Below, one piece after another: positions 1 to 64,000 of a DNA stretch of 64,000 nucleotides. The notes under the pieces were generated by a model. It saw only the letters and a program-made list of their open reading frames with translations. It did no database searches and had not been told where the DNA came from. Position numbers and translations under genes: made by a program. The stretch covers positions 2,976,001 to 3,040,000 of the forward strand of contig CP000474.1 of assembly GCA_000014925.1 (NCBI GenBank). Reading direction: 5' to 3'. This DNA is from Paenarthrobacter aurescens TC1 (lineage in GTDB: Bacteria > Actinomycetota > Actinomycetes > Actinomycetales > Micrococcaceae). Position 1 is the first letter of the stretch. Each line of letters begins with the position of its first letter.

Positions 1-11
1 TGTCAGTGTTA

Positions 12-33
12 CCCCGGAGGGCCGGCTTCGGGG
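12..33 (+). terminator. hairpin, probable terminator of a gene left of the window
   Basis: An 8-bp stem (CCCCGGAG / CTTCGGGG, one G-T pair) with a 6-base loop is followed by TGTTTCC. It looks like an intrinsic terminator with a poor T-tract. The gene it would serve lies outside the window, so the strand is assumed. Confidence 0.4.
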
Positions 34-67
34 TGTTTCCAGAGACAGCCGGCTGTTCCTTGGACCC

Positions 68-301
68 TTGCGCATACCGTTGCCCGCAGCACTTGACGCA
101 CGCGCGTATGCGGAACAGTGGTGGGACAGCGCCGAAGGCAAGCACCGCATACAGGTCAAGGTCATCCAGCCACAGATAGGCTTGGTTCTTGTGTATGCAG
201 GGCGCTTCGACTACCGCTTGGCACCGTACTTGCCGGGAGCAGCTCCAGGCACAACGCTCCCCCGCTACGCGGAACCGGACCGCTGGGAGAAGCGAATCTG
301 A
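68..301 (+). CDS. small hypothetical protein, uncertain
   Basis: A 77-residue reading frame with a TTG start; the same frame stays open to the left window edge, so the true start could lie outside. The product has a plausible soluble composition (AEQWWDSAEGKHRI near the N-terminus, aromatic and Pro-rich C-terminal half) but I recognise no domain. It ends 11 bases before the stop of the convergent MetE-like gene. Codon choice (three ATA, several TTG) is weaker than in neighbouring genes, so it could be spurious or a low-expressed accessory gene. Confidence 0.3.
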   Translation: MRIPLPAALDARAYAEQWWDSAEGKHRIQVKVIQPQIGLVLVYAGRFDYRLAPYLPGAAPGTTLPRYAEPDRWEKRI

Positions 302-312
302 CTTGCCTGCAG

Positions 313-1347
313 TCAGCCCTGGGCCAGCTGGTCCAAGCCGTCAGCCACTTGGGTAAGTTTCTTCAGCACATCCTTGGCCGTTGAAGGCTTGAAGTCAGCC
401 AGTCCTGTCGAGGGGGTGACGCGGAGTCCCGCCAGTCCGGACGCCGGAAGACCAAGCTGACGCCACGGCTTCCAGATGCTTTCAACAACTTCTGCGGTGC
501 GCGGCAGTTGCGCCTGCGGGTTGCTGGTGGAGAGCGCACCGGCCCACACGCGTTTTCCGTCCTCCACCGCTGCGGCAAGCTGCTCCCACTGGCGTGTCGT
601 CAGGGCTTTCAGCGGCACGGCGACCCCGTCCGCACCAGCAGCGAGGATCCGCTCGATTGGTGCTTCAATCTCCGGTACGGAAACCACGGTCTCGACGACG
701 CCGGCCGCCTTGATCGCGTCGATCACCACCCGCCAGGCACCTGTCACTTCATCTCCGGATATTGACCGCAGCGTCTTGTAGCCACTGGCCGTCGGGATGG
801 TCCCGGCCATGACGGACGCTATGTCCGGTTCGTCAATCTGAACCACCAAATAGGCGCCGGGGACTGCCGCGGAGACGCGCCCGAGGTGTTCTGCGACGCC
901 GACGGCCAAGGACTCCGCGATGTCCCTTCGTGCACCATAGTCCAACAGTGCCCGTTCGCCATTGTGCAGGTGAAGATTGGCGGCAAGGCTCATGGGTCCC
1001 AGCAACTGGACTTTGAACCCCGTTGCAGAGACGTCCTCGGCACCAGCGATATCGGCCAGAATGTTGATGTCCGTCGATAACGCCGAGCGGGCGCGCTGGG
1101 CGTCCTTTCCGGGCCTGTCCACCAAGCGCCAGCCGTGCGGTTGGACGTCGAGTGCGAGGTCGACCAGCAGGGAGCCGGTCCGGCCGACAGCATCCGAACC
1201 CACCCCGCGGTCAGGCAGTTCCGGCAGAAAAGGAAGGTGGGGGTCCCCCAGTTCGCCCCGGATGATGCGGGTTCCCTCCGCAGGATCGCTGCCGGGCCAC
1301 GGCCCCAGTGCCGTGGCGCTGGCGCGCAGGTTATCCATTTCCGTCAT
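313..1347 (-). CDS. MetE-C-terminal-like (UROD/MetE fold) protein, not a classical methionine synthase
   Basis: 344 residues with the TIM-barrel pattern of the cobalamin-independent methionine synthase C-terminal half (VQIDEPDIASVM, GADGVAVPLKAL, the GLRVTPSTGL end). Full MetE is about 750 residues and binds zinc through His/Cys ligands; this protein contains no cysteine at all, so methyl transfer through the MetE zinc site is not possible as known. Actinobacteria carry such a gene near ligA and mnmA/iscS (compare M. tuberculosis Rv3015c), and the neighbourhood here agrees. It starts 3 nt after the chorismate mutase stop, so the two are probably co-transcribed. Real function unknown. Confidence 0.85.
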   Translation of the reverse strand: MTEMDNLRASATALGPWPGSDPAEGTRIIRGELGDPHLPFLPELPDRGVGSDAVGRTGSLLVDLALDVQPHGWRLVDRPGKDAQRARSALSTDINILADIAGAEDVSATGFKVQLLGPMSLAANLHLHNGERALLDYGARRDIAESLAVGVAEHLGRVSAAVPGAYLVVQIDEPDIASVMAGTIPTASGYKTLRSISGDEVTGAWRVVIDAIKAAGVVETVVSVPEIEAPIERILAAGADGVAVPLKALTTRQWEQLAAAVEDGKRVWAGALSTSNPQAQLPRTAEVVESIWKPWRQLGLPASGLAGLRVTPSTGLADFKPSTAKDVLKKLTQVADGLDQLAQG

Positions 1348-1350
1348 GGA

Positions 1351-1740
1351 TCAAGCCTGCTGGCTGGAAGTCTGGTGATCCTCGGCGATTGCCTCGTGGT
1401 GGCGGATCACTTCGCTGATGATGAAGTTTAGGAACTTCTCTGCGAAGGCAGGGTCAAGGTGCGCATCCTCGGCGAGGCGCCGCAGGCGGGCGATCTGTGC
1501 CGACTCGCGGCCCGGATCTCCGGCGGGAAGCTTGTGGGTGGCCTTGAGGATTCCAACTTTCTGGGTGGCCTTGAACCGCTCGGCGAGGAGGAAGACCAGT
1601 GTTGCGTCAATATTGTCGATGCTGGACCGGATGGACAGCAGCTCCTCCATGACGGCACGGTCCACTTGGCCGGCCAGGGAGCTCGCTGCCGGGTTGAAGG
1701 AATCGGCGTCATCGGGGAGGGCATTGTTCTGCTCGGTCAT
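1351..1740 (-). CDS. chorismate mutase, AroQ type
   Basis: 129 residues, an all-helical AroQ-type chorismate mutase (chorismate to prephenate, first step to Phe and Tyr). Visible features are the helix-1 segment SIRSSIDNIDATLVFLLAERF with the R..ID..D...L..R pattern, the K at VGILKATH, and the C-terminal helix ending in HHEA. The frame continues upstream to 1923 but the ATG at 1740 gives the family's normal length. A free-standing enzyme without a prephenate dehydratase domain; it precedes the MetE-like gene by 3 nt. Cytoplasmic; no feedback (ACT) domain. Confidence 0.88.
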   Translation of the reverse strand: MTEQNNALPDDADSFNPAASSLAGQVDRAVMEELLSIRSSIDNIDATLVFLLAERFKATQKVGILKATHKLPAGDPGRESAQIARLRRLAEDAHLDPAFAEKFLNFIISEVIRHHEAIAEDHQTSSQQA

Positions 1741-1810
1741 GCACCCCAGTCTATGGTGTGGGGCGGTGTCGTCGCGGGTGTTACCTGCTGGCCGGACGGG
1801 TCGCGAAGTC

Positions 1811-1844
1811 AAGGTACGCCCCCCACGTTGAGGGGCGTACCTTT
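1811..1844 (-). terminator. intrinsic terminator of the peptide ABC operon
   Basis: A perfect 12-bp stem (1811-1822 with 1832-1843) lies between the stop of the ATPase gene (1874) and the chorismate mutase start. It is read from the minus strand after the transporter operon. The T-tract is short, so termination strength is uncertain. Confidence 0.6.
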
Positions 1845-1873
1845 CCCGCGTAGGCGGACGTTCAGGGAACGGT

Positions 1874-3580
1874 CTAGCCACCCAGCAGCGTGCGGTGCGC
1901 TTCCCGCCGTCGTGCTTGTTCATCGGGGTCCGGCACCGGCAGGGAGGCGATGAGCCGCTTGGTGTAGTCGTGCTGCGGTGATCCCATCACATGGTTGCCG
2001 ATCCCCTGCTCCACCAACCGGCCTTTGTACAACACGCCAACCCAATGGGACAACATATCCACCACTGCGAGGTCGTGACTGATGAAAAGCGCCGCGAAGC
2101 CGTACTGCTCCTGGATGTCCTTGAACAGATCCAGGACTTTGGCCTGCACCGAGACATCCAGCGCGGATGTCGGCTCGTCGGCGATCAGAAGACGCGGGTT
2201 CAGTGCCAGCGACCTCGCCAAGGAGGCGCGCTGCCGCTGCCCACCGGACAACTCGTGCGGGTAGCGCTCCGCGTACGACGCCGGCAGCTGGACTGACTCG
2301 AGCAACTCACCTACTTTTTTCCTCGCCTCAGCGGCGCCGGGCTTGGTGTGGATCAGCAGCGGCTCAGCAACGCACTCGCCGATGGTGAGGTGCGGGTTGA
2401 AGGACGCCGCCGGATCCTGGAAAACGAAGCCGATCTCCTTGCGAAGCGGACGGAAGGTACGCTCCTTGAAGTCCAACATCTCGTACCCAAGGACCTTCAG
2501 GCTGCCTCCGGTGGTCCTGGTCAGGCCTGCGATGGCCCGTCCAATGGTGGATTTTCCGGAACCGGATTCACCCACCAGCCCAAAGACCTCATTCTCGGAC
2601 ACCGTAAAGCTGACATCGTCCACGGCTTTGAATCCGTGCCTGCCGAAGCGCCCGGGGTATTCGATGGTGAGGTTCTTTGCTTCCACCAGGACTTTGCCTT
2701 CCTGATGGAGCCGGCCACGGGCACCCTCGGATGCCGAGTTCCGTCCGAGGTGCGGCACCGCGGCCAGCAGCTTCCTGGTGTACTCCTGCCGGGGTTCAGC
2801 AAACAGGACCCTGGACGAAGCCTCCTCCACTACGTCGCCCTGATACATGACCACAACACGGTCGGCCAGATCCGCCACGACACCCATGTTGTGCGTGATG
2901 AGCACAATAGATGTCCCGTAGTTGTCCCTCAAGTCGCGCAGTAGCTGGAGGATCTCAGCCTGGACTGTGACATCCAGTGCGGTGGTGGGCTCATCGGCCA
3001 CGATCAGTCCCGGGTTCAGGGCCAACGCCGCAGCTATGACCACGCGTTGTTTCTGGCCGCCGGAGAACTGGTGCGGGTAGTAGTTCACCCGCGTTTCAGG
3101 GTCAGGGATGCCCACTTTGCGGAGTGCCTCGGTTGCCCGTTGCTTGGCCTCCCGGGCGGAGATTCGCCGCCCGTCAGGTGCATGTGCCCGGATGCCTTCG
3201 GCAATCTGCCAGCCGACGGTAAAGACCGGATTCAGGGCAGTGGATGGCTCTTGGAACACCATGGCCACATCGCGGCCGCGGATTTTACGCAGGGTGGACT
3301 TGCTGACGCTGATGACATTGTTGCCGTTGATCACCACGGCGCCGGAGCTGACAGCAGTTTCCGGAAGCAGGCCAAGGATGGTTTTGGCTGTCACCGTCTT
3401 GCCGGAACCGGATTCCCCTACGATGGCCACTACTTCACCGGCTGCAACTTCCAGGCTGACGTCCTTTACAGCGTGAACGTCCCCGCCATCAGTGGCGAAC
3501 GTGACTTGGAGTCGGTCGATGGTGAGTACGGGCTGCTCGGCGCTGACGTGATCTGACATATTTCCAAGGTTGGTGGTCAT
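1874..3580 (-). CDS. fused two-domain peptide ABC transporter ATPase (DppD-DppF type)
   Basis: 568 residues with two complete ABC ATPase domains in one chain. Domain 1: Walker A GESGSGKT at 55-62, signature FSGGQ at 172-176, Walker B LIVADEP near 192-198. Domain 2: Walker A GESGSGKS at 337-344, signature LSGGQ at 444-448. Each is followed by the oligopeptide-type C-terminal extension, so this one protein supplies both NBDs of the Dpp/Opp importer. ATG overlaps the stop of the permease gene (ATGA), showing translational coupling. Substrate cannot be read from the sequence; di/oligopeptides are usual, nickel or other solutes are possible. Confidence 0.93.
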
Positions 3581-4581
3581 GACTTGCCTGCCTCTGCCGG
3601 GTTTGAAGGCGTTCCTGCTGGTGTTGGTGGCAGCGTCCTGCCCGCGCGTTTGCGCCCACGGATCCGGGGGTCATTGAGGTCGTTGATGCTCTCGCCCACC
3701 AGGGTCAGCCCCAGCACTGTGAGAACCATCGCGATCCCGGGGAAGACGCCCGTCCACCAAATACCGGACGAAGTGTCCGCCAGTGCCTTGTTGAGGTCAA
3801 ACCCCCATTCAGCAGCTGATGTGGGCTCGATGCCGAAGCCCAGGAAGCCCAAGCCAGCGAGCGTCAGGATCGCCTCGGAAGCGTTCAAGGTGAACATGAG
3901 CGGCAAGGTCCTGGTGGCGTTCTTGAAGATGTGCCGCCCAATGATGCGCACGCTGCTCGCCCCCAGCACCTTGGCCGACTCGACGAACGGCTCGGCTTTG
4001 AGACGAATGGTCTCTGCCCGGATGACCCGGAAGTACTGCGGGACAAAGACCACCGTTATGGAGAAAGCACAAGAGAAGATGCCGCCCCAGAAACTGGATT
4101 GCCCCCGGCTGATCACTATGGAAATCACGATTGCCAGGAGCAGGGTGGGAAACGCATAGATGGCATCCGCTACCACCACCAGAATCCTGTCCAGCCACCC
4201 TCCGAAATAACCGCTGAGCAAACCAAGGGCGACACCGAGGAACAGGGACATCGCCACAGACACAACGATGACTGTCACCGCTGTTTGGGAACCCCAAATC
4301 ACCCGTGACAGGACATCGTAGCCGCCCACAGTTGTTCCCAGCAGGTGCTTGGAGTTCGGAGCCTCCTGGGTGGGAAACGAACCGGAAGAATCGCTGAGTT
4401 GGGAGTAGCCATAGGGAGCGAGGAGAGGTGCAAAGATGCTCGTAAGGATGAAGAGTCCACTGAGGACAACGCCCACGATGAGCATGCCTCGCTGAAGTCC
4501 TACGCTTTTCTTCAGGTGGCTTATCACGGGCAGCCTTGAGAACAAGGGCTGCTTGGGTCGGGTCAATTGGGAAGTGCTCAT
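3577..4581 (-). CDS. peptide ABC transporter permease, DppC/OppC type
   Basis: 334 residues with an N-terminal cytoplasmic tail, one TM helix near residues 35-55, and a binding-protein-dependent permease domain with the EAA-loop (VESAKVLGASSVRIIGRHIFKN). OppC-type N-terminal domain precedes the core helices. A longer in-frame extension up to 4740 overlaps the upstream permease and is not credible; the ATG at 4581 lies 2 nt after that stop. It overlaps the downstream ATPase start by 4 nt. Forms the membrane channel together with the DppB-type partner. Confidence 0.92.
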   Translation of the reverse strand: MSTSQLTRPKQPLFSRLPVISHLKKSVGLQRGMLIVGVVLSGLFILTSIFAPLLAPYGYSQLSDSSGSFPTQEAPNSKHLLGTTVGGYDVLSRVIWGSQTAVTVIVVSVAMSLFLGVALGLLSGYFGGWLDRILVVVADAIYAFPTLLLAIVISIVISRGQSSFWGGIFSCAFSITVVFVPQYFRVIRAETIRLKAEPFVESAKVLGASSVRIIGRHIFKNATRTLPLMFTLNASEAILTLAGLGFLGFGIEPTSAAEWGFDLNKALADTSSGIWWTGVFPGIAMVLTVLGLTLVGESINDLNDPRIRGRKRAGRTLPPTPAGTPSNPAEAGKS

Positions 4582-4583
4582 GG

Positions 4584-5675
4584 TCAGTACCTCACTCGAG
4601 GGTCGATGAGCGCGGCAATGATATCCACCACGAAGTTGGTGACAGCCACAATGATGGCCAGCAGCACAACGATTCCTTGGACGGCCACAAAGTCGCGCGC
4701 GTTCAGGTACTGCACCAGCTGATAGCCCAGGCCCTTCCACTCAAACGTGGTTTCGGTAAGGATGGCGCCGCCCAGCATCAGGGCAATTTGCAGGCCCATG
4801 ACCGTAATGATGGGAATCAATGCCGGCTTGTAGGCGTGCTTGGTCAGCAGGCGGAACTCACTGACGCCGCGGGAACGCCCGGCCTCGACGTAGTCCTTTC
4901 CCAGCGTGCCGATGACGTTTGTGCGCACCAGGCGCAAGAAGACGCCGGCGGTCAACAATCCGAGGGCTACTGCGGGGAGCACCGCGTGGGCGACGATGTC
5001 CCCCAGAGCTGCGAAGTTGCCGCTGCGTAACGCGTCCAGCCAGTAAATGCCTGACGGTGCAGCCAGGCCGCTCATGGTCAGTTCCGTCCGCGTAGAGGCT
5101 CGACCGGCCACGGGGAACCACCCAAGCCACACGGAAAACGTGAGTTTGAGGAGGAGCCCGGAGAAGAAAACGGGTGTGGCGTAGCAGAGGATGGCAAAGA
5201 ACCTCAGAAACGCGTCAGGAGTCTTGTCCCGGTGCTGTGCGGCAATGAGCCCGAACGGGATGCCGACTGCGAGCGCGACGATCAGTGCGTTGATCGACAG
5301 CTCGAGTGTCGCTGCGCCGAAAGTGGTAAGTACCTCCACCACTGGCCTGCGGTCGGTGATGGTACTGCCGAAGTTGCCGGTGATGAGCTGGCCCAGGTAT
5401 TCGAAGTACTGGACCAGGACGGGCCGATCGTAACCGGCCTCTTGTATTCGCTGGGCCAGGACGTCCGGGGGTAGCCGTCCGCCCTGCGATGCTGTGATGG
5501 GGTCGCCGATGACCCGCATCAGGAAGAAGACAAGAGTTACCAATATGAAGACGGTGGGGATGATCAGGAAAAACCTGACCACGATGTATCTGCCCAGCCC
5601 TCCCCCGCCCTTGGATTTGCTCTTGGGAGCAACGATGCCGGGCTCAGCCTCGGGGACCTCAATAAGTGTTGTCAT
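4584..5675 (-). CDS. peptide ABC transporter permease, DppB/OppB type
   Basis: 363 residues. The signature DppB N-terminus is visible (YIVVRFFLIIPTVFILVTLVFFLMRVIGDP), as are the periplasmic loop, the long second half with further TM helices, and the EAA motif (VEAGRSRGVSEFRLLTKHAYKPAL). It starts with ATG about 130 nt after the substrate-binding protein stop, separated from it by a stem-loop, and ends 2 nt before the second permease. Pairs with the DppC-type permease and the fused ATPase. Confidence 0.93.
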   Translation of the reverse strand: MTTLIEVPEAEPGIVAPKSKSKGGGGLGRYIVVRFFLIIPTVFILVTLVFFLMRVIGDPITASQGGRLPPDVLAQRIQEAGYDRPVLVQYFEYLGQLITGNFGSTITDRRPVVEVLTTFGAATLELSINALIVALAVGIPFGLIAAQHRDKTPDAFLRFFAILCYATPVFFSGLLLKLTFSVWLGWFPVAGRASTRTELTMSGLAAPSGIYWLDALRSGNFAALGDIVAHAVLPAVALGLLTAGVFLRLVRTNVIGTLGKDYVEAGRSRGVSEFRLLTKHAYKPALIPIITVMGLQIALMLGGAILTETTFEWKGLGYQLVQYLNARDFVAVQGIVVLLAIIVAVTNFVVDIIAALIDPRVRY

Positions 5676-5750
5676 TTGTTACCTGCATTTCCTGCCCGTG
5701 GATTGCGCGGGGTTGTCTCATGCGTGCCGGCCACGTGGGTGGTCAGCAAA

Positions 5751-5783
5751 GGAGGCGGGACACCGGATCAGTGTCCCGCCTCC
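5751..5783 (-). terminator. intercistronic stem-loop after the substrate-binding protein
   Basis: A perfect 13-bp GC-rich stem (5751-5763 with 5771-5783) with a 7-base loop, followed in the minus direction by TTTGC. It sits between the lipoprotein gene and the permease genes of the same operon. Such elements usually reduce read-through or protect the 3' end of the binding-protein message, giving excess binding protein; this role is inferred. Confidence 0.6.
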
Positions 5784-5804
5784 CTGCTCATTGCAGAGGT
5801 GCGG

Positions 5805-7433
5805 TTACTTGGAAATTACGCCGAGACGGAACTTGAAGGATGGATCCAGGGTCTTTTCGACGCCGTTCACTCCGCTTCCGGTTACCGCCACCTGGGCGCC
5901 CTGAAGCAGAGGCAGGGTGGAGATGTCCTTGGCCAGTGCGTTTTGGACATCCTTGATGGCAGCCTCGCGGCTGGTCTTGTCCGCATCCGTCAGCTGCTTG
6001 GAGATCAGCTCATTGACTTCGGGGTTGTTGTAGTGGTTCTTCAGGAAGCCGCCTTCCGGGAAGAACGGCGTCAGGTAGTTATCGGAATCGCTGAAGTCCG
6101 GGAACCAACCAAACTGGAACAGCGGGTACTCGTCGGCACGGCTGGCCTTGCTGTACGTGACCCACTCGGTGGACTGCAGGTTTACAGTGAAGAGACCGGA
6201 CTTCTCCAGTTGCTCCTTGACCATGGCGTATTCGTCGCCGGAGGATCCACCGTAGTGATCCGGGTTGTACTGCAGGTTCAGAGCCACCGGTTCAGTGATG
6301 CCGGCATCCGTCAGAACCTTCTTGGCCTTGTCCAGGCTCGGCTTTCCGGCGTCGCCGTAGGCGTCCTTGAACGCCTCATTGGCGCCGAGGAATCCGCTGG
6401 GAACGTTCGAGTACAGGGGCAGGTAGGTGCCCTTGTAGACCTGGTCAGCAATGGCCTGGCGGTCAACCAGGTTGGCCACGGCCTGGCGAACGGCAAGTGC
6501 CTTGGCGGGGTCGGCGCCAGTTGCCTTGGTTCCATACGGCATGGTGTCGAAGTTGAACGTGATGTATCGGATTTCGCCGCCCGGTCCGGTGAGGACCTTG
6601 ACCTTGGAGTCCTTGCGGAGGTCGTCGATGTCCGTGGCGCTCAGGCTGCGGAAGGCAACGTCAATTGCGCCTTGCTGGATTTCCAACTTCAGGTTGGTGG
6701 GGCTGGCGTAGTACTTGATGGTGGCTGCATCATTGGCAGGCTTGCCAAGAACGCCTTGGTAGTCCGCGAAGGCTTTGAAACTGACCAGCTCGTTCTTCTT
6801 GTAGCTGTCGATTGTGTACTGGCCGTAGAACGCGTTCGCCTTGATGATCTCGTCGTCCGGGAGGATCTTGTCGGCCGGGAAGACTTCATCGTCCACGATC
6901 GGCGCTGCAGGGCTGCTGAGGATCTGGCTGAACGTTTGGTCGTTGGCGTTCTCCAACTTGAACACCACCGTGGTGGCATCAGGAGTACTGACGCTCTCGA
7001 TGTTGGTCAGCAGCGAAGCGGGGCCGGCGGGATCGTTGATGGCCACCTGACGATCAAAGGAGTGCTTGACGTCCTTGGAATCCAAGGTGTGCCCGTTGGC
7101 CCACTTGAGCCCGGACTTTAGCTTGACAGTGTATTCCGACGGCGCCGTGAACGACGACGATTCAGCGAGGTCGGGAACGGGTTCCGCGCCGCCGGGCTTC
7201 GAATTCAGCAGGAACGAATAGACCTGGTTCATCACCATAAATGAACCGTTATCGTAGGATCCCGCCGGGTCCAGCGAGGTGACTTTGTCAGTAGTGCCGT
7301 AAGCGATAGGGCCTGCGGCGGCCGGGGCGGATGATGAGCCGCCACCGGAGGGTCCCGTGCATGCCGTCAAGGCGAGCGCGGAGATGCCCGCAAGCGCGAT
7401 AACGCCGTGCAGGGCCTTCTTGTTCATTGCCAT
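5805..7433 (-). CDS. peptide ABC transporter substrate-binding lipoprotein
   Basis: 542 residues of the SBP_bac_5 (family 5) class. The signal peptide MAMNKKALHGVIALAGISA is followed by a lipobox LTAC with Cys25, so the mature protein should be lipid-anchored outside the membrane. Typical family segments are visible (YSFLLNSKPGG, LKSGLKWANGHTLDSKDVKHSF, VRQAVANLVDRQAIA). The start at 7433 is preceded by AGAAGG; a longer in-frame extension to 7508 would spoil the signal peptide. First gene of the operon SBP-permease-permease-ATPase; captures the peptide-like substrate. Confidence 0.93.
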   Translation of the reverse strand: MAMNKKALHGVIALAGISALALTACTGPSGGGSSSAPAAAGPIAYGTTDKVTSLDPAGSYDNGSFMVMNQVYSFLLNSKPGGAEPVPDLAESSSFTAPSEYTVKLKSGLKWANGHTLDSKDVKHSFDRQVAINDPAGPASLLTNIESVSTPDATTVVFKLENANDQTFSQILSSPAAPIVDDEVFPADKILPDDEIIKANAFYGQYTIDSYKKNELVSFKAFADYQGVLGKPANDAATIKYYASPTNLKLEIQQGAIDVAFRSLSATDIDDLRKDSKVKVLTGPGGEIRYITFNFDTMPYGTKATGADPAKALAVRQAVANLVDRQAIADQVYKGTYLPLYSNVPSGFLGANEAFKDAYGDAGKPSLDKAKKVLTDAGITEPVALNLQYNPDHYGGSSGDEYAMVKEQLEKSGLFTVNLQSTEWVTYSKASRADEYPLFQFGWFPDFSDSDNYLTPFFPEGGFLKNHYNNPEVNELISKQLTDADKTSREAAIKDVQNALAKDISTLPLLQGAQVAVTGSGVNGVEKTLDPSFKFRLGVISK

Positions 7434-7542
7434 CTGATGAACCTTCTGTTCGATGGATTCGGCGCGCCGCCGTGGGATATTTGTGACGGCGCACACTCTT
7501 GATTCCACGATTCAATCAGACTTCGAAGGCCACGAACCCTTC

Positions 7543-7566
7543 ATTTTGTGATTTGAGACACAAAAT
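7543..7566. promoter_or_regulatory. AT-rich palindrome upstream of the transporter operon, candidate operator
   Basis: A perfect inverted repeat ATTTTGTG-N8-CACAAAAT in the 171-bp gap between the mnmA stop and the binding-protein start. It is far more AT-rich than its surroundings and has no T-tract typical of a terminator, so a regulator binding site for the transporter promoter is the better reading. No cognate regulator is adjacent. Confidence 0.45.
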
Positions 7567-7604
7567 TTACTTTCCAGTAGCTTTCGCTGCCGGAGCGGTG
7601 GCTC

Positions 7605-8744
7605 CTAGAGGACTTGCCGCTGCAGTGAACGGGCGGCATCAATGGTTGCCTGCCCCAGGACGCGGCTTCCCTGATAGAGAACGACCGTCTGGCCAGGGGC
7701 CACGCCCCTCAGTGGATCCGTCAACGTGACAACGAGCTGGGCACGCTCCACGCCGGATTCGTCGGTAACGGCTTCTACGCGCGCGATTGCAGGAACGGGA
7801 TCTCCGTGGGCCCGGACCTGCGCGTGGCAGTCGAACTCAGCGCCGGTGGCAACTTCGGAAATGGGCAAGCCGGCCCACGAGACCTTGATGCCGCGAATCT
7901 CGTCGATCGCCAGCAGGGCTTCCGGCCCTACAACTACTTTGTTTTCCTTGGGGCGGATTTCCAGGACGAACCTGGGCTTGCCATCCGCCGCGGGGGTACC
8001 CAGCTTCAAACCGCGCCGCTGCCCCACCGTGAAGGCGTTGGCACCGGGATGTTCGCCAACCTTGGCGCCGGTTTCGTCAACGATGTCGCCGGTGGTCATG
8101 TCAATCTTCTCGGCCAGCCATCCGCGGGTGTCGCCGTCGGAGATAAAGCAAATATCGTGGCTGTCCGGCTTGTTGGCCACGGACAGCCCACGACGCTCGG
8201 CCTCGGCACGCACCTCAGCCTTGGACGGGGTGTCTGCCAACGGGAACATGGAGTGCTTGAGTTGTTCGTGGGTCAGGACGCCCAGGACGTAGCTCTGGTC
8301 CTTGGCCCAATCGGCGGCGCGGTGGAGTTCGCGGTTGCCGTCGGCGTCTTCGATGACCTTGGCGTAGTGGCCGGTGCAGACGGCGTCGAAGCCCAGCGCT
8401 ATGGCCTTTTCCAGAAGGGCGGCGAACTTAATCCGCTCGTTGCACCTCATGCAGGGGTTCGGTGTCCTGCCCGCAGCGTACTCGTCAATGAAATCCTGGA
8501 CGACGTCTTCCTTGAAGCGCTCGGAGAAATCCCAAACGTAGTAGGGAATGCCCAGGACGTCGCATGCCCGCCATGCATCGCGCGAATCCTCGATGGTGCA
8601 GCATCCCCGGCTTCCCGTGCGCAGGGTCCCCGGCATCCGCGACAACGCGAGGTGGACTCCGACGACGTCGTGTCCGGCCTCGACTGCCCGGGCTGCGGCC
8701 ACGGCGGAGTCAACTCCGCCGCTCATTGCTGCAAGTACTCGCAT
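7605..8744 (-). CDS. mnmA: tRNA-specific 2-thiouridylase MnmA
   Basis: 379 residues. Makes 2-thiouridine at U34 of tRNA-Lys/Glu/Gln using sulfur relayed from a cysteine desulfurase. The ATP-pyrophosphatase motif SGGVDS is at residues 8-13, the catalytic Cys pair is Cys98 (TPNPCMRC context) and Cys199 (SHDICF), and the PP-loop, central and beta-barrel domains are complete. The frame is open further upstream through the divergent reductase gene, but the ATG at 8744 gives the canonical N-terminus. A TAGAAT -10 candidate lies at 8812-8817 (minus). The partner iscS is nearby but separated by an oppositely oriented gene. Confidence 0.96.
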
Positions 8745-8847
8745 GCTGGCTTTCTGTGTATGTGGGAGTTGGAGTCGCTGATCCGGCTGAGAACAGCCGC
8801 CGCGCCCGTCTATTCTAGCCCGCCTTGCCACGCATGCCCTAAAACCC

Positions 8848-8876
8848 TTGACTGGCCCAACCCCTGCTTCTAAAGT
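8848..8876 (+). promoter_or_regulatory. sigma-70-type promoter of the FAD reductase gene
   Basis: TTGACT (8848-8853), a 17-base spacer, then TAAAGT (8871-8876). Spacing is ideal and the boxes are close to consensus. The -10 box lies inside the dyad at 8870-8894, so a bound regulator would block it. Confidence 0.65.
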
Positions 8877-8894
8877 CAAAACAATTGGTTTTAG
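8870..8894. promoter_or_regulatory. candidate operator CTAAA-N15-TTTAG (site 1)
   Basis: A 25-bp dyad overlapping the -10 box of the FAD reductase gene, extended by one more base pair at each flank (TTCTAAA ... TTTAGAA). The same CTAAA-N15-TTTAG layout occurs at 12110-12134 before the ArsR-like regulator. With site 2 inverted, 16 of 25 positions match. Confidence 0.6.
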
Positions 8895-8906
8895 AATCGA
8901 GCTGAC

Positions 8907-10148
8907 ATGGCACACGAACACATGGTTATCGTCGGAGGCGGGCTTGCCGGCGCTACCGCAGCCAAGACCCTCCGCGCAGAGGGCTATGAAGGTCCCGTCA
9001 CCTTGGTGGCCGCCGAGAACCGGACACCCTATATACGCCCACCCCTTTCCAAGGAATTTCTCCTGGGCAAAGCTGAGGCAGATGCTGCTCTGGTAGTGCC
9101 GGATGACTGGTACGGGGAAAACGACGTCGAGCTTCTCCTCGAAAACCCTGCGAGCCGGATCGAGCCCGCGGATCACGCGGCGGTACTGGCCGATGGCCGA
9201 AGCCTTCACTATTCCAAGCTGCTCCTCGCCACGGGCGCCCGGCCACGAACCATCCCGCTTCCAGGCGCGGACCTTGACGGAGTCATGACCTTCCGAACCT
9301 TCGATGACAGTGTGCGGCTTCAGAACCTCCTCAAGAACGGAGGCAAGAAGGTGGTCATGATCGGCTCCGGGTGGATCGGCATGGAACTGGCGGCAGCAGC
9401 CCGCACGTACGGCAACGACGTCACACTGCTGGGGCTGGAAGACATACCACTGAGTGCCGCCATCGGACCCGAACTGGGTGCATACTTCCAGCGGCTCCAC
9501 GAAGATCAGGGCGTCACCTTCCGCCTTCCGGCCAGCGCTGCCGGAATTGACGGACAGAACGGCAGCGCGACGGCGGTCCGCACCAGTACCGGCGAAACGC
9601 TGCCCGCCGATGTTGTGATCGTTGCCGTCGGCGTCGTACCGGACACAGCACTCGGCGAAGCCGCAGGGCTTGCCATCCGCAATGGAATACTGGTGGATGC
9701 CGGGCTGAGGTCCAGCGCACCGGATGTGCTGGCTGCAGGAGATGTAGCCAACGCACTCCACCCGTTTACCGCCGAGCACCATCGCAGCGAACATTGGGCC
9801 AACGCGCTCAACGGCGGCAAGGTAGCTGCAAAGTCCATGATGGGCCAGGATGCCCAACTGGACGTGGTGCCGTACTTCTATACGGACCAGTTCACCCTCA
9901 GCATGGAGTACTCGGGCTTTCCCTCCCTGACCTTCGGAATCACGCCGGTAATCCGCGGCTCGCTGGATGACGGCAGCTTTATCGCTTTTTGGTTGAGGGA
10001 GGGGATGGTAGTTGCGGGAATGAGCGTCAACCAGCGCCGGGTTCAGAAGCCAATCAAGGCGTTGATTTCCACCCGCACCCCTGTGAACGTCACCAAGCTG
10101 ACGGATCCCGGGGTGCCGCTGGACGAGCTGCAGCCCGGTGAGCAGTAG
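8907..10148 (+). CDS. FAD-dependent NAD(P)H oxidoreductase, ferredoxin-reductase-like
   Basis: 413 residues of the pyridine-nucleotide disulfide oxidoreductase/ferredoxin reductase family (AIF/ThcD-like). FAD-binding GGGLAG at 10-15, the family segment [14 protein letters not shown] at 41-54, NAD(P)-binding GSGWIG at 153-158, second FAD motif LAAGDVAN around 270, and a C-terminal reductase domain. It probably passes electrons from NAD(P)H to a ferredoxin or a monooxygenase; no ferredoxin gene is adjacent. Divergent from mnmA and tail-to-tail with iscS with only 3 nt between stops. Control by the 8870-8894 dyad links it to the Cys-containing regulator. Confidence 0.9.
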
Positions 10149-10151
10149 GAC

Positions 10152-11384
10152 CTAGGAAGGTTCCGACGTGCCCTGCCGAGCCACCGTTGCTGCTGTTTGA
10201 ATGCTGGATTCATGACCGGCCATTCCAGCCTGCCGGGCCCTCAGGCATGCCTCTGGCAGGGCCTTCAAGAGCGCGTCCACATCTGCATCGGTGGAGCTGT
10301 GCCCCAGCGTAAAGCGCTGGGCGCCGCGTGCAGTATCTTCATCGAGGCCCATGGCCAGGAGGACGTGCGAAGGCCGGGGAACCCCTGCCGTGCACGCCGA
10401 CCCCGTGGAGGATTCAACGCCTGCCAGGTCCAGGAGAAAAAGCAGTGAGTCGCCTTCACAACCAGGGAAGGTGAAGTGGGCGTTCCCCGGCAGCCGTCCG
10501 TCCCCAGGAGCACCCCTCAGCACCGCGCCCGGGACGGAATCATGTACTCCGGTGATAAGGCGGTCGCGCAACAAGCTGAGACGTTCTTTTTCAACCGGCA
10601 GGTTGGCAGTGACAGCCTCCGCGGCTGCAGCAAAAGCGGCGATTGCGGGAGTATCCAGTGTTCCCGAGCGCACATCGCGCTCCTGCCCGCCGCCGTGCTG
10701 CACCGGCGTCAACTTCACGGCCCTTCCCAGGAGAAGTGCGCCGACCCCCACCGGACCGCCCAGCTTGTGCCCCGAGACGGACATTGCAGAGAGTCCCGAG
10801 CCACGAAAATCCACGGGAATCGATCCGAAAGCCTGGACCGCATCGGAGTGGACCGGGATTCCATGCAGCTTTGCCAGCTCCACAATCTCCGTCACCGGCT
10901 GGATGGTGCCCACTTCATTGTTGGCCCACATCACGGTGACCAAGGCAATTGATTCAGGGTCACGTTGGATTTCCTGCTTGACGACCTCCATCCGAACAGC
11001 GCCGTCGCTATCTACCGGGAGCCACACAACGTCCGCGCCTTCGTGCTTTTCAAGCCATTCGACGGTATCCATGACCGCATGATGCTCGACGGCGGAGCAA
11101 AGGATGCGTGTACGGTGCGGGTTCTCGTCCCGCCTGGCCCAGAACAGTCCCTTCACCGCCAGGTTGTCCGCTTCCGTCCCGCCTGAGGTGAAAATAACCT
11201 CAGATGGGTGCGCCCCGGCTGCCGCTGCCAACGCCTCCCTGGCATCCTCTACCGCTCGCCTCGCGCGGCGCCCCGCGCCGTGAAGCGACGAAGGATTGCC
11301 GGTCCGCGCCAGCTCACGCGTCATCACAGCGAGCGCTTCGGCTGACAGGGGCGTGGTTGCGGCGTGGTCAAGGTATACAGGCAC
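10152..11384 (-). CDS. iscS: cysteine desulfurase, IscS/NifS family
   Basis: 410 residues, PLP-dependent; removes sulfur from cysteine for Fe-S clusters and tRNA thiolation. N-terminus YLDHAATTP, PLP lysine Lys207 in SGHKLGGP, catalytic Cys331 in the mobile loop SSTGSACTAG. GTG start. It lies 26 nt downstream of the ArsR-like regulator on the same strand, so the two are likely one operon. MnmA, its usual sulfur acceptor partner, is 1.4 kb further downstream. The C-terminal 20-25 residues are a variable tail. Confidence 0.95.
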   Translation of the reverse strand: MPVYLDHAATTPLSAEALAVMTRELARTGNPSSLHGAGRRARRAVEDAREALAAAAGAHPSEVIFTSGGTEADNLAVKGLFWARRDENPHRTRILCSAVEHHAVMDTVEWLEKHEGADVVWLPVDSDGAVRMEVVKQEIQRDPESIALVTVMWANNEVGTIQPVTEIVELAKLHGIPVHSDAVQAFGSIPVDFRGSGLSAMSVSGHKLGGPVGVGALLLGRAVKLTPVQHGGGQERDVRSGTLDTPAIAAFAAAAEAVTANLPVEKERLSLLRDRLITGVHDSVPGAVLRGAPGDGRLPGNAHFTFPGCEGDSLLFLLDLAGVESSTGSACTAGVPRPSHVLLAMGLDEDTARGAQRFTLGHSSTDADVDALLKALPEACLRARQAGMAGHESSIQTAATVARQGTSEPS

Positions 11385-11410
11385 CTTGTAATTCTACCGA
11401 CGCCGGGCGC

Positions 11411-12094
11411 TCAGGATTTATTACCAAGGGCAGTGATGCGCGCGCAGCAGTGTCCCGGACCATGGTCCGGATCCGGCACGATGATGCCGGCACTGAGTCC
11501 GGAGGCCGCAGCAGCACCGCTGAGGAACGCGCCGTTCATTGCGCACACCACTTCCGTGTGGTCCCGCGACAAGCGATGGAACGGACAATTGAGCAGGCGG
11601 TATCCCCCGGCGGCGTCCGGCGAGGGGTCATATCCGAGTTCCGAGAGTGCACCCAGGAAATCGCCAGGGCGTCCAACCTCGCTCCCTGCAGCTGCAGCGA
11701 CATCGCGCAACGCTTCCGCCGCCGGCACACCGCCGGCCTGAGAGCGCGTGATCGCCGCGGCCATGAGGTGGCCGGCGAGGTCGTAGTGCCGCTCAGGAAC
11801 AGAGACGCCCACCTCGTCCATGACGGGCCTGTAGAGCTTTGATGGCCGCCCCGACCCTGGCCCCGTCTTCTCAGCGGATTTCCTGAACTCAACCCGCAAG
11901 AGCCCTTCGCGGACCAAACGATCCAAATGGAAGGAAGCCGAACTGCGGGGCACCTCGAGTGCCAAGGCAGCCTGATCCCGACTGACCGCGTCCCCCGTAC
12001 TCAAAACGTACTCATAGAGCCTGCGACGGTTCTCATCGCCCAAGGCAGCAACAGCAGCGATTTTCCGGATCCACGGGAGTTCGGACGTGCCCAT
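11411..12094 (-). CDS. ArsR-like winged-helix regulator with C-terminal cysteine motif
   Basis: 227 residues. The N-terminal winged HTH covers about residues 10-90 (ALGDENRRRLYEYV, then recognition region VPRSSASFHLDRLVREGLL, wing GSGRPSKLYRP). The C-terminal domain has Cys170 and His173 (NCPFH), Cys184 (VCAMNG) and Cys216-Cys217 (GHCCARI). The C-x13-C plus distal Cys layout resembles the cluster-binding SufR family, so an Fe-S or metal sensor is a reasonable inference; true ligands are unknown. It precedes iscS by 26 nt and has a dyad 15 nt upstream of its ATG that fits autoregulation. Confidence 0.85.
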   Translation of the reverse strand: MGTSELPWIRKIAAVAALGDENRRRLYEYVLSTGDAVSRDQAALALEVPRSSASFHLDRLVREGLLRVEFRKSAEKTGPGSGRPSKLYRPVMDEVGVSVPERHYDLAGHLMAAAITRSQAGGVPAAEALRDVAAAAGSEVGRPGDFLGALSELGYDPSPDAAGGYRLLNCPFHRLSRDHTEVVCAMNGAFLSGAAAASGLSAGIIVPDPDHGPGHCCARITALGNKS

Positions 12095-12109
12095 ACACCA
12101 AAGGTATCT

Positions 12110-12134
12110 CTAAAAATAAGAATCGTTGCTTTAG
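12110..12134. promoter_or_regulatory. candidate operator CTAAA-N15-TTTAG (site 2)
   Basis: A 25-bp dyad just upstream of the regulator start codon (12094), with the same half-sites and spacing as the site in the FAD reductase promoter. No strong Shine-Dalgarno sequence is visible between it and the ATG, so it probably lies in the promoter or at the transcript start. Confidence 0.6.
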
Positions 12135-12157
12135 CAGGATCCCGAAAGAGGGCGGGG

Positions 12158-12832
12158 TCAGGACGGTGGAACCACCACGAGGTGCGCCACGGTCTCCGCA
12201 CGCGCTTGGGCCAGGGCGTTGTCATCCGGACATGCCAGGGAGACATACACCGAGGATGCGGGGACGCTGAACAACCTTGCCAGGATAACGGCCGACTGAC
12301 CGCCGGTTGCCGAAGAGGATTCCACACCGAGGAACTCAACACTGTGCTGCGGCTTATCGGAGTCCTGTCCCCAACGCAAGGACGCCGACTTCAGGTTATC
12401 CAGCGCATTGCCGGCATCCAGGTATTTGAAGAGTTCCTTGGTGGAGGACACATCGTCCCCGGACACCACCAGCGGCCCCTGATTGACGCTGACCCTCACT
12501 GCGAGAGTGCAACCGTCCGTCTTCCTGTACCTGGTCTCACCCTGCATTGCGGAATGAACCACGGACCAGCCAGGCACCTCTTCCAACCTCGTGGAGACTG
12601 TGACAGGCTCCCCCGGCGCCAATGCGCCACCTGCCGCCAGCGGCAAATCCTTCGCGGCCACTGCGGCTGCGTCGTGCCCAGGCGTAATGGTGGGCGTCGC
12701 CAGCGTGGATTCCGACGGCGACGGCTTGGGTGCCGCAGGATCCGGCACGTTGACGCTGCAGGCAGCCAGCAAGACGCCTGCGGCTCCGGCGGCAACCAAG
12801 CCGGCCAGCCGTCGTCGAACGTTGTTCGCCAC
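12158..12832 (-). CDS. putative lipoprotein of unknown function
   Basis: 224 residues. The signal peptide MANNVRRRLAGLVAAGAAGV leads to a lipobox LAAC with Cys25; a Pro/Ser/Thr-rich linker follows, then a globular domain with cysteines (DGCTLAVRV, SLACPDD) that could form a disulfide outside the cell. The GTG at 12832 is preceded by a perfect AAGGAG; the frame runs upstream to 12979 but that extension lacks coding character. It is upstream of, and on the same strand as, the ArsR-like regulator (gap 63 nt). I recognise no family. Confidence 0.82.
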   Translation of the reverse strand: MANNVRRRLAGLVAAGAAGVLLAACSVNVPDPAAPKPSPSESTLATPTITPGHDAAAVAAKDLPLAAGGALAPGEPVTVSTRLEEVPGWSVVHSAMQGETRYRKTDGCTLAVRVSVNQGPLVVSGDDVSSTKELFKYLDAGNALDNLKSASLRWGQDSDKPQHSVEFLGVESSSATGGQSAVILARLFSVPASSVYVSLACPDDNALAQARAETVAHLVVVPPS

Positions 12833-12971
12833 TATGTCTCCTTGCCTTGCTGCCGTAGCCACGCTGCTTGAATCTGACTGCCCTCTTCCCGCCGCCCAAG
12901 TAACGCGGCCTATCGCCGCGATCGAGTCTAGCCGTCCGCGGCATGGAGGCTCCGCCGGCACCGCAAACTCA

Positions 12972-13925
12972 CTAGGCAAGTACCCACAGCCCGGCAGGGA
13001 CGAGGTCTACGACCACCGGTAAATCAGCGATGCGCTCGCCGTCGGCGTATGCCACCACCCCATCGGCTTCCAGCCGCACTTTCCGGACGCGCCTGATCTC
13101 CACGGCGGGATGACCGGTATGTTTCCCGGCGAAAACCTTGGGAAACACGGCAAGAAAACGGAGCCTGGACAAAGGCTTCACCACAAACATGTCCAACCAA
13201 CCGTCGTCGGGCACTGCCCCAGGGGTGATCTTCATGCCCCCGCCAATGAACTGTCCGTTGGCCACCGAAATGAGCAAGGCAGGCTGGCTCCACGACACGT
13301 CGTCGGCAGTCACGGTGTAGGTGATCCGCCGGAAAGAGCCCAACTCCCTGAGCATCGCGAGGTTGTAGCGGCTCTTCCCCCGCGGCCATCGCCAGGAATT
13401 GGCCCGTTCGTTGACGGCCGCATCAAAGCCGGCGGAAAGGACGCCGGCGAAGTACGTGGTCCGACCAGCAGAGGTGACCCGCCCGGCGTCGATCCTGCGC
13501 CCGCCTGCTTCCAGCGCGAGCAGTAGCCGGCGGCACGCGGCGGCGGTGTCCTTCAACGGCAAAGCCAACATCCGTGCCACGTCATTACCGGTTCCGCTGG
13601 GAACAATGCCAAGGGGAATGTCCAGCCCGACGAGCGCATTGACACCCAAATGGACCATGCCGTCGCCGCCCACCACCACCAAGGCCTCCACGCCGGTGGC
13701 CAGGGTCAGCTCCACCGCACTCCGCAAGGCGTCGTAGTCATCCGCCTGGAGTACGACGACGTCCCGGCCGGCGGCGCGGAGAAAAGCTGCGGCCTGGTGC
13801 CCGGCATGGCGCGTACGACCAAACGAAGCAGCAGGATTCATGGCGACAACGATCTTCTTCGGCGTACTGGAAGGGTTCTCGGCTGCCGAAGGATTCACAG
13901 CGTGAATTATGCCAGCGGGAACCAC
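12972..13925 (-). CDS. diacylglycerol kinase / lipid kinase family protein (YegS/DagK type)
   Basis: 317 residues of the DAGK-catalytic fold. Core motifs are the N-terminal IVVAMNPAASFG, the nucleotide-binding VVVGGDGMVHLGVNAL, the GIVPSGTGNDVARML glycine-rich loop (PSGTGND is diagnostic) and the C-terminal ADGE segment. Substrate may be diacylglycerol or a sphingoid/other lipid. A GTG at 13925 is used here; a second in-frame GTG at 13898 is possible, and neither has a clear ribosome site. Divergent from the J-domain gene. Confidence 0.88.
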   Translation of the reverse strand: MVPAGIIHAVNPSAAENPSSTPKKIVVAMNPAASFGRTRHAGHQAAAFLRAAGRDVVVLQADDYDALRSAVELTLATGVEALVVVGGDGMVHLGVNALVGLDIPLGIVPSGTGNDVARMLALPLKDTAAACRRLLLALEAGGRRIDAGRVTSAGRTTYFAGVLSAGFDAAVNERANSWRWPRGKSRYNLAMLRELGSFRRITYTVTADDVSWSQPALLISVANGQFIGGGMKITPGAVPDDGWLDMFVVKPLSRLRFLAVFPKVFAGKHTGHPAVEIRRVRKVRLEADGVVAYADGERIADLPVVVDLVPAGLWVLA

Positions 13926-14020
13926 GCGCCCCGTTACCGACGTTCACATAGTGGCTGGATAAACTTGCCAGTACCGCGCCTCTTCAGAAGCGCACCGTCA
14001 CCCTAGAGAAGGGCCCGTGC

Positions 14021-14965
14021 TTGGCCGAGGGCAGCAGTTCGCATTATCAGGTTCTCCGCGTTTCCGTCACCGCAACGGACAAGGAGATCAAAGTGGCCTA
14101 CCGCAAGGCTGCCCGGAAAGCCCACCCCGATCACGGTGGAGAAGCCGAGATGTTCCGACGCGTGACCCTCGCCTACGAAACCCTCATTGATCCCCAACGC
14201 AGGGCCGAGTACGACCGCAGGTACGCCCGTGGAGCCTCAGGCGTGAGCCAGCCGAGGCCGGGCGACTACACCGGCACTGCCGCACCGGGCCCCTCCGCCA
14301 CCACAAACGTCAAGCGACCTCAGGCCCAACGCAACACTGCGGGCGACCCCCCGGTTTACGTTCCGGCATTTGACGACCCCAACGAGGTTCCTCTCATCTC
14401 AGCGGCCGAAGCGGCGCAGCAAGTCCATGGACTCCCCCGCAAAAGGGGCATCTTTGGCGCCGACGCCCGCATCCAACGCGAGATGCGCACGGTCCAGCTC
14501 ATCAGCCGGCAGGTCCTGCCCGCGATTCCCGCTGCGCGGCTCATCAACGGCCTGCGCTCGCCGTCGGATAACAACCACATCGACCATGCCGTCCTGTCCG
14601 GCTACCGGCTGGCCCTCATCGGTTCAATGCTGCTGCCCAAAGGCGCCTACGCCTGGGACGGGAACTCGCTGCGGCACGGCGGACGTTCGGTAGCTCCCCC
14701 GCAACTGGCCCACATAGTCCGCCACATGCAGGACCTTTTCCCCGAGCTCAATGTCACCGGCTGGGTGGTTCTGCACAGCCCTGACGGCAACCTCCATGAA
14801 CCTGTGATCGACCAGTACGGAAAGGGCCAGTCGAGCCATAATGCCGTGGAGGTAGTCAACGGTGCCGGGCTTGCGAGGGGACTTAAGCAATTCCTCAGTT
14901 CGGGGCCGGCGCCGAACACCGTGGTGGTGCCCGTCCTGGCGCGACTGCTTCGCGGAATGCACTAG
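14021..14965 (+). CDS. J-domain protein with C-terminal NERD-like region
   Basis: 314 residues. An N-terminal J domain (residues about 8-70) has the HPD motif at 35-37, which stimulates Hsp70 ATPase. There is no Gly/Phe or zinc-finger region, so it is not DnaJ itself. After a Pro-rich linker (70-125), residues about 148-260 resemble a nuclease-related (NERD) domain around NNHIDHAVLSGYRLALIG, although the usual E-x-K catalytic pair is not evident. TTG start at 14021 preceded by GAGAAGGG. Client and role unknown. Confidence 0.8.
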   Translation: MAEGSSSHYQVLRVSVTATDKEIKVAYRKAARKAHPDHGGEAEMFRRVTLAYETLIDPQRRAEYDRRYARGASGVSQPRPGDYTGTAAPGPSATTNVKRPQAQRNTAGDPPVYVPAFDDPNEVPLISAAEAAQQVHGLPRKRGIFGADARIQREMRTVQLISRQVLPAIPAARLINGLRSPSDNNHIDHAVLSGYRLALIGSMLLPKGAYAWDGNSLRHGGRSVAPPQLAHIVRHMQDLFPELNVTGWVVLHSPDGNLHEPVIDQYGKGQSSHNAVEVVNGAGLARGLKQFLSSGPAPNTVVVPVLARLLRGMH

Positions 14966-15027
14966 TCATCCCCCTGTGCCGTTTCCTGAACGCGGCCATA
15001 CCCGCACGGGCTGACTAAGATGGGACG

Positions 15028-15495
15028 GTGTTCCGCATCCTCTTCCACACTCCAGAAATCCCGGGCAATACAGGCAACGCCATCCGTTTGGCCGCCATTA
15101 CGGGGGCCGAGCTTCACTTGGTGGAGCCCCTCGGCTTTGATTTTTCCGATGCAAAGCTGCGTCGGGCCGGTCTTGATTACCATGATCTCGCCGTAGTTAC
15201 CGTCCATAAGGACATCGAGGCCGCTTGGGCTGCACTCAAGCCGGAACGGGTTTTCGCCTACACCTCCGACGGCGAGACCTCCTACACGGACATCAGCTAC
15301 CGCGAGGGCGACGTCCTGATGTTCGGTCCCGAATCGGTGGGCCTGCCGGACTGGCTCAAGCAGGATCCGCACGTCACCGCCCGTGTCCGCCTTCCCATGA
15401 AGCCTTCTCTTCGCTCGCTCAACCTTGCCAACGCTGCTTCAATCGCCGTCTTTGAAGCCTGGCGGCAGAACGGATTTGCCGGCGCCAAGGTGTAG
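15028..15495 (+). CDS. trmL: tRNA (cytidine/uridine-34 2'-O)-methyltransferase TrmL
   Basis: 155 residues, the minimal SPOUT methyltransferase that methylates the wobble nucleotide of tRNA-Leu. Diagnostic segments: FHTPEIPGNTGNAIRLAA at the N-terminus, LMFGPESVGLP (SAM-binding knot) and the C-terminal LRSLNLANAASIAVFEAWRQ. GTG start; TAAGAT at 15015-15020 lies 7 nt before it, so the transcript may be leaderless. Stands alone upstream of sigK. Confidence 0.93.
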   Translation: MFRILFHTPEIPGNTGNAIRLAAITGAELHLVEPLGFDFSDAKLRRAGLDYHDLAVVTVHKDIEAAWAALKPERVFAYTSDGETSYTDISYREGDVLMFGPESVGLPDWLKQDPHVTARVRLPMKPSLRSLNLANAASIAVFEAWRQNGFAGAKV

Positions 15496-15496
15496 C

Positions 15497-15524
15497 CCAT
15501 CCAACGGAGCCACAGCACCGAATA
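15497..15524 (+). promoter_or_regulatory. SigK-type promoter upstream of sigK
   Basis: CCATCC (15497-15502), a 16-base spacer, CGAATA (15519-15524). This equals the SigK promoter consensus known from mycobacteria (CCATCC-N15/17-CGAATA). It starts right after the trmL stop and would begin transcription about 40 nt before the sigK GTG, which supports autoregulation. Confidence 0.75.
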
Positions 15525-15572
15525 CCTTATGGCAGGACAGTCCCTGCCTTGGACATTCGTTGAGGAGCCTAC

Positions 15573-16289
15573 GTGAGCGCGCTGCAGACCAGGGTGATGA
15601 CAGCAAGCCGCTGCACCGCCGCGCCTTCGACGCAATCCCGTTATGCTGCCGGTTTCAAACGGGACGACATATGCTGGACGGTGATGGACATCCCCAACAA
15701 TCCCGGCCCCCCGGTCTTCGAAGCTACCGGCTCTGCGACTGATCTGAATTCACAGCTGGCTGGCTTGCTCGAACTCGTGGCAGCAGGCGACCAGCAGGCT
15801 TTCGCCGAGTTCTATGGCCTCACCTCGAGGCGTGTCTTCGGTATGGCCAGGCGCGTCCTGATAGACCCTGACCTCAGCGAGGACGCCACCCAGGAGGTTT
15901 ACATCCAGGTATGGCAGGGCGCCGCCAAGTTCGATCGCAGTGCGGGAAGTCCGCTGGCCTGGCTCATGACCATTGCCCACCGCCGGGCCATTGACCGTGT
16001 CCGTGCCGTGCAAGCGGCAACTGACCGCGAAGCTAAATACGGCGCAGCGAGCCAGGACCTGGACCGGGACCTGGTGGCAGAGGAAGCCGACAGCAACCTG
16101 GAGGCCGAAGCGGTCAGCCGGTGCCTCGGGACGCTCACGGACACTCAGCGCGAATCCGTCCGCCTCGCGTATTACGGCGGATTGACCTACCGGGAGGTCG
16201 CCGAGCATCTCGGTGCCGCTGTACCCACCATCAAGTCGCGCATCCGTGATGGATTACTGCGCCTGAAGACCTGCCTGGGGGTGGGTTGA
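15573..16289 (+). CDS. sigK: ECF RNA polymerase sigma factor SigK
   Basis: 238 residues from GTG 15573 (TGAGGAG 5 nt upstream). Region 2 (FYGLTSRRVFGMARRVLID...DATQEVYIQVW) and region 4 (LTDTQRESVRLAYYGGLTYREVAEHLGAAVPTIKSRIRDGLLRL) are complete. The first 37 residues are not conserved-looking, so the ATG at 15684 (201 residues) is an alternative start. Assigned to SigK because the next gene, 1 nt downstream, is an RskA-type anti-sigma factor and because a SigK consensus promoter precedes it. In mycobacteria SigK responds to redox-sensitive RskA. Confidence 0.9.
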   Translation: MSALQTRVMTASRCTAAPSTQSRYAAGFKRDDICWTVMDIPNNPGPPVFEATGSATDLNSQLAGLLELVAAGDQQAFAEFYGLTSRRVFGMARRVLIDPDLSEDATQEVYIQVWQGAAKFDRSAGSPLAWLMTIAHRRAIDRVRAVQAATDREAKYGAASQDLDRDLVAEEADSNLEAEAVSRCLGTLTDTQRESVRLAYYGGLTYREVAEHLGAAVPTIKSRIRDGLLRLKTCLGVG

Positions 16290-16290
16290 T

Positions 16291-17124
16291 ATGAGCGAAA
16301 ACACCAGTGGAGGCTTTATCCGCCGAATGTTTGCCAACGACATCGCCACCGACCTCGCTGAGGGCCGCGTCCTCGAACTGGCGGAAATCTATGCCTTGGA
16401 CGCTGTAAGCGACGACGAACGGGCAATGATCGATGCCTACATCAAGGACGCTCCGGAAGGTCCCGAATTCCTGCAGCGGGTCCACGAAGCCCGCGAGACC
16501 CTGGCAGTCAGCTTCGCGCCCGAAGAAGCGCCGCCCGCAGGGCTCTTTGACAACATTATGGAGCGCATCAGCAACGATGCCGCCAGCCAGCCCCCCGCCG
16601 TGGCGGCAAGCCCCGACGTGGCGGGTCCCGCCGTCGACGACCTCGCAGCCGCGAGGGCGAAGCGAGAGGAACGTACGCGCGCGGGCGGGGCGCGCCGGTG
16701 GATCGTCGGAGCAGCAGCTGCAGCGGTCATTGCACTCGGTGGCATTGGAGTGGGCGCCTATGTCTCGACGCAGAACGACCCCGTCAACCAGGTACTGCAA
16801 GCGCAGGACGTCCAGAAGAAGTCCGCGCCGGTTCCCGGCGGTGGTACGGCCACCATTTCCGCGTCATCAGCCAAGGATTCCTTCGTGGTTCTGATGGATG
16901 GCGTTGCACCCGCCCCAGAGGGCAAGGTGTACCAGTTGTGGACCCTCCCCAAGGACGGCTCTGCCCCTGTACCCCAGGGCACCATGGACGCCGAGACTCT
17001 CTCCAAACCGGCCGTTGTGAAAGGGCTGTCCTCAGCTTCTTCGGTCGCGATTACCGTGGAACCCGCAGGCGGATCAAGCGCCCCCACCACAGACCCGGTC
17101 CTGGTGGTCGGGCTCAGCGCCTGA
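16291..17124 (+). CDS. rskA: anti-sigma-K factor RskA
   Basis: 277 residues. A cytoplasmic N-terminal anti-sigma domain (1-95, ELAEIYALDAVSDDERAMIDAYI) is followed by an Ala/Pro linker, one TM helix (137-158) and an extracytoplasmic RskA domain with the family segment VVLMDGVAPAPEGKVYQLWTLP. It starts 1 nt after the sigK stop, so the pair is translationally linked. It holds SigK at the membrane and releases it by regulated proteolysis, as known for the family. Confidence 0.93.
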   Translation: MSENTSGGFIRRMFANDIATDLAEGRVLELAEIYALDAVSDDERAMIDAYIKDAPEGPEFLQRVHEARETLAVSFAPEEAPPAGLFDNIMERISNDAASQPPAVAASPDVAGPAVDDLAAARAKREERTRAGGARRWIVGAAAAAVIALGGIGVGAYVSTQNDPVNQVLQAQDVQKKSAPVPGGGTATISASSAKDSFVVLMDGVAPAPEGKVYQLWTLPKDGSAPVPQGTMDAETLSKPAVVKGLSSASSVAITVEPAGGSSAPTTDPVLVVGLSA

Positions 17125-17139
17125 CTCTTGACGCTCGAC

Positions 17140-17187
17140 GCGCGACGGCGGCCGTCCCCTCAAGGGACAGCCGCCCGTCGCGCTTTT
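17140..17187 (+). terminator. intrinsic terminator after sigK-rskA
   Basis: A long GC-rich hairpin (GCGCGACGG... pairing with ...CCGTCGCGC, small bulges, loop CTCAA) followed by TTTT. It lies between convergent rskA and gntP. Confidence 0.75.
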
Positions 17188-17206
17188 AACCCGGTTGCTT
17201 CCGTAG

Positions 17207-18610
17207 CTACAACACGAGCGACAGAAGCATCACAAAGCCGAAGCCCACCACGGAGATCAGCGTCTCCATCACGGACCAAGTTTTGAATGTCTGCCCAACG
17301 GTCAGCCCGAACAGTTCTTTGACCAGCCAGAATCCCGCGTCGTTGACGTGGGACAGGAACAGGGAGCCTGCGCCGATGGCCAAGGCCAGCAAGGCTGCGT
17401 GCGTCGGGCTCAGGCTGCTGGCAAGCGGTGCCACAATGCCCGCCGCCGTCACTGTCGCCACCGTTGCTGAGCCTGTGGCCAGGCGCAGGGCCACTGCCAC
17501 GATGAAGCCGAGCACCAGGACGGACATGTTGGCGCCTTCGGCCCATTTCTTGACGGCATCGCCTACACCGGCACCGATCAGGGTCTGCTTGAATCCGCCA
17601 CCGGCGCCCACAATGAGGAGGATAGCTGCAATGGGCCCCAGGCTTTCACCCAATTTGGCTGTGATCCTGCTGCCCGTGAAGCCTACGGCGTATCCGAACG
17701 TCACGATCGCCAGCAGGACCGCCAGCGTCATGGCCACCAGGGGCTGGCCCACGAAGTCGAAGAAGATTCTGATTGCCGGCGCCGTTTCAGGGTTGGGCCA
17801 GATGATGCCGCCCAAGGCCTTCAACAGCATCAGCACCACGGGGAAGATGATGGTCAGCAGGGTCACCAGGAACGACGGCTGGCGCTTGACTTCGCTCAGG
17901 TCCGCTGCGTGCTGGGTGTCGATGCCTCCCGCTACGGCCGGGGCATCGACCGGTACCCACCGGGCAGCCAACCGCGAGAAGAGGGGGCCACAGATGATGA
18001 CAGTGGGGATCGCCACGAGGATGCCCAAGCCGAGCGTCGTTCCCAGCTCCGCTTTGACTGCGCTGATCGCAATCAGTGGACCCGGGTGGGGCGGCACCAG
18101 TCCGTGAAGCACGGACAGACCGGCCAACGCCGGGATCGCGATGCGCATCAGCTTCATCTTGGACCGCTGAGTAACCAGGACGATCACGGGAAGCAGAAGC
18201 ACGAGCCCGATTTCGAAGAACATGGGCAAGCCGATGATGACAGCCACGAGCGTGATCATCCACACCAGTTTGTTGCCGCTGGCTTTGGCCAACAAGGTGT
18301 CCACCACGCGGTTTGCGCCACCGGAATCAGCCAGCAGCTTTCCGAGCATAGCTCCGAGGGCAATAAGCAGGCCTACTTCCTTGAGGACACCCCCAACGCC
18401 GTCCTCGAAGTTGGTGATGACCTTGCCCAGCTCCACGCCGGACGCCAGTCCCACAAAGGCCGAGCCCAGGACCAGCGCCAGGAACGGGTGGAGCTTCAGC
18501 TTTGCGATCAGCACCACGATCAGTGCAATGCCCAGCGCGGCCACCACGAGGAGTTGGGTGTCGTGGGCTGTCCATTCCAGTACCTGCGTCGCTGTTTCCA
18601 GGACCTTCAC
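17207..18610 (-). CDS. gntP: gluconate permease, GntP family
   Basis: 467 residues, about 12-14 hydrophobic segments, gluconate:H+ symporter family. Signature segments include GLVPPHPGPLIAI, LPMFFEIGLVLLLPV and the C-terminal SHVNDAGFWLVKELFGLTVGQTFKTWS. The GTG start overlaps the gluconokinase stop by 4 nt (GTGA), so uptake and phosphorylation are coupled. Imports gluconate for the pentose phosphate pathway. Confidence 0.94.
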   Translation of the reverse strand: MKVLETATQVLEWTAHDTQLLVVAALGIALIVVLIAKLKLHPFLALVLGSAFVGLASGVELGKVITNFEDGVGGVLKEVGLLIALGAMLGKLLADSGGANRVVDTLLAKASGNKLVWMITLVAVIIGLPMFFEIGLVLLLPVIVLVTQRSKMKLMRIAIPALAGLSVLHGLVPPHPGPLIAISAVKAELGTTLGLGILVAIPTVIICGPLFSRLAARWVPVDAPAVAGGIDTQHAADLSEVKRQPSFLVTLLTIIFPVVLMLLKALGGIIWPNPETAPAIRIFFDFVGQPLVAMTLAVLLAIVTFGYAVGFTGSRITAKLGESLGPIAAILLIVGAGGGFKQTLIGAGVGDAVKKWAEGANMSVLVLGFIVAVALRLATGSATVATVTAAGIVAPLASSLSPTHAALLALAIGAGSLFLSHVNDAGFWLVKELFGLTVGQTFKTWSVMETLISVVGFGFVMLLSLVL

Positions 18611-19152
18611 GAGGCGGTCGCTTCGGTACCGGCACCTACAGGCCGGAGACCGAGCCGTTCAATGACTTCGTCGGCTTCCTCTGCCGGCGACGCGGAAACG
18701 CACAAGGAGATGTAGTTCTCGTCCTGGGTCGGTTCCTCAAGGGCGTCGAACTGCGACTCCAAGAGCGACGGCGGCATGAAGTGGCCGTGCCTGGAGGCAA
18801 GGCGATCCGAGATCTTGTCCTTGCTCCCCTGCAGGAAAACGAACACAACGCCTTCGCCCCGGAGGACGTCCCGATATTTCTTTTTCAGTGCCGAACAGGT
18901 GATGATCGCCGGGGTTCCGGCATCCACGTGCTCCCGGATCCAATCCGAGATGATGCCCAGCCAAGGCCAGCGGTCCTCATCGCTGAGGGCCTGTCCCGAG
19001 TGCATCTTTGCAACGTTCGCTTCGGGATGGAGATCATCGCCTTCGGCAAGGTCCCACCCGAGTTTCCCTGCCAGTACGCCGGCTACGGTCGATTTGCCCG
19101 AACCGGAGACTCCCATAATCACCAGTACAGGTTGCTGCGCAGTCTTCGCCAT
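18607..19152 (-). CDS. gntK: gluconokinase
   Basis: 181 residues; phosphorylates gluconate to 6-phosphogluconate. P-loop GVSGSGKST near the N-terminus, the EGDDLHP segment and CSALKKKYRDVLR match the thermoresistant GntK family. The ATG at 19152 (AGGAAGG upstream) is preferred over the adjoining TTG at 19155. First gene of the gntK-gntP operon. Confidence 0.94.
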   Translation of the reverse strand: MAKTAQQPVLVIMGVSGSGKSTVAGVLAGKLGWDLAEGDDLHPEANVAKMHSGQALSDEDRWPWLGIISDWIREHVDAGTPAIITCSALKKKYRDVLRGEGVVFVFLQGSKDKISDRLASRHGHFMPPSLLESQFDALEEPTQDENYISLCVSASPAEEADEVIERLGLRPVGAGTEATAS

Positions 19153-19176
19153 CAAAGTCTGCCTTCCTCGAATAAA

Positions 19177-19191
19177 TATGATTTAACCGAG
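19177..19191. promoter_or_regulatory. possible GntR-type operator before gntK
   Basis: TATGATTTAACCGAG lies 25 nt upstream of gntK. It matches 10 of 15 positions of the gluconate-repressor site I recall from Corynebacterium glutamicum (TATGATAGTACCAAT). It is in an AT-rich promoter segment. No gntR gene is adjacent. Confidence 0.35.
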
Positions 19192-19226
19192 ATCAAGCAT
19201 ATGACACGGGTTACACCACGGCAATG

Positions 19227-20006
19227 TCAGAAGCCGGCGATGGTGCTGGAACCGTTGACGGACACCACATGGAAGGCTTCCGCGCTGGTCCCGGCAGGCA
19301 GGCCGGCACGCTCCCCGTTGGCCAACATCATGCTCCGGACTACCCGCTCCATACCGTCAATATCCGGGTGTTGGCTGGCATGGACACGGATCGCATCGAG
19401 CTTTGCGTCCACCTGCTCCGAGACATCAACAAAGTGGTTCTCCCGGGCCTCCGGGCTGGAGATAAACCACAACCACGGCAGCTTGTAGGCAGCCAGCCCG
19501 GCCTCAGCCAGCTCCGGGTAGGCAAAGGGGTTCTCCACGGCCGGATAGACCGCCCGAGTCACGGCTTCGCCGGCTGCGAGGTGGTCAGGGTGGCTCTTCT
19601 GGAGGCGGTCCCAGTTCCTTTCCGGGTGCATGGTCAGCACAATGTCAGGGCGTATTTCGCGGATCAGCTTCACCACCTGCTTGATGACGCCATGTGTCGG
19701 CTCAAGGTATCCATCATGCTCATGCAGGTAATGGATGTCCTTGACCCCCACCAAGGCAGCCGCTCGTTGTTGCTCCTCAGCGCGGAGTTCGGTGATCCGT
19801 TCCCTGCCCACCGGATCGAAGCCGCCGGCATCGCCGTCGGTCATGATGCAATAGCTGACCTCCACGCCGGCCGCCGTCCAGGCCGCGATGGTCCCGGCGG
19901 CGCCAAAGTCGATGTCGTCAGGATGGGCGGTAAAACAAAGCACCCGCTCCACGCGCTCCATGGAGGCGTCAAACGGGCTCTTCGCTGACGTTATGTCAGT
20001 AGGCAA
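19227..20006 (-). CDS. PIG-L/LmbE family N-acetylglucosaminyl deacetylase-like protein
   Basis: 259 residues. The zinc-binding AHPDDIDFG near residue 27 and the later HPDH segment (KSHPDHLAAG) mark the PIG-L/LmbE fold, which removes acetyl groups from GlcNAc-containing substrates. MshB and Mca of the mycothiol pathway belong here, but the exact substrate cannot be read. It follows etfA by 5 nt on the same strand, suggesting one transcript. The TTG start has no visible ribosome site; ATG at 19961 is an alternative. Confidence 0.85.
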   Translation of the reverse strand: MPTDITSAKSPFDASMERVERVLCFTAHPDDIDFGAAGTIAAWTAAGVEVSYCIMTDGDAGGFDPVGRERITELRAEEQQRAAALVGVKDIHYLHEHDGYLEPTHGVIKQVVKLIREIRPDIVLTMHPERNWDRLQKSHPDHLAAGEAVTRAVYPAVENPFAYPELAEAGLAAYKLPWLWFISSPEARENHFVDVSEQVDAKLDAIRVHASQHPDIDGMERVVRSMMLANGERAGLPAGTSAEAFHVVSVNGSSTIAGF

Positions 20007-20011
20007 AGGGA

Positions 20012-20965
20012 TCAGCCTTTCCGCTTCTTGATCTCCGCAGTGGCCTGCGGCAGAACCTTGAAGAGGTCACCGATGATGCCGTAGTCGGCAATCTCGAACA
20101 CCGGCGATTCCGCGTCCTTGTTGATGGCGACAATGACCTTGGAAGTCTGCATCCCGGCCTTCTGCTGGATAGCTCCGGAGATGCCGGCAGAAATGTACAG
20201 CTGCGGTGAAACCGTGACGCCGGTTTGGCCAACCTGTGCATCGTGGCCAATCCAGCCTGCGTCGGTGGCAGCGCGGGAAGCGCCAACTGCCGCGCCCAGG
20301 GCGTCGGCAAGCTCTTCGAGGGGGCCGAAGTCACCGTCAACGCCACGGCCGCCGGCGACGACGATCCTTGCTTCGCTGAGGTCCGGCCGGCCGCTGGCGG
20401 GCTTCTCGGTCCGCGACGCAATGCGAGCAGAGTTTGCCAAGCCGTCAGCAGGAACTTCAACTTTTGCAGTGGCCGGTGCAGTCGCGTCACCGCTCGGCGC
20501 GGGTTCTACGTTGTTGGCCTTGACCGAAAGAACCGTCACCGGAGTGGTGGCCTTCGCGGTGGTGTTGTACGAGCCCGCCAGGACCGACTTGTGCGCGGTA
20601 CCGTCAGCCTCAACGCCAACGACGTCCGTAATAACGCCGGCGTTGAGCTTGATGCCAAGCCTGCCCGCGATTTCCTTGCCCTCAGGCGAGTTGTCCACGA
20701 GGACCGCGGTAGCGCCGGATGCTGCTACAGCAGCGGCCAGGTAGGCGGCCTTCGGCCCCACCAAGTAGTTGTCGAGATCGTCCACCGACGGCTGGTAAAC
20801 CGTGGTGGCACCGTAGGCACCCAAGGTAGCGGCGACGTCGTCGTTCAGCTCCCCGGTGAACGCGACGGCGGTCTCCCCCAGTGAGCGGGCGATGGTCAGG
20901 AGCTCCAGGCTGCTCTTCTTGAGAGCTGCTCCCGGGTTGTCAATGAAAACAAGTGCGTTTGCCAT
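20012..20965 (-). CDS. etfA: electron transfer flavoprotein alpha subunit
   Basis: 317 residues from ATG 20965 (AAGGGGA upstream; a longer frame to 21100 overlaps etfB). The C-terminal FAD domain is clear: [55 protein letters not shown]. With EtfB it carries electrons from acyl-CoA and other flavin dehydrogenases to the quinone pool. Downstream of etfB, upstream of the PIG-L gene. Confidence 0.95.
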
Positions 20966-20979
20966 GGTTGCAGTCCCCT

Positions 20980-21783
20980 TTAGAGCAGCTTCTGTGCGGC
21001 GAGGAAGTCGACCAGCTTGATGCCGGCGTCGCCGTCGTCGGTGATGATGGTCCCTGCCGTCCGCGGTGGGCGGGCCTCTGCGGACTCCACCACCGTCCAC
21101 GAACCGGCCAAGCCCACCTGCGAAGCGTCCACACCGATGTCGGCCAGCGACAGGGAGGCGATCTTCTTCTTCTTGGCAGCCAGGATGCCCTTGAAGTTGG
21201 GGTAACGCGGTTCGTTGATCTGGTCGGTGACCGAGACAACTGCTGGAAGCTGCGCTTCAACCGTTTCAGAGAAGGCGCCAGCGTCACGTCGTGCGCTGAC
21301 CTGACCACCCGTCACCTCAAGGCTGGAGGCAAAAGTGACCTGCGGGAACGACAACCGCTCGGCGAGCTGCGCCGGGATCAGCGAGGTCTCGCCGTCCGTG
21401 GAAGCCATGCCCGTCAGGACCAGGTCCACCGGGCGGCCGTCGGCCGAGATGTGGCGAATAGCGGCGGCAAGCGCCAGCGAAGTAGCAGCCGCATCCGAAC
21501 CAGCCAAAGCGTCATCGCTGAGGTGGACACCGGAATACGCGCCGATCTGTAGGGACTTCTTCACAGCATTGACCGCACCGGACGGGCCCATGCTCAACGC
21601 AATGACCTCGTTCCCGGCCTTCGGTCCGCCGCGTTCCTCCGCCAATTGGAGCGCTGCCTCGAGGGCGTACTCGTCCAGTTCGGACAAAATGCTCTCGTCA
21701 CGGTCGGTTGTGTTGCCAGGTCCGGTGATGTGCCGGTCGAACTGGGCGTCCGGGACGTGCTTGACCAGAACGACAATCTTCAA
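20980..21783 (-). CDS. etfB: electron transfer flavoprotein beta subunit
   Basis: 267 residues starting LKIVVLVKHVPDAQ from TTG 21783, preceded by GGAAGAG; a GTG 12 nt further up (21795) is the alternative. Family segments: LNEYALEAALQL-like ELDEYALEAALQL, DLVLTGMASTDGET (AMP/FAD contact) and VSVTDQINEPRYPNFKGILAAKKK. Partner etfA follows after 14 nt. Confidence 0.94.
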   Translation of the reverse strand: MKIVVLVKHVPDAQFDRHITGPGNTTDRDESILSELDEYALEAALQLAEERGGPKAGNEVIALSMGPSGAVNAVKKSLQIGAYSGVHLSDDALAGSDAAATSLALAAAIRHISADGRPVDLVLTGMASTDGETSLIPAQLAERLSFPQVTFASSLEVTGGQVSARRDAGAFSETVEAQLPAVVSVTDQINEPRYPNFKGILAAKKKKIASLSLADIGVDASQVGLAGSWTVVESAEARPPRTAGTIITDDGDAGIKLVDFLAAQKLL

Positions 21784-22040
21784 TGTCTCTTCCACTGTCT
21801 TCGAAGCAGCCTTCCATGCTTGTGGACGGCCAACCGCAACAGCGTGGCCGTGAATTGCCCAGCGCGTGGGCTCGTCCTAGCTAAGCATATTGCCCGCAGA
21901 AAACCACTCCCAGCGTTAAGCCCTGTTTCAGCTACGCGCGATGCTTACGCTGACCCCTGGCCGTGCCGGTACGTCAAAACGGCGAACGACACCCGCAAGG
22001 TGCCGTCCGCCGTCGAACGCTGTTCTCCCGTCTGGGCAGC

Positions 22041-23639
22041 CTACTGTTGGGCGGCGTCGAGCGTGACCTCAACCTCTTGCGTCTGGCCATCGCGCTGAAT
22101 GGTGACCTTGACCTTGGCGCCGGCCGGCTGTTCCCGGACCGCCGCAGTCAGTTGGTTGGGATCGCTCACGGCGTAGTCTCCGAACTTGGTCACGACGTCG
22201 CCAACCTTGAGTCCCGCATTGGCAGCAGCCGAACCCGACGTCACGGAAGCAACCTCGGCACCCACGGAGAAACCTGAATCGCTGCCCGTGGACGACTTCG
22301 AACGAACAGAGACACCGAATTGCCCATGGCTGGCCTTGCCGGTCTCGATGATCTCCTGCGCAACGCGCTTGGCGTGGTTGATCGGGACACTGAAGCCGAC
22401 GCCGATGTTCCCGGCCGAAGAATCGGACGTTCCGCTGCCCGCCGAGGCGATCGCAACGTTAACACCGATGACCTCGCCCTTGCTGTTCACCAATGCACCG
22501 CCGGAGTTGCCGGGATTGATCGCTGCATCGGTCTGGATCACGTTAATGGCGATGGAACCCTCATTGGCAGTCCGCTGGCTCTGGCCACCGTTCGGCGGTG
22601 CGAACTGGAAGCCCTCATCATCGCCCTGGCTCTCATCCGGAGTCCCCTCCGGCACAGCCGACGACGCAACACTAATGGTGCGGTTGAGCGTGGACACGAT
22701 GCCGTCCGTCACCGTGCCGGTGAGACCCAGCGGCGAACCGATCGCGACGGCGGTGTCCCCCACGTTGATCTTGGACGAGTCGCCGAGGGTTGCCGGAACC
22801 AGGCCCGACGCGTCGCTCACCTTGATGACGGCAAGGTCTGACAAAGGGTCCGTGCCGACCACAGTGGCTTTGAGGACCTTACCGTCGTTCGTGCGGACCT
22901 CGATGGCGGCATTGGCCGTGGCACCGTCGAGGGTGACCACGTGAGTGTTGGTGAGGATGTGGCCCTGATCGTCCAGGATGATGCCGGACCCGGTTCCGCC
23001 TTCACTGCCACTCGTTGCCTTGATAGTCACCACACTGGGCGAGGCCTTGGCTGCCGCTGCGGTGATGACGTTGACGTCGTCCTTGTTGTTCACAATCACC
23101 GTGCTCGACTGTCCGCCTGTGGAGGCGGCAGGTGCCGGGTTATCCCATAGTGCGTTACTGCCGGCCACTACGCCGCCACCGATCAGGCCCGCCGCGAGCA
23201 TGCTGGCCACCAGGGTACCGACGCCGAACGCCGGCTTACGCTTGGTTGCTACCGCTGAAGAGTGCCCGGGGGTGTGCTGCATTCCGGGGCCGTTGTGACC
23301 TTGTGCGGTGTGGAATCCTTGTGCGTTGTGGAACTGGGAACCAGCACTGCCGTTGGCTCCCGGGTTTGAGCCGCCATAGAACGGCTGGTGCTGCGGGTAG
23401 CTCGGGCGGTGACCTGAATCCTGCTGCTGCGGAGCGCCGTAGTACTGCGGCTGCTGCGGGGCTGCTGGCTGCTGGAAAGCCGGCAAAGGAGTGGTGTTGT
23501 CCGTCCCGGCTCCTTGCCCGGAACTCCAGGCAGGCTGCTGCTGGGTGGCGGAGGCGTCGTTCTGCTCCCCCGTCGTATCCCGCGGCTCTGACGGCTCGCG
23601 GTTCTCTGGTGCGGTGCCCTGCGCTGGGTTCTCCGTCAT
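22041..23639 (-). CDS. HtrA/DegP-type membrane serine protease with PDZ domain
   Basis: 532 residues. A Gln/Pro/Gly-rich cytoplasmic tail (1-135, probably disordered) precedes one TM helix (137-160), a trypsin-like protease domain with catalytic His233 (NTHVV), Asp268 (SDLAVI) and Ser379 (NPGNSGG), and a C-terminal PDZ domain (about 430-532). It degrades or chaperones misfolded exported proteins, as in mycobacterial HtrA/PepD. ATG at 23639 has AAGGAA 7 nt upstream. Divergent from the TPM gene. Confidence 0.94.
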   Translation of the reverse strand: MTENPAQGTAPENREPSEPRDTTGEQNDASATQQQPAWSSGQGAGTDNTTPLPAFQQPAAPQQPQYYGAPQQQDSGHRPSYPQHQPFYGGSNPGANGSAGSQFHNAQGFHTAQGHNGPGMQHTPGHSSAVATKRKPAFGVGTLVASMLAAGLIGGGVVAGSNALWDNPAPAASTGGQSSTVIVNNKDDVNVITAAAAKASPSVVTIKATSGSEGGTGSGIILDDQGHILTNTHVVTLDGATANAAIEVRTNDGKVLKATVVGTDPLSDLAVIKVSDASGLVPATLGDSSKINVGDTAVAIGSPLGLTGTVTDGIVSTLNRTISVASSAVPEGTPDESQGDDEGFQFAPPNGGQSQRTANEGSIAINVIQTDAAINPGNSGGALVNSKGEVIGVNVAIASAGSGTSDSSAGNIGVGFSVPINHAKRVAQEIIETGKASHGQFGVSVRSKSSTGSDSGFSVGAEVASVTSGSAAANAGLKVGDVVTKFGDYAVSDPNQLTAAVREQPAGAKVKVTIQRDGQTQEVEVTLDAAQQ

Positions 23640-23819
23640 GGGTGTTCCTTTCATCCTCGTCTCCAACAACTATGTACCCACTAACTGGAACAAAAGCGGA
23701 CGTTCGCTGGGAGCTTCCTGAAAGGGGTTGGCAACGTTCGTCCGGCCCTTCAATTTCTCCCTCAACGCCTCAACAATCCAGCTCTCTCCTATATTTCGCT
23801 GGTGGCATATTCACCCCTG

Positions 23820-23848
23820 TGGACGGGCCATGGGGTGCACCATAGAAT
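23820..23848 (+). promoter_or_regulatory. candidate promoter of the TPM-pspA transcript; 23640-23960 is otherwise non-coding
   Basis: TGGACG (23820-23825), 17-base spacer, TAGAAT (23843-23848). It is the best sigma-70-like match in the 321-bp divergent region between the HtrA gene and the TPM gene and implies a leader of about 105 nt. I see no RNA gene or other feature in the rest of the gap. Confidence 0.45.
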
Positions 23849-23960
23849 CAAGAGGAATTGCCACAGCGACCTGCGGCTTTACACCATGCGTGGGGGCGCT
23901 GAGCATTCTGTGACGATTGGTACACCTTGTTCCAGTCGCAGACGTGCTGAAGGGTTGCAC

Positions 23961-26018
23961 ATGCGGTCAATAGTTAAACGCGTACTCGCCGTGATTGGCC
24001 TGGTTGGAATGTTGGCCCTCCCGGCCACATCCGCTTGGGCTGCCGATCCGGTGACCATTCCGTCCGGCCAGAACATCGTGGACGACGCCAACCTCCTGGG
24101 TGGCCGAAAAGGCGAAGTCCAGGAAGCCATCCAAAAGACGCTCAAGGACCACAAATACAACTTGTATGTGGTAACCGTGGACTCCTTTACCAACCCCTCC
24201 GATCCCGCCGCGTGGGCTGAGGCCGTTGCCAAGAATAGGGGCATGGGCAAGGCAGACGCGATTCTGGCGATTGCCGCTTCCGGCCAGTACACCTTTGTAC
24301 TGAATTCCGGGAGTTCCATCCGCTCCAAGCAGGCCAGCATCATGCAGAACGCTGTAACCGCTAATCTGGGTGCTGGCAAGAAGGACTTTGCCCAGGCAGC
24401 CATTGACACGGCCGCTGCCATTGGCGACGCCGCTGGCGGAGGAAGTGGGACAGTGCCCAGCGGGAACGCAGGCGTCGGCGTCCTAGTAGGCGTTGGCGTC
24501 GTAGCGGCCGGCGGTGCCGGAACGTACCTTTACCTGCGAAACCGCCGTAAGAAAGGCAATACCAAGGCTGTCAGCGCCAGCTATGGACCACAAGGCGAAC
24601 AGCTTGACCCCTTGGCTGGCCTGACCATCCCTGAACTTCGCCAGAAGAGCGGTTCGCTGTTGATCGAGGCGGATGACGCCATCAAGTCCAGCGAGCAGGA
24701 ACTCGGTTTCGCCCAGGCGCAGTATGGTGACTCCGCGATTGGCAACTTCACCAAGGCCTTGGAAGAGGCAAAGGGCCACATGACTGAGTCGTTCAAGCTG
24801 CAGCAGCAGCTCGATGACCATATTCCTGACACCGAAGAGCAGCAGCGGAGCTGGCTCGGCGAGATCATTCGCCGCTCAGAAGCCGCCCTGGCATCCTTGC
24901 GCGATCAGAAGGCTGACTTTGACTCTTTGCGCGAGCTTGAAAAGAACGCTCCCCAAGCTTTGGCGGCCGTGACCGCAGGAGCCAAGGAGGCCGATGCGAA
25001 GATCGCCAACGCAGAGAAGTCGTTGGAAGGCTTGCGGGCCAAGTACGCCGAATCCGCTTTGACTCAGGTCTCCGACAACATCCTTCAGGCCAAGGAGCGG
25101 CTAGCGTTTGTTCAGAACGCCGTCACCGCCGCCCAGGAGAAGTTGGCAACCGGCGAGAACAGCCTGGCGGCTGTGGCAGTACGTGCCGCAGAGGAAAGCC
25201 TGCACCAGACCAACGTGTTGATCGATGCCATCTCCAAGACGGCCGGCAGCCTGGACGAGGCCCGTGCATCCTTGGAAGGCGCCGTAGCGGAAACCAGCCA
25301 GGACCTGGCCCAAGCACGGGCGATGATCCAGTCCGGCGAACACCCGGAACTTGCCGGCCCCGTGGCTGGCGTCGAAGCCGCTTTGGCTCAGGTCAAGACC
25401 GAGATCCAAGGCGGAAAGATCGATCCCATCGCGACGCTTAGTCGAGTGGAGTCGGCCCACCAGGCGCTCGACCAGTCCTTGTCCGGCATCCGCGACCAGC
25501 AGGAACAGGCCCGCCGCGCCCAGGCCTCATTGCAGCAAACCATCATGGCTGCACAGGCGCAGATCAGCGCCACGTCGGATTACATCACGGCCCGCCGCGG
25601 CGGAGTGGGCACGGAGGCCCGGACGAGGCTGGCGGAGGCCCAGCGCAACCTTGATTACGCGCTCTCCATCTCGCGCAATGACCCCGTCACGGCTCTGACC
25701 TACGCCCAGCAAGCACATTCGCTTGCAGCCCAGGCGGCACAACTCGCGCAGTCTGACGTCGACCAATTCGGCTACGCCGATCAGGGCTACGGCCGAGGCG
25801 GCATGTTCGGAGGTGGAGGTGGAGGCGGCGGCCTCGGTGGCGCCATCCTCGGCGGCATCCTCATCAACTCCATCCTGAACGGCGGCGGAGGCGGCTGGGG
25901 CGGCGGCAACAATGACGGTGGCGGCGGTGGCGGGTTCTTCGGCGGTGACTCCGGCGGTGGCGGCGACTGGGGCGGCGGCGGAGGCGACTTTGGCGGCGGA
26001 GACTCCGGCAGCTTCTAG
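23961..26018 (+). CDS. TPM-domain membrane protein with helical repeats and Gly-rich tail
   Basis: 685 residues. A cleavable signal peptide (AWA cut near residue 27) precedes a TPM domain (about 30-155, formerly DUF477; DDANLLGGRKGEVQEAI start), one TM helix (171-193) and a basic stop-transfer RNRRKK. A long Ala/Glu/Gln-rich helical region (about 215-590) follows and would be cytoplasmic. The last 80 residues are almost pure Gly with Asp, Trp and Phe. ATG at 23961 has AAGGG upstream. pspA follows after 98 nt, so an envelope-stress or membrane-maintenance role is likely. Confidence 0.88.
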   Translation: MRSIVKRVLAVIGLVGMLALPATSAWAADPVTIPSGQNIVDDANLLGGRKGEVQEAIQKTLKDHKYNLYVVTVDSFTNPSDPAAWAEAVAKNRGMGKADAILAIAASGQYTFVLNSGSSIRSKQASIMQNAVTANLGAGKKDFAQAAIDTAAAIGDAAGGGSGTVPSGNAGVGVLVGVGVVAAGGAGTYLYLRNRRKKGNTKAVSASYGPQGEQLDPLAGLTIPELRQKSGSLLIEADDAIKSSEQELGFAQAQYGDSAIGNFTKALEEAKGHMTESFKLQQQLDDHIPDTEEQQRSWLGEIIRRSEAALASLRDQKADFDSLRELEKNAPQALAAVTAGAKEADAKIANAEKSLEGLRAKYAESALTQVSDNILQAKERLAFVQNAVTAAQEKLATGENSLAAVAVRAAEESLHQTNVLIDAISKTAGSLDEARASLEGAVAETSQDLAQARAMIQSGEHPELAGPVAGVEAALAQVKTEIQGGKIDPIATLSRVESAHQALDQSLSGIRDQQEQARRAQASLQQTIMAAQAQISATSDYITARRGGVGTEARTRLAEAQRNLDYALSISRNDPVTALTYAQQAHSLAAQAAQLAQSDVDQFGYADQGYGRGGMFGGGGGGGGLGGAILGGILINSILNGGGGGWGGGNNDGGGGGGFFGGDSGGGGDWGGGGGDFGGGDSGSF

Positions 26019-26116
26019 CCAGACAGACTAGGCGGGGTCCATTCCCCGCATAGAAGCGGTACAACAACTGATCACTGATTTCAGTGTCACCACTGAGCAG
26101 GACGAAAGGCAACACC

Positions 26117-26905
26117 ATGGTTAAGCAGTCCATTTTCGGTCGGATCTCGCAGCTCGCCAAGGCGAACATCAACGCCTTGCTGGACCAGGCTGAGGACCCG
26201 CAGAAGATGCTGGACCAGATGGTCCGCGACTACACAAACAACATTGCCGAGGCCGAATCAGCCGTAGCCCAAACCATCGGCAATCTCCGGATGCTGCAGG
26301 CCGACTACAACGAAGATGTCAAGAACGCCCAGGACTGGGGCAACAAAGCGTTGGCAGCGTCGCGGAAAGCCGATGAGTACCGCGCGGCCGGTGATCCTGT
26401 TGATGCCCAGAAGTTCGACAACCTTGCCAAGGTGGCCATCCAGCGCCAGATGACCGCGGAGTCCGAGGCAAAGGCAGCAGAACCGAGCATTGCTTCCCAG
26501 ACTGAGGTAGTGGACAAGCTCAAGACCGGGCTTGACCAGATGAAGAACAAGCTCAACCAGCTCACCGCCAAGCGGAACGAGCTGGTAGCACGCTCCAAGA
26601 CCGCTGCCGCGCAGTCCCAGGTGCACGACGCCCTCAAGAGCATCGACATTATGGATCCCACCAGCGAGGTTGGCCGCTTCGAAGAGAAAATCCGCCGCGA
26701 AGAGGCCAAGGTTTTGGGCCAGCAGGAACTCGCCAGCTCTAGCCTTGACGCCCAGTTCAACCAGCTCGAAGACCTCGGAGAGCAGACCGAGATTGAAGCC
26801 CGCCTTGCAGCCCTGAAATCGGGCGGATCCAAGCCCGCCATCGGCGCAGGAGCCCCGGCAACAACCGGGGCAACAGTCGACGAAGCTGACTTCGACAAGC
26901 TCTAG
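26117..26905 (+). CDS. pspA: PspA/IM30 (Vipp1) family membrane-associated protein
   Basis: 262 residues, mainly coiled coil (about 25-220) with an amphipathic N-terminal helix (SIFGRISQLAKANINALLDQAEDPQKMLDQM), typical of PspA/IM30 proteins that form ESCRT-III-like oligomers on stressed membranes. The C-terminal tail (from about 234) is Gly/Ala/Thr-rich and ends EADFDKL. Its last 29 codons and the following terminator are present again 375 bp downstream because of a tandem duplication. Probably co-transcribed with the TPM gene. Confidence 0.93.
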   Translation: MVKQSIFGRISQLAKANINALLDQAEDPQKMLDQMVRDYTNNIAEAESAVAQTIGNLRMLQADYNEDVKNAQDWGNKALAASRKADEYRAAGDPVDAQKFDNLAKVAIQRQMTAESEAKAAEPSIASQTEVVDKLKTGLDQMKNKLNQLTAKRNELVARSKTAAAQSQVHDALKSIDIMDPTSEVGRFEEKIRREEAKVLGQQELASSSLDAQFNQLEDLGEQTEIEARLAALKSGGSKPAIGAGAPATTGATVDEADFDKL

Positions 26906-26945
26906 GAACGAACCGGGCGGACAGCCCAAGCCGTGCTCGCTGAAT

Positions 26946-26984
26946 CAAAAAGGGCCGGATCCTGAAAGGGATCCGGCCCATTTT
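26946..26984. terminator. bidirectional terminator, copy 1
   Basis: An 11-bp perfect stem (GGGCCGGATCC / GGATCCGGCCC) flanked by an A-run on the left and TTTT on the right, so it can stop transcripts from both sides. It serves pspA. Confidence 0.85.
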
Positions 26985-27000
26985 CGTATGCGCTCCTCGT

Positions 27001-27193
27001 CTAGCCTTGGGAAGGCACTGACGGATCTTGCCCGGGGCTGACGTCGGTCGCCACTTCTGCGCGGATCTCGAAGCCCTTGGGGTGGAAATAGGTGACCGTG
27101 CACTCCAAGACCTCTCCGTGAGGTCCAAGCGTAGTCCGCTCCAGGCGTGGCACCATGGCGAACCCGCGGACGTTGAGAGCGTCTGCCAGGTGC
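27001..27193 (-). pseudogene. 3' remnant of the HutC-type regulator gene (duplicated fragment)
   Basis: Identical to the last about 64 codons and stop of the intact gene at 27376-28185. It has no start or DNA-binding domain and is joined on its 5' side to pspA sequence at the TCGGGCGG junction. A by-product of the tandem duplication. Confidence 0.9.
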
Positions 27194-27280
27194 TCGGGCG
27201 GATCCAAGCCCGCCATCGGCGCAGGAGCCCCGGCAACAACCGGGGCAACAGTCGACGAAGCTGACTTCGACAAGCTCTAG
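27194..27280 (+). pseudogene. 3' remnant of pspA (duplicated fragment)
   Basis: Identical to the last 29 codons and stop of pspA (26819-26905). It has no start codon or ribosome site of its own. Confidence 0.9.
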
Positions 27281-27320
27281 GAACGAACCGGGCGGACAGC
27301 CCAAGCCGTGCTCGCTGAAT

Positions 27321-27359
27321 CAAAAAGGGCCGGATCCTGAAAGGGATCCGGCCCATTTT
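27321..27359. terminator. bidirectional terminator, copy 2
   Basis: Same 11-bp stem and flanks as the hairpin at 26946-26984, carried by the second duplication copy. It lies just beyond the stop of the intact HutC-type gene on the minus strand and should end that transcript. Confidence 0.85.
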
Positions 27360-27375
27360 CGTTTGCGCTCCTCGT

Positions 27376-28185
27376 CTAGCCTTGGGAAGGCACTGACGGA
27401 TCTTGCCCGGGGCTGACGTCGGTCGCCACTTCTGCGCGGATCTCGAAGCCCTTGGGGTGGAAATAGGTGACCGTGCACTCCAAGACCTCTCCGTGAGGTC
27501 CAAGCGTAGTCCGCTCCAGGCGTGGCACCATGGCGAACCCGCGGACGTTGAGAGCGTCTGCCAGGTGCTCGGGCGGTGCATGCATGGTCACGGTTATTTC
27601 TGCCCGGTGGAGGGGCTTCAGCGTCCTGTCCTGGATGACCTGGTAGATGGAGTTCCGCTCGGCATCCGCCAGACTGATGTGGCGGCCGATATGCGACGGG
27701 ATGAAAATCTCCGCAATTGCATAAGGCCATCCGGCACTTGAGTAGGAGCGGCGGATCACCAGCACCAGGTTGTCGTCAGACACCAGCTTGGCCGGCACTG
27801 ACTTGTCCTTCTCCATCCACTTGTATTCAATAAGGCCCTTGACGGTCTTCATTCCGGCCGCAGTAAACGTCTCCATGAATGGCGCCAAGCGGTTCAGCAT
27901 CCTTGCAGGACGTTGGGCCATCACGAAAGTCCCCTTGCCCTGCCGTCGGACCAGCAAACCCTTCACGACCAGGGTTTCGATCGCTTTTCGAACAGTGGTC
28001 CGGCTGATGCCGTAGGCATCCATCAGGAACTCTTCCGTAGGTATCCGGGAGCCTGGCTCCAGACGGCTGACGTGATCCGTTAGAACGTCAGCCACCTGCT
28101 GATACACGGCAACAGGACCATCCCTCTGAAGGACTTCACGCCCATCTCCAAGTTTGTAGTCTTCATTGACCATTGGGCGTCCCAT
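27376..28185 (-). CDS. GntR-family transcriptional regulator, HutC subfamily
   Basis: 269 residues. N-terminal GntR winged HTH (about 25-95: VYQQVADVLTDHVSRLEPGSRIPTEEFL, ISRTTVRKAIETLVVKGLLVRRQGKGTFV) and a C-terminal UTRA effector domain (about 110-250, with YSSAGWPYAIAEIFIPSHIG). Such proteins sense sugars, amino sugars or His-pathway compounds; the ligand is unknown. ATG at 28185 has GAGG 10 nt upstream; ATG 28173 is possible. No target operon is adjacent. Its 3' end is duplicated downstream but this copy is intact. Confidence 0.92.
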   Translation of the reverse strand: MGRPMVNEDYKLGDGREVLQRDGPVAVYQQVADVLTDHVSRLEPGSRIPTEEFLMDAYGISRTTVRKAIETLVVKGLLVRRQGKGTFVMAQRPARMLNRLAPFMETFTAAGMKTVKGLIEYKWMEKDKSVPAKLVSDDNLVLVIRRSYSSAGWPYAIAEIFIPSHIGRHISLADAERNSIYQVIQDRTLKPLHRAEITVTMHAPPEHLADALNVRGFAMVPRLERTTLGPHGEVLECTVTYFHPKGFEIRAEVATDVSPGQDPSVPSQG

Positions 28186-28250
28186 CCATTTCTTGCCTCA
28201 GCAAATCCGGGTTTGATGCTAGCACCGGTACCCCGGTGACCAGTTAAACA

Positions 28251-28286
28251 AAAGATCCGGATCAGTTGTCACTGATCCGGATCTTT
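28251..28286 (-). terminator. terminator of initiator tRNA copy 1
   Basis: A perfect 16-bp stem (28251-28266 with 28271-28286) and 4-base loop lie 7 nt past the tRNA 3' end on the minus strand and continue into a T-rich stretch. Its stem differs from the copy-2 terminator by a compensated base pair. Confidence 0.88.
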
Positions 28287-28292
28287 CTCCAG

Positions 28293-28366
28293 TTGCGGGG
28301 ACAGGATTTGAACCTGTGACCTCTGGGTTATGAGCCCAGCGAGCTACCGAACTGCTCCACCCCGCG
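28293..28366 (-). tRNA. initiator tRNA-fMet (CAT), copy 1
   Basis: 74 nt without encoded CCA. Cloverleaf arms are clear: acceptor CGCGGGG/CCCCGCA, anticodon stem with three GC pairs around CTCATAA, T arm ACAGG-TTCAAAT-CCTGT. The unpaired first base (C1 opposite A72) and the GGG/CCC anticodon stem are initiator hallmarks. Confidence 0.95.
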
Positions 28367-28536
28367 TCGCAAGAACAACTCTACCGCACCCTCCAGGGTG
28401 CTTATGACCATGTGGCATCTAAGGTGCCGCAGATCACTCCCCCGCGCCTGAACGAATGCCTATAGACCGTGGATCGCTTCCGCATCATGCCGCGACCGCG
28501 TCCACCATTCCCACCAGAACTCTGCGGGCCAGGCCG

Positions 28537-28592
28537 AACCCGAGGGACGTGAGAGAGGGTTGGGACCAAACCCGAGGGACGTGAGAGAGGGT
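28537..28592. repeat. 24-bp direct repeat pair between the two tRNA genes; 28377-28634 has no gene
   Basis: The 24-bp unit beginning AACCCGAGGGACGTGAGAG occurs at 28537-28560 and 28569-28592 (period 32). The remaining spacer contains a small palindrome (28386-28401, GCACCCT/AGGGTGC) just upstream of tRNA copy 1 and otherwise nothing I can assign. Confidence 0.9.
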
Positions 28593-28634
28593 CCGGCTTG
28601 CGTGCAGGGGGCTTCAGGGATTGCGGGCAAAACA

Positions 28635-28670
28635 AAAGGTCCGGATCAGTGTTTACTGATCCGGACCTTT
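28635..28670 (-). terminator. terminator of initiator tRNA copy 2
   Basis: A perfect 16-bp stem (28635-28650 with 28655-28670), loop GTTT, located 8 nt past the tRNA 3' end on the minus strand, followed by a T-rich tract. Homologous to the copy-1 hairpin with a covarying pair. Confidence 0.88.
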
Positions 28671-28678
28671 TTCTCCAG

Positions 28679-28752
28679 TTGCGGGGACAGGATTTGAACC
28701 TGTGACCTCTGGGTTATGAGCCCAGCGAGCTACCGAACTGCTCCACCCCGCG
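28679..28752 (-). tRNA. initiator tRNA-fMet (CAT), copy 2
   Basis: 74 nt, identical base for base to copy 1, including the C1-A72 mismatch and GGG/CCC anticodon stem. It has its own promoter and terminator, so both genes can be expressed independently. Confidence 0.95.
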
Positions 28753-28763
28753 TCGCAAGAACA

Positions 28764-28792
28764 ACATTACCGTCCGGTGAATGTCAGACCAA
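28764..28792 (-). promoter_or_regulatory. promoter of initiator tRNA copy 2
   Basis: Read on the minus strand: TTGGTC, 17-base spacer, TAATGT, with the tRNA 5' end 11 nt after the -10 box. At copy 1 the matching -10 position is TAGAGT but its -35 region is poor. Confidence 0.55.
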
Positions 28793-28827
28793 ATCCTGGC
28801 GACGTGATGTGCATCTCCCCTAACGCG

Positions 28828-28871
28828 AAAGGCCGGCACCCGCCCCCGACAGGGAGCAGGCGCCGGCCTTT
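28828..28871 (-). terminator. terminator after the UPF0182 gene
   Basis: AAAGGCCGGC pairs with GCCGGCCTTT across a 24-base, partly paired loop. It lies between the UPF0182 stop (28886) and tRNA copy 2. The T-tract is only TTT. Confidence 0.6.
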
Positions 28872-28885
28872 GGCCGCCTACAGAG

Positions 28886-31882
28886 CTAGCTGCTTGGCGA
28901 CGGCGAGGGTGTCGCGCTGGGAGTAGCTCCCGGCGTCGCTGTCGGCGCAGGCGTAGCGTCCAAACGGGCCTGAGCGTCGATCGCCTTCTTCAGTGCCTCA
29001 GACAACTTGGTCTGTTGCGCACCGTAGCCGGCGAAGTCGCCCTTGGCCAATGCGGCCTGGCCGTCCTGAATAGCCTTGTTGGCCTCATCGAGGGCTGCCT
29101 TGAGGTCGGCCTTGGCGTCGGTGGGCCCGGCAGGCGGCGGAGTGGTGCCAGGAGGCGAGGTAGGCGTCTGGCCATTGTTGTCGGAGTCGCCGGCAGTAGC
29201 ACCGGAATCACCGCCGAACAACTGGTCCAAAGCTTCATCCAAAGTGGGCGCGAAGCCGATCTTGTCACCGAATGCCACCAGCACACGCTGCAATGTGGGG
29301 TACGACGTCTCACCTGTGGACTTCAGGTAGACAGGCTGCACGTAGAGCAGACCACCGCCTACAGGAAGAGTCAACAGGTTGCCGTTCAGTACATCGGATG
29401 CACCCTGCCTCAGAAGGTTAAGCGCCTGAGAGACGGTGGGATCAGAGTTGAACTTGTTTTGCGCCTGTCCGGGACCCGGGACCTGTGTATCGGTCGGGAG
29501 CTCCAGGAGCCGCAGCTTTCCGTAACTCTCCCCCTTGACTCCCTTGACGTTTCCGGCGTCCGAGTCAGCCGCCAGGAACCCGTACAGGATGTTCCGGGCG
29601 CTGCCGTTGACCGTTTGAGGAATGAAGGACGAGGTCAGCTGGAACGCCGGCTTCTCCTGGTCGGGCATCTGCAGCGACATGTAGAACGGCGGCTGCTTGA
29701 CGGCTTCCGAAACGGTGGGATCGTTCGGAACACTCCAAGCATCGTTGTTCTGGTAGAAGCTGTCCGGGTCGGTCACGTGGTAGCGGCCGAGCAGTTCACG
29801 CTGGACCTTGAACAGGTCCTCTGGGTAGCGAACGTGGCTCATGAGATCGCCGGACATTTCCGAGTACGGCTTGATGACCGTGGGGAAGACCTTTTGCCAT
29901 GCCTTCAGGATGGGGTCCTGGTCATCCCATGCGTAGAGGTTGACGGAGCCGTCATAGGCGTCCACTGTTGCCTTGACCGAGTTGCGGATGTAGTTCACCG
30001 AGCTGTTCGGCAAGGCGACAGTACGTCCTGCACTGGTTTGCGAGTCCACAGTAGCGTTCTGCAGCTGCTGCGGCTGGGAGTACGGGAAGTACTGGCTGGT
30101 GGTGTAGCCGTCAACAATCCACTTGACGCGGCCGTCCACAACTGCCGGGTAGGCGTTGCCGTCGACGGTCAGGTAAGGGGCGAGCTTCTCAACGCGTTCG
30201 CGTGGGTTGCGTTCGTAGAGAATCTGGGATTCAGCATTCACGCCGTCCGAGAGCAACAGGTCTGAAGACTGGAACTTGATGGAGTACAGGATCCTGTTGA
30301 GCCAGTTGCCTACGTTCGGTCCGCCGTTGCCGCTGAAAGTGTACTGCGTCTCTCCGCCGCCTTCCCGCCCTGCTGGTCGGTCCTGCTCGCGGTTCGGGGC
30401 ACCGTCCGGCGCTCCGACGATGGAGTATTCGGGAGAATTTTCGCCGAAGTAGATACGGGGCTCGTATGAAGTGTCATTGCCGAGGACGCCGTTGGACGGG
30501 ATGCCAGACTGCAGGAACTCCGGCTTGCCGTCGGCCGTGAACTTGTTGCCCTTGGCTGCGACAACGCCATAACCATGGGTGTAAACGATGTGCCTGTTAA
30601 CCCATGTCTGCTGGTTGGCGCTCAGGCCATCCGGGTTCAGTTCGCGAACCGCAATTACAGTGTCCTGGACTTTGCCGTCAACCATGTAGCGGTCAACATT
30701 CAGGGTTTGCGGGAACTGGTAGTACGGGCGGTACTGCTCAAGCTGGGCAAACGCCGAGGAAATGAGGTTCGGGTCAAGGAGACGGATATTGGCAGTAGTC
30801 TGCGCGTCCGCTGCCAAGGCACCCGTAGTCGCCGTGGTGGTGGCGTTGTAAGCCGACACATCGATCTTGTCCAGACCGTACGCTGCCCGCGTCATCTTGA
30901 TATTTCGATCAATGAACTCCTTTTCCAAGGTGTTCTCCGACGGACGAACCTGGAACTGCTGAATAACCCACGGATAAACACCGCCTGCCAGAATGGCGGT
31001 GATGACCAACATCGCGGTACCGATCACCGGCAGGCGCCAGCGACCAATGATCGCGGCAATGATGAACAGGATGGCCACAAGGCCCGCAGCCACAGCAAGG
31101 ATCGCTTTGGTGGGGACAACGGCATTAACATCCGTGTACAGCGCACCGGCCCAGCGGCCCGAGTTGCTCTGGACAGTTGTGTACCTGTCCAGCCAGAAGT
31201 TAACGCCCAGCAGGATCAGGAAGAGTGCACCTGTTACCGCGATGTGGATCTGCGCTGCACGGCTGGTGAAGATGCCACGCTCCATAAGACGGATGCTGCC
31301 GTACAGATAGTGGGTCAGGATGCCTGCGATACCGGCTACGACGGCAATGCTGATCAGGAAGCCTGTGATGAAACCCAGGAACGGCAGCGACATCAGATAG
31401 AAGCTGATGTCCATGTTGAACAATGGGTCTGCCTGACCGAAGGGCTCCTGGTTGAAGAACAACAGGGCCTTCTGCCACTGGCTGGCTGCCGCGCTGCCGG
31501 CAAAGAGCCCGAACAGGATGGGCAGGCCGATCATGACCACGCGGCGGACAGGCTCAAGCTGTGCCTGGTAGCGGTTGAGGTTGTCCCGGGCCTCGGCATC
31601 AGGCGCATAGACGGGCCGGGAGCGGTAGGCGATCCTGATGGCAAAGAACACCGCGGCAAACATCATGGCGAAACCGATGAGGAACGTAATGATCCTGGCG
31701 AGGTTTTCGCGGATATAAACTTCGAAGAAGCCAAGCTGCTGGTACCACAGGACGTCAGTCCACACATTGGCGAAGAAAATGAACCCGACGACGGCCACTG
31801 CCACGACGATGAGCGTCGGAGTCAGGGCACCTCGTCTCAGCGGTGATCTTCCGGGCGGGTTGGAGCTGGCGGGACGGGACAA
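28886..31882 (-). CDS. UPF0182 family large membrane protein
   Basis: 998 residues from TTG 31882 (GAGG 8 nt upstream); an in-frame ATG at 31966 lacks a ribosome site. Seven or so TM helices lie in the N-terminal third, beginning [23 protein letters not shown] large extracytoplasmic part follows with conserved family segments ([31 protein letters not shown]). The Pro/Thr/Ser-rich, low-complexity C-terminal tail is typical of actinobacterial members. The family is widespread but has no known biochemical function. Neighbour order UPF0182-PDZ protease-DUF2342 equals Rv3193c-Rv3195 as I recall it. Confidence 0.93.
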
Positions 31883-32007
31883 ACTCTGTACCTCATTGGT
31901 GTCAGTGAACAGTCGGTGTGCGCGTGTTGACTTTTTCTGCCGCTGGGATGTGGCAGGGGCCGTCATCTATGCCACGAGTGGCGGTGAAGCTAAGTTCCAC
32001 CGTCAGT

Positions 32008-33144
32008 CTAGTTGTTTGTGCAGGTGGGAAGGCTCCCCGTGTCCTGACCGGATCCGAGCCGCTCCACGGCCGAGGTAGCATCGGCCAAAGTTTCCACTTT
32101 GACAACCTGAAGTCCGTTGGGAACATGGCCCACGACATCGGCACAATTGGATGCCGGCGCCAAGAACATGGTGGCACCCTGTTGACGGGCGCCGATCATC
32201 TTTTGGGCAATGCCGCCGATAGGTCCCACGGCGCCATCGGCGGTGATGGTGCCAGTGCCGGCGACGTGCTTGCCGCCTGTGAGGTCCCCGGGCGTGAGGT
32301 TGTCCACGATCCCCAGAGCAAACATCATGCCTGCGCTTGGTCCACCAACATTGTCCAAGGAAATGCTGACGTCGAACGGGAATGTGAAGTCGCTGGCCAG
32401 CAGCACGCCCAGAACGTACCGGTCGGCTTGGTTCTTGGTGGGGGTTATCGTTTCAGAAACTGCGGTGCCGTTCCTGTCCAAGCCGACCACCGCCGGGGAC
32501 CCAGCGCCGGCGGCAAGCTCAGCTTGGACCACGCTCATGGACGTGATCGCCTTGCCATTGATGGAGACCAGACGGTCACCCTCCTGGATTTTCCCTGCGG
32601 ATGGTGACGGCTCAGACAAACCTGCCACGTTGAGCCGCTGCTCAAAAGGAATCTCGAGCTCACGCAACGCCGCAGCCACCGCATTCTCCTGCGATGTCTC
32701 CATGGCAATTTCACCCTGCTGCACCGTCTGCTCGGCCGTGGTGCCCTTGGGATAGATGAGTTCTTCCGGATAGATGGCTTTGGAGGGATCCACCCAGGCG
32801 CGGAAAACATCAAAGATGGTGGCCGGACTCTTCGGACCGCCGGTCATGACCACGGTAGTCAGGTCAAGGTTGCCGTTCGCCGGAAAGGACTCGCGCCCGG
32901 AAATACTAATGACCGGTTTGTCTCCGTCCTTACCAAGGGTGTTGAACGTGGGACCCGCCGACTCTATGACATACGGCACTGGCAACGCTGCTGCCCCGAT
33001 GCCCAGGCCGAGAGCGAGGAGCCCTGAGATCACCATGATCATGTACCGGCCGTCGCGGGGCGGTGCCGTCGGCGCGGAGGTGGAATCGGCGTCGGGCGTC
33101 TGACGCGGGTCCAATGAGCCCTCGGGGCTGGGCGAAGTAAGCAT
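32008..33144 (-). CDS. membrane PDZ/Lon-like serine protease (YlbL family)
   Basis: 378 residues. One N-terminal TM helix (about 32-55) precedes a PDZ domain (around 170-225: IQEGDRLVSINGKAITSM) and a C-terminal Lon-type proteolytic domain. The catalytic Ser is in GGPSAGMMFALGIVD and the Lys in the downstream PIGGIAQKMIGA segment. The family processes membrane or exported proteins (YlbL in Bacillus). The ATG at 33144 has AGAGG; the longer frame to 33213 is rejected. Divergent from the DUF2342 gene. Confidence 0.92.
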   Translation of the reverse strand: MLTSPSPEGSLDPRQTPDADSTSAPTAPPRDGRYMIMVISGLLALGLGIGAAALPVPYVIESAGPTFNTLGKDGDKPVISISGRESFPANGNLDLTTVVMTGGPKSPATIFDVFRAWVDPSKAIYPEELIYPKGTTAEQTVQQGEIAMETSQENAVAAALRELEIPFEQRLNVAGLSEPSPSAGKIQEGDRLVSINGKAITSMSVVQAELAAGAGSPAVVGLDRNGTAVSETITPTKNQADRYVLGVLLASDFTFPFDVSISLDNVGGPSAGMMFALGIVDNLTPGDLTGGKHVAGTGTITADGAVGPIGGIAQKMIGARQQGATMFLAPASNCADVVGHVPNGLQVVKVETLADATSAVERLGSGQDTGSLPTCTNN

Positions 33145-33354
33145 TGAGGCCTCTCTATGCCGGCGTTGCGTGACCGGATCCATGGCTCCTGCCGCCGAAA
33201 GCGGCGGCGGCACATACCAAACATCAACACTACGCGGTCTGACGTTGCAGGACTGCTTTGCCTACAGCGAACGGCACCTCCTCCGGGCAGACAGCCTTCC
33301 GGCCGCGCGGTACGGTGAAAGAGATCACCAGCCAGTTCGACGATCGGCGGCACC

Positions 33355-34812
33355 ATGACTTCCAACCCCAACAATCCGTCCAACGACGACGACACCCCCA
33401 AGGATCCGCTGGCAGAAATGCTCCAGAACCTGATGGGCGGTCAGGGCATGGGCAACATCGATCCCGCCGAGCTGGCCAAGGCCGCGGGCCTGCCCAACGA
33501 TCCCCAGCTTCTTCAGCAGATGTTCGCACAAGTTCAGGCAATGATGAGCTCCACGTCTGAAGGCCCTGTGAATTGGCAACTGGCGCACGAGAATGCGCGG
33601 CGCGTCGCTGCTGCCGGTACAGATCCCTCGGTCAATGCTCAGCAGACCAGGGAAGTCGACGAAGCACTGAGGCTTGCGGAACTTTGGCTGGACCCAGTGA
33701 CTGATCTCTCGGCAACGGGCCTGATCGGCCGGGCGTGGTCGAGGGCCGAATGGGTCGAAGCGACGCTGGGGACGTGGAAGCGCCTGACCGAGCCGGTCGC
33801 CAACAGCATCGCCAATGCCTTGTCCAATGCGCTCACCCAGCAAATGCCTGAAGAAATGAAGTCCATGATGGGTGGCGCCTCGTCCATGCTGCAAAACATG
33901 GGCGGAGCGATATTTGGCATGCAACTTGGACAGGCTATCGGGGCATTGTCAGCCGAGGTTGTGAGCTCCACAGACATCGGTGTCCCCCTGGCAGACCTGG
34001 AAATGGCCTTGCTGCCGGCCAACGTTGCCAAATTCGGGGAAGGCCTCAGCCTCCCCGAGAACGACGTTCGACTCTTCCTCGCCGTACGTGAAGCTGCCCA
34101 CGCGCGGCTGTTCGTCCAAGTGCCCTGGTTGCGCGGCCACCTGCTGGGTGCCATTGAGGCATACGCCCGCGGCATTCACATCGATATGTCCCGCATTGAA
34201 GACCTCGCCCGGGACCTTGACCCGAGCAACCCCGAAGGAATTCAGGAAGCACTGTCCCAGGGAGTCTTCACACCGGAACGCACTCCCGTGCAGACGGCCG
34301 CGCTGGAGAAGCTCGAAACAGCGCTTGCTCTGGTGGAAGGCTGGGTGGACGAGCTCACAGCGGAAGCAACCAGCAAGGTGCTGCCGTCATCGACTGCGCT
34401 GCGCGAAACCGTGCGTCGTCGTCGCGCAACAGGCGGACCGGCCGAGCACGCATTCTCGTCCCTCGTTGGTTTGGAACTTCGCCCCCGCAGGCTCCGGGAA
34501 GCAGCAACGCTGTGGGCCACGCTGAAGGAAGAACGTGGAATCGCCGGCCGTGACGCAATCTGGCACCACCCGGATCTCCTGCCCACCGGTGAGGACCTGG
34601 ACGACCCCAAGGGCTTCTCCGAACGTCGGCGCCTTGCCGAGGCAAGTGACAGCGAAGTTGATGACGCCCTGCAGAAGCTTCTGAGCGGCGGCTACGAGAC
34701 CTCCGACGGCGATGAAGGAGAAGCTTCGGATTCAAAGGACACGTCCACGGAGAAGGGATCCGGCAAAGAGCCGGAAACGGATGAGTCCGACCCCGAGGCA
34801 CCCACCAAATAG
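33355..34812 (+). CDS. DUF2342 zincin-like putative hydrolase
   Basis: 485 residues. A Met/Gln-rich N-terminus (LMGGQGMGNIDPAELAK) is followed by the DUF2342 (zinc-dependent metalloprotease-like) core with FLAVREAAHARLFVQVPWLRGHL, where the usual HExxH is degenerate, and HAFSSLVGLELRPRRLREAATLW. The acidic C-terminus (440-485) is probably disordered. Conserved next to the YlbL-type protease in actinobacteria. Activity is not demonstrated for the family. Confidence 0.85.
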   Translation: MTSNPNNPSNDDDTPKDPLAEMLQNLMGGQGMGNIDPAELAKAAGLPNDPQLLQQMFAQVQAMMSSTSEGPVNWQLAHENARRVAAAGTDPSVNAQQTREVDEALRLAELWLDPVTDLSATGLIGRAWSRAEWVEATLGTWKRLTEPVANSIANALSNALTQQMPEEMKSMMGGASSMLQNMGGAIFGMQLGQAIGALSAEVVSSTDIGVPLADLEMALLPANVAKFGEGLSLPENDVRLFLAVREAAHARLFVQVPWLRGHLLGAIEAYARGIHIDMSRIEDLARDLDPSNPEGIQEALSQGVFTPERTPVQTAALEKLETALALVEGWVDELTAEATSKVLPSSTALRETVRRRRATGGPAEHAFSSLVGLELRPRRLREAATLWATLKEERGIAGRDAIWHHPDLLPTGEDLDDPKGFSERRRLAEASDSEVDDALQKLLSGGYETSDGDEGEASDSKDTSTEKGSGKEPETDESDPEAPTK

Positions 34813-34839
34813 GCTCCGCCCTCGACAACAGAAGTTTGC

Positions 34840-34875
34840 AACGGCCGCCATCTCCATGGCGGCCGTTGTTCGTTT
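34840..34875 (+). terminator. intrinsic terminator after the DUF2342 gene
   Basis: A perfect 12-bp stem (34840-34851 with 34856-34867), loop CTCC, followed by GTTCGTTT. Between convergent genes. Confidence 0.75.
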
Positions 34876-34911
34876 AAGGCACCGTCATCGGGTAAATTCC
34901 GTCGTCCGGGC

Positions 34912-35538
34912 TTAGTCAGCCACGTCCCCAGCTGGAACGCTGGAGTTTTCCGAGCCTTGTTCTTCCGGGAGTCCCCGGGATGTAGCAAAGGCAACGCCTT
35001 CCAGAAAGGCCTTTGCCCGATGAGTCTCAGGGTATGCCTCGACCAGTCTCCAGAACTCTGCGTTGTGGCCCGCCACCAGCAAGTGCGCGAGCTCATGCAC
35101 CAGGACGTAGTCGATGACCCATTGCGGCATGGGTTGCAGCTTGTTCGACAACCTGATGGTGCCGTCCGCAGGAGTCGCCGAACCCCACCGGGAGTTCTGG
35201 TTGGACACCCAGCGAACCGACGTCGGAACCGCCCGCCCGCCGAGGTACGTCCGAGAAAGGTGCTCGGCATGATTGGCGAGGGCTTGGTCCGTGGCGGGAC
35301 GGCGCCTGCCAGCACCCGCTTGCCGTTCTCCCTGTTTCTTCAGCTTGGCCAGCATTCGCCGGACCCACTCACGTTCCTGGGACTTGGTGAAGCTCGCCGG
35401 GATAGCGACCACGGCCTTCCCGTCTTCCCAAAATGCAGCAACAGTTCGGCGGCGCCTGGCTGATCGACGCACGACGACCGGAGCGCCGTCGTCCGTAGTG
35501 TGCGGAACGCCGGCATCGGTGGCGGATGGACGCGTCAT
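34912..35538 (-). CDS. YgjP-like (M48-related) metallopeptidase
   Basis: 208 residues. Zinc site HELAHL with a downstream His (VAGHNAEFW), and the typical preceding segment NSRWGSATPADGTIRLSNKL, mark the YgjP/SprT-like DUF45 family. In some bacteria it pairs with restriction systems; here it follows uvrD2, with the ATG sharing one base with the uvrD2 stop (TGATG). That coupling suggests a role near DNA repair, which is inference only. Confidence 0.88.
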   Translation of the reverse strand: MTRPSATDAGVPHTTDDGAPVVVRRSARRRRTVAAFWEDGKAVVAIPASFTKSQEREWVRRMLAKLKKQGERQAGAGRRRPATDQALANHAEHLSRTYLGGRAVPTSVRWVSNQNSRWGSATPADGTIRLSNKLQPMPQWVIDYVLVHELAHLLVAGHNAEFWRLVEAYPETHRAKAFLEGVAFATSRGLPEEQGSENSSVPAGDVAD

Positions 35539-37670
35539 CAGAGCTCCGAACTCTCAGCGAGTACGGCCAGGACAGCTTCGCCATAGCGTTCAAGCTTGGA
35601 TGGGCCAATCCCAGCCAGGCCAGCCAGTTCCTCAAGCGATGAAGGCTTGGCTTCGGCGATTGCCGTGAGCGTAGCGTCCGTGAAGACAACATAGGCCGGA
35701 ACGTCGGCCGACTGGGCTTCGTCCCTGCGCCACTGCCTCAGCGCATCGAACGTTTGTTCCTCATATGTGGGCGGGCACTGGTTACAGCGCCCCACCTTCC
35801 GCTCGGCTCCACTTGCCAGCATGCTTCCGCAGACCTTGCACGACGCCGGTGCGGCAGCTTTACGTCGGGTGGGACCTGTCTTGCTGCGTGCGTTGGCGGA
35901 AGCCACGGAATTGGGGCGAAGTCCGTCAAGGAACCTTGACGGCTTGCGGTTGGCGCGGCCACCCGGCGTTCGGGCTGTGGACCATGAGAGATTCAGATGC
36001 TCGCGAGCGCGGGTGATGCCGACATAGAGCAACCTGCGTTCTTCGTCAACGTCCTCCGGGGTGTCTGCGAAGGAAATGGGCATGAGGCCTTCGCTGAGGC
36101 CTACCAGGAACACGGCATCCCATTCCAGGCCCTTGGCGGCGTGAAGGGAAGCCAGAGTCACACCTTGAACGGTTGGCGCGTGCTGCGCGACCGATCGCTC
36201 TTGTAGCTCGTTGACGAACTCAGCCAGGGTGAAGGACTCTCCGCGGCTGACGGCAAGCTCATCAGCCAGTGCGACCAAAGCTGCCAGGGATTCCCAACGC
36301 TCTCGCAGTGCACCTCCGCTATGGGGGGCGGCATCCGTATACCCGATTGACGCAACGATGTCCCGTACGATTTGGCCCAGTGCTTCCTGGGGTCCTTCGG
36401 CCACGGCGCGGGTTGCCGCCCGTAACTGGAGGATCGCATCACGGACTTCCTTGCGTGCGAAGAACCGTTCCCCTCCCCGAAGCTGGTAGCCAATCCCGGC
36501 TGAAGCAAGGGCTTGCTCATACGCTTCAGACTGGCCGTTGGTGCGGAACAAGATAGCAATCTCGCTGGCCTTGACTCCGGTATTGAGCAGCTCCTGGATT
36601 CGGCCTGCCACCACGGCTGCCTCGGCCTCGTCATCCGGGCACTCCATGAACCGCGGTTCCGGTCCGGAGGGCCGCTGCGCGACGAGCTTGAGGGGAGGCG
36701 CCCACGCTGCATCTGCCACCGGGCCGCCGCTTCGTCGGGAGCCGAGGAGGTCGTTGGCGAGCTTCACCACTTGCGGGGTGGACCGGTAGTCACGAATGAG
36801 CTTGACGACTGTGGCTCCCGGGAACTGTGCTTTGAACCCCAGAAGGTGCTTGGGTGAAGCTCCGGTGAAGGAGTAGATGGTCTGGCTGGCATCGCCCACC
36901 ACACACAACTCGTTCCGGCCTCCGAGCCACAAATCCAACAGCCGTTGTTGCAGGGGCGAGACGTCCTGGTATTCGTCCACCACGAAGTGGCGGTATTGTT
37001 CCCGGACTGTTGCCGCTACTTTCGGATCCTCCTGGAGGATCCCTACCGTGATGAGGAGAACGTCTTCAAAGTCGATGACGTTCCGGTCGGTTTTGATGTC
37101 CTCGTATGCCTGGAACACCCGGGCGACCGCAGTGAGGTCGAAACCTCCGGGAGTACCACGGTCTTGGGCATTCTCCAGGTAGTTGGCGGGCGTCAGCATG
37201 GACACCTTGGCCCACTCAATCTCGGCCGCAAGGTCCCTGATGGATGCACGGTCAGTGCTGAGGCGAAGCCTGCGGGAGGCCTCGGCGATCATGTTGGCCT
37301 TATGGTCCAGCAGATTAGGTAGAGTGCCGCCGATTGCCTGCGGCCAAAAGAACTGCAACTGCCTCAAAGCGGCGGCGTGGAAGGTACGGGCTTGAACGTT
37401 GGCAACACCAAGATCGCGAAGCCTGCTGCGCATCTCAGCTGCGGCCCGGGCGGTAAAGGTCACCGCCAGAAGCCTCTGGGGGCTGTACACCCCGGAGTGG
37501 ACCCCATAAGCAATGCGATGAGTGATGGCGCGTGTTTTTCCCGTGCCTGCCCCCGCGAGGACGCACATGGGTCCCGTCAAAGTACTGGCTACTTCGCGTT
37601 GCTCTTCATCCAGGCCGCTAAGTATGCGCTCCTCCAGTGAGCCTCCGCCGTCGAAAATTCCTTCGGTCAC
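35538..37670 (-). CDS. uvrD2: ATP-dependent DNA helicase UvrD2
   Basis: 710 residues. SF1A helicase: Walker A AGAGTGKT at 39-46, DEYQDV (motif II), VGDASQTIYSF (motif III), TLASLHAAKGLEWD (motif V). The C-terminus has a four-cysteine zinc module (Cys611, 614, 629, 632) and an HRDC domain (about 636-710), the architecture of mycobacterial UvrD2, which is essential there. The GTG at 37670 overlaps the nudC stop (GTGA), which decides the start over a longer frame to 37703. Confidence 0.95.
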   Translation of the reverse strand: MTEGIFDGGGSLEERILSGLDEEQREVASTLTGPMCVLAGAGTGKTRAITHRIAYGVHSGVYSPQRLLAVTFTARAAAEMRSRLRDLGVANVQARTFHAAALRQLQFFWPQAIGGTLPNLLDHKANMIAEASRRLRLSTDRASIRDLAAEIEWAKVSMLTPANYLENAQDRGTPGGFDLTAVARVFQAYEDIKTDRNVIDFEDVLLITVGILQEDPKVAATVREQYRHFVVDEYQDVSPLQQRLLDLWLGGRNELCVVGDASQTIYSFTGASPKHLLGFKAQFPGATVVKLIRDYRSTPQVVKLANDLLGSRRSGGPVADAAWAPPLKLVAQRPSGPEPRFMECPDDEAEAAVVAGRIQELLNTGVKASEIAILFRTNGQSEAYEQALASAGIGYQLRGGERFFARKEVRDAILQLRAATRAVAEGPQEALGQIVRDIVASIGYTDAAPHSGGALRERWESLAALVALADELAVSRGESFTLAEFVNELQERSVAQHAPTVQGVTLASLHAAKGLEWDAVFLVGLSEGLMPISFADTPEDVDEERRLLYVGITRAREHLNLSWSTARTPGGRANRKPSRFLDGLRPNSVASANARSKTGPTRRKAAAPASCKVCGSMLASGAERKVGRCNQCPPTYEEQTFDALRQWRRDEAQSADVPAYVVFTDATLTAIAEAKPSSLEELAGLAGIGPSKLERYGEAVLAVLAESSEL

Positions 37671-38656
37671 GGCTGGAGGTCTTCGATGACGCCGCCGTAC
37701 CAATGCTCAATCAATGAACGCGCGATGGACAAGCGCGTTGAGATGGTGATTTCACCGCTCAGCACAGCTTCCTGCAGCTCCTCGCGGCTGAACCACCGAG
37801 CCCGGGTGACCTCTACGCCGTCGGGCCGCGCTACGGCGTCGTTGGTTCTGGCGGTGAATCCCAGCATGAGGGAGGCAGGGAACGGCCACGACTGTGAACC
37901 GAGATACTGGCAGGCCGTCACACGGACACCCACTTCCTCCCCGATTTCCCGAACAACAGCCTGCTCCAGCGATTCACCCGGCTCAACGAATCCTGCGAGC
38001 GTCGAGTAGTTCCTGGCGTCCACGGGCCCTCCGCCGCCCAGCAGAAGCCGGCCATCAGGGCCAACCACCGTGACGATAATGGCGGGATCCGTCCGCGGGT
38101 AATGCTCCGAGTTGTCCTTGGGACAGCGCCGAACCCAGCCCCCGGCTTCGATGTCCGTGGGCGTGCCGCACTGCGGGCAATGCGTGTGGGTTGCATGCCA
38201 GTTGGAGATTGCACTGGCCTCAATGAACAAAGCGGTGTCCTTGGCGTCCAGACGCGCCGCGACATCCCGGAAGCCTGCCCATTCAGCACCCAGCGGGACC
38301 GTGGCGGTGCCCGGCGCCGGCGGTTCCGCGACAGTGAACAGCACAACGGACGTGCCTTCCGGCAATGATGACGACGTCAAGGTGGTGCCCAGGTAGATGG
38401 CAGCAACAGCACCGCCACCCGACGCGTTAAGAGCGTCCCAGAGCGGAGCGGCATCCCCGAACCAGAGACCGTCAGCAGTCACCAGCGCTTTGCGCTGCGA
38501 AATGACCATGGCCTTGGCCGTACCGGAAGCGACGAGATCCTCAACCATCCCAGGCTTCATACGGACGCCCGAGCCGCGATCCACCATGGCAGGGCGGACG
38601 GGAAGAACGGTCTCCATCAGGTGATTGGCAAGCGCCGGCGACTCCGTATAACTCAT
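37667..38656 (-). CDS. nudC: NAD(+) diphosphatase NudC
   Basis: 329 residues. Hydrolyses NADH/NAD and removes NAD caps from RNA in this family. Nudix box GFVEPGESLEQAVVREIGEEVGV fits the consensus exactly, followed by the NADH-family mark SQSWPFPAS (third residue Ser instead of the usual Pro). The zinc ribbon has CPQCG and RRC, but the fourth Cys is absent, so a nearby His/Asp (PKDNSEH) may replace it. ATG at 38656; the longer frame is rejected. Coupled to uvrD2. Confidence 0.92.
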   Translation of the reverse strand: MSYTESPALANHLMETVLPVRPAMVDRGSGVRMKPGMVEDLVASGTAKAMVISQRKALVTADGLWFGDAAPLWDALNASGGGAVAAIYLGTTLTSSSLPEGTSVVLFTVAEPPAPGTATVPLGAEWAGFRDVAARLDAKDTALFIEASAISNWHATHTHCPQCGTPTDIEAGGWVRRCPKDNSEHYPRTDPAIIVTVVGPDGRLLLGGGGPVDARNYSTLAGFVEPGESLEQAVVREIGEEVGVRVTACQYLGSQSWPFPASLMLGFTARTNDAVARPDGVEVTRARWFSREELQEAVLSGEITISTRLSIARSLIEHWYGGVIEDLQP

Positions 38657-38850
38657 GTCTCTACCGTACTGACTCGTACCGACAAAAAACATTTGGAAAG
38701 GTCCCCTGTTGTGGACACCACCCCAGGGGATCACCCGCTTGGGCAACTACGCCGTGCTTTCCCCCACATTTGAAGGGTATTTGCTGCGGATCTGAAGACT
38801 CGCCGCACTGCATCATGGCCACGGGCCGCACTCAATCTACCGTGGAGAAC

Positions 38851-39993
38851 GTGAGAAGAACACCGCTCGAACTGGCCGCCATAGCAACCGCGGCGGTGCC
38901 TGGCCTTTCGCCGACGGCCGCAGCCTATTCCCCCGACGACGACGCAGACTTCGACTCAGCGTCGCTGCTCGACGCAGAAGGCAAACGCTGGCGGGTCCGC
39001 TCACCGCGACATCCGGAAGCCAGCACGCGCCTGGAAACCGAATTCATGGTGTTGCGGGCTTTCGCCCCGGCCATCCGCGCTGAGCTGCCTTTTCATGTGC
39101 CCACCATCGCCGGCACGGTGCGGCAAGGAGCTTTGACGACGTTCGTCTACGCCCACATGCAAGGCTCCACGCTTTCCATCGAAGAACTTTCAGCCGGCAG
39201 TCCTGCCCTGGCCCGGGAAGTCGGAGCAGCCCTGGCAGCCATTCACGACTTGCCACTGACCTTGGTCACCAACGCCGACCTTCCCAGTTACTCGGCCAAT
39301 GAGTTCCGGCAACGCAAACTCAACGAGCTTGACCAAGCAGCAACCACGGGCAAGATTCCGGCCACCCTGCTGCGCCGCTGGGAGCACGCCCTCGAAGACA
39401 TAGCACTTTGGCGCTTCAATCCTTCAGTGGTCCATGGGGACCTTCATGAAGACAACCTGATGGTGCAGGATGACACCGTGACGGCCCTGACGGGTTGGAC
39501 CGATCTCCGAATCGGCGATCCTGCCGACGACTTCGCCTGGTTGGTGGCATCCAACGAAGCCTCGTTTGTTGAGGCCGTTTTGAACCACTACACGCAAGCC
39601 CGCCGCGACGTCCCTGACGCCCACCTACTCCGCCGGGCCGCTCTCCTGGCCGAGTTCGCCCTGGCACAGTACCTGGTCAAGGCCATGGCCGCCGGGCACC
39701 AGAGCATGACGGCAGAAGCCGAGTCAATGCTCCAGACACTCGCCGATGACATCGACGAGCAAGTGCGCCGCGATGAAGAAGCTGCACAAGCCGCTGAGGA
39801 CGAGGCCGCTGAGCTGAGAGCGTCGGACTCACCGGCAGAGAGGCCCGCCGTCAGCGTCGCGGCTATCCCCGATGCGGAGTCAGAGAGCCCTGAACACGGC
39901 GACTCAGGCACGAGGTCACTCCATGACGACACTTCCACTGCGGCCATCAGTGTTGTCAGCGTGACCCCGCTTCACGCGGCCGAACGTTCCTAG
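38851..39993 (+). CDS. kinase-fold phosphotransferase (APH/macrolide-phosphotransferase-like)
   Basis: 380 residues from GTG 38851 (GGAG just upstream; frame open to 38770, start uncertain). The aminoglycoside-phosphotransferase fold is seen in the catalytic loop VVHGDLHEDNLMV and the metal-binding segment WTDLRIGDPADDFAWL. The last 80 residues are acidic and Ala/Ser-rich, probably disordered. Proteins like this occupy the same nudC-adnB interval in related genomes and are chromosomal, so drug resistance should not be assumed; the substrate is unknown. Confidence 0.82.
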   Translation: MRRTPLELAAIATAAVPGLSPTAAAYSPDDDADFDSASLLDAEGKRWRVRSPRHPEASTRLETEFMVLRAFAPAIRAELPFHVPTIAGTVRQGALTTFVYAHMQGSTLSIEELSAGSPALAREVGAALAAIHDLPLTLVTNADLPSYSANEFRQRKLNELDQAATTGKIPATLLRRWEHALEDIALWRFNPSVVHGDLHEDNLMVQDDTVTALTGWTDLRIGDPADDFAWLVASNEASFVEAVLNHYTQARRDVPDAHLLRRAALLAEFALAQYLVKAMAAGHQSMTAEAESMLQTLADDIDEQVRRDEEAAQAAEDEAAELRASDSPAERPAVSVAAIPDAESESPEHGDSGTRSLHDDTSTAAISVVSVTPLHAAERS

Positions 39994-40026
39994 ACTCCGT
40001 GGCCGGACTCCAGATGTCCCGGTAAC

Positions 40027-43000
40027 TCAGCGACTGCTCTTGAGCGCCTTCGCGACAATCAGCTCAAGTTCCTCGGCGCTGCCAAGATCGTGCGGACGCA
40101 CAACAGCGTCATCCGCCACATAGTAGAACGCTGCGCTGACGTCCTCGAGGGGCACATCTTTAAGTCTGGCCCACGCGAGCCGGTAAACGGCCAGCTGCAC
40201 CGCCCGAATCGCCAGTTGTTGACCTGCGGGGCGTCGTCCGGTTTTCCAGTCAATGAGTTGCCAGCGGCCGTCGGCATCACGGAACACGGCATCGATGCGT
40301 CCACGGACTACGACGTCGCCAATCCGCGTCTCCACAGGTACTTCGACGAAAGCAGGAGCGCGCTGGGCCCACTCGGACTTCTTGAAAGCCGCCACCGTGT
40401 CATCCAAGCCGTAGGCCTCGTCGATGTGGGAGTCCGAACCGGGCGCTTCATCGAGGTCCAGCATGCCGGTTGTTCCGAAGTACTCCTCGACCCATGCATG
40501 GAAGGCAGTGCCCTTGCGCGCCGAAATGCCCGGTTCACGGGGAACGGGCCTGCGCAGCTGGGACAGAACGGCCGCAGGGTCAGCGCCGAGGTCCACGAAG
40601 AGGGAGGCAGAAATATGGCTGGGCAGGTGGACATCCTGAACGGTCTTAGCCTGCCGTTGGCGATCCAACAGTAGTTCTGCCTCTTGGGACCACTTCCCGG
40701 CCACACCAGTCAGGTCATTTGAGGGTGCATGGCCGGGTTCCTCGATGTATCCGCGGACCAGGGCCGCGGCCCGGTCCATGGCAGAACGTCTGCCGGGAGT
40801 CAGCCTTAGGCGGGCACCGGTCCGTGGGTCTGAAGGCCCTTCCAAGGGGTCATAGGGGAATTGAGCAACCTCAAGCGCTGCGGTCAACGGGCTTTCTTCA
40901 GGCAAGGCCTCCTCGGCCACCGATTCCGCATGGATGACCGCACTGGCGAGCGACTGCATGCGGGCAGCACCGTCTTCCACTGCAGCTACTGCGGCAAGGG
41001 GTGCCAGTTCAGAGAGAAAGGCAGACATGCCGGCCATTCCCGACCGAGAGCCGTTCCAGGCAGCGCTGGAAGCCCACAGTACGAACTTCGCCCGGGTGTA
41101 GGCGACGTAGGCGAGTCTTCTCTCTTCGGCCTCACCGTGATGCTGGACTTCGGATTTGAAGTCTTTCTCCGCGTCCAGCCATCCCTTTTGGTCGGGCTGA
41201 TCCAGGTCCCATTGGGGAAGGTCGGCACGATCACCCCGCAAGGGCCACGGCAAGGCCGCGGCGCCGGTGCTCCACCGCGAATCCCTGTTGCTGGGGAACG
41301 AGCCGGCGTTGAGGCCGGGGACAAAGACAACGTCCCATTCCAAACCCTTGGAAGCATGGACGGTCAGCAATTGCACCGCTTCCCGGTTGGTCTCAACGGG
41401 TGCCACGTCCAAGCCCCCTTCCTCGGAGGCCGCAGCCTCCAGCCAGGACAAGAACGCCAGTAGGTCGATGCGCTGTGATGTCTGCAGGAACCCGGCCGCT
41501 GCATCCTGAAAAGCATCCAGGTTGCGGCGTGCCTGATGGATGCTGATTCCGGGCTTGGCAGCCACCTCGATGTCCAGGAGCATTGCTCGTTCCACCTCGC
41601 CCAGAAGTGTGGTGAGGTCGTCGCCGATGTAGCTCCTCAGGGAGCGGAGCTCCGAGGCAAGGCTGGTCAGTCGATCCAGGGCGGCAGCGCTCAGGCTCCG
41701 CCCATGCCCTGAAGTCCAGCCCGGCCGGGGAAGGAAGTCAAGGGCCTCCACGAGGCTTGCGGCATCGGTGATGTCGCTTTCAACCACTACGCCTGCGGGT
41801 TCTTCGTTGTCGTCAAAAGATTCAGGATGGGCTTCCGGAGCAGACCGGCGGCGGGCAAGGAAACGGGACCAGTCGCTGAACGCCATCAAATCTGCCGGAC
41901 CAATCCGCCATCGTGCCCCGGCCAACAACCTCATCAGAGCATCGGAACGTCCTGGATCGGCGAGGACCCGCAACGTCGCCACCAGATCCACGATCTCTGG
42001 TGTGTCCAGCAAGCCGCCGAGTCCCACGATCTCGTAGGGGATGCCCTGGAGTTCGAACTCGCGGCGGAGGCACTCCATCTGCGCCCGTCGGCGACACAGG
42101 ACCGCCATGGTGGGTTTGACCGGGGTGCCGTCTTTCTCTTCCTCGAAAACAGTTCTTTGGTAGCGACGGACATCGCGGGCTATGGCGGTGGCCTCGTCTT
42201 CATCCGTGCCGAAGCGACCGATCACTACGCTCCCATCCACCGCTGCAGGGCTGGGTACCAACGCGGGGACTGAGACATTACCGGCTGTCTTCCTGTCCCC
42301 TGCCGGACCCTCCGATGCTGCCGCCCTGTTCAAGGGCGCTGCGATGGTGTTGGCGGCTTGGAGGATGTTTCTGCCGTTCCGCCAGGCAGTGGTCAGGTAG
42401 GAAGTGGGCGCGACGGAGTAGGACTCATTGTCGCCGGAGTGGTCCGCATGCCGCACGGGAAACTCCTGCACAAAGTGGAAGAGTTGCCCTGCAGAAGCGC
42501 CGCGGAATCCGTATATCGACTGGTTCGGGTCGCCTACCGCGGTCACTGCGTGGCCCTGTCCGAAAAGACGCGAGAACAGAACAAGCTGCGCATGGGAGGT
42601 GTCCTGGAACTCATCCAGGAGCACCACTTTGTAGCGGGCACGTTCGGTGGTGGCAGCGAGAGGGATGTCGCTCGCAATCCGGGCCGCAAGAGCCACGAGG
42701 TCACCGAAATCAAGGACACCGCGCTGACGCTTCGCTTCCTGGTAGCGGACCACCATGTCGGCAACGCTGCCGCGTGTCCGGAGCATCGCCGCAAGTTCGC
42801 CGGCTGCCTGCGTTGGATTCTTCTTAGCCCCGGCTACATAGGGAAGCTCTTCAAAGGTCTGAACGCGCTCCAAGACCCAGTCCCGTACTTCCCCCGGATC
42901 CTGAAGGTGCTCGGCGCATTCACCGGCCAGCTGGATCACTGCAGTGACGAGTGTGGATTTGGCGGCAGTGAAGTGCTGGTACTCGCCGTCATACGCTTCA

Positions 43001-43530
43001 ACGACTTCGCTGGCCAGCTGCCAGGACTGCGCTCCCCCCAGCAAGACGACATCCCGCTCGATGCCCAGGCGAAGGCCGTAATCCGACACGATGCCGCTTG
43101 CATAGGAGTGGTATGTGGACACTTTAGGTTCGAGGTCGTCGGCTTCGAGGAGTCCCTCCGGGAAGCCAATGCTACCGTCGTCCGCCGCCGCTATCCGCTG
43201 GAGGGTAGCCAGCTTGGACCGTATCCGACTCGCCAGCTCTCCCGCTGCCTTGCGAGTGAACGTCACGCCGAGCACTTCTTCAGGACGCACCCAGCCGTTG
43301 GCCACTAGCCACACCACCCGGTCCGCCATGGTGGCCGTTTTGCCAGAACCCGCTCCGGCGATCACCAGACGGGGCGAAAGAGGTGAGGCAATAATGGCTG
43401 CCTGTTCAGGCGTAGGGTGGTTCTTCTCGCCAAGGATGCCGGCCAGTTCAGAAGGTGAAAACCTTGGCTCGGGAACTACTTCTACACCCAGGGTGCTGGA
43501 GGCGAAGCCGTCCAGGAGCTCGGTTGTCAT
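40027..43530 (-). CDS. adnB: helicase-nuclease AdnB subunit (UvrD/RecB type)
   Basis: 1167 residues. N-terminal SF1A motor with Walker A AGAGSGKT at 58-65, VLLDEFQDTSHAQ (motif II), VGDPNQSIYGFRG (motif III), LLTVHASKGLEWDVVFVPG (motif V). The C-terminal RecB-like nuclease has GRIDAVFRDADG and LIDWKTG with Asp1094 and Lys1096. With AdnA it forms the heterodimeric double-strand-break resecting machine of actinobacteria, in place of RecBCD. ATG overlaps the adnA stop by 4 nt. Confidence 0.93.
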   Translation of the reverse strand: MTTELLDGFASSTLGVEVVPEPRFSPSELAGILGEKNHPTPEQAAIIASPLSPRLVIAGAGSGKTATMADRVVWLVANGWVRPEEVLGVTFTRKAAGELASRIRSKLATLQRIAAADDGSIGFPEGLLEADDLEPKVSTYHSYASGIVSDYGLRLGIERDVVLLGGAQSWQLASEVVEAYDGEYQHFTAAKSTLVTAVIQLAGECAEHLQDPGEVRDWVLERVQTFEELPYVAGAKKNPTQAAGELAAMLRTRGSVADMVVRYQEAKRQRGVLDFGDLVALAARIASDIPLAATTERARYKVVLLDEFQDTSHAQLVLFSRLFGQGHAVTAVGDPNQSIYGFRGASAGQLFHFVQEFPVRHADHSGDNESYSVAPTSYLTTAWRNGRNILQAANTIAAPLNRAAASEGPAGDRKTAGNVSVPALVPSPAAVDGSVVIGRFGTDEDEATAIARDVRRYQRTVFEEEKDGTPVKPTMAVLCRRRAQMECLRREFELQGIPYEIVGLGGLLDTPEIVDLVATLRVLADPGRSDALMRLLAGARWRIGPADLMAFSDWSRFLARRRSAPEAHPESFDDNEEPAGVVVESDITDAASLVEALDFLPRPGWTSGHGRSLSAAALDRLTSLASELRSLRSYIGDDLTTLLGEVERAMLLDIEVAAKPGISIHQARRNLDAFQDAAAGFLQTSQRIDLLAFLSWLEAAASEEGGLDVAPVETNREAVQLLTVHASKGLEWDVVFVPGLNAGSFPSNRDSRWSTGAAALPWPLRGDRADLPQWDLDQPDQKGWLDAEKDFKSEVQHHGEAEERRLAYVAYTRAKFVLWASSAAWNGSRSGMAGMSAFLSELAPLAAVAAVEDGAARMQSLASAVIHAESVAEEALPEESPLTAALEVAQFPYDPLEGPSDPRTGARLRLTPGRRSAMDRAAALVRGYIEEPGHAPSNDLTGVAGKWSQEAELLLDRQRQAKTVQDVHLPSHISASLFVDLGADPAAVLSQLRRPVPREPGISARKGTAFHAWVEEYFGTTGMLDLDEAPGSDSHIDEAYGLDDTVAAFKKSEWAQRAPAFVEVPVETRIGDVVVRGRIDAVFRDADGRWQLIDWKTGRRPAGQQLAIRAVQLAVYRLAWARLKDVPLEDVSAAFYYVADDAVVRPHDLGSAEELELIVAKALKSSR

Positions 43531-46500
43531 TCGGTGACCTGCTTTCCTCTGGCGCACAACGGGCAAATATCCGGGAGTCGGCATCCATGGCCGCCATGCC
43601 CACCCTTGCCGGGGTCGTGACGAGCTTCGAACGTCGCACCGGCCATCAGCGCGGCCGCCTCATTGACCAGGCTTTCCGCCCAGTTATCCGTCGAATCCAA
43701 TGGATCCTGCTGCTGCACGGCGGGACTCTTTGTCTTCGTCCCCAGTTGGGCCAACACAGCACCGCCGGGGACGAAGCCATGACCGGACCCGGCAAGGGAT
43801 CCGGCGTCGTTCGTTTCCTCCCGCGTTCCAGCATCCAGGAAGGCGCCTCTGAGAACTGCGGCCTGGTACGCACCTAGTTGGGGATGCTTGGCAACCTCAG
43901 CTTTGCCGGGTTGCCGCTTGCCGGTCTTGAGGTCCACGATCACGAGCCTGCCCTCCGGATCTATTTCGAGGCGGTCCACCTGACCCCGGAGTACGGCGTG
44001 GCGGACGGCCTCCTCATCAGGAGCATGAGGATCACCTGTGCCACCGGCATTCACGGCAATATCCGGCAGCTGAACTTCAAAGTCGTGTTCAACCGCCAGA
44101 AGGCTTCTTCCCTCGCTGCGCATGATGAGCACATACTGGGCCAACTTTCGAACCATGAGTTCCGCCCGCTGAAAATCAAGCTTCCCTTCCCAGTTGTCCT
44201 TCATACCCAAAGTGGGCCAGCGGCGTACGAGTTCAGCAACGTACTCGGCTCCCGAAGCATCGGGAAGTTCCTGCGCGATGCTGTGGACCAAGGTGCCCAG
44301 GCTGCGCGCAAAATCGGTGGCAGCTTCCCCTCCGGCTGCTTGGACGAACCAGTCCAACGGGGACTTATGGACCGCTTCCACTTTGGACGGCGAGACGGAG
44401 ACGGTGCCGCCAGCCGGCACCACGGCTTCATAGGAACTCAGCGCCGCCAAACCCCACCACGAGTCAGGATGGGCACCCGGAACGGCTGGTTCCGTGCCGG
44501 CAAGCCTGGCCAGTATGCGGGCGGCTTCATGCGCGGTTCCGTTGATTCCGGTACCCGCGTCTTCCGATTGGGCGTGCTGGCGCAGTTCCGCGACAAGGGC
44601 CCTCAACGTCATGGGACGATCAACAGGCGTGTAGTCGCGCTTGTACTCACCGGAACCCAGCGGCGCCACGTAGTCCAGAAAAGCGGAAGGTTGTTCATCC
44701 TCAGAGGACACTGCCGTGCAGATCAATACTTCACGGGCGCGCGATACAGCTGTAGAGAAGCTCCTGAGTTCGTCGTAGCGAATGTCCCGGAGCCGGCTCA
44801 GGGGCCCGCGCTTCAGGGCGTAGTCCACTCCATGTTCCACGGCGTCGGCATAGACTGTGCTGCCCAGCAGCTCTCCACGCAATCGGGTGTTGGGCCACAC
44901 GCCTTCCTGGAGACCCGCCACTATCACCACCGGCCATTCCCGCCCCGCCGCACTTGCGGGAGTCATGATCTCTACGCAGGCCTCCAACTGTGCCCGCGCG
45001 GCGAGGGTGTCCATAGGCAGCTCCTGGTTCAACAAGTAGTCCAGAAACTGCTCGGGGCCGGAACCGGGCAGTTGGTCCACGAAGCGTTCGGCTGTATGGA
45101 ACAGAGCCATCATGGCGTCAAGGTCCCGATCGGCGCGGGCCCCGGCGTTGCCGCCTTCAAGGGCCGTTTCCGTCCAGCGGGAAGACAGTCCGGTGGCATG
45201 CCACAAAGCCCACAGAACAGATTCCGCGTTGGCCCCGGGCTCGGCGGCGGCCGCTGTACCGGCTGCGATCATGCGGGCGAGCCGGCGGGCAGAACTGCCT
45301 TCAATCCCCAATGAGGCCAAAGCCCCGGGCTGAAGCAGAGCCTCCACCAGCAAAGCGTCGCTGGAGCGGCCGCCACCGCCCGAGAGCTCCTCGCGACGCA
45401 GGGATTGCCGGAGCCTCCGCAACTCGATGGCCGTGGCTCCGCCGATGCGGGACGTCAGGAGGGAAACTGCAGTTTCCGGCGTCAGTTTTCCGGGGTCCAG
45501 GACAATGGCAAAAGCCTCCAGCAACGGCCGCACGGCGACTTCGTCACGGACAGCTGAGTCTGCCACGGGAACGCGCACCGGAATCCCCTGGCCACTCAGG
45601 TAGCGCTGCAACTGCGAAATTTGCCCGCCGTTCCGGACGATCACCGCGATGTCGCTGAACTCCCGGGATTCCCGCAGCTGCGCTTCGAGGATGCGCTGCG
45701 CCACATAGCGCAGCTCGTGCACAGCCGATGGGAGAACATGGCCCTCAACCCGACCATGATCGCTGGTAGTCGCCTGACCCGTGCCTTCCGGACGTTGCGG
45801 TTGTTCCATCTGCCTGGCCAGCTGACCACCGGAACGCTGTGAGATACGGCCTGCCACCCGGGTCCACGCCTCAGCCACCTCGGGCGTGTGCCTGTGGGTC
45901 ACCGACAGCGGGCGTTCGAGAACCTTCTGCTGCGTGCCGCCCAGCAGCGATGGCAACTCTGAGACCAGGTCCGGGCGTGCGCCGCGGAAACCCTGCACTA
46001 CCGTGTCCGGTGAGTAGGTCACCACGACGTCCTTGCCTTCTCCAATGTCGGCAAGAAGTTCGAATACTGCCGGATTCGATTCCTGGGCGTCGTCCACGAG
46101 GATGAGTTGGAGACGTTGCCTCTCGGCGGCGAGGAACTCCGGTGAGTCCTGGAAAATTTGCCGCGCCGTGGTGATGATCCCGGCGGGGTCAAAGGCCTCC
46201 GGCATGCGGAGGTCCAGGACATCCCTGTACTCGCTGTACAGCTCAGCCGCCGCCATCCAGTCAGGCCGTCCGCACTCGTAAGCCAGCCCAACCAAGTCCT
46301 CGGCGGTGCGCCCCGATTCAATGATGCGGTCGAACAACTGCCGGATCTCGTGACGGAAGCCGCGGGTAGGAAGTGCTGCGGTGAGATCCTCCGGCCAAGG
46401 CAGCTGGAATCCCGGGCGGGAGTGGCCTTCCAGTAACTCCTTGATGATGAGGTCCTGCTCGGGGCCCGACAAAAGCTTCGGTGGCCGCGTCAGCGGCAGG

Positions 46501-46883
46501 ATGCCTTCGGCCTTTGCCCGCCGGATAACGTCGAAGGCGTACGACGCCCAGGTGCGTGCCGGCGTCGTACTGAGACTGCGGTCCAGCCGCCCTGTGAAGG
46601 TGTCGCGCAAAGCAGCGGCGGCGTGGCGCCCGGGAGCGAGAACGAGAATTTGTTCCGGATCCAGGCCGTCTTCACGAACACGGCGGACTGCGGATTCCAC
46701 GAGCACAGTCGACTTGCCGGTGCCGGGTCCTCCGGGGACAAGGACGGGGCCGCTCCCCTGCGGGAGGGAAACGACTGCGAATTGGTCCGGGGACAAAACG
46801 GGTGCCGCGTAGTGGGTCTCACGCGGCGGGAGCAGGCGGAGGGCTGCCGGTGCTTGGCGGGTTTTGGCAGGAGTGGCGGTCAC
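43527..46883 (-). CDS. adnA: helicase-nuclease AdnA subunit
   Basis: 1118 residues. Walker A GGPGTGKS at 51-58, LILVDDAQESNPAV (motif II, degenerate Asp-Asp-Ala instead of DExQ), and a C-terminal nuclease with GQVDRLEIDPEGRLVIVDLKTG (Asp984, Lys986). The extreme C-terminus carries C-x5-C-x2-C (Cys1101, 1107, 1110) after a His/Gly-rich stretch, a possible metal site. GTG start overlaps the upstream stop by 4 nt. AdnA is the second motor/nuclease subunit in the AdnAB complex; the altered motif II suggests its motor is the weaker one, in line with what is known in mycobacteria. Confidence 0.92.
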   Translation of the reverse strand: MTATPAKTRQAPAALRLLPPRETHYAAPVLSPDQFAVVSLPQGSGPVLVPGGPGTGKSTVLVESAVRRVREDGLDPEQILVLAPGRHAAAALRDTFTGRLDRSLSTTPARTWASYAFDVIRRAKAEGILPLTRPPKLLSGPEQDLIIKELLEGHSRPGFQLPWPEDLTAALPTRGFRHEIRQLFDRIIESGRTAEDLVGLAYECGRPDWMAAAELYSEYRDVLDLRMPEAFDPAGIITTARQIFQDSPEFLAAERQRLQLILVDDAQESNPAVFELLADIGEGKDVVVTYSPDTVVQGFRGARPDLVSELPSLLGGTQQKVLERPLSVTHRHTPEVAEAWTRVAGRISQRSGGQLARQMEQPQRPEGTGQATTSDHGRVEGHVLPSAVHELRYVAQRILEAQLRESREFSDIAVIVRNGGQISQLQRYLSGQGIPVRVPVADSAVRDEVAVRPLLEAFAIVLDPGKLTPETAVSLLTSRIGGATAIELRRLRQSLRREELSGGGGRSSDALLVEALLQPGALASLGIEGSSARRLARMIAAGTAAAAEPGANAESVLWALWHATGLSSRWTETALEGGNAGARADRDLDAMMALFHTAERFVDQLPGSGPEQFLDYLLNQELPMDTLAARAQLEACVEIMTPASAAGREWPVVIVAGLQEGVWPNTRLRGELLGSTVYADAVEHGVDYALKRGPLSRLRDIRYDELRSFSTAVSRAREVLICTAVSSEDEQPSAFLDYVAPLGSGEYKRDYTPVDRPMTLRALVAELRQHAQSEDAGTGINGTAHEAARILARLAGTEPAVPGAHPDSWWGLAALSSYEAVVPAGGTVSVSPSKVEAVHKSPLDWFVQAAGGEAATDFARSLGTLVHSIAQELPDASGAEYVAELVRRWPTLGMKDNWEGKLDFQRAELMVRKLAQYVLIMRSEGRSLLAVEHDFEVQLPDIAVNAGGTGDPHAPDEEAVRHAVLRGQVDRLEIDPEGRLVIVDLKTGKRQPGKAEVAKHPQLGAYQAAVLRGAFLDAGTREETNDAGSLAGSGHGFVPGGAVLAQLGTKTKSPAVQQQDPLDSTDNWAESLVNEAAALMAGATFEARHDPGKGGHGGHGCRLPDICPLCARGKQVTE

Positions 46884-47296
46884 ACAGTCATTTCATCATC
46901 GGGCACCGACAATTTATGGAGTTGACGCTCCAACTGGTCAGAGATCACATCAAGTTGGTCAAAGTCAGGTTCTGTAGGCGCCCATCGGGCGGCTGTCAGA
47001 TCGACGCGCCAACGGCCTTCACCCGTCCTCAGGAATGCCTCGTAGGCGCCGTGCAGCGGAGTGGATTCTTCCAGGTAGTGCCGCAAGGCGTCTGCTTCAT
47101 GACCGGTAGGCGCTTCCCCGCTTGCCCGCAGGACACGCCACCATGCGACGGAGCTGCCGTAGTGGCTCATCACAGTCCCAACCTGCCGTGGACCGCCGGC
47201 TCCAAGAAGCTCTGCGACGTCACCATAGGCGACCGCCGAACCCGATGGAACAAGGTCCACAACGGCCAGAACAGCCTTCACGTACTCCATCCGCAT
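46880..47296 (-). CDS. alkyltransferase-like (ATL) DNA-binding protein, MGMT family
   Basis: 138 residues of the O6-alkylguanine-DNA alkyltransferase fold. The HTH segment (VPSGSAVAYGDVAELLGAGGPRQVGTVMSH) is kept, but the active-site PCHR is replaced by AWWR, so no Cys is available for alkyl transfer. ATL proteins bind O6-alkylguanine and recruit nucleotide excision repair. The stop overlaps the adnA GTG by 4 nt, tying it to the AdnAB operon. Confidence 0.9.
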   Translation of the reverse strand: MRMEYVKAVLAVVDLVPSGSAVAYGDVAELLGAGGPRQVGTVMSHYGSSVAWWRVLRASGEAPTGHEADALRHYLEESTPLHGAYEAFLRTGEGRWRVDLTAARWAPTEPDFDQLDVISDQLERQLHKLSVPDDEMTV

Positions 47297-47362
47297 GTGT
47301 TCAGCGTAACGGCAGGAGTGTCGTGCCCAAAGAGTGTCGGACCCAGCCGGTAGCTTGAAGAC

Positions 47363-48073
47363 ATGAGTTCCTGGAATACCCTCTCCCGTGCCGCATTCGA
47401 CCTCGAGACCACCGGAAAGAACTCGCGGTCAGCGCGGATCGTCACCGCTTCCATCACAGTTGTGGATGCTCACGGGGGGCTCATCGCAGAGCACGAGTGG
47501 TTGGCAGATCCCGGTGTGGAGATTCCGCTCGAAGCCAGCGAGGTGCACGGCGTAACCACAGAGAAGGCCCGCGCCGAAGGCCGCCCGGCAGCAGAGGTCA
47601 CACGCGAAGTCGCCGGGGTACTCCAAGGACTGTTCGACGACGGCACTCCCGTCATTGCTTTCAACGCCAGTTACGATTTCACCGTGTTGGCGGCGGAGTC
47701 TGCCCGCTACGGCGTTCCCCAACTGAGCCGCTTCCCCGTGCTGGATCCGTATGTCATGAACAAGCAAATGGACCGGTACCGCAAGGGGAAGCGCACCCTC
47801 ACCGCTTTGTGCGAGGAATACGGCGTGGACCTGACAAACGCACATACCTCCGCGGCGGATGCGCTCGCTACGCTCCGCGTTCTGGATGCCATGGCCGGCA
47901 AGTTCCCCAAGTTGCAGATGCCTGCGTCCACGCTGCATCAGCTGCAAGTAGACTGGGCGGCGTCCCAGGCTGCTGATTTCCAGCAGTACTTGCGCCGGAG
48001 CAAGCCCACCGCCGTCATCGAGGGTGAGTGGCCGGTTCTGCCGCCTGAGGATGCCAGCCGGGGCGGCTTCTAG
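47363..48073 (+). CDS. DnaQ-type 3'-5' exonuclease
   Basis: 236 residues of the DEDDh class: AAFDLETTG (ExoI), FNASYDFTVL (ExoII) and HTSAADALAT (ExoIII, His five residues before the last Asp). Close to the exonuclease domain of DNA polymerase III epsilon, but free-standing as in actinobacterial repair exonucleases. ATG start; TAGCTT lies just upstream so the transcript may be leaderless. Divergent from the ATL-adnAB operon. Confidence 0.88.
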   Translation: MSSWNTLSRAAFDLETTGKNSRSARIVTASITVVDAHGGLIAEHEWLADPGVEIPLEASEVHGVTTEKARAEGRPAAEVTREVAGVLQGLFDDGTPVIAFNASYDFTVLAAESARYGVPQLSRFPVLDPYVMNKQMDRYRKGKRTLTALCEEYGVDLTNAHTSAADALATLRVLDAMAGKFPKLQMPASTLHQLQVDWAASQAADFQQYLRRSKPTAVIEGEWPVLPPEDASRGGF

Positions 48074-48396
48074 AACAGGAAGCACGCCAAGCGTTACTTT
48101 TTGCGACGCAAGTCACAACGAATTCGGGAACCCAAAATGTGGGACTGGCCGCGCGGAGATTCCACGCGAAGCTTCTCTGCCGGAATAGTCCGGAGTCCAG
48201 CCAGCGTTTGGCGGGAACTTTGTTCGGTTAATTCGAGTGCTGGCAGTCACTTCTTCGATTCACAGCGCGCTACTGGGCTGGTGACATAATTAAGTTTGGC
48301 GGGTTGAAGTCTGCTAGGGCAGCCAACCATTGTTCTGCTGCCGCATTCCCCGCCCACCGCGAAACGTCTCCGTTACCCGATGAAAGTGATTTCTTC
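48074..48396 (+). other. 323-bp intergenic region before the amino-acid ABC operon
   Basis: No gene seen. CATAAT at 48285-48290 could be a -10 box without a good -35. A 6-bp stem (48318-48323 with 48337-48342) lies in the probable leader. AT content rises around 48220-48295. Confidence 0.4.
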
Positions 48397-49347
48397 ATGA
48401 AATTCAAAGCCCCTAAGTGGCTGTCTGTTGCCCCCGTGGCCGCAGCCCTGGTGATTTCCCTGGCAGCATGCGGCGGAGGAACCTCCGAGCCCAGCGGCTC
48501 GCCCACCGACGCCCTCGCCGGCAGCGACCAGAAATCGCTGGACACGTTTACCACCGCTGACGTTACGGCGCTGGATCAGATCGACAAGTCCAAGCTGGGC
48601 CTCATCACCGACGGCACCCTGCGCGTGGGCACCCTTTCCGATGCCCCGCCGAACATTTTCATTGATCCGTCCGGTAACTTCACCGGTTACGACAACGAAC
48701 TCCTGCGCGCCATTGGTGACAAGCTGGGCCTCAAGGTCGAGTTCGCGTCCACCGACTTCTCGGCGCTTCTGTCCCAGGTGGGCAACAAGCAGTTCGACGT
48801 CGGATCCTCCTCGATCTCCACCACGGACGCCCGTCGCAAGACAGTCGGCTTCACGAATGGCTACGACTTTGGCTACATGGCGATCGTGACCAAGAGCGAC
48901 TCCAAGGTCACCGGCTTCGCCGACGTCAAGGAAGGCCTCCGCATCGGCGTCGTCCAGGGCACCGTCCAGGATGACTACATGACCAACACCCTGAAGATCG
49001 AGCCTGTCCGTTTCCCTGACTACAACACTGTCTACGGCAACGTCAAGAACGGCCAGATCGACGCTTGGGTTGCACCTTCGCAGCAGGCTGAAGGCCAGGT
49101 CAAGGAAGGCGACAACACCAAGATCGCCGAGAAGGTTGTCAACACCCAGAACTTCACCGCATACGCCGTGAACAAGGACAACCAGCCGCTGATCGACGCC
49201 CTGAACTCCGGTTTGGATGCAGTCATCGCTGACGGCACCTGGGCCAAGCTCACGGCCGAATGGTACAAGGACCGTCCGACTGCCGCCGAGCAGACCCCCC
49301 AGGGCTGGAAGCCGGGCAGCAAGGCCGTCCAGCTCCCCGCCAAGTAA
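48397..49347 (+). CDS. polar amino-acid ABC transporter substrate-binding lipoprotein
   Basis: 316 residues of SBP family 3. Signal peptide MKFKAPKWLSVAPVAAALVI and lipobox SLAAC with Cys25. The fold is marked by GTLRVGTLSDAPPNIFIDPSGNFTGYDNELLRAIGDKLGL and VVQGTVQDDYM. The frame extends upstream to 48304, but the ATG at 48397 gives the proper signal peptide. First gene of a three-gene importer; amino acid not identifiable. Confidence 0.92.
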   Translation: MKFKAPKWLSVAPVAAALVISLAACGGGTSEPSGSPTDALAGSDQKSLDTFTTADVTALDQIDKSKLGLITDGTLRVGTLSDAPPNIFIDPSGNFTGYDNELLRAIGDKLGLKVEFASTDFSALLSQVGNKQFDVGSSSISTTDARRKTVGFTNGYDFGYMAIVTKSDSKVTGFADVKEGLRIGVVQGTVQDDYMTNTLKIEPVRFPDYNTVYGNVKNGQIDAWVAPSQQAEGQVKEGDNTKIAEKVVNTQNFTAYAVNKDNQPLIDALNSGLDAVIADGTWAKLTAEWYKDRPTAAEQTPQGWKPGSKAVQLPAK

Positions 49348-49359
49348 CCAAGGCGTTCC

Positions 49360-50124
49360 ATGGATATCCTCAATCAACTAGCCGAGACCTTCTTTGACTG
49401 GGAGGCAATGGGCGAAGTCATCCCCAAGATGTTCGCCGTCGGCCTGCCCAACACCATCGTCCTGGCCGTCGTCTCGGGCATCATCGGGACCGCGCTCGGG
49501 ATGCTGCTCGCCCTGATGGGGATTTCCCGGAACGCAGCAGCACGGTGGGTAGCCCGCATTTACACGGACATCCTTCGCGGGCTTCCCCCGGTGCTGACCA
49601 TCCTGGTGATCGGATTCGGTTTCGGTCCCATCATTCGCGAGCTTACGGGTTCCACCAGCCCTTACCCCATGGCCATCGCGGCTCTGTCCTTGATGTCCGG
49701 CGCGTACATCGGCGAGATCTTCCGTTCCGGTATCCAGAGCGTGGATAAGGGCCAACTGGAAGCAACCCGCGCCTTGGGGTTCAGCTACGGCTCGTCCATG
49801 CGTCTGGTGGTGGTGCCCCAAGGCATCCGCCGCGTGCTTCCGGCTTTGGTCAACCAGTTCATCGCGTTGATCAAGGAATCGTCGCTGGTGTTCATGCTTG
49901 GCTTGCTGGCAACCGAGCGTGAAATCTTCCAGATCGGCAAGGACGCCGCTGCCAACAGCGGCAACCTGTCGCCGTACGTCGCCGCGGCCATCTTCTATCT
50001 GGCGCTGACCATCCCGCTCACGCACTTTGTGAACTGGATTGATGCACGCATGCGTGCCGGCCGCCCGGAGAAGAAGGAACCGGACGAGGCAGCAGCCGTC
50101 GTTGGAAAAGGAGCCCAAGCATGA
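49360..50124 (+). CDS. amino-acid ABC transporter permease (HisM/GlnP type)
   Basis: 254 residues, about five TM helices, with the EAA motif [34 protein letters not shown]. Single permease gene, so it probably works as a homodimer. It starts 12 nt after the binding-protein stop and overlaps the ATPase start by 4 nt (ATGA). Confidence 0.94.
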
Positions 50125-50858
50125 GTGAATTCGCATCAGGCACATTGACGGCGAAGAACATCCACTTATCGTTCGGCAGCAATCACGTCTTGCGGGGCAT
50201 CGACCTGCACGTCGAGAAGGGCACCACGGCATCCGTGATCGGCCCGTCCGGCTCGGGCAAGTCAACGCTGCTCCGCGTGATGAACCGACTCATCGAACCC
50301 GACCAGGGCGACATCCTGCTGGATGGAAGATCGGTGCTGAAGGACAACCCGGACGAACTGCGTCGCCGCATCGGCATGGTCTTCCAGCAGTTCAACTTGT
50401 TCCCGCACAAAACGGTGGCCGAGAACATCTCGCTGGCATTGCGCAAAATCCGCGGCATGTCCAAGGAGCAGGCGCGCGATGAGGCCCTGGCCCAGCTGGA
50501 CCTGGTGGGTTTGAAGCACAAGGCGGACTCGCGTCCAGCCAACCTCTCAGGCGGACAGCAGCAGCGTGTGGCAATTGCCCGCGCGCTTGCCATGAAGCCC
50601 GAGGTGATGTTCTTTGACGAAGCTACCTCCGCGCTGGACCCGGAACTCGTCAAGGGCGTGCTTGCCCTCATGACGGACTTGGCCCAAGGAGGCATGACCA
50701 TGGTGGTGGTAACCCACGAAATGGGCTTCTCCCGGAATGTCTCGGACATCGTGACCTTCATGGACGCCGGCGTTGTGGTTGAATCCGGTCCTCCGGAGCA
50801 GCTGTTCACCGATCCCCGGACGGAACGCCTTCAAGGTTTCCTTTCGGACGTCCTCTAA
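50121..50858 (+). CDS. amino-acid ABC transporter ATP-binding protein (GlnQ/HisP type)
   Basis: 245 residues. Walker A GPSGSGKS at about 34-41, Q-loop [10 protein letters not shown], signature LSGGQQQR, Walker [16 protein letters not shown]-loop VVTHEMGF: all typical of polar amino-acid importers. The stop codon lies in the first unit of a 13-bp triple repeat. Confidence 0.95.
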
Positions 50859-50884
50859 GGACGTCCTCTAAGGACGTCCTCTAA
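50846..50884 (+). repeat. three tandem 13-bp units containing stop codons
   Basis: GGACGTCCTCTAA occurs at 50846, 50859 and 50872. The first unit ends the ATPase gene. Because the unit is 13 bp, the three TAA codons fall in three different frames. Confidence 0.95.
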
Positions 50885-50905
50885 GCAGGACAAAGCACAG
50901 GTTGC

Positions 50906-50942
50906 AAAGAACCCCGCCTTCCAAACGAAGGCGGGGTTCTTT
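50906..50942. terminator. strong bidirectional terminator
   Basis: A perfect 16-bp stem from AAAGAACCCCGCCTTC to its complement, loop CAAAC, with A-run and T-run inside the stem ends. It separates the amino-acid transporter (plus) from the convergent NagZ-type gene (minus). Confidence 0.9.
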
Positions 50943-50966
50943 GCTGTGCTCACTGCCTTGGAGCCG

Positions 50967-52241
50967 TTAGTGAGCGGCTTTGACCCGCAGCACTGTCAAC
51001 GCTGCAGCATCCACCTTGGCCCTGAAAGCCGGATCTGACGTAGCCTTCTGCACCACCGCCCGGTGCATGGCCGGAATGCTCGTGGGATCGGCGCACACCA
51101 GCATGGTTCCGCCTGCACCGAAGAAGTTCAGGGCGCGCTCGGCATCGGACCATGCTTCCAGCTGCGCGGCACTGCAGAGATCGTCCGAAAGAACGATCCC
51201 CGTGAAGCCGGCGTCAGCACGGAGCATGGTTTCCATCACGGTGGGTGAGAACGGTGCGATGTTGGCGGCGTCAATCTTGTCGTAGTAAGCATTGGACACC
51301 ATGACCCATTGGGTGCCTGATTTGATGGCCGCGTGGAACGGCTCCAGCGCAGGATCGTTCCGGGTGGTGGCCGTGTCACGGACATCGCTGCTGACATCGG
51401 TGTTGGGAACCACCCGGCCAAGGCCCGGGAAGTGTTTGACTACGGGAGCGACGCCCGCGTCCTTCATGCCATCGGCAAAGGCGTTGCCCAGGAGCGAGAC
51501 GCTGGCAGGGTCATAGCCGTACTCCCGCTGAAAATGGCCGATGGGGGCATTTGACGGGGAAAACTCCGGGCTGGTCACTGTATCAAGGACCGGCGCGAGG
51601 TTCACATTGACGCCTACGCTACGAAGTTCCTTCCCCCACGTTGCAGCATCCGTGCGGAGCTTGGCCGCCCCGGAGGACGCCTGGACCACAGCGGTCGGAA
51701 TAGTGGAGAACCCGGGACCGGACAGAACCTGCACGTATCCTCCTTCTTGGTCCGTCGCCACAAATAGGGGTACCCCACCTGTTGTGGCAGCCGAGACTGT
51801 ACCGGTCAACGACGACACGACAGCTGTAGTCGGGGCAGTTCCAGCCTTGCTGCGTCCGCTGAGGTAAACGTTGCCGGCGTGATACTTCGTCAGTGCTTCC
51901 ATGGTGCCCGGTTCCGCGCCGCTGGCCTTGGCCGCCACCATAAACAGTTGTCCTACCCGCTGCTCAAGGCTGAGCGCTGCGAGTTGCTGCTCCGCAGGTG
52001 ACGGTGTGCTCGGCGCCGGGGCCGGTGCGGCGGAAGGAGGCGGGGAAGGAACGGCAGACGGCGTGGTTGTCGCCGGCGGGGATGTAGGTGTCGGCGAAGA
52101 AGGAGATACAGAAGGCGTCCCCTCCGCCGAGGCCTGGCCGGAGTTGGATGGGCCACTGGAACATCCCGAGGCCGTCACAAGAAGTACTCCGGCGGTGGCA
52201 ATGCTGACACTCAAAGAAGCAATGGACGGGAACTTGCGCAT
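50967..52241 (-). CDS. glycoside hydrolase family 3 lipoprotein (NagZ-type beta-N-acetylhexosaminidase)
   Basis: 424 residues. Signal peptide with lipobox TASGC (Cys27), a Ser/Thr/Pro-rich linker (about 30-85), then a GH3 domain: DQEGGYVQVL, the NagZ mark KHFPGLGR and VLSDDLCSAAQLEAW with the catalytic Asp. It would cleave GlcNAc from peptidoglycan fragments outside the membrane. ATG at 52241 is chosen for the signal peptide; a GTG at 52277 with a TAGGCT box could give a leaderless longer form. Confidence 0.9.
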   Translation of the reverse strand: MRKFPSIASLSVSIATAGVLLVTASGCSSGPSNSGQASAEGTPSVSPSSPTPTSPPATTTPSAVPSPPPSAAPAPAPSTPSPAEQQLAALSLEQRVGQLFMVAAKASGAEPGTMEALTKYHAGNVYLSGRSKAGTAPTTAVVSSLTGTVSAATTGGVPLFVATDQEGGYVQVLSGPGFSTIPTAVVQASSGAAKLRTDAATWGKELRSVGVNVNLAPVLDTVTSPEFSPSNAPIGHFQREYGYDPASVSLLGNAFADGMKDAGVAPVVKHFPGLGRVVPNTDVSSDVRDTATTRNDPALEPFHAAIKSGTQWVMVSNAYYDKIDAANIAPFSPTVMETMLRADAGFTGIVLSDDLCSAAQLEAWSDAERALNFFGAGGTMLVCADPTSIPAMHRAVVQKATSDPAFRAKVDAAALTVLRVKAAH

Positions 52242-52304
52242 GGTAAACCGTGAATTCGTTGGGGGTGGGGTTTCCACCTACGAGCCTACCCCGTGACAAG
52301 CAAC

Positions 52305-52344
52305 GATGCCCCGGACAACTGGTTCAAGCAGGCGCCGGGGCATC
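52305..52344 (-). terminator. hairpin after hemL
   Basis: A 10-bp stem (GATGCCCCGG at 52305-52314 with CCGGGGCATC at 52335-52344) with a 20-base loop lies 8 nt past the hemL stop on the minus strand. No T-run follows, so it may be a weak terminator or an mRNA 3' protector. Confidence 0.5.
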
Positions 52345-52352
52345 ACCAAAAA

Positions 52353-53672
52353 CTAGGCCGATGCGCCCGCTGCGGCCTTCGCTGCTGCAGGGAGGGCATC
52401 GACGATCCTGTTCATCGCTGCGTCGTCATGGGCAGCGGAAAGGAACCAGGCTTCGAAGACCGATGGCGGAAGGTAGACGCCGGAGTCCAGCATGGAGTGG
52501 AAGAACGGGGCGTATCGGAAGCTTTCCTGCCGCTGCGCGTCGTCGTAGTTGTGCACGCCGTGGGCAGAGGTACCAAACGCGACGGAGAACAGGTTGCCTG
52601 CCCGCTGGATGGAGTGGTCCACACCCGCGGCATCAAGGGCAGAGGAGAGCGCGGCGGAGAGTTCCAGGGATCGGGCATCAACGTAGGCGTAGACCTCAGG
52701 AGTTGCGTTCGTCAGCGTTGCGACACCCGCTGCCATGGCCACGGGGTTTCCGGACAGCGTCCCGGCCTGGTAAACCGGGCCGACGGGAGCAAGGTAGTCC
52801 ATGACGTCGGCACGGCCGCCGAGTGCCGCCGTCGGCATTCCGCCGCCGATGACCTTGCCGAACGTGAGCAGGTCCGGAGCCCAGCCTTCCTGGCGGCCGG
52901 TCAGTCCCCAGTAGCCGGCGTAGCCGGTGCGGAAGCCGGTGAGGACTTCGTCGAGGATGAGGAGCGCACCGTGTTCCTTGGTGATGCGGGACAGCCCCGC
53001 GTTGAAGCCCTCACCCGGGGTAACGACGCCCATGTTGGCCGGAGCTGCTTCGGTGATAACGGCAGCAATGTTCTTGCCGTGCGCAGCGAATGCAGCCTCG
53101 ACGGCAGCGAGATCGTTATAGGGCAGGACCAGTGTCTCAGCGGCAGTGGCCTCGGTGACGCCGGCAGAGCCGGGCAGTGCCAACGTGGCGACGCCGGATC
53201 CTGCGGCTGCCAGCAATCCGTCAAGGTGCCCGTGGTAGCAGCCGGCGAACTTGATGATCAGGTTGCGGCCGGTGAAACCACGGGCCAGGCGGACGGCAGT
53301 CATGGTGGCTTCGGTTCCCGTGGACACCATCCGCAAGCGTTCGACGGCGGACACCCGGTCCTTGACGATCGCAGCCAAGTTGGCTTCATCCGGGGTGGAA
53401 GCTCCGAAGGACAAGCCACGGTCCACAGCTGCGTGAACGGCGTCGAGCACGGCGGGGTGGGCGTGGCCCAACAGCGCCGGCCCCCAGGAGCAGACGAGGT
53501 CTACGTATTCCTTACCGTCGGCGTCCGTCAGGTAGGCACCCTTGGCGGACACCATGAACTTCGGAGTACCGCCCACTGACCCGAAGGCCCGAACCGGCGA
53601 GTTGACGCCGCCGGGCATCAGGGACCGGGCGCGGTCGAACAGCTGGTCGGACACAGGGGTGTTTGACGTCAT
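52353..53672 (-). CDS. hemL: glutamate-1-semialdehyde 2,1-aminomutase
   Basis: 439 residues, PLP aminotransferase of the C5 pathway; turns glutamate-1-semialdehyde into 5-aminolevulinate. PLP lysine is Lys273 in [39 protein letters not shown] and DEVLTGFR are family marks. Last gene of the hem cluster, 43 nt after the flavin oxidoreductase. HemA, the preceding enzyme, is at the other end of the cluster. Confidence 0.96.
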
Positions 53673-53715
53673 GGTTCCTATTCTTTCAGTGATTTAAGCT
53701 TGGCCGGGCGCAGTC

Positions 53716-54795
53716 TTATGAGGCGTCGGCCAGCAGCTCAGCAACCCGGGGGGCCACCTCGCTGCCGTAGAGCTCGATGCAGCGCATCATGGATTGATGC
53801 GGCAATGTTCCATTGCTGTATTTGAGGTCGAAGCGGTCCACACCAAGGTTCCGCTTGAGCAAGGCGATTTTCCGGGCAACGGTCTCCGGGGAGCCAACGT
53901 AGAGCGCACCTTCAGGGCCGCACATGGCATCAAACTCTCCGCGATTCCCTGGACCCCAGCCGCGCTCAGAACCTATCCGGTTGCGCTGCTCCAGCCAATG
54001 CGGGAAGAGTTCCTCGCGGGCGGCCTCGTCCGTGTCAGCAATGAACCCCGGTGAGTGCGTTGCGATCTGCCGCATCGGATGGCCGTACTTGGCCATCGCA
54101 TCACGGTACAGCTTGACCAGCGGCGCGAAGCGGCGGGGTTCTCCCCCAATAATGGCGAAGATGATGGGGTAGCCATATTCGGCGCAGCGCAGCACGGACT
54201 CGGGTGTACCGCCTACACCGATCCAAGCCGGCAGCAAGTGGTGCTGCAGTTTGGGGTATACCTGCAGCCCGTTGACGTTGGGACGCGTGCGGCCTTCCCA
54301 ATGAACCGGTTTCTGCGAGCGAACTTTATCGAACAGTTCCAGTTTTTCCTCGAACAGGACTTCGTAGTCCGCCAGGTCCAAACCAAACAGAGGGAACGAC
54401 TCCACGAACGAACCCCTGCCGAGCATTACCTCCGCCCTGCCGTTGGACAACGCATCCACGGTGGCGAAGCGCTGGAAAACCCGGATGGGGTCATCGGAGC
54501 TGAGCACGGTAACGGCCGAGCCAAGGCGAATCCGTGAGGTAACCGCGGCCGCCGCTGCGAGGAAGACTTCAGGTGCGGACACCGCGAAATCGCGCCGGTG
54601 ATGCTCCCCCACCCCAAAGGCATGAAGTCCGACGGCGTCAGCCAGCTTCGCTTCCTGGAGCAGCTCGCGCAGCACGCGCGCATGTTCCTTCGGGTTTCCA
54701 TCGGCGTCCACCCCGGCGTCGCCGAAAGTGTTCAGGCCGAGCAGGATCTCATTGGCCGCCACCGGCGCTGTGGGATCGGCAGGAACAGCGGTCAT
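53716..54795 (-). CDS. LLM-class flavin-dependent oxidoreductase
   Basis: 359 residues, a luciferase-like TIM barrel using FMN or F420: HAFGVGEHHRRDFAVSAPEVFLAAAAAVTSRIRLGSAVTVLSSDDPIRVFQRFATVDALSNGRAEVMLGRGS is the family core (here broken into its known pieces EHHRRD, VTVLSSDDP, GRGSF). Its ATG shares one base with the hemB stop (TGATG), so translation is coupled to the heme genes. No link to heme synthesis is known to me; substrate unknown. Confidence 0.88.
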   Translation of the reverse strand: MTAVPADPTAPVAANEILLGLNTFGDAGVDADGNPKEHARVLRELLQEAKLADAVGLHAFGVGEHHRRDFAVSAPEVFLAAAAAVTSRIRLGSAVTVLSSDDPIRVFQRFATVDALSNGRAEVMLGRGSFVESFPLFGLDLADYEVLFEEKLELFDKVRSQKPVHWEGRTRPNVNGLQVYPKLQHHLLPAWIGVGGTPESVLRCAEYGYPIIFAIIGGEPRRFAPLVKLYRDAMAKYGHPMRQIATHSPGFIADTDEAAREELFPHWLEQRNRIGSERGWGPGNRGEFDAMCGPEGALYVGSPETVARKIALLKRNLGVDRFDLKYSNGTLPHQSMMRCIELYGSEVAPRVAELLADAS

Positions 54796-55775
54796 CAGGA
54801 CTCCTTCAGCCAGCCTGCGAGTTCCGAGGCCCAGTAGGTCAGGACGGTGTCCGCTCCGGCACGCTTGATGCCGAGGACGGATTCGGTGATGGCACCCCGC
54901 CTGTCGATCCAGCCATTGGCGGCGGCCGCTTCGATCATGGCGTACTCGCCCGAGATTTGGTAGGCCGACACCGGCACCGGGCTCATGGCTGCGACGTCGG
55001 CCAGGATGTCCAAGTAGCTCATGGCAGGCTTGACCATGACCATGTCAGCGCCTTCTTCGAGGTCCAGTTCAACTTCCAGGATGGCTTCCCGACGGTTTGC
55101 CGCGTCCATCTGGTAGGTCCGGCGATCACCCTTGAGCTGGGAATCCACGGCCTCACGGAACGGGCCATAGAATGCTGACGCGTACTTGGCTGCATAGGCA
55201 AGAACTGCTGTGTTCTTGTGCCCGGACTCCTCCAGCGCTTGACGGATGACTGCGATCTGTCCGTCCATCATTCCCGAGGGCCCCAGCACGTGAGCTCCGG
55301 CGTCCGCTTGGGCAACAGCCATCCGGCCGTAGATCTCCAGCGTGGCGTCGTTGTCTACGTAGCCTTCGGAATCGAGGACGCCGCAGTGGCCGTGGTCCGT
55401 GAACTCATCGAGGCAAACGTCGCCCATAATCACCAGGTCATCGCCGACCTCGGCTTTGACGTCGCGGATGGCCTTGTTCAGGACGCCATCCGGGTCCAAT
55501 GAAGCGGTGCCTTGCGCGTCGCGCACGGCGGGCACACCGAACAGCATGATGCCGCCCACGCCCAACTCCACGGCTTCTGCGGCCGCCCGTTTCAGGGACT
55601 CGGTGGTGTGCTGGACCACTCCCGGCATGGAGCTGATGGGGCTCGGCTCTGTGAGGCCCTCCCTTATGAACGCCGGGAGGATCAGGTCCGCGGGCGCCAG
55701 GCGGTTTTCGGCGGTGAGCCTCCGCATTGCGGGAGTGGTGCGCAAGCGGCGGGGACGATGGTTCGGAAAGCTCAT
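54795..55775 (-). CDS. hemB: porphobilinogen synthase (delta-aminolevulinate dehydratase)
   Basis: 326 residues. Condenses two 5-aminolevulinate to porphobilinogen. Schiff-base lysines Lys197 (AAKYAS) and Lys249 ([10 protein letters not shown]). Only Cys121 and Cys131 remain in the [14 protein letters not shown] segment, a reduced metal site compared with the three-Cys zinc enzymes. The ATG overlaps the hemD stop by 4 nt; the longer frame to 56237 is a shadow of hemD. Confidence 0.95.
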
Positions 55776-56650
55776 TGCGGGTTCCCTTCGTTGGCGAAAA
55801 CAGATTCCAAGGCGGCCACAATGCCGTCCGGGGTTGGTTCTTTGGCGGTGGCTGCCACGGTGAGGCCGATACGGGAGGCCTCTGCCGCCGTCGGACGCCC
55901 GATGGCGATGAAGCGGCAGGTGCCCAAAGCAGGAAATATGTGGGCGATGCGACGCGCAGCGCTGGGTGAAGCAGCCACCACGGCGTCCAGGCTCCCGGCG
56001 TCCATTGCGGTCCGTGCCTCGTCCGGGCTGAGAGTCGGCGGCATGTCGCCCCGGGAAACTACGACGCCGGACGGAAGCTCCGCTGTTAGGCGGAGTTCCG
56101 GACGGGCTGGGTAATCGACTGTGTTGTAGGCGACAACGAAGGTCACGTCCGCGCCTCTGGCGGTCAAGCCTTCCCGCAGGCCGGGCGACGCGATATCTGC
56201 TTGTGGCAGGAAAACCCGTCCACCGGATGACTCCCACACAGCAAGCAGACCTTCGGCCGATTGGACATCGGTAGGCGACAAAGCAACGGTGAGACCAACG
56301 GATTCAAGGACCTGCCGGGACGAGGGTCCAATGGTGGCCACCTTTGTTCCCGATGGCACGAGGTCCGCAAGGTCGACGCCGCGCTGCGCAGCTTTGTCCA
56401 GGAGAACCCGGACAGTGGTGATGCTGCTGATCACCAGCCAATCGAAATTGCCAGCCACCAAACGGTCCAAGGCTGAATCAAGGGGAGCCTGGTCTCCGGC
56501 CCTCTCGAAATCAATGAGCGGCAACACCAGTGGCTCGGCCCCAAAGCTACTGAGGAGCGATGCCAAGGGGCGCGCGCGGTCGGCGCTCCTGGTGATCAGG
56601 ACGCGCCGACCGGTCAGCCCGTTCGATTCATGCGGCTCAGGACGCGGCAA
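55772..56650 (-). CDS. hemD: uroporphyrinogen-III synthase
   Basis: 292 residues; closes hydroxymethylbilane to uroporphyrinogen III. The two-lobed HemD fold is seen from [33 protein letters not shown] through the [17 protein letters not shown] and [17 protein letters not shown] segments. No ATG or GTG is available near the conserved start; the best is TTG at 56650, overlapping hemC by 14 nt. Open frame to 56836 is read-through of hemC in another frame. Confidence 0.85.
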
Positions 56651-57635
56651 GGTCCGCGATCTCCGCGGCGCCGGCGGCGAGCAACAGCTCAGCCACTTCG
56701 ATGCCGAGCAACGTGGCGCCAACCTCCGTGAGGCCGTCGGTGGCCTTCTTCTCGCGGACAGTCTTGGTACCATCCACTGCGCAGACCACTGCCTCAAGGT
56801 GCAGCATGCTGCCCTTACGGAAGGCGTAGGCACCAACGGGGGCCGCGCAACCGGCTTCGAGCCTGGCCAGAACAGCGCGCTCGGCCGTTACGGCGAGGCG
56901 GGTGTCGTGGTCGTTCAGTGCAGCAAGGGCCTGTGCCAGCACCCCGTCGGCCCCTTCGGCGGAACCGGCCACGCTGGGGGCGTCTTCAGTGCGGCACTCG
57001 ATGGCCAATGCTCCCTGCCCGGGGGCGGGAAGCATGACGTCGGATTCGAAGAACTCGCTGACGGTGTCCAACCGGTCCATTCGTTCCAAGCCCGCCGCGG
57101 CCAGCACCACGGCGTCAAGGTCGCAGGACTTGCCTTGAACAACCTCATCGGTGGTGTTACCCGGGAGGCCGGGGACGCGTCCAAGGCGTGTGTCCACGTT
57201 TCCGCGGATATCGAGTACTTCGATGTCCGGACGTGCAGCCCGAAGCTGCGCGGCACGCCGAGGCGAGCCTGTGCCTACTTTGGCGCCGCCCGGCAGCTGG
57301 GCGAGTGTCATACCGTCACGGGCACAGAGCACGTCACGGACATCCACCCGCTTGGGGGTCGCCGCGATGCTCAGGCCAAGTGCGGCACCCGTGGGCAGGT
57401 CCTTCAGCGAGTGCACGGCGACATCGCAGGCGTCAGCCAGCAGGGCATCCCGCAGTGCAGCGACGAACACTCCGGTGCCACCCATCTGGGACAGGGATCC
57501 GGTTTTCACATCGCCCTCGGTCTTGATGTGCACCAGCTCCACCGGGAAGCCGCCCACGGCAGCCAACTGGTCCGCAGTCTGTTGCGTTTGCGTCAGGGCA
57601 AGCTTGCTAGCCCTGGTTCCGATGCGGACTGTCAC
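56637..57635 (-). CDS. hemC: hydroxymethylbilane synthase (porphobilinogen deaminase)
   Basis: 332 residues. Polymerises four porphobilinogen. Dipyrromethane cofactor attaches to Cys263 in RLEAGCAAPVGAY; VAVHSLKDLP and GTGSPRRAAQL are family marks. GTG start overlaps the hemH stop by 4 nt. Confidence 0.96.
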   Translation of the reverse strand: MTVRIGTRASKLALTQTQQTADQLAAVGGFPVELVHIKTEGDVKTGSLSQMGGTGVFVAALRDALLADACDVAVHSLKDLPTGAALGLSIAATPKRVDVRDVLCARDGMTLAQLPGGAKVGTGSPRRAAQLRAARPDIEVLDIRGNVDTRLGRVPGLPGNTTDEVVQGKSCDLDAVVLAAAGLERMDRLDTVSEFFESDVMLPAPGQGALAIECRTEDAPSVAGSAEGADGVLAQALAALNDHDTRLAVTAERAVLARLEAGCAAPVGAYAFRKGSMLHLEAVVCAVDGTKTVREKKATDGLTEVGATLLGIEVAELLLAAGAAEIADLAAS

Positions 57636-58855
57636 TTGGCAGCCTCCGAAGCGGGGTAGGCGTCATGGCCGGTCCCGATGCTGGTGCCAACTTCGGCGAT
57701 GACGGGCTTTGCTCCGCGGAAGTTCTCGCAGCAGTTGGGACGGCAGACGTCGTACCACGGGCCAAGGTCCGTGACGTGGGGACGCTCGGCAATGTTGTTC
57801 TCCACCGTGCGTTCGCAGATCAGGTCCACCAGGCCGGACACGAAAGCCGCATGCGTGCCCGGCGTGGGAACGCGGGTGGCCTCGATGCTCAGGTTCTTGC
57901 ACGTTTCCAAGGCCTCGGTGTCGAGGTCCCAGGCAACTTCCATGTGGTCGCTGACAAAGCCGAGGGGAACGATGACCACGCCGCGCACGCCTTCGGGGGC
58001 AATTTCCTCGAGGTGGTCGTTGATGTCAGGTTCAAGCCAAGGGATGTGCGGGGCACCGGAGCGTGACTGGTACACGAGGTCCCAGGCAACGTTCGGTGCC
58101 ACAGCGTCCATGATGGCCTGGGCGTTGGCAAGGTGCTGGGCTGCGTAGGCGGACCCTTCAGCAAATACGCGAGGCTCGTCCTGGGACCTGCCTGCGGCTT
58201 CAGCATCCCGGGTGGGGATGGAGTGGGTGGCGAACAGAACCCGAATCTTCGAATCCGGGTCAGCTTCGCCGGCAGCGGCCAGCTTGCCGCGAATCTCTTC
58301 CAATCCGGCGGCGGTTCCTTCCAGGAAGGGCTGGACTACGCCGGGGTGGTCGAAGTACTGGCGGATCTTGTCCACCTCAAGCTTGCCGTCCAAACCGGTT
58401 TCGGTCAGCGCAACGCCGATGTCTTCGCGGTATTGGCGGCAGCTGGAGTAACAGGAGTAGATGCTGGTGGTGAGCATCAGGATCCGGCGGTGTCCGGCGT
58501 CGTATGCATCCTGCAGGACCGGCGCGATGTAGGGATCCCAGTTCCGGTTTCCCCAGAGGACCGGCAGTTCGATGCCACGCCGCGCCAGTTCAGCCTCGAT
58601 CGCTGCCTTCAGCTCGCGGTTCTGCTGATTGATGGGGCTGATACCGCCGAAAGCGCGATAGTGGTGCGAGACCTCTTCGAGCCGCTCGTCCGGGATGCCG
58701 CGGCCACGGGTGACGTTGCGCAGGAAGGGAATGACGTCGTCCTGGCCTTCAGGACCGCCGAAGGATGCGAGCAGTACGGCGTCGTACTGTTTGGCTTCCT
58801 GGCGTCCACGCTCAGTGATGGCGTTCGATTCAGTGGTGATAACAAGCTCGGTCAT
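57632..58855 (-). CDS. hemH: coproporphyrin III ferrochelatase (CpfC/HemH)
   Basis: 407 residues. Inserts iron into coproporphyrin III. Catalytic His211 lies in FATHSIPTRD; the YDAVLLASFGGPEG start and VPLGFVSDHMEVAWDLD are class marks. Cysteines Cys139 (SSC), Cys371, Cys375 and Cys376 (VCRPNCCENF) match the [2Fe-2S] ligand regions known in actinobacterial enzymes. ATG overlaps the hemQ stop by 4 nt. Presence of hemQ and hemY next to it shows that coproporphyrin, not protoporphyrin, is the likely substrate. Confidence 0.94.
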   Translation of the reverse strand: MTELVITTESNAITERGRQEAKQYDAVLLASFGGPEGQDDVIPFLRNVTRGRGIPDERLEEVSHHYRAFGGISPINQQNRELKAAIEAELARRGIELPVLWGNRNWDPYIAPVLQDAYDAGHRRILMLTTSIYSCYSSCRQYREDIGVALTETGLDGKLEVDKIRQYFDHPGVVQPFLEGTAAGLEEIRGKLAAAGEADPDSKIRVLFATHSIPTRDAEAAGRSQDEPRVFAEGSAYAAQHLANAQAIMDAVAPNVAWDLVYQSRSGAPHIPWLEPDINDHLEEIAPEGVRGVVIVPLGFVSDHMEVAWDLDTEALETCKNLSIEATRVPTPGTHAAFVSGLVDLICERTVENNIAERPHVTDLGPWYDVCRPNCCENFRGAKPVIAEVGTSIGTGHDAYPASEAAK

Positions 58856-59553
58856 GCCAGGACCTCGGCAATCTCGGCAGCCGTGACGCGGCGGCCGGTG
58901 TAGAAGGGAATCTCTTCGCGGACGTGGTGGCGCGCTTCGGTGGACCGCAGGTGGCGCATCAGGTCCACGAGGTCCACCAGTTCAGGTGCTTCGAGGCCGA
59001 GGATCCATTCCCAGTCGCCCAGGGCAAACGAGGACACGGTGTTGGAGATGACCTGCGGGAATTCGCGTCCAAGCAGGCCGTGGTCGCGGAGCATCTTGCC
59101 GCGCTCATCCGTGGGAAGCAGATACCACTCGTAGGAGCGCACAAACGGGTAGACGCAGAGCCAAGTGCTGGGCTCTACGCCCCGCGCGTAGGCGGGCACG
59201 TGGCTCTTGGAGAACTCGGCTTCACGGTGCACGCCCATGGCGGACCAAACGATTTCGGTTCCCGCAAAGAGCTTGCTGCGGCGGATGGAGCGGACAGCGG
59301 ACTGCAGGTCCTCCGGCTTGGGCCCGTGGAGCCACACCATGATGTCTGCGTCCGAGCGCATGGCCGAGACGTCATAGCTGCCCCGAAGGATCACGCCGCC
59401 TTCCGCGAGCTTCTCGGCAAGGGCTTCGAATTCCTGTGCAGCATCGCCGCTGCGCAGGACGTCGGCCGAGCGCTTGAAGACCGTCCACAGTGTGTAGAAC
59501 TGTTCTTCGGTTTCAGCAGTTTTAGTGACAGATTCGGCAGAAGTGTGGCTCAT
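58852..59553 (-). CDS. hemQ: coproheme decarboxylase (HemQ/ChdC), chlorite-dismutase family
   Basis: 233 residues. Decarboxylates coproheme to heme b with peroxide, the final step of the pathway. Family segments: YTLWTVFKRS at the N-terminus, VWLHGPKPEDLQ, YPFVRSYEWYLLP and HGLLGREFPQV, where the proximal His lies. Complete. Start ATG 59553, about 70 nt after the hemY stop; overlaps hemH downstream. Confidence 0.94.
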   Translation of the reverse strand: MSHTSAESVTKTAETEEQFYTLWTVFKRSADVLRSGDAAQEFEALAEKLAEGGVILRGSYDVSAMRSDADIMVWLHGPKPEDLQSAVRSIRRSKLFAGTEIVWSAMGVHREAEFSKSHVPAYARGVEPSTWLCVYPFVRSYEWYLLPTDERGKMLRDHGLLGREFPQVISNTVSSFALGDWEWILGLEAPELVDLVDLMRHLRSTEARHHVREEIPFYTGRRVTAAEIAEVLA

Positions 59554-59625
59554 GGTTCAAGTTTGCCCCGTGCCAGCCGCTAAGTCGAAACGGATCAGTT
59601 CTACAAGACGTAGAAGTGATGCAAA

Positions 59626-61098
59626 TCACGCAATGGATGGTCCGTTGGCGCTTACCGCGGCAAGTTGCGCCCGCGTATCAGCCACTACTGCGGCAAGGCC
59701 GTTTCCGGCCAACCAGCCGCCCACCATGGTCAGACCGTCCGCAGCGGCGCACACCTTGCGCACTTGCGCCACACGCTGTTTATGACCGACGGCGGCGAAC
59801 GGCAATGCGCCCGCCCACCGCACCACATCCCAGTCCACGATGTCCGACCGGGATACCCGAACGGTCAACAGCGCGGAAGCGTCTTCCAAGGCGGCGGCCA
59901 GGAGAGACTCATCATCCAGTACGAGGTCCGCTCCACCACCCGCCTCTTCGCGCCGACCATAGGAAAGGCGCAGGACATGCGTTCCGGGACCAGCCTCGTC
60001 AGCCAACCAATCCCACTTTGCCGTTGCATGCGTCAAGGCTTTGGCCTTGATCCCAGGGGTCTCAGGAGCCACCAGGATCCCTGTCCCCCGTGGCCTGCCG
60101 TCAAGCTGCGGCAAATCCACAACCATCGTCACCAGGCTCACCAGCGGCCCGGGGGCGGGACGCAGGCTGGACAACTCAGGTAGCGACTTCTCCAGCAGCC
60201 CAACGGCGGCTGGGCCGTCAAGCGCAACCACCAGCCGGTCGGCGTCGTACGTGTCGTTTCCGGCGGTGACCCGCCAACCGTCTTCCGTCTTGACGACGTC
60301 CTCGGCACGCTTGCCGGTCAGCAATGACACCCCGCGCTCCCGCAAGTCCGATACCAGCGCGACCACCAGGGTATTCATCCCACCCTTCAAGCCCGCGACG
60401 GCGGAACCCGCCTTCGCCGGGCCGGACGCCGTAGATGCGGTAGCCGTTCTGCGTTGAGCCGCAACAGCGGCAGCGAGGGATCCATGGGCGCGGAGCCCCG
60501 CGCGCAGCCCCGGGGCGACCATGTCCACGTCCAAGAGGGCAGGGTCGGCAGAGTGAACGCCACCCACCACCGGAGAAACAAGCCGTTCAAGAACTCTTTT
60601 GCCCATCCGGGTTCGGACCAAAGAGGAAACGCTGGTGACGTCCGAGGACGTTCCCACAGAGGCCGGGAGCCAACGGTCCAAGGATGCCCTCATTGCACCC
60701 GCGAGCCCCAAGGATCGCCGAACTTCAGGGTCCCAGGGGTTCGCAGGAATCCCGAGCACCCCCGTTTTGGGGAGCTCCTGCGGACCGCTGGGAAGCTGTA
60801 CCCAGGCGCCACCCGGATGCGGGGCGACGATGCGGTCCGCCAGTCCAAGCTCACGCGCGAGGTCGGCTACAGCTGTGGACCGGGTGGCGAACGACTCCGC
60901 CCCGCTGTCCAGCTGCAGCCCGGCAACAACATGGCTTCCCACGCAGCCGCCCCAAGCGTTGCTTGCTTCGAGGACAGTGACCGCCCAACCGTCCGCCGCC
61001 AGTTCACGTGAGGCGATCAGGCCCGAGATGCCTCCGCCAACCACCACGGCTGTTGGCCGTGAATCATGTGCCTCGGGCTTTGTGTGCCCCCTACGCAT
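59626..61098 (-). CDS. hemY: coproporphyrinogen III oxidase (CgoX/HemY; also annotated hemG)
   Basis: 490 residues. FAD enzyme that oxidises coproporphyrinogen III to coproporphyrin III using oxygen. The dinucleotide motif VVVGGGISGLIASREL is near residue 20, LEASNAWGGCV follows, and the C-terminal MVGGWLAGNGLAAVVADTRAQL FAD segment closes the fold. Starts 5 nt after the hemE stop. Confidence 0.93.
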   Translation of the reverse strand: MRRGHTKPEAHDSRPTAVVVGGGISGLIASRELAADGWAVTVLEASNAWGGCVGSHVVAGLQLDSGAESFATRSTAVADLARELGLADRIVAPHPGGAWVQLPSGPQELPKTGVLGIPANPWDPEVRRSLGLAGAMRASLDRWLPASVGTSSDVTSVSSLVRTRMGKRVLERLVSPVVGGVHSADPALLDVDMVAPGLRAGLRAHGSLAAAVAAQRRTATASTASGPAKAGSAVAGLKGGMNTLVVALVSDLRERGVSLLTGKRAEDVVKTEDGWRVTAGNDTYDADRLVVALDGPAAVGLLEKSLPELSSLRPAPGPLVSLVTMVVDLPQLDGRPRGTGILVAPETPGIKAKALTHATAKWDWLADEAGPGTHVLRLSYGRREEAGGGADLVLDDESLLAAALEDASALLTVRVSRSDIVDWDVVRWAGALPFAAVGHKQRVAQVRKVCAAADGLTMVGGWLAGNGLAAVVADTRAQLAAVSANGPSIA

Positions 61099-61103
61099 GG
61101 GCC

Positions 61104-62219
61104 CTACTCCGCGGGGATGGAGTGAATGAGCTCCACGACGCGGGTCAGGACTGTGGGGTCTGTTTCGGGGGGAACCCCGTGGCCGAGGTTCAGTACGTGG
61201 CCCGGGGCGTGGGAACCAGCGGCGATGACTTCGCGGACGTGGGCTTCAAGGACTTCCCACGGGGCAGACAGAAGAGCGGGGTCGATGTTGCCCTGGAGCG
61301 GAACAGTGCCACCGAGCCGACGGTTGGCCTCGTCCAAGGGCAGCCGGTAGTCCACGCCCACGACGTCCACTCCGACGTCGCGCATGGCAACCAGCAGTTC
61401 GGAGGTGCCGGTGCCGAAGTGGATCAACGGCGCCCCGAGTCCACGTACGTGGTCAAGCGCGCGGGTAGATGCCGGCGCCACGTATTTGGTGTAGTCAGCC
61501 AAGCCCAGCGATCCTGCCCACGAGTCAAAGAGCTGCGCGGCCGACGCGCCTGCCTCAAGCTGGGCCTGGAGGAACATTCCGGAGGTATCGGCAGCCCAGT
61601 TGGCCAGCGCGGCCCAGGTCTCGGGATCCGCGTGCATCATGGTCCGCGGGCCAAGGTGGTCACGCGAAGGCTTCCCTTCCACCATGTAAGCCGCAAGGGT
61701 GAACGGCGCGCCGGCAAAGCCGATCAGCGGCGTCTTACCCAGTTCGGCCACCGTCAGGCGGACAGCTTCCCGGATGGGCTCCAGGGCTTCCCACGTCAGC
61801 GTGGGAAGGGCGGCAACATCAGCTGCTGTCCGGACCGGCTTGTCCAAAACGGGTCCCACGCCGGGGACGATGTCCACGCCGACACCCGCGAGCTTCAAAG
61901 GAATGACGATGTCGGAGAAGAAGATGGCGGCGTCAACATCGTGGCGTCGAACGGGTTGAAGGGTAATCTCGGCAGCGAGCTCCGGGCGAAGGCAGGAGTC
62001 CAGCATGGCAACGCCCTCGCGCACCTTCAGGTATTCAGGCAGGGAACGGCCGGCCTGGCGCATGAACCAGACGGGCCTGCGGGACGGCGTGCCACCGCGG
62101 TAGGCCGTGATCAGCGGCGAGTCCGAGGTGCGACCGTCCTTCAGCGGGTGGTTGTCGCCGAGGGTTCCCGCCGGGGCGTTGGAGGCCGTACTGTTGGATG
62201 CTGCCGCGCTAGAAGTCAT
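61104..62219 (-). CDS. hemE: uroporphyrinogen decarboxylase
   Basis: 371 residues. Converts uroporphyrinogen III to coproporphyrinogen [20 protein letters not shown] is the substrate-binding signature and [16 protein letters not shown] the second. An Ala/Ser-rich N-terminal extension of about 25 residues precedes the core. The ATG at 62219 is chosen over the frame reaching 62306. First gene of the minus-strand hem operon, divergent from hemA. Confidence 0.95.
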
Positions 62220-62337
62220 GCCTTCGATTGTGCCGAAAATCCGGGGCAAAAGATAACGACAAGCTGTCACGTCGCGCCCCGCCCGGGCCGTTGTGGCCGG
62301 GATCACTCGCTTGCGTGTGGATCACCACGGCGCCACA

Positions 62338-62368
62338 TTGTTCTACCGGGCTACGAAAAAGCTATGAT
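62338..62368 (+). promoter_or_regulatory. candidate hemA promoter
   Basis: TTGTTC (62338-62343), 19-base spacer, TATGAT (62363-62368). Transcription would start about 62375, almost at the hemA GTG, so the message may be nearly leaderless. The spacing is longer than ideal. Confidence 0.4.
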
Positions 62369-62377
62369 TGGGGTGCT

Positions 62378-63700
62378 GTGGTTCTTTTCTCATTGGTGGC
62401 TACACACGCCGACATCGACCTCGAAACTGTCGCTCAGTTGAGCAACGGTTCCTCTGAGCTTGCCTCGGCAGCCCTGACAGACTCCTCAGTAGTCTCCGGT
62501 GCAGTGGTCCTGGCCACCTGCAACCGCTACGAGGTTTACGGCGAAACTGCCAACGGGGCTGACCTTGAGGCGGCCCGTTCCGCCCTTGTTTCGCAGATCA
62601 GCGAACTCAGCGGCCTCAACGAGCAACTCGTCTCCCGCTCCTTTGCTACCCACACCGGCCCGGATGTCACCCGGCACCTCTTCGCAGTCAGCGCCGGGCT
62701 GGACTCGGCCGTGGTGGGTGAGCGTGAAATCGCCGGCCAGGTTCGTCGGGCCCTGATCACCGCCCAGCAGGAAGGCACAGCCAGCTCCGGCCTGGTGCGT
62801 CTCTTCCAGGCAGCGTCCAAGACCGCCAAGGATGTAGGCGCGCAGACCGCACTCGGCTCGCGCGGGCTTTCCATTGTTTCCGTAGCACTGGACCTCGCCA
62901 CCGATCTCGCCGAGAACGACGATTGGACCACCAAGAAAGTTGTGGTCTTCGGAACCGGGGCCTATGCCGGCGCTACCATGTCACTTCTCCGTGAGCGCGG
63001 CTGCACCGATATTTCCGTTTACTCTTCATCCGGACGCGCCGAAGGCTTCGTAGCCACCCGCGGCGGTACGGCGCTCGACGCCGACACTCTTCCCGCTGCT
63101 GTTGCCGCGGCTGACGTCATGATCGGATGCAGCGGATCCGACAACCGGGTTGAGGCCGCAGACCTTGCCCGTGTCCGGGCAAATTCGGGCAAACCGTTGA
63201 TCGCGATCGACCTCGCCCTCACCCATGACTTCGACCCCGCCGTGGGAGAACTCGACGGCGTTGAACTTCTGACGCTTGAATCCGTACGGCTCGCTGCTCC
63301 CCAGGAACAGGCAGAGTCACTCTCGCAGGCCAGCGCAATCGTCAACGGCGCTGCCACGTCATTCGAGTCCGAACGCGAAGCCCGTTCCGTGGACACCGCC
63401 ATCGTGGCGCTCCGCCGTCACACCATGAACGTCCTGGACGCGGAAATGGAAAAAGTCCGCGCCCGCCACGGTTGTACCGCTGCTGCCGAAGAGGTGGAGT
63501 TCGCCCTGCGCCGGATGGTCAAGCAGCTCCTGCACATCCCGACGGTCCGGGCCCGCGAACTCGCAGCCAACGGCCAGCAGGATGACTACGTTGCAGCGCT
63601 CGAGGCCCTCTACGGCATCCAGGTGGAACAGCCCCAGGCTGCAGCCCCCGCCTCGGAGTGCCCGGTGGATCACGAGCAACTGCGCTCCGAAAGCGCCTAA
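62378..63700 (+). CDS. hemA: glutamyl-tRNA reductase
   Basis: 440 residues. First committed step of C5 tetrapyrrole synthesis: reduces glutamyl-tRNA to glutamate-1-semialdehyde. Catalytic Cys48 is in [26 protein letters not shown] and the NADPH motif [12 protein letters not shown] are clear. GTG 62378 gives the canonical N-terminus ([10 protein letters not shown]); a frame to 62228 overlaps the hemE start region. Confidence 0.95.
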
Positions 63701-63752
63701 CTGTTTTTGAGGCCGCCCCTCCCTGGAAGGCTGGGCGGCCCGACCCCTACGT

Positions 63753-64000
63753 TTAGTAGACGGGCTTCTGCGGCTCCACGTCCCGCACCCAGGCGAGAAT
63801 ACCGCCGTCGAGATGCCTGACGCGCGTGTACCCCGCCTTCTGTGCCGCCTCAAGGACAGCAGCCGAGCGTGTCCCGGCCTTGCAGTGGAACACGATGTCC
63901 TTATCCTGCGGCAGCTCCACCCACGCCTCGCCGGAGAGAATGCGGCCCTGCGGAATGAGGACCGAGCCATCGATGCTCACGATGCTGTGCTCGCCGGACT
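63753..64000 (-). CDS. rhodanese-domain protein, partial (probable MoeB/ThiF-type C-terminus)
   Basis: The frame is open to the right window edge, so only the last 82 residues are seen. The rhodanese active loop is CKAGTRSAA (CxxGxRS/T form), preceded by SGEHSIVSIDGSVLIPQG and followed by HLDGGILAW. The composition and position of this end resemble the rhodanese domain fused to MoeB/MoeZ adenylyltransferases, but the adenylyltransferase part is outside the window. Confidence 0.8.
   Translation of the reverse strand, partial: SGEHSIVSIDGSVLIPQGRILSGEAWVELPQDKDIVFHCKAGTRSAAVLEAAQKAGYTRVRHLDGGILAWVRDVEPQKPVY

Follow-up and report, generated by a model that had tools for sequence, protein, structure and literature searches.

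SufR, described from Mycobacterium tuberculosis (Rv1460) and from cyanobacteria, acts at the operator ACACT-N5-AGTGT. In mycobacteria, a DoxX-containing oxidoreductase complex ties a DoxX protein to oxidative stress. In Rv1460, the residues C203, C216 and C244 are reported to be essential and the protein to bind an Fe-S cluster (PMC6034842). In Pseudomonas, FolE is placed among the induced genes of the light-inducible, LitR-dependent LitR/PplR sets (PMC9758184). LitR is described as a MerR-type protein (PMC6739363).

The regulator analysed here resembles SufR, including the SufR-like protein encoded by the same genome (L144), in combining a winged HTH with a C-terminal CP-x-x-x-L ... C ... C pattern. 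It differs from SufR in lying away from the suf operon, in an X13/X31 cysteine spacing with a CC pair, in its predicted operator (TTCTAAA-N15-TTTAGAA) and in its predicted targets, namely a reductase, a DoxX-like protein and FolE. Unlike the ArsR/SmtB metalloregulators, it possesses a second, C-terminal domain, and its score with the ArsR/SmtB profile NF033788, 22.6 bits, stayed well under the required 55. In other families FolE stands beside the regulator, a likeness to the LitR/PplR sets, but the regulator is an HTH_20 protein with cysteines found in actinobacteria and not a MerR-type protein. The DoxX-like protein of its relatives, unlike that of the mycobacterial complex, falls below the Pfam cut-off and has other partners. 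A search of the open-access literature, outside which most subscription papers lie, found no paper on the regulator or its operator.

The relevant features of the window, that is, the whole 64-kb stretch of the Paenarthrobacter aurescens TC1 genome that was analysed, are listed below; their gene order is that given in the first-pass annotation.

7605 to 8744, minus strand: mnmA, divergent from the reductase gene and sharing the O1 intergenic region
8848 to 8876, plus strand: probable reductase promoter, with −35 TTGACT (8848-8853), a 17-bp spacer and −10 TAAAGT (8871-8876)
8870 to 8894, no strand: operator O1, CTAAAGTCAAAACAATTGGTTTTAG, an exact 25-bp dyad (as the extended dyad TTCTAA-N17-TTAGAA, 8868-8896)
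8907 to 10148, plus strand: FAD reductase, 413 aa, no cysteine, putidaredoxin-reductase-like, with Pyr_redox_2 and Reductase_C domains
10152 to 11384, minus strand: IscS/NifS-type cysteine desulfurase, a neighbour and possible read-through gene
11411 to 12094, minus strand: regulator, 227 aa, winged HTH (HTH_20) and C-terminal domain
12110 to 12134, no strand: operator O2, of the regulator-proximal site A type, an exact 25-bp dyad
12135 to 12157, no strand: gap of 23 bp between O2 and the gene that follows; in relatives, site B and a divergent DoxX-like gene are located here

O1 and O2 are the only exact matches to CTAAA-N15-TTTAG in the window, where 100 dinucleotide shuffles gave none, and in the whole 5.23-Mb genome, where the reversed-pattern control also gave none. 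When one mismatch was allowed, the count in the window stayed at two, against 0.13 expected. The reductase ATG lies 12 bp past the end of O1 and the regulator ATG 15 bp past the end of O2, and the unusual feature is that two sites 3.2 kb apart are both at promoters. The first-pass annotation had reported two 25-bp dyads with the same half-sites and spacing at regulatory positions only, one of them over the −10 box of the FAD reductase gene. Both statements hold, and the −10 hexamer is located inside the left half-site of O1. The reported identity of 16/25 with one site inverted (15/25 in direct orientation) was counted correctly, although with ten letters fixed this likeness is within the range of shuffled inner letters (P = 0.18). 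A tighter inner palindrome, CTAAARTCAA-N5-TTGAYTTTAG, was dropped, as the inner positions are not consistently symmetric. O1 is the sole match in the genome to the extended form with at most one mismatch, with one match for the reversed control as well, and O2 deviates from that form at two positions. The TTGACT-17-TAAAGT promoter is the only promoter-like match within 8700-12300, and one match versus 0.7 in shuffles is background; a −35-like hexamer (at least 4/6 to TTGACA, spacer 10-21) precedes 49/49 orthologous reductase sites with at most one mismatch. Taken alone, O1 and O2 are weak evidence, because about one chance 25-bp match per genome is normal and because 16/25 does not exceed the shuffles; the case rests on conservation in relatives.

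To assess this conservation, we used a genus set of 101 genomes, 84 with the regulator and 17 without it (all genome sets were samples drawn evenly). The regulator matches include two fragments (G014, G030) and two proteins at 49% identity that may be paralogues (G049, G062). The short pattern CTAAA-N15-TTTAG gave 232 sites versus 106 for the reversed control, so that approximately one chance match per genome is to be expected. Counts made with it are inflated by a second class of matches, CTAAATAGGAATNATTCCTATTTAG, which we set aside as the site of another regulator; at the one locus inspected (L044), the gene behind it looked, on visual reading, like a metal-binding solute-binding protein. 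The exact 25-bp site is found upstream of the regulator gene in 74/84 genomes and of the reductase orthologues in 43/62, which supports the earlier proposal of an operator common to these two genes; six of the 62 orthologues have no site at up to two mismatches. The same site precedes a DoxX-like gene in 40 of the 41 upstream regions read (the gene exists in 74 genomes), a second membrane-protein gene in 18/21 cases and a divergent paralogous regulator in 3/4.

The strict 27-bp form, TCTAAA-N15-TTTAGA, was far more discriminating. It occurs 139 times in the 101 genomes, against none for its reversed control, and 71 of the 75 sites listed are no more than 250 bp away from the 5' end of a regulator, FAD reductase or second membrane-protein gene. 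Chance dyads, or a promoter feature with no regulator behind it, would be compatible with a 25-bp pattern that turns up about once per genome and with the overlap of its left half and the −10 box, but the strict counts and their concentration at the same few genes largely refute this reading, and we give it hardly any weight. The strict form is present in 84/84 genomes that carry the regulator and in 2/17 that lack it (Fisher value 4.6e-16, computed as if genomes were independent, which those of one genus are not). This co-occurrence suggests that the regulator is the likely binder of both sites, as had been proposed. A different protein could bind the dyads, with the cysteine-bearing protein as just another target, and the dyads would then look identical; this is quite improbable, given that the strict site follows the presence of the regulator and that the divergent paralogue has a similar site at its own promoter. 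O1 and O2 are instances of an operator that many actinobacteria share, and this operator is most probably read by a cysteine-bearing SufR relative. Given the co-occurrence, the positions at target 5' ends and the overlap of O1 with the −10 box, repression of both the reductase gene and its own gene by the regulator is very probable.

The regulator matched Pfam HTH_20 with 34.1 bits (gathering cut-off 27). An hhalign comparison with the genome's own SufR-like protein gave a probability of 97 and an E value of 1.2e-10 over 193 columns, spanning both the HTH and the C-terminal domains, with C170, C184 and C217 aligned to SufR cysteines. These residues and C216 are the only cysteines of the regulator; all four are in the C-terminal domain, and none of them varies across the 46 sequences compared, from which one locus was excluded because of an in-frame stop. 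Their spacing is X13/X31, compared with X12/X27 in Rv1460, and only 11 of 32 residues between the C184 and C217 spacing classes are SufR-like in length, a point against the model proposed below. By homology the regulator is SufR-like, and probably a SufR paralogue. A search of the genome with the SufR profile TIGR02702 (E values of 10 or less) returned 25 matches, none at the place of the regulator. We saw no suf gene adjoining the regulator, and the separate SufR-like gene precedes a frame recognised by eye as SufB-like. Among solved structures, a sequence search found no relative of the regulator at E 0.001, its two matches standing at 0.25 and 0.67. Foldseek likewise had nothing that reached E 0.001, and VIA-align matches covered approximately residues 7-108, the HTH part. 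A defence-system reading, for which there were only weak Csa3 HTH matches (E 6e-5), was dropped. The reductase is of the ferredoxin reductase type of dioxygenase or P450 systems (Pyr_redox_2, 216.3 bits; Reductase_C, 45.9 bits), with 3lxd and putidaredoxin reductase as its closest solved relatives. Among the 25 listed of 62 NCBIfam families, HcaD and AndAa included, there was no equivalog whose curated cut-off it reached (best 313.4 versus 450).

Overall, the best explanation, to which we assign a probability of roughly two in three, is a SufR-paralogue repressor that acts on TTCTAAA-N15-TTTAGAA dyads, controls a reductase/DoxX/folate set and carries a cysteine centre. The 227-aa protein would bind, as a dimeric winged-helix repressor, to dyads of this type placed over core promoter elements, silencing its own gene through O2 and the FAD reductase gene through O1. 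In most relatives it would also control the divergent DoxX-like gene and in some the second membrane-protein gene. The four cysteines most likely carry either an Fe-S cluster, like the one described in SufR, or a metal-thiolate centre of another kind. Were this centre damaged or lost, the operators would be freed, inducing electron-transfer, membrane and folate/pterin functions that would serve as a redox- or photo-oxidative-stress set.

The first-pass annotation had counted iscS into the regulon, as the sulfur donor beside an electron donor and a sensor. Under such an Fe-S or sulfur-trafficking scheme, the regulator would control the reductase through O1 and iscS through O2. That a SufR-like sensor adjoins a cysteine desulfurase is suggestive. 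Of the 30 loci read (two of which are the window's own), 27 have iscS downstream of the regulator in the same orientation, at a distance of 9-130 nt, and the order regulator-iscS-mnmA recurs in 9/12 further Micrococcaceae loci. Because the gap is 26 nt in the window, a single regulator-iscS transcript is plausible. However, the gap is 922 nt in the other 3/30 loci, none of the 44 iscS upstream regions read in relatives has an operator at up to two mismatches, and none of the 24 loci of other families has iscS adjoining the regulator. Furthermore, iscS is kept in 16/17 regulator-less genomes, at 79-93% identity; in 16/16 regulator-less loci the reductase and the regulator are both gone and mnmA and iscS are retained, adjoining each other in 15/16. 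We consider the sulfur scheme unlikely. On the same evidence, independent membership of iscS in the regulon is not supported, and the sulfur part of the earlier logic fails with it; iscS is a syntenic neighbour that may receive read-through, and the tempting link to it is corrected here as unsupported.

Instead, the regulator appears to be partnered as a rule by the reductase, together with a small membrane protein and an enzyme of folate or pterin metabolism. The first-pass annotation had missed the DoxX-like gene, which is divergent from the regulator in 74/101 genus genomes, the second membrane protein with its own operator site in some relatives, and FolE-reductase operons beside the regulator in other families. 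The DoxX profile (PF07681) scored 15.4, 18.5 and 21.3 in three relatives, against a gathering cut-off of 23.6, hence the name DoxX-like; the window genome has no match. In 24 loci of other families, the partners were FolE (17), reductase (17), DoxX-like (9), FolP (7) and RibD-C (7), with the FolE and FolP family assignment confirmed on one locus. In the step that scored nine candidates per genome, the count of 24 of 297 is a lower bound. The wider survey drew on 120 listed of 1879 proteins and 80 of 574 loci, of which 32 served for the outgroup operator search and 33 plus 3 plasmid loci for the reading of neighbours. The form TTCTAA-N17/18-TTAGAA with at most one mismatch gave 13 sites in 327 kb, 11 of them upstream of the regulator at a distance of up to 260 bp and one just before DoxX; the N18 (26-bp-spaced) variants were found after the N17 form had failed in other families. 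In 12/24 of these loci, mostly from Microbacteriaceae, there was no such site. In these families the regulator gene is divergent from adjacent DoxX, FolE and reductase operons, in some cases with FolP or RibD-C.

By analogy with FolE in the LitR sets of Pseudomonas, the shared signal might be light or photo-oxidative stress, and the set might supply reduced pterin or folate, electron transfer and membrane protection. The frequency of FolE and FolP in the other families is in line with this idea, but no photolyase or carotenoid gene was recognised among those frames beside the regulator that were inspected by eye, and both FolE and DoxX are absent from the set of the window genome. We regard a light signal as doubtful. 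Only slightly less tentative is a fuller version of the repressor model: an actinobacterial stress circuit in which a SufR-derived sensor, with a four-cysteine Fe-S centre and a vicinal CC ligand pair, would read redox or photo-oxidative state and switch on a pterin/folate, flavin-reductase and DoxX-type module through TTCTAAA-N15-TTTAGAA, lineages of the window type being pared down to the reductase and the autoregulated sensor. If the cysteine centre is an Fe-S cluster, a SufR-type sensor has been re-used away from Fe-S assembly. The operator is clean and its targets are few, which ties them to a widely spread regulator; a flavin reductase that is so far an orphan, the DoxX-like proteins and the GTP cyclohydrolase linked to the regulator become testable as one pathway. 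In the window, the start of mnmA is 125 bp from O1, and control of mnmA via this shared region is possible.

A pattern scan for CTAAA-N15-TTTAG in the window and in the whole 5.23 Mb genome returned the same two sites only: O1, the dyad before the FAD reductase gene, and O2, the dyad before the gene for the cysteine-bearing regulator. This confirmed the claim of the first-pass annotation that the dyads are confined to two regulatory positions.

7605-8744, minus strand, mnmA
8870-8894, dyad O1
8907-10148, plus strand, FAD reductase, a Pyr_redox_2/Reductase_C flavoprotein resembling putidaredoxin reductase
10152-11384, minus strand, NifS/IscS-type desulfurase (iscS)
11411-12094, minus strand, regulator, HTH_20
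12110-12134, dyad O2

The regulator contains exactly four cysteines (C170, C184, C216 and C217), all of them invariant in an alignment of 46 sequences with identities down to about 43%. The reductase contains none, and it scores under the cut-off of all equivalogs among the matches listed.

The scan of relatives proposed in that annotation showed that the dyads are conserved 5′ of the orthologues of both genes. Of the 84 genomes with a regulator, 74 have an exact 25-bp site within about 400 bp upstream of its gene (one mismatch in 3 others, two in 7); over the same distance upstream of the reductase, the site is exact in 43 of 62 genomes (one mismatch in 6, two in 7, three or four in 6). Exact sites also precede 40 of the 41 DoxX-like genes whose upstream regions were read, 3 of 4 paralogous regulator genes and 18 of 21 genes for a second membrane protein; in G099, one of the other three, this last gene sits behind DoxX. 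The 25-bp pattern by itself is not rare, with 232 sites in 101 genomes of the genus versus 106 for the reversed pattern, and it is also present in 12 of the 17 regulator-less genomes; it is the location of the sites and their conservation that carry weight. When one letter was added on each side (TCTAAA-N15-TTTAGA), 139 sites were found in 86 of the 101 genomes, versus none for the reversed control. The stricter form is present in all 84 regulator-bearing genomes and in two of the 17 others, namely G027, a genome 68% complete, and G079, whose site is of the metal type as judged by its inner letters. Of the 75 strict sites listed, 71 are no more than 250 bp away from the 5′ end of a gene for the regulator or its paralogue, for the reductase or for the second membrane protein. 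O1 has the strict form and O2 does not. The reported match between O1 and O2 at 16 of 25 positions, with one inverted, was reproduced as a count; the agreement of the inner parts lies within the range of chance (P = 0.18).

The reductase promoter has its −10 box inside the left half of O1, and a −35 TTGAC is conserved: each of the 49 sites that deviate at one position or none is preceded, 10–21 bp upstream, by four or more of the six letters of TTGACA. The operator layout suggests that repression could occur through occlusion. Most relatives have two sites about 38 bp apart between the regulator and the divergent DoxX-like gene: site A, nearer the regulator, is imperfect, and site B, nearer DoxX, is good. 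A DoxX match is absent from 10 of the 84 regulator-bearing genomes, including that of the window. Three of these ten (G000, G033 and G096) have an exact site A, and six have one with one or two mismatches. The tenth, G065 (L016, 1257–1505), retains site B in exact form next to what by eye is a shortened DoxX remnant or start, as if DoxX had been lost recently.

The proposal that regulator, reductase and iscS share an operator stood for the first two and failed for iscS, which has no site of its own in the 44 upstream regions examined and is retained in 16 of the 17 regulator-less genomes. The retained copies form one group at 89–93% identity and another at 79–84%, suggesting more than one lineage. 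No regulator, reductase or DoxX was found in 16 loci from these genomes, where mnmA and a lipoprotein gene each adjoin iscS in 15 of 16. Reductase and regulator are thus gained or lost together, while iscS stays in place. Transcription could still read through from the regulator into iscS; the two are separated by 9–130 nt in 27 of 30 loci. In the other three (L023, L025 and L032) the distance is 922 nt, and this stretch contains a transporter-like frame of about 295 aa that by eye resembles EamA in L023 and L032. A site lies upstream of mnmA in 27 of 30 regions because mnmA shares the O1 intergenic region with the reductase, and mnmA may be under operator control too.

In an order-wide search the regulator was detected in at least 24 of 297 genomes. 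We compared 24 loci from other families, including Leifsonia, Agromyces, Cryobacterium, Jiangella, Nonomuraea, Actinokineospora, Micromonospora and Streptomyces as well as plasmids of Nocardioides, Rhodococcus and Kitasatospora. FolE and the reductase each occur near the regulator in 17 of these loci, DoxX-like genes in 9, FolP and RibD-C in 7 each and the second membrane protein in one; iscS and mnmA occur near it in none of the 24. The operator here takes the form TTCTAA-N17-TTAGAA, or N18 with one base more, and with up to two mismatches it was found in 20 of 32 loci versus 0.52 expected. Allowing one mismatch or none leaves 13 sites across the 327 kb of the 24 loci: 11 no further than 260 bp upstream of the regulator, one directly in front of DoxX in Jiangella and, in Kitasatospora, one preceding the gene that lies behind the regulator; 12 of the 24 loci, mostly Microbacteriaceae, have no such site. 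In L305, L289 and L292, the operons divergent from the regulator contain FolP and a RibD-C-type reductase alongside FolE and the FAD reductase (partner genes checked by Pfam for one full operon, L305), possibly representing a second folate or pterin route.

Most likely, the regulator is an autorepressor whose cysteine centre would report redox state, and its release would raise expression of the reductase and, elsewhere, of the DoxX-like protein, FolE and the folate enzymes. FolE in Pseudomonas is reported to be light-inducible under LitR (PMC9758184), so light or photo-oxidative stress would be a fair guess, but no more than that, for the signal. No description of the regulator or operator was found in the open-access literature searched.

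The second membrane protein has 160–165 aa and is DUF6789/DUF1440-like in L056 and L122–L143. In L056 it is followed by a trehalase-like GH15 gene and is divergent from the paralogous regulator, and in Jiangella (L296) it lies on the regulator's side. A separate dyad, CTAAATAGGAATNATTCCTATTTAG, has no exact match in the window's genome and recurs in many genomes of the genus (including L044, L037, L038 and L040); in L044 it precedes a gene that by eye resembles a metal-type solute-binding protein. In Rhodococcus opacus, L373 4226–4915 encodes another HTH protein, which has the pattern CPF...C...C; its gene is divergent from ctaD and the ferredoxin gene fdxA and lies two genes from the FolE–DoxX pair that accompanies the regulator.
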